From: Alcaligenaceae bacterium
GTDB taxonomy: Bacteria; Pseudomonadota; Gammaproteobacteria; Burkholderiales; Burkholderiaceae
Length of the DNA stretch: 12,958 nt
Assembly (NCBI GenBank): GCA_947445495.1
Contig: CANFEI010000008.1
Location: forward strand, 1 to 12,958
Direction: 5' to 3'
Notes under the pieces: generated by a model
Told to the model about the DNA's origin: nothing
Seen by the model: only the letters and a program-made list of their open reading frames with translations
Database searches by the model: none
Part shown: piece after piece, positions 1 to 12,958 of the stretch
Layout of the letters: the number at the start of each line of letters is the position of its first letter
Position numbering within the stretch: position 1 is the first letter of the stretch
Made by a program: the position numbers and the translations under genes

Positions 1-2
1 AA

Positions 3-509
3 GACGCCCACTTCAGTGCGCTAAGCGCACGCTACGGCTACCCTATCGTCTCTGCTGCGCAATCCATCCGCAGAGCGTTTGCCTGCCTAGGAACACAACG
101 CATCGGCTTGGTCAGTCCCTATCCAGCATGGTTGACTGAAAAAAGTGCTGCCTATTGGCGCCGCTGTGGCGTAGAAATTTGTGCCATCAAGGGTCCTGAC
201 ACGCCCGGAGGCTTTCACAATATCTACACGATGCGCAACGATGCAGTCTTAAGTGCAGCCAAGCGCTTGCTTGTGCACAAGCCAGACTTGATATTACTAG
301 CCGGTGCGGGTATGCCTACTCTTGGTCCAATCATGACCTTGTCTGACTTAGGGATGCCAGCGATATCTTCAAATTTTTGTATGGGCTGGCAAATCAATCA
401 GATGGCGAAAGGCGCCGAGGATGACACCACCGCGCTGCGAAATTTATTGAAGCCTAATGCTGCCTGGAGAGCGAGACTGACAGAACGCTTCCCGCGCGTA
501 AAACCTTAG
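3..509 (+). CDS. Maleate isomerase / arylmalonate decarboxylase-like protein (Asp/Glu racemase superfamily), 5' truncated
   Basis: The reading frame is open from the left edge (first codon GAC at 3-5) to TAG at 507-509, so the true start lies outside the window. A TTG at 108 is in frame, but clear homologous sequence continues upstream of it (residues such as SAAQSIRRAFACLG), so it is not the start. About 168 C-terminal residues are visible. The segment GLVSPYPAWLTEKSAAYW matches the start of the second half-domain of the maleate cis-trans isomerase/arylmalonate decarboxylase fold, including the Tyr of the PY motif. The later strand LILLAGAGMPTL is where the second catalytic cysteine would sit in a two-cysteine enzyme; here it is Gly, flanked by Ala on both sides. 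The first cysteine site is outside the window. The gene converges on the PuuE-like gene with a 4-base overlap of stop codons. Family call is good; reaction and substrate are unknown. Confidence 0.8.
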   Translation, partial: DAHFSALSARYGYPIVSAAQSIRRAFACLGTQRIGLVSPYPAWLTEKSAAYWRRCGVEICAIKGPDTPGGFHNIYTMRNDAVLSAAKRLLVHKPDLILLAGAGMPTLGPIMTLSDLGMPAISSNFCMGWQINQMAKGAEDDTTALRNLLKPNAAWRARLTERFPRVKP

Positions 510-1405
510 CGTGAGGGATGTGTTGACAGCCAATGCTGCGCAATCGAAGTGCGCGTCGTCGTCCAAATGCGCGGATCATTCCGAACAAAGTTAAGAAGAT
601 CATGTAACGCCTGTACTCGTCCAGGCCTGCCGATAATGCGCAGATGTAGCCCAACAGTCAACATCGACTGAGACTGCCATTTGTCTGCTTCGTAAAGCAA
701 GCGGTTGAGGGTCTCGATCACATAGTCTGAAAAATCGTGTCCCTGTACAAAGGCGGGCGACTCACCGAAGAATCGCATATCGTTAGTGTCAAACTGATAC
801 GGCAAAACAAGACTCTTTCTGTCACCAAGCTTGGCCCAATACGGTAATTCATCGTTATACGCATCGCTGTCGTACAACAAGCCAAGCTCGTTGGCTAAAG
901 CGCGTGTATGAATGGTAGGAGTCGATTTGCAATGCCATCCCGTAGGCCTTACTCCGCAGGCGGCCTCTATCGTATCCAGTGTTTTGAGCATCATGGCACG
1001 CTCTTGAGTCCGATCTAGTCCGGCCGGAGATTGCCACAACCAACCGTGCGCGCACACGTCATGTCCGCGACCCACTGCATCCCTCAACAAATCGGGTGCG
1101 CGCTCTGCCATTCGCCCGCATACATTCAACGTGCACGGCACACCGGCCTCATCTAACTCACGTAACACCCGCCAATACGCAGTACGCAATCCAAATTCAA
1201 AATGAGACTCTCGACACAAATCTGGCTCGGTGGTCACCTTACTCGTGACTTCATGCATGGGTTCGTTCGCAGAATCGCCATCAGCAAGGCTTAGCTCGGC
1301 ACCCTCTTCCACATTCAGCACAAAATTGAGCGCGACACTCGCACCCTGTGGCCAAGCCGCATGCGGGCGTTGGTCGCGGTACCCGTAAAAATCTCTGCGG
1401 TCCAT
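506..1405 (-). CDS. PuuE-type allantoinase-like amidohydrolase (polysaccharide deacetylase fold)
   Basis: The product has 299 residues, close to the roughly 300-310 usual for PuuE-type proteins. These are cytoplasmic amidohydrolases with a polysaccharide-deacetylase (NodB-like) barrel that open cyclic ureides such as allantoin; relatives of this fold have been linked to cyclic imide hydrolysis. Landmarks in order: NFVLNVEEGAE (27-37), EFGLRTAYWRVL (70-81), HDVCAHGW with His120 (115-122), YDSDAYNDELPYW (178-190) and GLHLRIIGRPGRV (252-264). No signal peptide is present, so it acts on a small intracellular substrate, not on polysaccharide. The start is ATG with a strong AGGAG at 1411-1415. It is the last gene of the leftward operon, 35 bp after the racemase-like gene. 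True allantoinase is possible, but no other allantoin gene is visible, so the substrate is left open. The stop overlaps the convergent gene at 506-509. Confidence 0.85.
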   Translation of the reverse strand: MDRRDFYGYRDQRPHAAWPQGASVALNFVLNVEEGAELSLADGDSANEPMHEVTSKVTTEPDLCRESHFEFGLRTAYWRVLRELDEAGVPCTLNVCGRMAERAPDLLRDAVGRGHDVCAHGWLWQSPAGLDRTQERAMMLKTLDTIEAACGVRPTGWHCKSTPTIHTRALANELGLLYDSDAYNDELPYWAKLGDRKSLVLPYQFDTNDMRFFGESPAFVQGHDFSDYVIETLNRLLYEADKWQSQSMLTVGLHLRIIGRPGRVQALHDLLNFVRNDPRIWTTTRTSIAQHWLSTHPSR

Positions 1406-1440
1406 TCCTGCTCCTAAATACTAATTTTTTGCCTAGCCGT

Positions 1441-2187
1441 TTATGATTTGTACAACCCAGCAATCGCAGGATCGATCCCCGAGAACATGCGACCTTTCGG
1501 TCGAGCAAAACTTCCGTCATGTTGCTTCGAAGGCCGCATCTTCGCGAGCGTGAGTGCTTGTAGTGCGGCCGCTTGCGCAGGATCTACGACAGGAACACCG
1601 ACCGCTTTTGCAACCTGCCGGGCATAACCAGCAAGTACCGCTCCACACAGCACAATCACATCTGAGCCATCTTGATGCACCAATTGCTCAGAGGCCCGAA
1701 TCAACGCCCGCTCCACCTCCGGGTCTGCGTCTGTCGCCTTGAACGCACTAGGAACCTCCACCGCACGCCATTTAGATACCCGTGACGCCAGCCCATAGCT
1801 TGCGGTAAGTTCCTCGTACACAGGCACCATCGCTGCCCCTAGCGTTAGGCAGCCAATTTTTCCACCCAACATACTTGCCGTCAGCAACGCGGCTTCCGCC
1901 ATACCCACCACAGGAATATCGAGCATCTCTCGCAGTGCTTGCAAGCCTGTATCAATCGATACGCCAAGCATCAGGACATCGTGTCCCTCTTGATGACTAG
2001 CGGCCAAGCGAAGCATCTCTGCCAAGGCAATGGCGTTCTCAGAGCGGCTGCTAATAATCGCAGGTCCCGATTGCGCAGTAAAAGCATGAATCGTCGCGGC
2101 ATCCCCTACAGCCTGCTGGGCGTTGGCTCGCATGCGCTCGGTCACATGTGCGCTCGTGTTTGGATTAATCAGAAGAATTTTCATCAT
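1441..2187 (-). CDS. Hydantoin/Asp-Glu racemase family protein lacking both catalytic cysteines (paralogue A)
   Basis: About 248 residues, the normal length for the hydantoin/allantoin racemase family. The N-terminus KILLINPNTSAHVTERM is the family signature. Racemases of this family use two cysteines, in strands of the type IACFDDPGL and VLGCAGM. Here the first strand reads LMLGVSIDTGL, with Val replacing Cys. The second reads VIVLCGAVLAG, with Gly at the Cys position and a Cys moved one residue earlier. Two-base racemisation is therefore doubtful, and another reaction on a carboxylate or ureido acid is more likely (inference). The start is at a GTGATGATG run. The first ATG (2187) overlaps the regulator's TGA by one base, while the ATG at 2184 is better spaced from AGAG at 2191-2194, so the start could be three bases later. 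The tight overlap implies translational coupling with the regulator. Confidence 0.85.
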   Translation of the reverse strand: MMKILLINPNTSAHVTERMRANAQQAVGDAATIHAFTAQSGPAIISSRSENAIALAEMLRLAASHQEGHDVLMLGVSIDTGLQALREMLDIPVVGMAEAALLTASMLGGKIGCLTLGAAMVPVYEELTASYGLASRVSKWRAVEVPSAFKATDADPEVERALIRASEQLVHQDGSDVIVLCGAVLAGYARQVAKAVGVPVVDPAQAAALQALTLAKMRPSKQHDGSFARPKGRMFSGIDPAIAGLYKS

Positions 2188-2882
2188 CACTCTGCAAAGA
2201 TCGTCGCGAGGTCTACTTCAGAATCGGCTGGCTCAAGATTCAGGCTACCTTCAATATGGGAAAGATGTTCGAGCATCAGCGTTTGGGCACCCTCAATATC
2301 ACGCTTAGCAATTGCATCCGTGATCAAACTATGTTCATCCGCACGACAACTTGAGGCCGTGGGTGCGTCGTACAAAATAATAATGAGACAAGTCAGGCTG
2401 GAGAGCTCGCGCATCGTTCTCGCGAGCGCCTGATTACCGGCTAACTCGGATAACAACATATGAAACTCGCCTGATAGGCGAACAATCATGCGTTTATCTT
2501 CGCGCCGTCGGGCATCTTGCTCAAGCGCGCAGTGTTGCCGAAGACGCTCAATACGTTCAGGCGTTAGATTCTCAATCAAACGCCTGACCAACTCGGGTTC
2601 AATGAGTCGACGGGCCTCGAAGACGTGAACCGCTTGTTCAATGGTTGGCCGTGCAACATAGGCGCCGCGCTGTGGATACATATCCACCACTTGCTCGTGT
2701 GCAAGACGCGCAAGCACCTCACGAATTCTGGCTCGGCTGACGTTGAAGATCTCGGCAAGACGTTCTTCGACGAGCTTTGTCCCCGGATGTAAACGGTGCT
2801 CGAGAATCGCTCCATAGATTTTCTCGTAGATCTCGTCTTGCGTATTTTCTCGCTGTAATCGCGCAGTAACCTTAGATTGCAT
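2187..2882 (-). CDS. GntR-family transcriptional regulator, FadR/FCD subfamily
   Basis: 231 residues with the two-domain plan of FCD regulators. The N-terminal winged helix (about 17-79) contains LHPGTKLVEERLAEIFNVSR, a recognition helix of the SRARIREVLARL type, and the wing QRGAYVARP. The C-terminal FCD ligand domain (about 83-215) has EARRLIEPELV, FHMLLSELAGN (His141), DEHSLITDAI (His184) and MLEHLSHIE (His206). The three histidines fit the usual FCD metal site, which commonly binds organic-acid effectors. The start is ATG with GAGG at 2888-2891. The gene sits second in the leftward operon, between two enzyme genes, and so would control its own expression. Candidate operators are the TGTnnACA palindromes at 3657-3666, 3679-3692 and 3839-3848. 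The likely role is substrate- or intermediate-responsive control of both divergent operons (inference). Confidence 0.93.
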   Translation of the reverse strand: MQSKVTARLQRENTQDEIYEKIYGAILEHRLHPGTKLVEERLAEIFNVSRARIREVLARLAHEQVVDMYPQRGAYVARPTIEQAVHVFEARRLIEPELVRRLIENLTPERIERLRQHCALEQDARRREDKRMIVRLSGEFHMLLSELAGNQALARTMRELSSLTCLIIILYDAPTASSCRADEHSLITDAIAKRDIEGAQTLMLEHLSHIEGSLNLEPADSEVDLATIFAE

Positions 2883-2917
2883 AGTCGCCTCGAGCGTTGC
2901 CCATTTTGATCACAGCA

Positions 2918-3643
2918 TTACTTCCATTCAAACAATTGTCCCCAGCCTTTTATGCCGGCTGGGTTCGCGCCCACTGCGCGCAGAGCACCCCAAATTGTCG
3001 TGCTCACGGTGTCGAGCAATGGAATCTGCGTTTGCGCCTCAAAGCGGTCTGCGAGCTGTGCCGCTCGCAAGTTCGTGCAATACGTGACAATTGCTTGCGG
3101 CTGCGCACGGCTGACTTGCAGTAAATCAGATTCAATCTCCGCGGGCTCAACCAACGCAAAGTCAAAGTTCACAGAGATCTGTCGATGCGTCTCTGCGACC
3201 ACTTCGATTCCAATCTGCGCGTAATTCGCAATAATCTTTTCCTGTACATCACTGGTGTACGGTGTCACCAAGCCCAAACGTTTCACCTGTTTAATCGCCA
3301 ACAGCTCATTTAACGCAAGGATGGCCGTCGAGGCGCGAATCCCCGTCCGCTCCGTAATCCGTTGACAAAGCAGGACATCTTTATCAAAGCCCATCCAGCC
3401 CGCAGACGTGCCGCTCCACGTAATCACATCGGGATTGGCATCGGCTAGCAACTCTGCCGCACTTAAGATTTTACTATCATTAAACTGCCCAAGTGCTTGA
3501 TCTGAAAGAGCTATCTGCGTTACATGGAATCGACCAAAATGCGCCGTCACGCCAGGCATGACAGAGACGATTGAACTCGTCAAAGGCTCGAGTGCTGTAT
3601 TGGAGGACGGGGTCAATACCCCTATCCGGATTGGTGTGCTCAC
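2918..3643 (-). CDS. Arylmalonate decarboxylase / maleate isomerase-like enzyme
   Basis: 241 residues, the size of arylmalonate decarboxylase (AMDase) and maleate isomerase. The N-terminus GVLTPSSNTALEP is of maleate-isomerase type. Active-site strands can be aligned by eye to Bordetella AMDase. WSGTSAGW gives Gly78-Thr79-Ser80, where AMDase has Gly74-Thr75-Ser76. TPYTSDVQEK gives Tyr129 for Tyr126, and VTYCTNLRA gives Cys189 for Cys188. The C-terminus GWGQLFE resembles GYGRLFD of AMDase. Only one of the two superfamily cysteines is kept, which in AMDase goes with cofactor-free decarboxylation, not racemisation. A malonate-type or other decarboxylation is therefore a reasonable guess, not shown. 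The GTG start is supported by GGAG at 3649-3652; a nearby ATG at 3653 is out of frame and stops at once. It is the first gene of the leftward operon, 35 bp ahead of the regulator. Confidence 0.86.
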   Translation of the reverse strand: MSTPIRIGVLTPSSNTALEPLTSSIVSVMPGVTAHFGRFHVTQIALSDQALGQFNDSKILSAAELLADANPDVITWSGTSAGWMGFDKDVLLCQRITERTGIRASTAILALNELLAIKQVKRLGLVTPYTSDVQEKIIANYAQIGIEVVAETHRQISVNFDFALVEPAEIESDLLQVSRAQPQAIVTYCTNLRAAQLADRFEAQTQIPLLDTVSTTIWGALRAVGANPAGIKGWGQLFEWK

Positions 3644-3648
3644 GATCG

Positions 3649-3652
3649 CTCC
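3649..3652 (-). promoter_or_regulatory. Ribosome binding site fixing a GTG start
   Basis: On the minus strand GGAG lies 5 bases before GTG at 3643-3641. This supports GTG as the start of the arylmalonate-decarboxylase-like gene, since no in-frame ATG lies nearby. Confidence 0.7.
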
Positions 3653-3656
3653 ATTT

Positions 3657-3666
3657 ATGTCAACAT
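3657..3666. promoter_or_regulatory. Candidate GntR operator 1 (ATGTCAACAT)
   Basis: A perfect 10-bp palindrome, ATGT-CA-ACAT, just upstream of the leftward operon's first gene. It shares the TGTnnACA core with two other sites in the same intergenic region. GntR/FCD regulators commonly bind short palindromes with GT...AC half-sites. It would lie about 80 bases downstream of the predicted leftward transcription start. Assignment to the regulator encoded at 2187-2882 is inference. Confidence 0.45.
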
Positions 3667-3678
3667 TAGTGTAAATAC

Positions 3679-3692
3679 TATTGTTGACAATA
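3679..3692. promoter_or_regulatory. Candidate GntR operator 2 (TATTGTTGACAATA)
   Basis: A perfect 6+2+6 palindrome, TATTGT-TG-ACAATA, and the strongest of the three sites. It contains the same ten bases, TTGTTGACAA, as the site at 3839-3848. It sits between the leftward gene and the sigma-54 elements, so it could block leftward transcription or act upstream of the rightward promoter. The embedded TTGACA also resembles a sigma-70 -35 box, but no convincing -10 follows at the usual spacing. Confidence 0.55.
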
Positions 3693-3725
3693 TATTACTT
3701 AATTACTATTCATCAGACGAGAGTC

Positions 3726-3741
3726 TGGCACGACAATTGCT
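3726..3741 (+). promoter_or_regulatory. Sigma-54 (RpoN) promoter for the rightward hydantoinase-TRAP operon
   Basis: The sequence TGGCACG-ACAA-TTGCT matches the sigma-54 consensus TGGCACG-N4-TTGCW at every fixed base. The invariant GG (3727-3728) and GC (3739-3740) are separated by the required 10 bases. Transcription would start near 3752, giving a leader of about 157 bases before the ATG at 3909. Sigma-54 promoters need an enhancer-binding activator such as NtrC; none is encoded here. Use by nitrogen control would fit a nitrogenous substrate (inference). Confidence 0.75.
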
Positions 3742-3753
3742 TAAGCCTTCACA

Positions 3754-3769
3754 AGCAAATGCTATGCCA
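3754..3769 (-). promoter_or_regulatory. Sigma-54 (RpoN) promoter for the leftward operon
   Basis: On the minus strand the sequence reads TGGCATA-GCAT-TTGCT, with GG (3768-3767) and GC (3756-3755) exactly 10 bases apart and only two departures from the fixed consensus bases. Transcription would start near 3743 and run left, giving a leader of about 100 bases before the GTG at 3643. It faces and interlocks with the rightward promoter at 3726-3741. Confidence 0.6.
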
Positions 3770-3838
3770 GCCCCACAATAGCCGCAAACAACACTCACTC
3801 CTGCAAATATGAATTAACACATTAATATGTATGCACTG

Positions 3839-3848
3839 TTGTTGACAA
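3839..3848. promoter_or_regulatory. Candidate GntR operator 3 (TTGTTGACAA)
   Basis: The palindrome TTGT-TG-ACAA is identical over ten bases to the core of operator 2. It lies in the predicted leader of the rightward operon, about 90 bases downstream of the sigma-54 start and 60 bases before the hydantoinase ATG, a position suited to blocking elongating polymerase. It could instead be an upstream activator site for the leftward promoter. Confidence 0.5.
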
Positions 3849-3895
3849 TCGACTGCCCCAACATGGGGAATTTAGCATTAGTACCAGCTCTTAAC

Positions 3896-3900
3896 GGAAG
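3896..3900 (+). promoter_or_regulatory. Ribosome binding site of the hydantoinase gene
   Basis: GGAAG lies 8 bases before the ATG at 3909 and supports that start for the first gene of the rightward operon. Confidence 0.6.
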
Positions 3901-3908
3901 CTTCTCGC

Positions 3909-5327
3909 ATGTCTGACACGCTTGACCTCGTCATTACTAACGCCCGCGTCGCCACCGCCGCCGACACGTTTGACGCCAATATCGGTATTAAAGATGGAAA
4001 GATTGTTGTGGTGGGTAGCTATTTGCCACCGGCCAAAAAGACGATCGATGCAGCCGGCCGAGTGGTCACGCCAGGCGGAGTCGATGCGCACTGCCACCTT
4101 GACCAGCCAATGCCTGCTCCGATGAAAATGGCCGATGACTTTGAGACCGGCACACGTTCGGCAGCCTGTGGCGGCACAACGACGGTGATTCCCTTTGCTG
4201 CACAAGAAAAAGGCCAGTCACTGCGCGACGCCGTTCGGGACTACCACCGTCGCTCCGACGGCCGCGCGCATATTGATTACACCTTCCACCTTATTGTCAG
4301 TGACCCAACACCCGCCGTGCTGAACGACGAACTCCCTGCATTGATCGCAGAGGGTTATACGTCGTTCAAGATCTACATGACCTACGACGACCTCAAACTT
4401 AACGATGGTCAAATTCTCGATGTCTTGTCTGTAGCCAGACAACACGGCGCGATGGCGATGATTCATGCTGAGAACGCAGACTGCATCGAATGGCTGACTC
4501 GCAGACTGGAGGCCGCAGGGCAAACTGCGCCCCGTTTTCACGCACATTCACGGCCCATGCTTGTCGAACGTGAAGCCACACACCGCGCTATTGCCTTGTC
4601 TGAGCTGGTCGATGTGCCTATCCTGATCGTCCACGTCTCGGGCAAAGAGGCTGTCGAGCAAATCCGATGGGCGCGCGGCCATGGCCTACAAATCTTTGCT
4701 GAAACCTGTCCCCAGTACTTATTCCTCACCGCTGAGGACTTGGGCATCGATGATAGTTATGTGGGTGCGCGATGTATCTGCAGTCCACCTCCCCGAGACC
4801 GGAGCAATCAAGAAGTCATTTGGAATGCCTTAAGAGATGGCTTGTTTTCGGTCTTCTCGTCGGACCACGCACCCTTCAATTACGACAGCCCAGAAGGTAA
4901 AAAACTTGACGGAAAAGAGCAACCGTTTCGCCACATCCCCAACGGCATACCCGGACTCGAAACCCGCATGCCTTTACTGTATTCCGAAGGCGTACTGACT
5001 GGCCGACTCTCTTTGAATAAGTTTGTCGAACTGACCTCAACTAATCCTGCCAAAGCCTACGGGCTACACCCACGCAAAGGAACCATCGCGCCCGGTGCCG
5101 ATGCAGACCTTGTCATCTGGGACGAGAAAGACGTCACGATCCATAACAGTGCGCTGCATCATGCCGTGGACTACACCCCGTATGAGGGCATCCAACTAAA
5201 GGCGTGGCCAGGCTTAACGCTCAGTAACGGTGAAGTGGTATGGGATGGTAAAAATTTCCTGCCACGCTTAGGTAAGGGGAAATTCCTGACCTGCGGCAAG
5301 CCAACCCTCATGACCTCTGCGCGCTAG
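3909..5327 (+). CDS. Dihydropyrimidinase / D-hydantoinase-type cyclic amidohydrolase
   Basis: 472 residues, the standard length for cytoplasmic hydantoinases and dihydropyrimidinases, which hydrolyse cyclic ureides or imides to N-carbamoyl or amide acids with a two-zinc centre. All metal ligands are visible: GVDAHCHLD gives His61 and His63, SFKIYMTY gives the carboxylated Lys154, MIHAEN gives His186, VHVSG gives His242, and SSDHAPF gives Asp319. The substrate-positioning Tyr159, the CSPPPR loop (Ser292) and the IPNGIPG segment (Asn345) are also present. The enzyme therefore looks catalytically intact. It is first in the rightward operon, with GGAAG before its ATG. The next gene, a racemase homologue, starts 6 bp after its stop, the usual pairing in hydantoin pathways. 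No N-carbamoyl-amino-acid hydrolase is seen nearby, so the fate of the ring-opened product is unclear. Dihydropyrimidine, hydantoin or cyclic imide substrates cannot be told apart from sequence alone. Confidence 0.93.
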   Translation: MSDTLDLVITNARVATAADTFDANIGIKDGKIVVVGSYLPPAKKTIDAAGRVVTPGGVDAHCHLDQPMPAPMKMADDFETGTRSAACGGTTTVIPFAAQEKGQSLRDAVRDYHRRSDGRAHIDYTFHLIVSDPTPAVLNDELPALIAEGYTSFKIYMTYDDLKLNDGQILDVLSVARQHGAMAMIHAENADCIEWLTRRLEAAGQTAPRFHAHSRPMLVEREATHRAIALSELVDVPILIVHVSGKEAVEQIRWARGHGLQIFAETCPQYLFLTAEDLGIDDSYVGARCICSPPPRDRSNQEVIWNALRDGLFSVFSSDHAPFNYDSPEGKKLDGKEQPFRHIPNGIPGLETRMPLLYSEGVLTGRLSLNKFVELTSTNPAKAYGLHPRKGTIAPGADADLVIWDEKDVTIHNSALHHAVDYTPYEGIQLKAWPGLTLSNGEVVWDGKNFLPRLGKGKFLTCGKPTLMTSAR

Positions 5328-5333
5328 GACAAC

Positions 5334-6116
5334 GTGAAGCGTATCTTGTTGATCAATCCAAACATTTCCGCAAGCGTTTCGGAACTGATCGATGCGGAAG
5401 CAAAACGCTCTGCAAGTGCAGGCACCCGCATTCAAACCGTCACAGCCTCATTCGGGGTGGCGTATATCGAAACGCGTTTCGAGGCTCTAATCGGTGCCTA
5501 CGCCGCAGCCCAGCTTGCTGGTGAACACGCCGGCCACTATGACGCAGTGGTGGTGGCGGCCTTTGGCGACCCAGGCCTTCCGGGCCTCAAAGAAGTGTTG
5601 CCTTGCCCAGTCGTGGGTTTGACACAAGCCGCTCTCGCAAGTGCCTGCCTGTTAGGTAACCGTATCTCCATTGTCGCGATTTCGCGTCGCATACGCGCCT
5701 GGTATCAAGAAACGGTTGATTCCTACGGCTTGGGCAGCCGGCTGGTGAGCATTCGTAGTCTGGATGAACCCCTTCCTAACATTGGATCGATCCAACAAGA
5801 CAAGGCGGAAAGCTTGATTGCGACGGCGAATCTGTGCGTCAGTGAAGACGGTGCAGATGTCATTATCCTGGCAGGTGCCCCGCTGGCTGGGCTCGCGCGC
5901 AGTTTGTCTGGCAAGCTCCCTGTCCCCGTCGTGGACGGGGTATCGAGCGCCGTTCGCCATGCTGAAACCCTCATTCGCTTGAACGCAGGACAAACGACGA
6001 CCGGTAGCTTTTCGCCTCCGCCCGAAAAACCAAACGCAGGCCTTCCAGCCTCAATCGAAACTTTGCTCAGCCATGGGCATCAACGACTTCACTCTCACTC
6101 AAAGGACGCATCATGA
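5334..6116 (+). CDS. Hydantoin/Asp-Glu racemase family protein lacking both catalytic cysteines (paralogue B)
   Basis: 260 residues, starting KRILLINPNISASVSELID as usual for hydantoin racemases. The two cysteine sites can be located because their surroundings are well kept. VVVAAFGDPGL has Ala76 where racemases have Cys, and VIILAGAPLAG has Gly181 where racemases have Cys. The fold-defining YGLGSR and VPVVDGVSSAV segments are intact, so this is not a decayed gene. Paralogue A shows the same GAxLAG form at the second site, suggesting a shared subfamily with non-racemase chemistry (inference). The C-terminal tail after about residue 225 is Pro- and then His/Ser-rich and looks disordered. The start is GTG, with AGGA at 5326-5329 overlapping the hydantoinase stop codon; no ATG fits. 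Its TGA overlaps the next gene's ATG (ATGA at 6113-6116), so translation is coupled to the transporter. Confidence 0.87.
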   Translation: MKRILLINPNISASVSELIDAEAKRSASAGTRIQTVTASFGVAYIETRFEALIGAYAAAQLAGEHAGHYDAVVVAAFGDPGLPGLKEVLPCPVVGLTQAALASACLLGNRISIVAISRRIRAWYQETVDSYGLGSRLVSIRSLDEPLPNIGSIQQDKAESLIATANLCVSEDGADVIILAGAPLAGLARSLSGKLPVPVVDGVSSAVRHAETLIRLNAGQTTTGSFSPPPEKPNAGLPASIETLLSHGHQRLHSHSKDAS

Positions 6117-7117
6117 ACAGCAAAAAAATCGTCATTCATCGTCTCGCTGCTGCGATGGCATCGCTTCTTCTTTCAGCCACCTGTTTACAAGCCAGTGCGC
6201 AAGATAAATTGCAGATCGCTGGTAACTTTCCAACGTCCCATCCGAGCAGCGTTGCTGTAGAAAAAATATTTAAAGCCGAAGTCGCACGCCTAACTAACAA
6301 CACCCTTCAGGTAGACGTCTTCCCCGCGATGCAGTTGGGTGGCGCAAAAGAGAACGTCGATGGCGTGCGCGCAGGAACTCTGGGCCTGACATGGGTTGGT
6401 GCCGCTTTCATGTCGCGTATCGCGCCAGAGATTGAAGCAGTCAGCCTACCCTTTGTATTTAAAAACCGCGAATCCGCCTACCGCGTGATTGATGGTCCTG
6501 TTGGTAAAGCAATCGACCAAAAGTTGCTAGAGAAGGGCTTTGTCGTGCTCGGCTGGATGGAACTTGGCACGCGTCACATCACCAACAGCAAAGGTCCCAT
6601 TAAATCAGTCGATGATTTAAAAGGCATGAAGATTCGCATGCAACCAAACGAGACGCACCTTGCTTCATTTAGAGCGTTGGGCGCAAACCCCGTTGCGATG
6701 GATGTGAAGGAGCTGTATTCAGCACTCGAGCAAAAAGTTGTCGACGGTCAAGAGAATCCATACACAGTGATTGATGCCTTTCGTTTTGCCGAAGTGCAAA
6801 GACACCTATCGAACTCTTCGCACTTTTTTGATTTTATTGTTGTGGTCGCGAGTAAGCGCGTGTTCGACAAAATGAGTCCTGCAAATCAAACGGCCGTACG
6901 GCAAGCGATGGCAACAACCGTTGCCTACCAGCGCAAATTGGCTGCAGAAGACGAACAAAAATCGCTTTCTAATTTAAAAGCCAAAATGACCTATACGGAA
7001 ATCCCAGTAGAAATGTTTGAGCAGATGCGCAAACTCACAGCCCCGGTCGTTGAAAGCGTCAAGAAACGCGCCGGTGCAGATCTAGTCAATCAGGTTCTCG
7101 CTGAAACGTCTAAATAA
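6113..7117 (+). CDS. TRAP transporter solute-binding protein, DctP family (system 1)
   Basis: 334 residues. The protein starts with a basic n-region, a hydrophobic stretch (about 11-23) and a likely signal peptidase I site after ASA (about 29), so it is periplasmic. Cys24 is not in a proper lipobox. DctP landmarks: GNFPTSHPSS near the mature N-terminus, QLGGAKENVDGVRAG (74-88), LGTRHITNS (Arg154), GMKIRMQPNE (Arg175), and KVVDGQENPYTVI (208-220). The conserved arginine in KIRM normally pairs with a carboxylate on the ligand, so the cargo is probably an organic anion. It overlaps the racemase-like gene by 4 bp and is followed 25 bp later by its membrane partners. Placement directly behind the hydantoinase suggests it binds the pathway's substrate or the acid formed from it (inference). 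Confidence 0.95.
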   Translation: MNSKKIVIHRLAAAMASLLLSATCLQASAQDKLQIAGNFPTSHPSSVAVEKIFKAEVARLTNNTLQVDVFPAMQLGGAKENVDGVRAGTLGLTWVGAAFMSRIAPEIEAVSLPFVFKNRESAYRVIDGPVGKAIDQKLLEKGFVVLGWMELGTRHITNSKGPIKSVDDLKGMKIRMQPNETHLASFRALGANPVAMDVKELYSALEQKVVDGQENPYTVIDAFRFAEVQRHLSNSSHFFDFIVVVASKRVFDKMSPANQTAVRQAMATTVAYQRKLAAEDEQKSLSNLKAKMTYTEIPVEMFEQMRKLTAPVVESVKKRAGADLVNQVLAETSK

Positions 7118-7142
7118 CTACCTGTAACAACGGACCGCGATC

Positions 7143-7664
7143 ATGAGTGCAATTCCAATTCCCTACGACACAAGCTCAACGCTTGGAAAAGTGTTTCGCG
7201 TACTGGATTTCATTCTTATTGCGGCCGTTGTTGTGATATTTAGTTTTATGGTTGGTATTGTGTCCGCGCAGGTCGCGCTGCGTTATGGCCTCAACATGTC
7301 GATCGACTGGGCTGACGAGTCTGGCCGCCTAGCATTTGTCTGGGTGGTATTTTTATCGATCCCTCTTGCTGCTGCCCAAGGGGCGCATATCGGCATTGAT
7401 CTGTTCGTGGATAAGTTCTCAGCATTCCAGCAACGCCTCATCAGAAAATTAACCGCAGCTATTTGTGCCGCACTTTGCTATGCGATCGCCTGGTCTTGTG
7501 TAGAGCTGTGCAAAGATCAGTGGGACGAGAAAATGGCCACACTGGACATCAGTGTGGCGTATTTTTTTGTAGCAGTCGGAATCGGCATGCTGTACACGGG
7601 CATGCATTTAACAAGAATCGCACTCACCGACCCACCTAGCAAACAAGTAGGGGACGCCGAATGA
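7143..7664 (+). CDS. TRAP transporter small membrane subunit, DctQ family (system 1)
   Basis: 173 residues with four hydrophobic segments at roughly 20-42, 55-75, 98-118 and 133-155, as expected for DctQ. The segment WADESGRLAFVWVVFLSIPL followed by AAAQGAHIGIDLF is the family signature between helices 1 and 2. DctQ forms the inner-membrane complex with DctM and helps receive the binding protein. The ATG at 7143 has only a weak GGA upstream. Its TGA overlaps the DctM start (ATGA at 7661-7664), which fits equal production of the two subunits. Confidence 0.93.
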   Translation: MSAIPIPYDTSSTLGKVFRVLDFILIAAVVVIFSFMVGIVSAQVALRYGLNMSIDWADESGRLAFVWVVFLSIPLAAAQGAHIGIDLFVDKFSAFQQRLIRKLTAAICAALCYAIAWSCVELCKDQWDEKMATLDISVAYFFVAVGIGMLYTGMHLTRIALTDPPSKQVGDAE

Positions 7665-8941
7665 GCACCTTTGTCGTCATTGGTTTCATGGCGGTTGCCT
7701 TGATGAGCCTGCCGATTGCGTTTGCAATGGGGCTCAGCTCCATCATTGCAATCTGGCTCTCCGGAATCGATATCTCCATCATCCCGCAGCGCATGATGTA
7801 TTCCGTCAACTCGTTTCCGCTGATGGCGATCCCCTTCTTCATGCTGTCAGGCGAGCTAATGATTAAGGCGGGAATTATTGAACGCTTAATCTCCTTTGCC
7901 AATGCGCTCGTGGGTCGTGTCCGAGGTGGCTTAGCTCATGTCACCATGCTTTCTGGCGCGGGGCTCGCGACTGTATCTGGCACAGCCGTCTCAGACGCGA
8001 GCGCGCTCTCGGCCATTCTGGTTCCGTCTCTATCCAAGATTTATGACAAAGGCTTTGCCAGTGCCATCGTTGCCGCCGCGGCAAACTTAGGCCCTATCAT
8101 TCCGCCCTCAGCGGCGATGATTGTGTACGCCTTTATGGCAGGGCCGTCGGTATCCGTCGGTGGAATGTTTATGGCTGGCGTTGTTCCGGGCATTCTCATT
8201 ACGATCGGTTTTATGGCTCTATGCTCTTGGATCGTCACCAAGCGAGGCTGGCACACGACAGGCGAACCGTTTCAGCTCAAGCGTTTACTGCAGGAAACAC
8301 GTCGTTCCGCCATCGTCTTGTTCATGCCCTTGCTGATCATCGGCGGCATTATTGCTGGCGCCTTTACCGCCACTGAAGGGTCTGCGATCTCGGTTGTCTA
8401 CGCGTTGATTTTAGGTTTTTTTGTGACGCGCACGCTAAAACTCTCTGACCTCCCAGGCATCATCGTGCGCGCTGCAATTACCACCGCTGTGGTGGGTGCA
8501 CTCATTGCCTTCGCTTCAGTCATTACGTACTTGATGACAGTCGACCTGATGCCACAGAAGCTATCCGAGCTCTTGTTCAGCATTACAAAAGATCCGATTG
8601 TGTATCTTTTACTCGTGGCGGTGTTGCTGTTCATTGTAGGGATGTTCCTTGAGTCGAACTCTGCCTACATCATGCTGGTTCCCCTACTCCACCCCATTGC
8701 CATTCAGTATGGGATTGATCCGCTGCACTTCGGTTTTCTCTTCGTACTCAACCTCGTGATTGGCATGCTCACCCCACCAGTGGGCGTCGTCCTTTTCGTT
8801 GTCTGTGGTGTGACGGGCATTCGTATGCGTGAACTCGTCATAAACATTTGGCCTTTTGTTGCGTTGATGTATGCCGTTCTTTTGCTGTGTCTGTTTTTCC
8901 CTGCGATTGTGACAACCTTGCCTCGCGCAATGGGTTACTAG
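7661..8941 (+). CDS. TRAP transporter large permease, DctM family (system 1)
   Basis: 426 residues, the usual DctM length, hydrophobic throughout with about a dozen membrane segments. It is the sodium-coupled transport channel of the TRAP complex. Visible family motifs: FFMLSGELMIKAGI in the first third, GAGLATVSGTAVSDASALSA in the first hairpin region, AANLGPIIPPSAAMIVYAF, and LVIGMLTPPVGVVLFVVCG near the C-terminus, which is the second copy of the PP-containing scaffold hairpin. The frame is intact and it overlaps its DctQ gene by 4 bp. It completes transporter 1; the next gene starts a second full TRAP set 30 bp downstream. Confidence 0.95.
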   Translation: MSTFVVIGFMAVALMSLPIAFAMGLSSIIAIWLSGIDISIIPQRMMYSVNSFPLMAIPFFMLSGELMIKAGIIERLISFANALVGRVRGGLAHVTMLSGAGLATVSGTAVSDASALSAILVPSLSKIYDKGFASAIVAAAANLGPIIPPSAAMIVYAFMAGPSVSVGGMFMAGVVPGILITIGFMALCSWIVTKRGWHTTGEPFQLKRLLQETRRSAIVLFMPLLIIGGIIAGAFTATEGSAISVVYALILGFFVTRTLKLSDLPGIIVRAAITTAVVGALIAFASVITYLMTVDLMPQKLSELLFSITKDPIVYLLLVAVLLFIVGMFLESNSAYIMLVPLLHPIAIQYGIDPLHFGFLFVLNLVIGMLTPPVGVVLFVVCGVTGIRMRELVINIWPFVALMYAVLLLCLFFPAIVTTLPRAMGY

Positions 8942-8971
8942 CAATATTCCCTGCACCTACCGGAGTTCATT

Positions 8972-10021
8972 ATGTCTTTGATTAAACGATATCTTGCACC
9001 ACTTGCGTTAAGCAGTATTGTCTTGGCGATGCCAACGACTCAAGCACAGAACATCACGATGAAAGTGATCGGTCAACCAATAGCGACCGGTAACATTCAA
9101 AAAAATCGTGAACAGCCTTTCTTTGAGCAGCTCGCTGCCAAGACCGGCCTGCCAATCACTGTCGAATACAAGCCAATGGATACGCTTGGCATTAAAGATA
9201 CTGAGCAACTGCGCGTCATGAAGACGGGTCTTTTTGACATCGTCTCCCTGCGCTTCTCACAAAACTCACGCGACGAACCCTCTCTGATTGGCTTGGACTT
9301 GGTGGGCGGCAGTCCTGATTACCCCACGAGCCGCAAAGCTGCTGATGCCTGGGCACCGTTACTGGACGCACGCCTACAAAAGCAATTCGGTATCAAGTTA
9401 TTGGGACACTGGCCTTTTGGTCCACAAATGCTGTTTTGCAAAAAGCCGATCAATCAACTTACTGATGTGAAAGGCATGAAAGTGCGCGTGACCGATCAAA
9501 TTATGGCGAAGTTCCTAGAATCACTCGGTGCAACACCTGTGCCGATGGGCTTTAGCGATGTTCACCAAGCGCTCTCGCTAGGTGTTGTGGACTGCGCAGT
9601 GACGGGTCCAAGTTCGGCCAACTCCGCATCTTGGACTGAAATCGTGACACATCAGTTGCCACTTGGCTTTCAAATGGGCTTTAACGGCTACGCGATCTCA
9701 CTCAAAACCTGGAATCGTTTGAACCCAGCGCAACAGGCTACGCTGCAAACCGCGTTTACTGAGTTGACCAACGACATCTGGAAGTACTCAGAAGAGTTGT
9801 ATCAAGACGCGCTGCGCTGTAACGAAGGTACAGACCCGTGCACAACAGGCAAGAAATTTAAAGTCACCACCGCTAAAGTATCTGCAGCAGACATCAAACT
9901 TGTCGGAAGCGTCGTTGACAAACTTTCCTTCCCTGCATGGGCACCTGTTTGTGACAAAACCAATCCAACTTGCTCTGCTGATTGGAAGAAGGCCGTTGGT
10001 CCAATCCTTGGCGTGAAATAA
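8972..10021 (+). CDS. TRAP transporter solute-binding protein, DctP family, cysteine-rich type (system 2)
   Basis: 349 residues with a signal peptide (hydrophobic 9-20, likely cleavage after about residue 25). It is only distantly like the first binding protein. Its landmarks are PFFEQLAAKTGLPITVEYKP (49-68), GLFDIVSLRFSQNSRDEPS, GMKVRVTDQ (Arg172, the expected carboxylate contact) and SLGVVDCAVTGPSSANSASW. Unusually there are six cysteines: 156, 208, 283, 290, 327 and 334. The last four form two C-x6-C pairs, CNEGTDPC and CDKTNPTC. In the periplasm these could make three disulphides. GGAG at 8962-8965 supports the ATG. It opens the second TRAP set and probably binds a different acid from system 1, since the two pockets differ (inference). 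Confidence 0.94.
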   Translation: MSLIKRYLAPLALSSIVLAMPTTQAQNITMKVIGQPIATGNIQKNREQPFFEQLAAKTGLPITVEYKPMDTLGIKDTEQLRVMKTGLFDIVSLRFSQNSRDEPSLIGLDLVGGSPDYPTSRKAADAWAPLLDARLQKQFGIKLLGHWPFGPQMLFCKKPINQLTDVKGMKVRVTDQIMAKFLESLGATPVPMGFSDVHQALSLGVVDCAVTGPSSANSASWTEIVTHQLPLGFQMGFNGYAISLKTWNRLNPAQQATLQTAFTELTNDIWKYSEELYQDALRCNEGTDPCTTGKKFKVTTAKVSAADIKLVGSVVDKLSFPAWAPVCDKTNPTCSADWKKAVGPILGVK

Positions 10022-10030
10022 GGTACTAGT

Positions 10031-10618
10031 ATGAAAACACGGCTAGAGAGTTTATTAAGCATCCTGTTTGGCGGAATTTTTAGTGTTCTGGTTATCGTCG
10101 TCACCATTGAGACGATCGCCAGAAAACTCTTCAACATTTCGCTACAAGGAGCAGATGAATTAGGAGGATATGCGTTGGCCATTGGATCAACGCTTGCCTT
10201 CAGCCTAGCCGTGTTTGGTAGGAATCACATTCGCGTCGATGTGTTGCACGAAAAGTTCCCGCCGTGGCTCCAAGGCTGGATGAATTGGTTCGCGGCGACA
10301 AGCATGGCGGTATTTGCGATTTTCCTGTGTTTTGTCACGGTGAATGTCCTGACCGACACCATCAGTTACAGCAGCACTGCGCAAACACCTTGGGCGACGC
10401 CCTTGATATATCCTCAGTCAATTTGGTATGCCGGACTCGTTATTTTTGCGTGCGTGACGTCAATCTGGGCTATTCGTGCGACCTACCTGTTAGCGAGAGG
10501 CCGCATCGAAACTCTAAATGAAGAGTTTGAACCCAAGAGCGCAAAAGAAGAAATCAAAGAAGAGCTCGACGACCTCGCACAACGATCCAACATATCTGAG
10601 ATCACAAATAAATCATGA
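10031..10618 (+). CDS. TRAP transporter small membrane subunit, DctQ family (system 2)
   Basis: 195 residues with four membrane segments at about 7-27, 45-65, 83-107 and 120-145. The region ADELGGYALAIGSTLAFSLA followed by NHIRVDVLHEKFP is the DctQ signature between helices 1 and 2. The C-terminal 35 or so residues are strongly charged (EEFEPKSAKEEIKEELDDL) and predicted helical and cytoplasmic, longer than in the DctQ of system 1, which ends soon after its last helix. AAGG overlapping the stop of the binding-protein gene (10020-10023) serves as ribosome site for the ATG at 10031. Its TGA overlaps the next ATG (10615-10618). Confidence 0.93.
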   Translation: MKTRLESLLSILFGGIFSVLVIVVTIETIARKLFNISLQGADELGGYALAIGSTLAFSLAVFGRNHIRVDVLHEKFPPWLQGWMNWFAATSMAVFAIFLCFVTVNVLTDTISYSSTAQTPWATPLIYPQSIWYAGLVIFACVTSIWAIRATYLLARGRIETLNEEFEPKSAKEEIKEELDDLAQRSNISEITNKS

Positions 10619-11907
10619 ATCCAACCATTGTCATTATCGCATTCCTGATTATGGTCATCATGATGATCGCGGGTGTCCCGATCGCTGTATCGATGGCGCT
10701 AGTGGGTATTGTGGGCGGAGTCTCGGTCTACGGGATGCCATTTATTAACTCCATCGCCCCAGTATTATGGGGCGTTCAAAATGAAAATCTTCTTACATCT
10801 ATCCCATTATTTATTTTGCTTGGTGAGCTATTACTGAGATCTGGCATTGCGGATCGAATGTACCTTGCACTCTCCGCTTGGTTTGGTCGATTACCTGGCG
10901 GCTTACTACATACAAATATTGGTAGCTGCGCGTTGTTTGCTGCCACTTCGGGATCCTCCGTCGCCACGGCAGCCACAATTTCAACCGTGGCCCTGCCCTC
11001 CCTAATGAAGCGTGGCTATCCAATCAGACCTTCGCTCGGTTCAATCGCAGCAGGTGGAACCCTCGGAATTCTTATTCCACCCAGCGTCAATATGATTATC
11101 TACGGGTCGCTTACCAGCAACTCGATTGGAAAACTGTTTATCGCAGGGATTATTCCCGGACTGTTGCTCACAGGCTCGTTCATGCTGTATGTCGCCATCA
11201 CTAGTTTGTTGAGCGGTAATGCCATGCGCGAAGAAAAAGTATCCTTCAGCTATAAGCTGAAAGTGTCTGTGCACCTCATTCCTCCAATGATCGTCTTTGG
11301 CGTGGTCATGGGCAGCCTGTATTTTGGCATCGCAACCGCGACCGAAAGTGCTGCCTTAGGGGTCACTACCGTCGTCTTGTTTGTATTGAAGTCTGGTCGT
11401 TTGAATTGGGCGCTTTTACGTGGCTGTTTTATTTCCACAGCACGTGTCTCGGGCATGATCTTATTGATCATCGCAGCTGCGTTTATCCTGAATCTAACGA
11501 TTAGCCTAACGGGTGTTGCCGAGATTATGACCAAATGGGTCACAGGCCTCGGGCTTTCGAAGACCGCCTTGATTCTTGGTTTGATTTTGTTTTATCTGTT
11601 GCTAGGTATGTTCATGGATGTTTTATCCATGATGGTTGCGACGATACCGATTACCTACCCCATCGCCATGGCGCTTGGCGTCGATCCAATTTGGTTTGGC
11701 ATCTTCGTGATCCTAATGTGTGAACTCGGTCTCATCACACCACCTGTTGGGATGAATCTTTTCGTGGTGCACGGCATTCGACCAGACAAAGGTGGGATCG
11801 AGGATGTCATGTGGGGCGCTTTACCCTACGCGATCATCATCATTCTGTTCACCATGTTCCTGATGATCTTCCCAGAAATCGTCACTTGGTTACCTAACCA
11901 GATGTAG
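10615..11907 (+). CDS. TRAP transporter large permease, DctM family (system 2)
   Basis: 430 residues, standard for DctM, with about a dozen hydrophobic segments. Motifs include LFILLGELLLRSGIADRMY, CALFAATSGSSVATAATIST, GGTLGILIPPSVNMIIYGSL and CELGLITPPVGMNLFVVHGI, the paired PP hairpins of the family. It is the sodium-driven transport subunit of system 2 and the last gene of the rightward operon. It overlaps its DctQ by 4 bp. Its last 14 bases (11894-11907) overlap the end of the convergent hydrolase gene, leaving no room for an intergenic terminator; none was seen just beyond either. Confidence 0.95.
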   Translation: MNPTIVIIAFLIMVIMMIAGVPIAVSMALVGIVGGVSVYGMPFINSIAPVLWGVQNENLLTSIPLFILLGELLLRSGIADRMYLALSAWFGRLPGGLLHTNIGSCALFAATSGSSVATAATISTVALPSLMKRGYPIRPSLGSIAAGGTLGILIPPSVNMIIYGSLTSNSIGKLFIAGIIPGLLLTGSFMLYVAITSLLSGNAMREEKVSFSYKLKVSVHLIPPMIVFGVVMGSLYFGIATATESAALGVTTVVLFVLKSGRLNWALLRGCFISTARVSGMILLIIAAAFILNLTISLTGVAEIMTKWVTGLGLSKTALILGLILFYLLLGMFMDVLSMMVATIPITYPIAMALGVDPIWFGIFVILMCELGLITPPVGMNLFVVHGIRPDKGGIEDVMWGALPYAIIIILFTMFLMIFPEIVTWLPNQM

Positions 11908-12958
11908 AGACGTTGCGCTTGAGAAAATCAATAAATAGCGCGCTGACTTTCTCGGGTTGTTCTTGCTGCACCCAGTGCCCGGCCCCCTCGATCAGATGGG
12001 TGCCTTGCATTTGGGTGGTCAAGGTTTTTTGTACAGACTCAAGACCACCTGGTGTCTGATATACACCCCAGTCGCTCTTGCCACCGATAAAGATACACGG
12101 CACATCAATCGTACGACCGGCAAATATGCGCAACTCTCGGTCGAGCCGACCGATGCGATAGCCTTGCAACCCCCCTTGAAAGCCATTGCGACGATACTCT
12201 TCACTGTAGACCTGGAGTTCAACGTCAGGTAACCACTTGCATGCGGCAACCGCGGTCTCTGAGGGTATGTCAGGTGCGACGGACTCGGCCATGCCCAGAT
12301 CTAAATCCATCACGTAATAGCGCGGAAGCTTTTCCCACTCGCTTGCGATCAACGCCTTCAAAGGAAACGGCTTGTTCTCAAGCCAGTCCGCACTCTTGAC
12401 GTGATAGTAGGCACGCAGAAAACTATGCAGTCCTTGTTTGGCATGCCACATGTTTTCATTGGCGGGCTCCGTCGCGTAATACACCTGGTAGTACTTGCGT
12501 GGCGGCGTAAGCTTGGCCAAGTCCTCGTTGATAGGATTCGGGGCTGTCGGCACGACCGGCTTATTAGCCGTATCAAACGGCCAAGGGTCTGGCGCACCAC
12601 GGAACGGTGAGCTCATCAAAATGACCGAACGAAAGACATCAGGTCGTGTGAGTGCGCACCACCCTGCAAGAGGTGACCCTTGATCATGACCAAACACGCC
12701 TGCAACAGTCTTGTAACCAAGTGCCGCCACCAAGGCGAGCATGTCGTTGATTTTATTGAGTGTACCGAAAGGACGCATATCGTCGCCATACTTAATCTCG
12801 GTCCCACCACTGCGACCATAGCCGCGTACATCCGGTGCAATCACGTGATAGCCCGCTTGCGCAAGAGGCTGCATAACTTTCCGCCAACTGTACGCAAGCT
12901 CTGGAAACCCGTGAAGTAATAGCACCAAAGGACGCCCAGGCGTCTCAAATCCCGCTTC
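11894..12958 (-). CDS. Alpha/beta hydrolase of the epoxide hydrolase / haloalkanoate dehalogenase type, 5' truncated
   Basis: The frame is open to the right edge, so the N-terminus is missing; 354 residues are visible. The first residues GFETPGRPLVLLLHGFPE carry the oxyanion-hole HGFP motif. The nucleophile elbow is FGHDQGSPLAGW with an Asp nucleophile (visible residue 92), as in epoxide hydrolases and haloalkanoate dehalogenases and unlike serine esterases. The acid is in GGKSDWGVY (Asp296) and the base in GAGHWVQQ (His328). The lid has VYYATE and EEYRRNGFQGGLQGYR, matching the epoxide-hydrolase lid in which tyrosines hold the epoxide oxygen; this makes epoxide hydrolase the better guess over dehalogenase. 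It is on the opposite strand to the transporter operon and overlaps it tail to tail by 14 bp, so a link to the pathway is possible but unproven. A TTG at 12928 is not the start, since similarity continues upstream of it. Confidence 0.87.
   Translation of the reverse strand, partial: EAGFETPGRPLVLLLHGFPELAYSWRKVMQPLAQAGYHVIAPDVRGYGRSGGTEIKYGDDMRPFGTLNKINDMLALVAALGYKTVAGVFGHDQGSPLAGWCALTRPDVFRSVILMSSPFRGAPDPWPFDTANKPVVPTAPNPINEDLAKLTPPRKYYQVYYATEPANENMWHAKQGLHSFLRAYYHVKSADWLENKPFPLKALIASEWEKLPRYYVMDLDLGMAESVAPDIPSETAVAACKWLPDVELQVYSEEYRRNGFQGGLQGYRIGRLDRELRIFAGRTIDVPCIFIGGKSDWGVYQTPGGLESVQKTLTTQMQGTHLIEGAGHWVQQEQPEKVSALFIDFLKRNVSTSG

Follow-up and report, generated by a model that had tools for sequence, protein, structure and literature searches.

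A predicted bidirectional sigma-54 promoter in a palindrome between divergent hydantoin-type operons of an Alcaligenaceae bacterium

The stretch of DNA analysed here (the window, 12,958 nucleotides) carries a hydantoin-type catabolic cluster, and the 265-bp gap between its two divergent operons holds a palindrome at 3725-3770 with a facing pair of sigma-54-like elements, which our analysis confirmed as real. We consider it quite likely that this pair serves nitrogen-controlled hydantoin operons as a bidirectional sigma-54 promoter, with mutually exclusive openings. The genes on either side are the following.

506..1405, minus strand: polysaccharide-deacetylase/PuuE-like gene, last of the leftward operon (PF01522; the allantoinase PuuE model falls below its cut-off)
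1441..2190, minus strand: Asp/Glu/hydantoin racemase (PF01177)
2187..2882, minus strand: GntR/FCD regulator (PF00392 and PF07729)
2918..3643, minus strand: Amdase-like gene (arylmalonate decarboxylase / EutA superfamily), first of the leftward operon (PF17645; below the NCBIfam equivalog cut-offs)
3909..5327, plus strand: D-hydantoinase/dihydropyrimidinase, first of the rightward operon (TIGR02033, 526 bits against a cut-off of 393)
5334..6116, plus strand: second Asp/Glu/hydantoin racemase (PF01177)
6113..8941, plus strand: TRAP transporter DctP-DctQ-DctM (PF03480, PF04290, PF06808)
8972..11907, plus strand: second TRAP transporter DctP-DctQ-DctM (PF03480, PF04290, PF06808)

The two complete TRAP transporters stand in tandem on the hydantoinase strand (6113-11907), and their binding proteins fit PF03480 at 2e-74 (first) and 8e-23 (second).

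The sigma-54 -24/-12 consensus is GG-N10-GC in a context of TGGCAC and TTGC, and the gap contains one such element reading each way.

3725..3770, no strand: 46-bp imperfect palindrome holding both elements (arm search and counting)
3726..3741, plus strand: predicted rightward sigma-54 promoter TGGCACGACAATTGCT, made up of TGGCACG, ACAA and TTGCT, with 0 mismatches to TGGCACGNNNNTTGCW
3754..3769, minus strand, read from 3769 to 3754: predicted leftward sigma-54 promoter TGGCATAGCATTTGCT, made up of TGGCATA, GCAT and TTGCT, with 2 mismatches

A sequence-only reading of this DNA had described a rightward element at the consensus in every fixed base, a leftward element with two mismatches and proper GG-N10-GC spacing, and a 46-bp palindrome around both, and all three were recovered. 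The rightward element agrees with the consensus at 12/12 fixed positions and is the only site in the window with 0 mismatches; the leftward element agrees at 10/12, and both fit the -24/-12 promoter pattern. The palindrome arms (3725-3742 and 3753-3770) are 18 nt each, are 78% complementary and have 10 nt between them. The arms mismatch at four positions, by eye two within the -24 element (TGGCACG in one, TGGCATA in the other) and two within the N4 stretch, and the -12 boxes of the two elements are separate, 15 bp apart. Counting the GG as -25/-24 places the predicted starts at 3752 (plus strand) and 3743 (minus strand), 9 bp apart, the same as the ~3752 and ~3743 given earlier; the predicted leaders are 157 nt to the hydantoinase ATG and 100 nt to the Amdase-like GTG.

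Isolated consensus matches are weak evidence: the genome nearest to the window (G001, 91% identity over 3.3 kb) has 15, versus 5 for a reversed control pattern. The leftward score is unremarkable alone, with three minus-strand sites of at least 10/12 in the window, and with 3 mismatches allowed the whole window shows no enrichment of sigma-54-like sites (29 matches versus 26.96 expected). A facing pair (0-30 bp) with a summed score of at least 22/24 arose in 0/2000 dinucleotide shuffles of the window; a pair at 20/24 or more arose in 10/2000 and any single 12/12 site in 22/2000.

Related loci came from a GntR scan of genome contigs (16 loci, including L010 of Zwartia hollandica LF4-65, which carries both elements) and from an Amdase search, which had matches in 40/268 family genomes and gave 30 loci, with 12 more matches without a locus. 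Four loci of the GntR scan (L014, L016, L017 and L022) were left out for want of an adjacent hydantoinase, and L007-L013 were counted once, their gap sequences being those of L023-L027, L029 and L030. Nineteen loci of the Amdase search (L034-L052), whose genes are not divergent neighbours within ~3.7 kb, were also left out; of 3 additional loci checked for the divergent layout, 0/3 have it. The comparison set comprises the 12 family sequences with divergent neighbouring Amdase-like and hydantoinase genes, namely the window and L023-L033. One of the scanned loci, L008 (CAMBFI010000006.1), is titled a Bordetella parapertussis MAG and has the gap sequence of the Zwartia-like G001 (L001); the title looks mislabelled.

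The rightward element is present in all 12 divergent sequences, window included, at 10-12 of the 12 fixed positions each, and seven of them (the window and L023-L028) also have a leftward element facing it, at 10 or 11 of 12. The leftward element agrees at 11/12 fixed positions in all six paired relatives, the window's copy being the weakest of the seven. L031 has a weaker leftward candidate (10/12) 16 bp away, and L029, L030 and L032 have the rightward element only, with no leftward arm at 9/12 or more. L033, from another genus (G066), has a 644-bp gap with separate, back-to-back sites, the leftward at gap position 236 (11/12) and the rightward at 546. At the Variovorax/Aquabacterium loci, neither element was found at 9/12 or more (5/5).

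Among the seven paired sequences, 22 of the 24 fixed positions are invariant (11/12 in each element), versus 18 of the 112 other columns of 3692-3827 (Fisher p ~2e-12, with columns taken as independent and shared descent ignored). Since the six paired relatives all belong to one GTDB genus, these column counts overstate independence. By region, the other invariant columns number 0/4 and 2/4 in the N4 stretches, 2/12 in the inter-arm spacer, 6/33 in the left flank and 7/57 in the right flank. The window and L027, whose Amdase-like proteins are 74% identical, agree at 23/24 fixed positions, 2/8 N4 positions and 28/90 flanking positions. Six of the paired sequences have their arms 12 bp apart; in the seventh, L026, the separation is 11 bp. 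A comparison of homologous clusters had been set beforehand as a test that could refute the promoter reading, and the reading withstood it; the GG-N10-GC spacing of both arms is kept, while the N4 stretches, the spacer and the flanks drift. In a tree of the Amdase-like proteins, a supported group (99/96) unites the seven paired sequences with L031, whose long branch is nested among them, so that the seven do not group by themselves. A second group (100/100) holds the one-armed loci and a third (100/98) the loci without sigma-54 sites.

This conservation pattern fits two separately read promoters better than one dyad operator, and the reading as two interlocked sigma-54 promoters is well supported. 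The palindrome could instead be the operator of a dimeric regulator such as the GntR protein, with the sigma-54 likeness secondary, and the window does have a fair dyad (78% of arm positions), while the cluster encodes a regulator of its own. However, for a site bound by a dimer one would expect a constant spacing of the half-sites and no loss of either arm, and the relatives show otherwise: L026 carries a 1-bp indel between the arms, and the three one-armed relatives (L029, L030 and L032) lack a leftward arm at 9/12. Within the arms, moreover, the N4 stretch drifts while the GG and GC blocks stay, and in five relatives that lack sigma-54 sites the same regulator is accompanied by other boxes, of the type TGTYRACA. 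We therefore rejected the dyad operator as the main reading and consider it very improbable.

It is also unlikely, though conceivable, that the rightward element is the sole working promoter and the leftward one a parking or decoy site that damps it, the leftward operon using another promoter. The wider occurrence of the rightward element (12/12 divergent sequences, with a facing leftward one in seven) and the weaker leftward match would agree with such a role, as would the repression of some E. coli promoters by binding of the RpoN holoenzyme, reported in the part of PMC8743547 that bears on this. Yet 11/12 columns of the leftward element are invariant, with GG and GC at the proper N10, the element stands 100 nt from a start codon when counted from its predicted start, and L033, in another genus, has a separate leftward-reading site of its own at 11/12.

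Boxes of the type TGTYRACA stand on both sides of the promoter pair and had been left out of the earlier reading.

3656..3692, no strand: inverted repeat with the left regulator boxes TGTCAACA (3658-3665) and TTGTTGACAA (3681-3690), 22/37 columns invariant
3828..3850, plus strand: right regulator box TGTATGCACTGTTGTTGACAAT, a further member of this motif family, at a distance of 158 bp from the left direct copy

The TGTYRACA boxes flanking the pair lie at 3658, 3682 and 3840, and 20/26 columns of the right box region (3826-3851) are invariant. At least one such box occurs in 15 of the 16 distinct other loci scanned; it is absent in L032, and L027 and L028 have the right box only. The boxes also occur in 5/5 scanned Variovorax/Aquabacterium loci, which lack sigma-54 sites and have the same GntR gene adjacent. 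Because the boxes go with the GntR gene whether or not sigma-54 sites are present, they are probably operators of the cluster's GntR regulator. Their presence beside the same gene at these five loci does not favour a role as activator sites, which we had considered as a candidate. Each predicted start has boxes on its downstream side, so the regulator might act as a road-block or through a loop.

The two elements face each other and the transcripts diverge without overlap. Closed complexes of the sigma-54 holoenzyme are stable and persist until an activator opens them at the cost of ATP; their footprint extends from about -33 to -5, and that of the open complex to about +20. The predicted bubbles (-12 to +2) span 3740-3753 and 3742-3755 and have ~12 bp in common. 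With such footprints, an open complex would cover the opposite promoter, and two closed complexes would just touch, at 3747/3748. The sequence-only reading had claimed that the melted regions overlap and that two holoenzymes could not bind together: the first part agrees with the predicted bubbles, and the second does not follow, since closed complexes would only abut. Mutual exclusion is thus likely at the open-complex stage, as judged from the predicted geometry, and the same geometry makes competition between the two operons a good hypothesis, not a result. As related bacteria have kept both elements though the surrounding DNA changed, the two operons may take turns.

Both promoters might also be real and fire independently, without competition, owing to low occupancy or to closed complexes lying side by side. 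This branch overlaps our best explanation, and we regard it as possible but doubtful. Closed-complex footprints that merely abut would allow it, and basal activity was too low for competition at five sigma-70 bidirectional promoters that were tested (PMC12825309). On the other side stand the predicted overlap of the open complexes and the stability of sigma-54 closed complexes, which wait for an activator.

The sigma factor was traced through relatives only, rpoN being present once in each of 11/11 (G001 and 10 more). In G001 a single sigma-54 activator domain reaches E 1e-30 or better, and it belongs to a protein that lies above the TIGR01818 NtrC cut-off and is encoded beside NtrB; four weaker PF00158 matches (E 1e-7 to 2e-4) also exceed the Pfam cut-off. 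At least one activator at E 1e-30 or better, including an NtrC orthologue (73-96% identical to that of G001), is found in 10 of 11 other genomes. The number of strong activators is two in G241, three in G066 and none in G264 (89% complete). NtrC is the sole strong activator, at that threshold, in five of the six pair-bearing genomes (G001, G239, G241, G245, G259 and G263; the exception is G241), a point likewise missing from the earlier reading. The pair is therefore probably under nitrogen control.

A strong NtrC site was not found near the promoter pair, the best candidate agreeing with the NtrC dyad at 9/12.

3854..3870, no strand: weak candidate NtrC site TGCCCCAACATGGGGAA, 9/12 to the NtrC dyad

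Relative to the leftward start this candidate is ~111-127 bp upstream, relative to the rightward start it is at +103 to +119, and it recurs at the same place, at 8-9 of 12, in the other six pair-bearing loci, with 11/17 columns invariant. L031 has an NtrC-like match of 10/12 at -47, and NtrC-like sites at 10-11 of 12 accompany 6 of the 13 other sigma-54-like loci in G001 (650 bp scanned, with a slightly stricter score). The stretch 3854-3870 is a conserved palindrome of the type CCCC-N5-GGGG, at -55 before the hydantoinase gene in 7/7 paired sequences, and may be an NtrC site or something else. Another NtrC-like match (10/12), 400 bp inside the Amdase-like gene, was rejected: it occurs in 6/15 loci, of which three lack sigma-54 sites, and seems to reflect conservation of the coding sequence.

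Together, these observations suggest a model in which each palindrome arm would be a separate -24/-12 promoter, one serving the Amdase-like, GntR and racemase genes to the left and the other the hydantoinase, racemase and TRAP genes to the right. Sigma-54 RNA polymerase would park on either arm, and NtrC would open it when nitrogen is short. Because ~12 bp are common to both melted regions, one orientation would be open at a time and the operons would draw on one start region. The GntR regulator, itself a product of the leftward operon, probably binds the boxes ~50-100 bp downstream of each start and would add substrate control. A more far-reaching version, which we offer as tentative, is that one activator, NtrC, opens polymerase either way on the same melted bases of a conserved sigma-54 bidirectional promoter, and that polymerase competition couples expression of the repressor operon with that of the catabolic one. 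The NtrC enhancer would then precede one start and follow the other. Since the stable closed complex of the sigma-54 holoenzyme waits for its activator, an interlocked pair would be a natural test of orientation control, that is, of whether polymerase orientation alone sets the ratio of the two operons, and also of whether one enhancer serves both directions. If the model holds, Zwartia-like bacteria should break down hydantoin under nitrogen control.

The arrangement, earlier called uncommon, proved so as far as we sampled. The strict facing pattern occurs in 6/268 family genomes, every time at the Amdase|hydantoinase locus, and in 5/398 genomes of a phylum sample, namely G001 and four of family f40. 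In 3/4 of these f40 genomes, a copy stands 12-67 bp before GTGAAACTTCAG (L080, L082, L084 and L085). Two copies in G428 (L084:62-125 and L085:92-155), both near contig ends, are near-identical palindromes as far as GTGAAACTTCAG and differ beyond it, much as at the boundary of a mobile repeat; G428 has one more match (L081), which falls within open frames, and within the genus of G428 the strict pattern is present in 3/23. In the f40 genome G408, L083:1501-1542 is an intergenic facing pair without GTGAAACTTCAG, whose arms, scored by eye at 12/12 and 10/12, are 10 bp apart. It lies in no open frame of 100 codons and is possibly a second true interlocked pair. A relaxed pattern was found in 15/369 genomes of a class sample, versus 4/369 for the reversed control. 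Within the relaxed set, G951 fits the strict pattern too (arms at 9/12 and 10/12), though inside an open frame, and by eye TGGCAC is present in both arms in G001 only.

Among known systems, zraP|zraS and hycA|hypA of E. coli, which we take to be divergent sigma-54 promoter pairs, resemble the window in that the -24/-12-like elements of two divergent operons share an intergenic region. Their best intergenic sites in MG1655 stand back to back, 139 and 113 bp apart, with room for an enhancer between, whereas the window pair faces and interlocks. Both sides of E. coli sgrR|sgrS are described as RpoN/NtrC-dependent in part of PMC8743547; the stretch of it that we scanned has no site at 8/12. For Salmonella, passages of PMC10794520 place 4.8% of RpoN sites at bidirectional promoters. 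Hydantoin genes have been linked to RpoN before: in the sections of PMC5979394 concerned, a putative RpoN box lies upstream of the hydantoinase operon of Paraburkholderia phymatum and a hydantoin-utilisation gene of Bradyrhizobium is mentioned as a direct RpoN target, and part of PMC12316311 lists hydantoin racemase among sigma-54-regulated groups in Proteobacteria. P. phymatum is like the window in combining hydantoinase genes, a predicted sigma-54 promoter and a nitrogen context, but in those sections of PMC5979394 a single box precedes the operon and no box is given for a divergent partner, whereas the window has two. Among the matches listed in the open literature, mostly titles and the starts of abstracts, no description of interlocked sigma-54 promoters of this geometry was found.

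Bidirectional promoters are established for sigma-70 (Warman et al. 2026, PMC12825309; Warman et al. 2021 as cited there). According to passages of the 2026 paper, in whose text the term "sigma54" has 0 occurrences, divergent starts 18 bp apart are commonest, spacings of 10 and 23 bp are also common, and competition appears only with strong activation of one side, which can repress the other. The window pair is like them in its pseudo-symmetrical sequence, and would be like them in the running of polymerase either way and in divergent starts a few bp apart, here a predicted 9 bp within a palindrome. It differs in that sigma-70 bidirectional promoters start about a shared, symmetric -10 element, whereas the window has two separate -12 boxes, belonging to two complete interlocked sigma-54 promoters that would need an ATP-driven activator. 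The pair may thus work like a bidirectional promoter of the kind described by Warman et al. but is not a member of that class. Bidirectional promoters as such are already known for sigma-70, and what would be new here, as far as the open literature shows, is an interlocked sigma-54 version.
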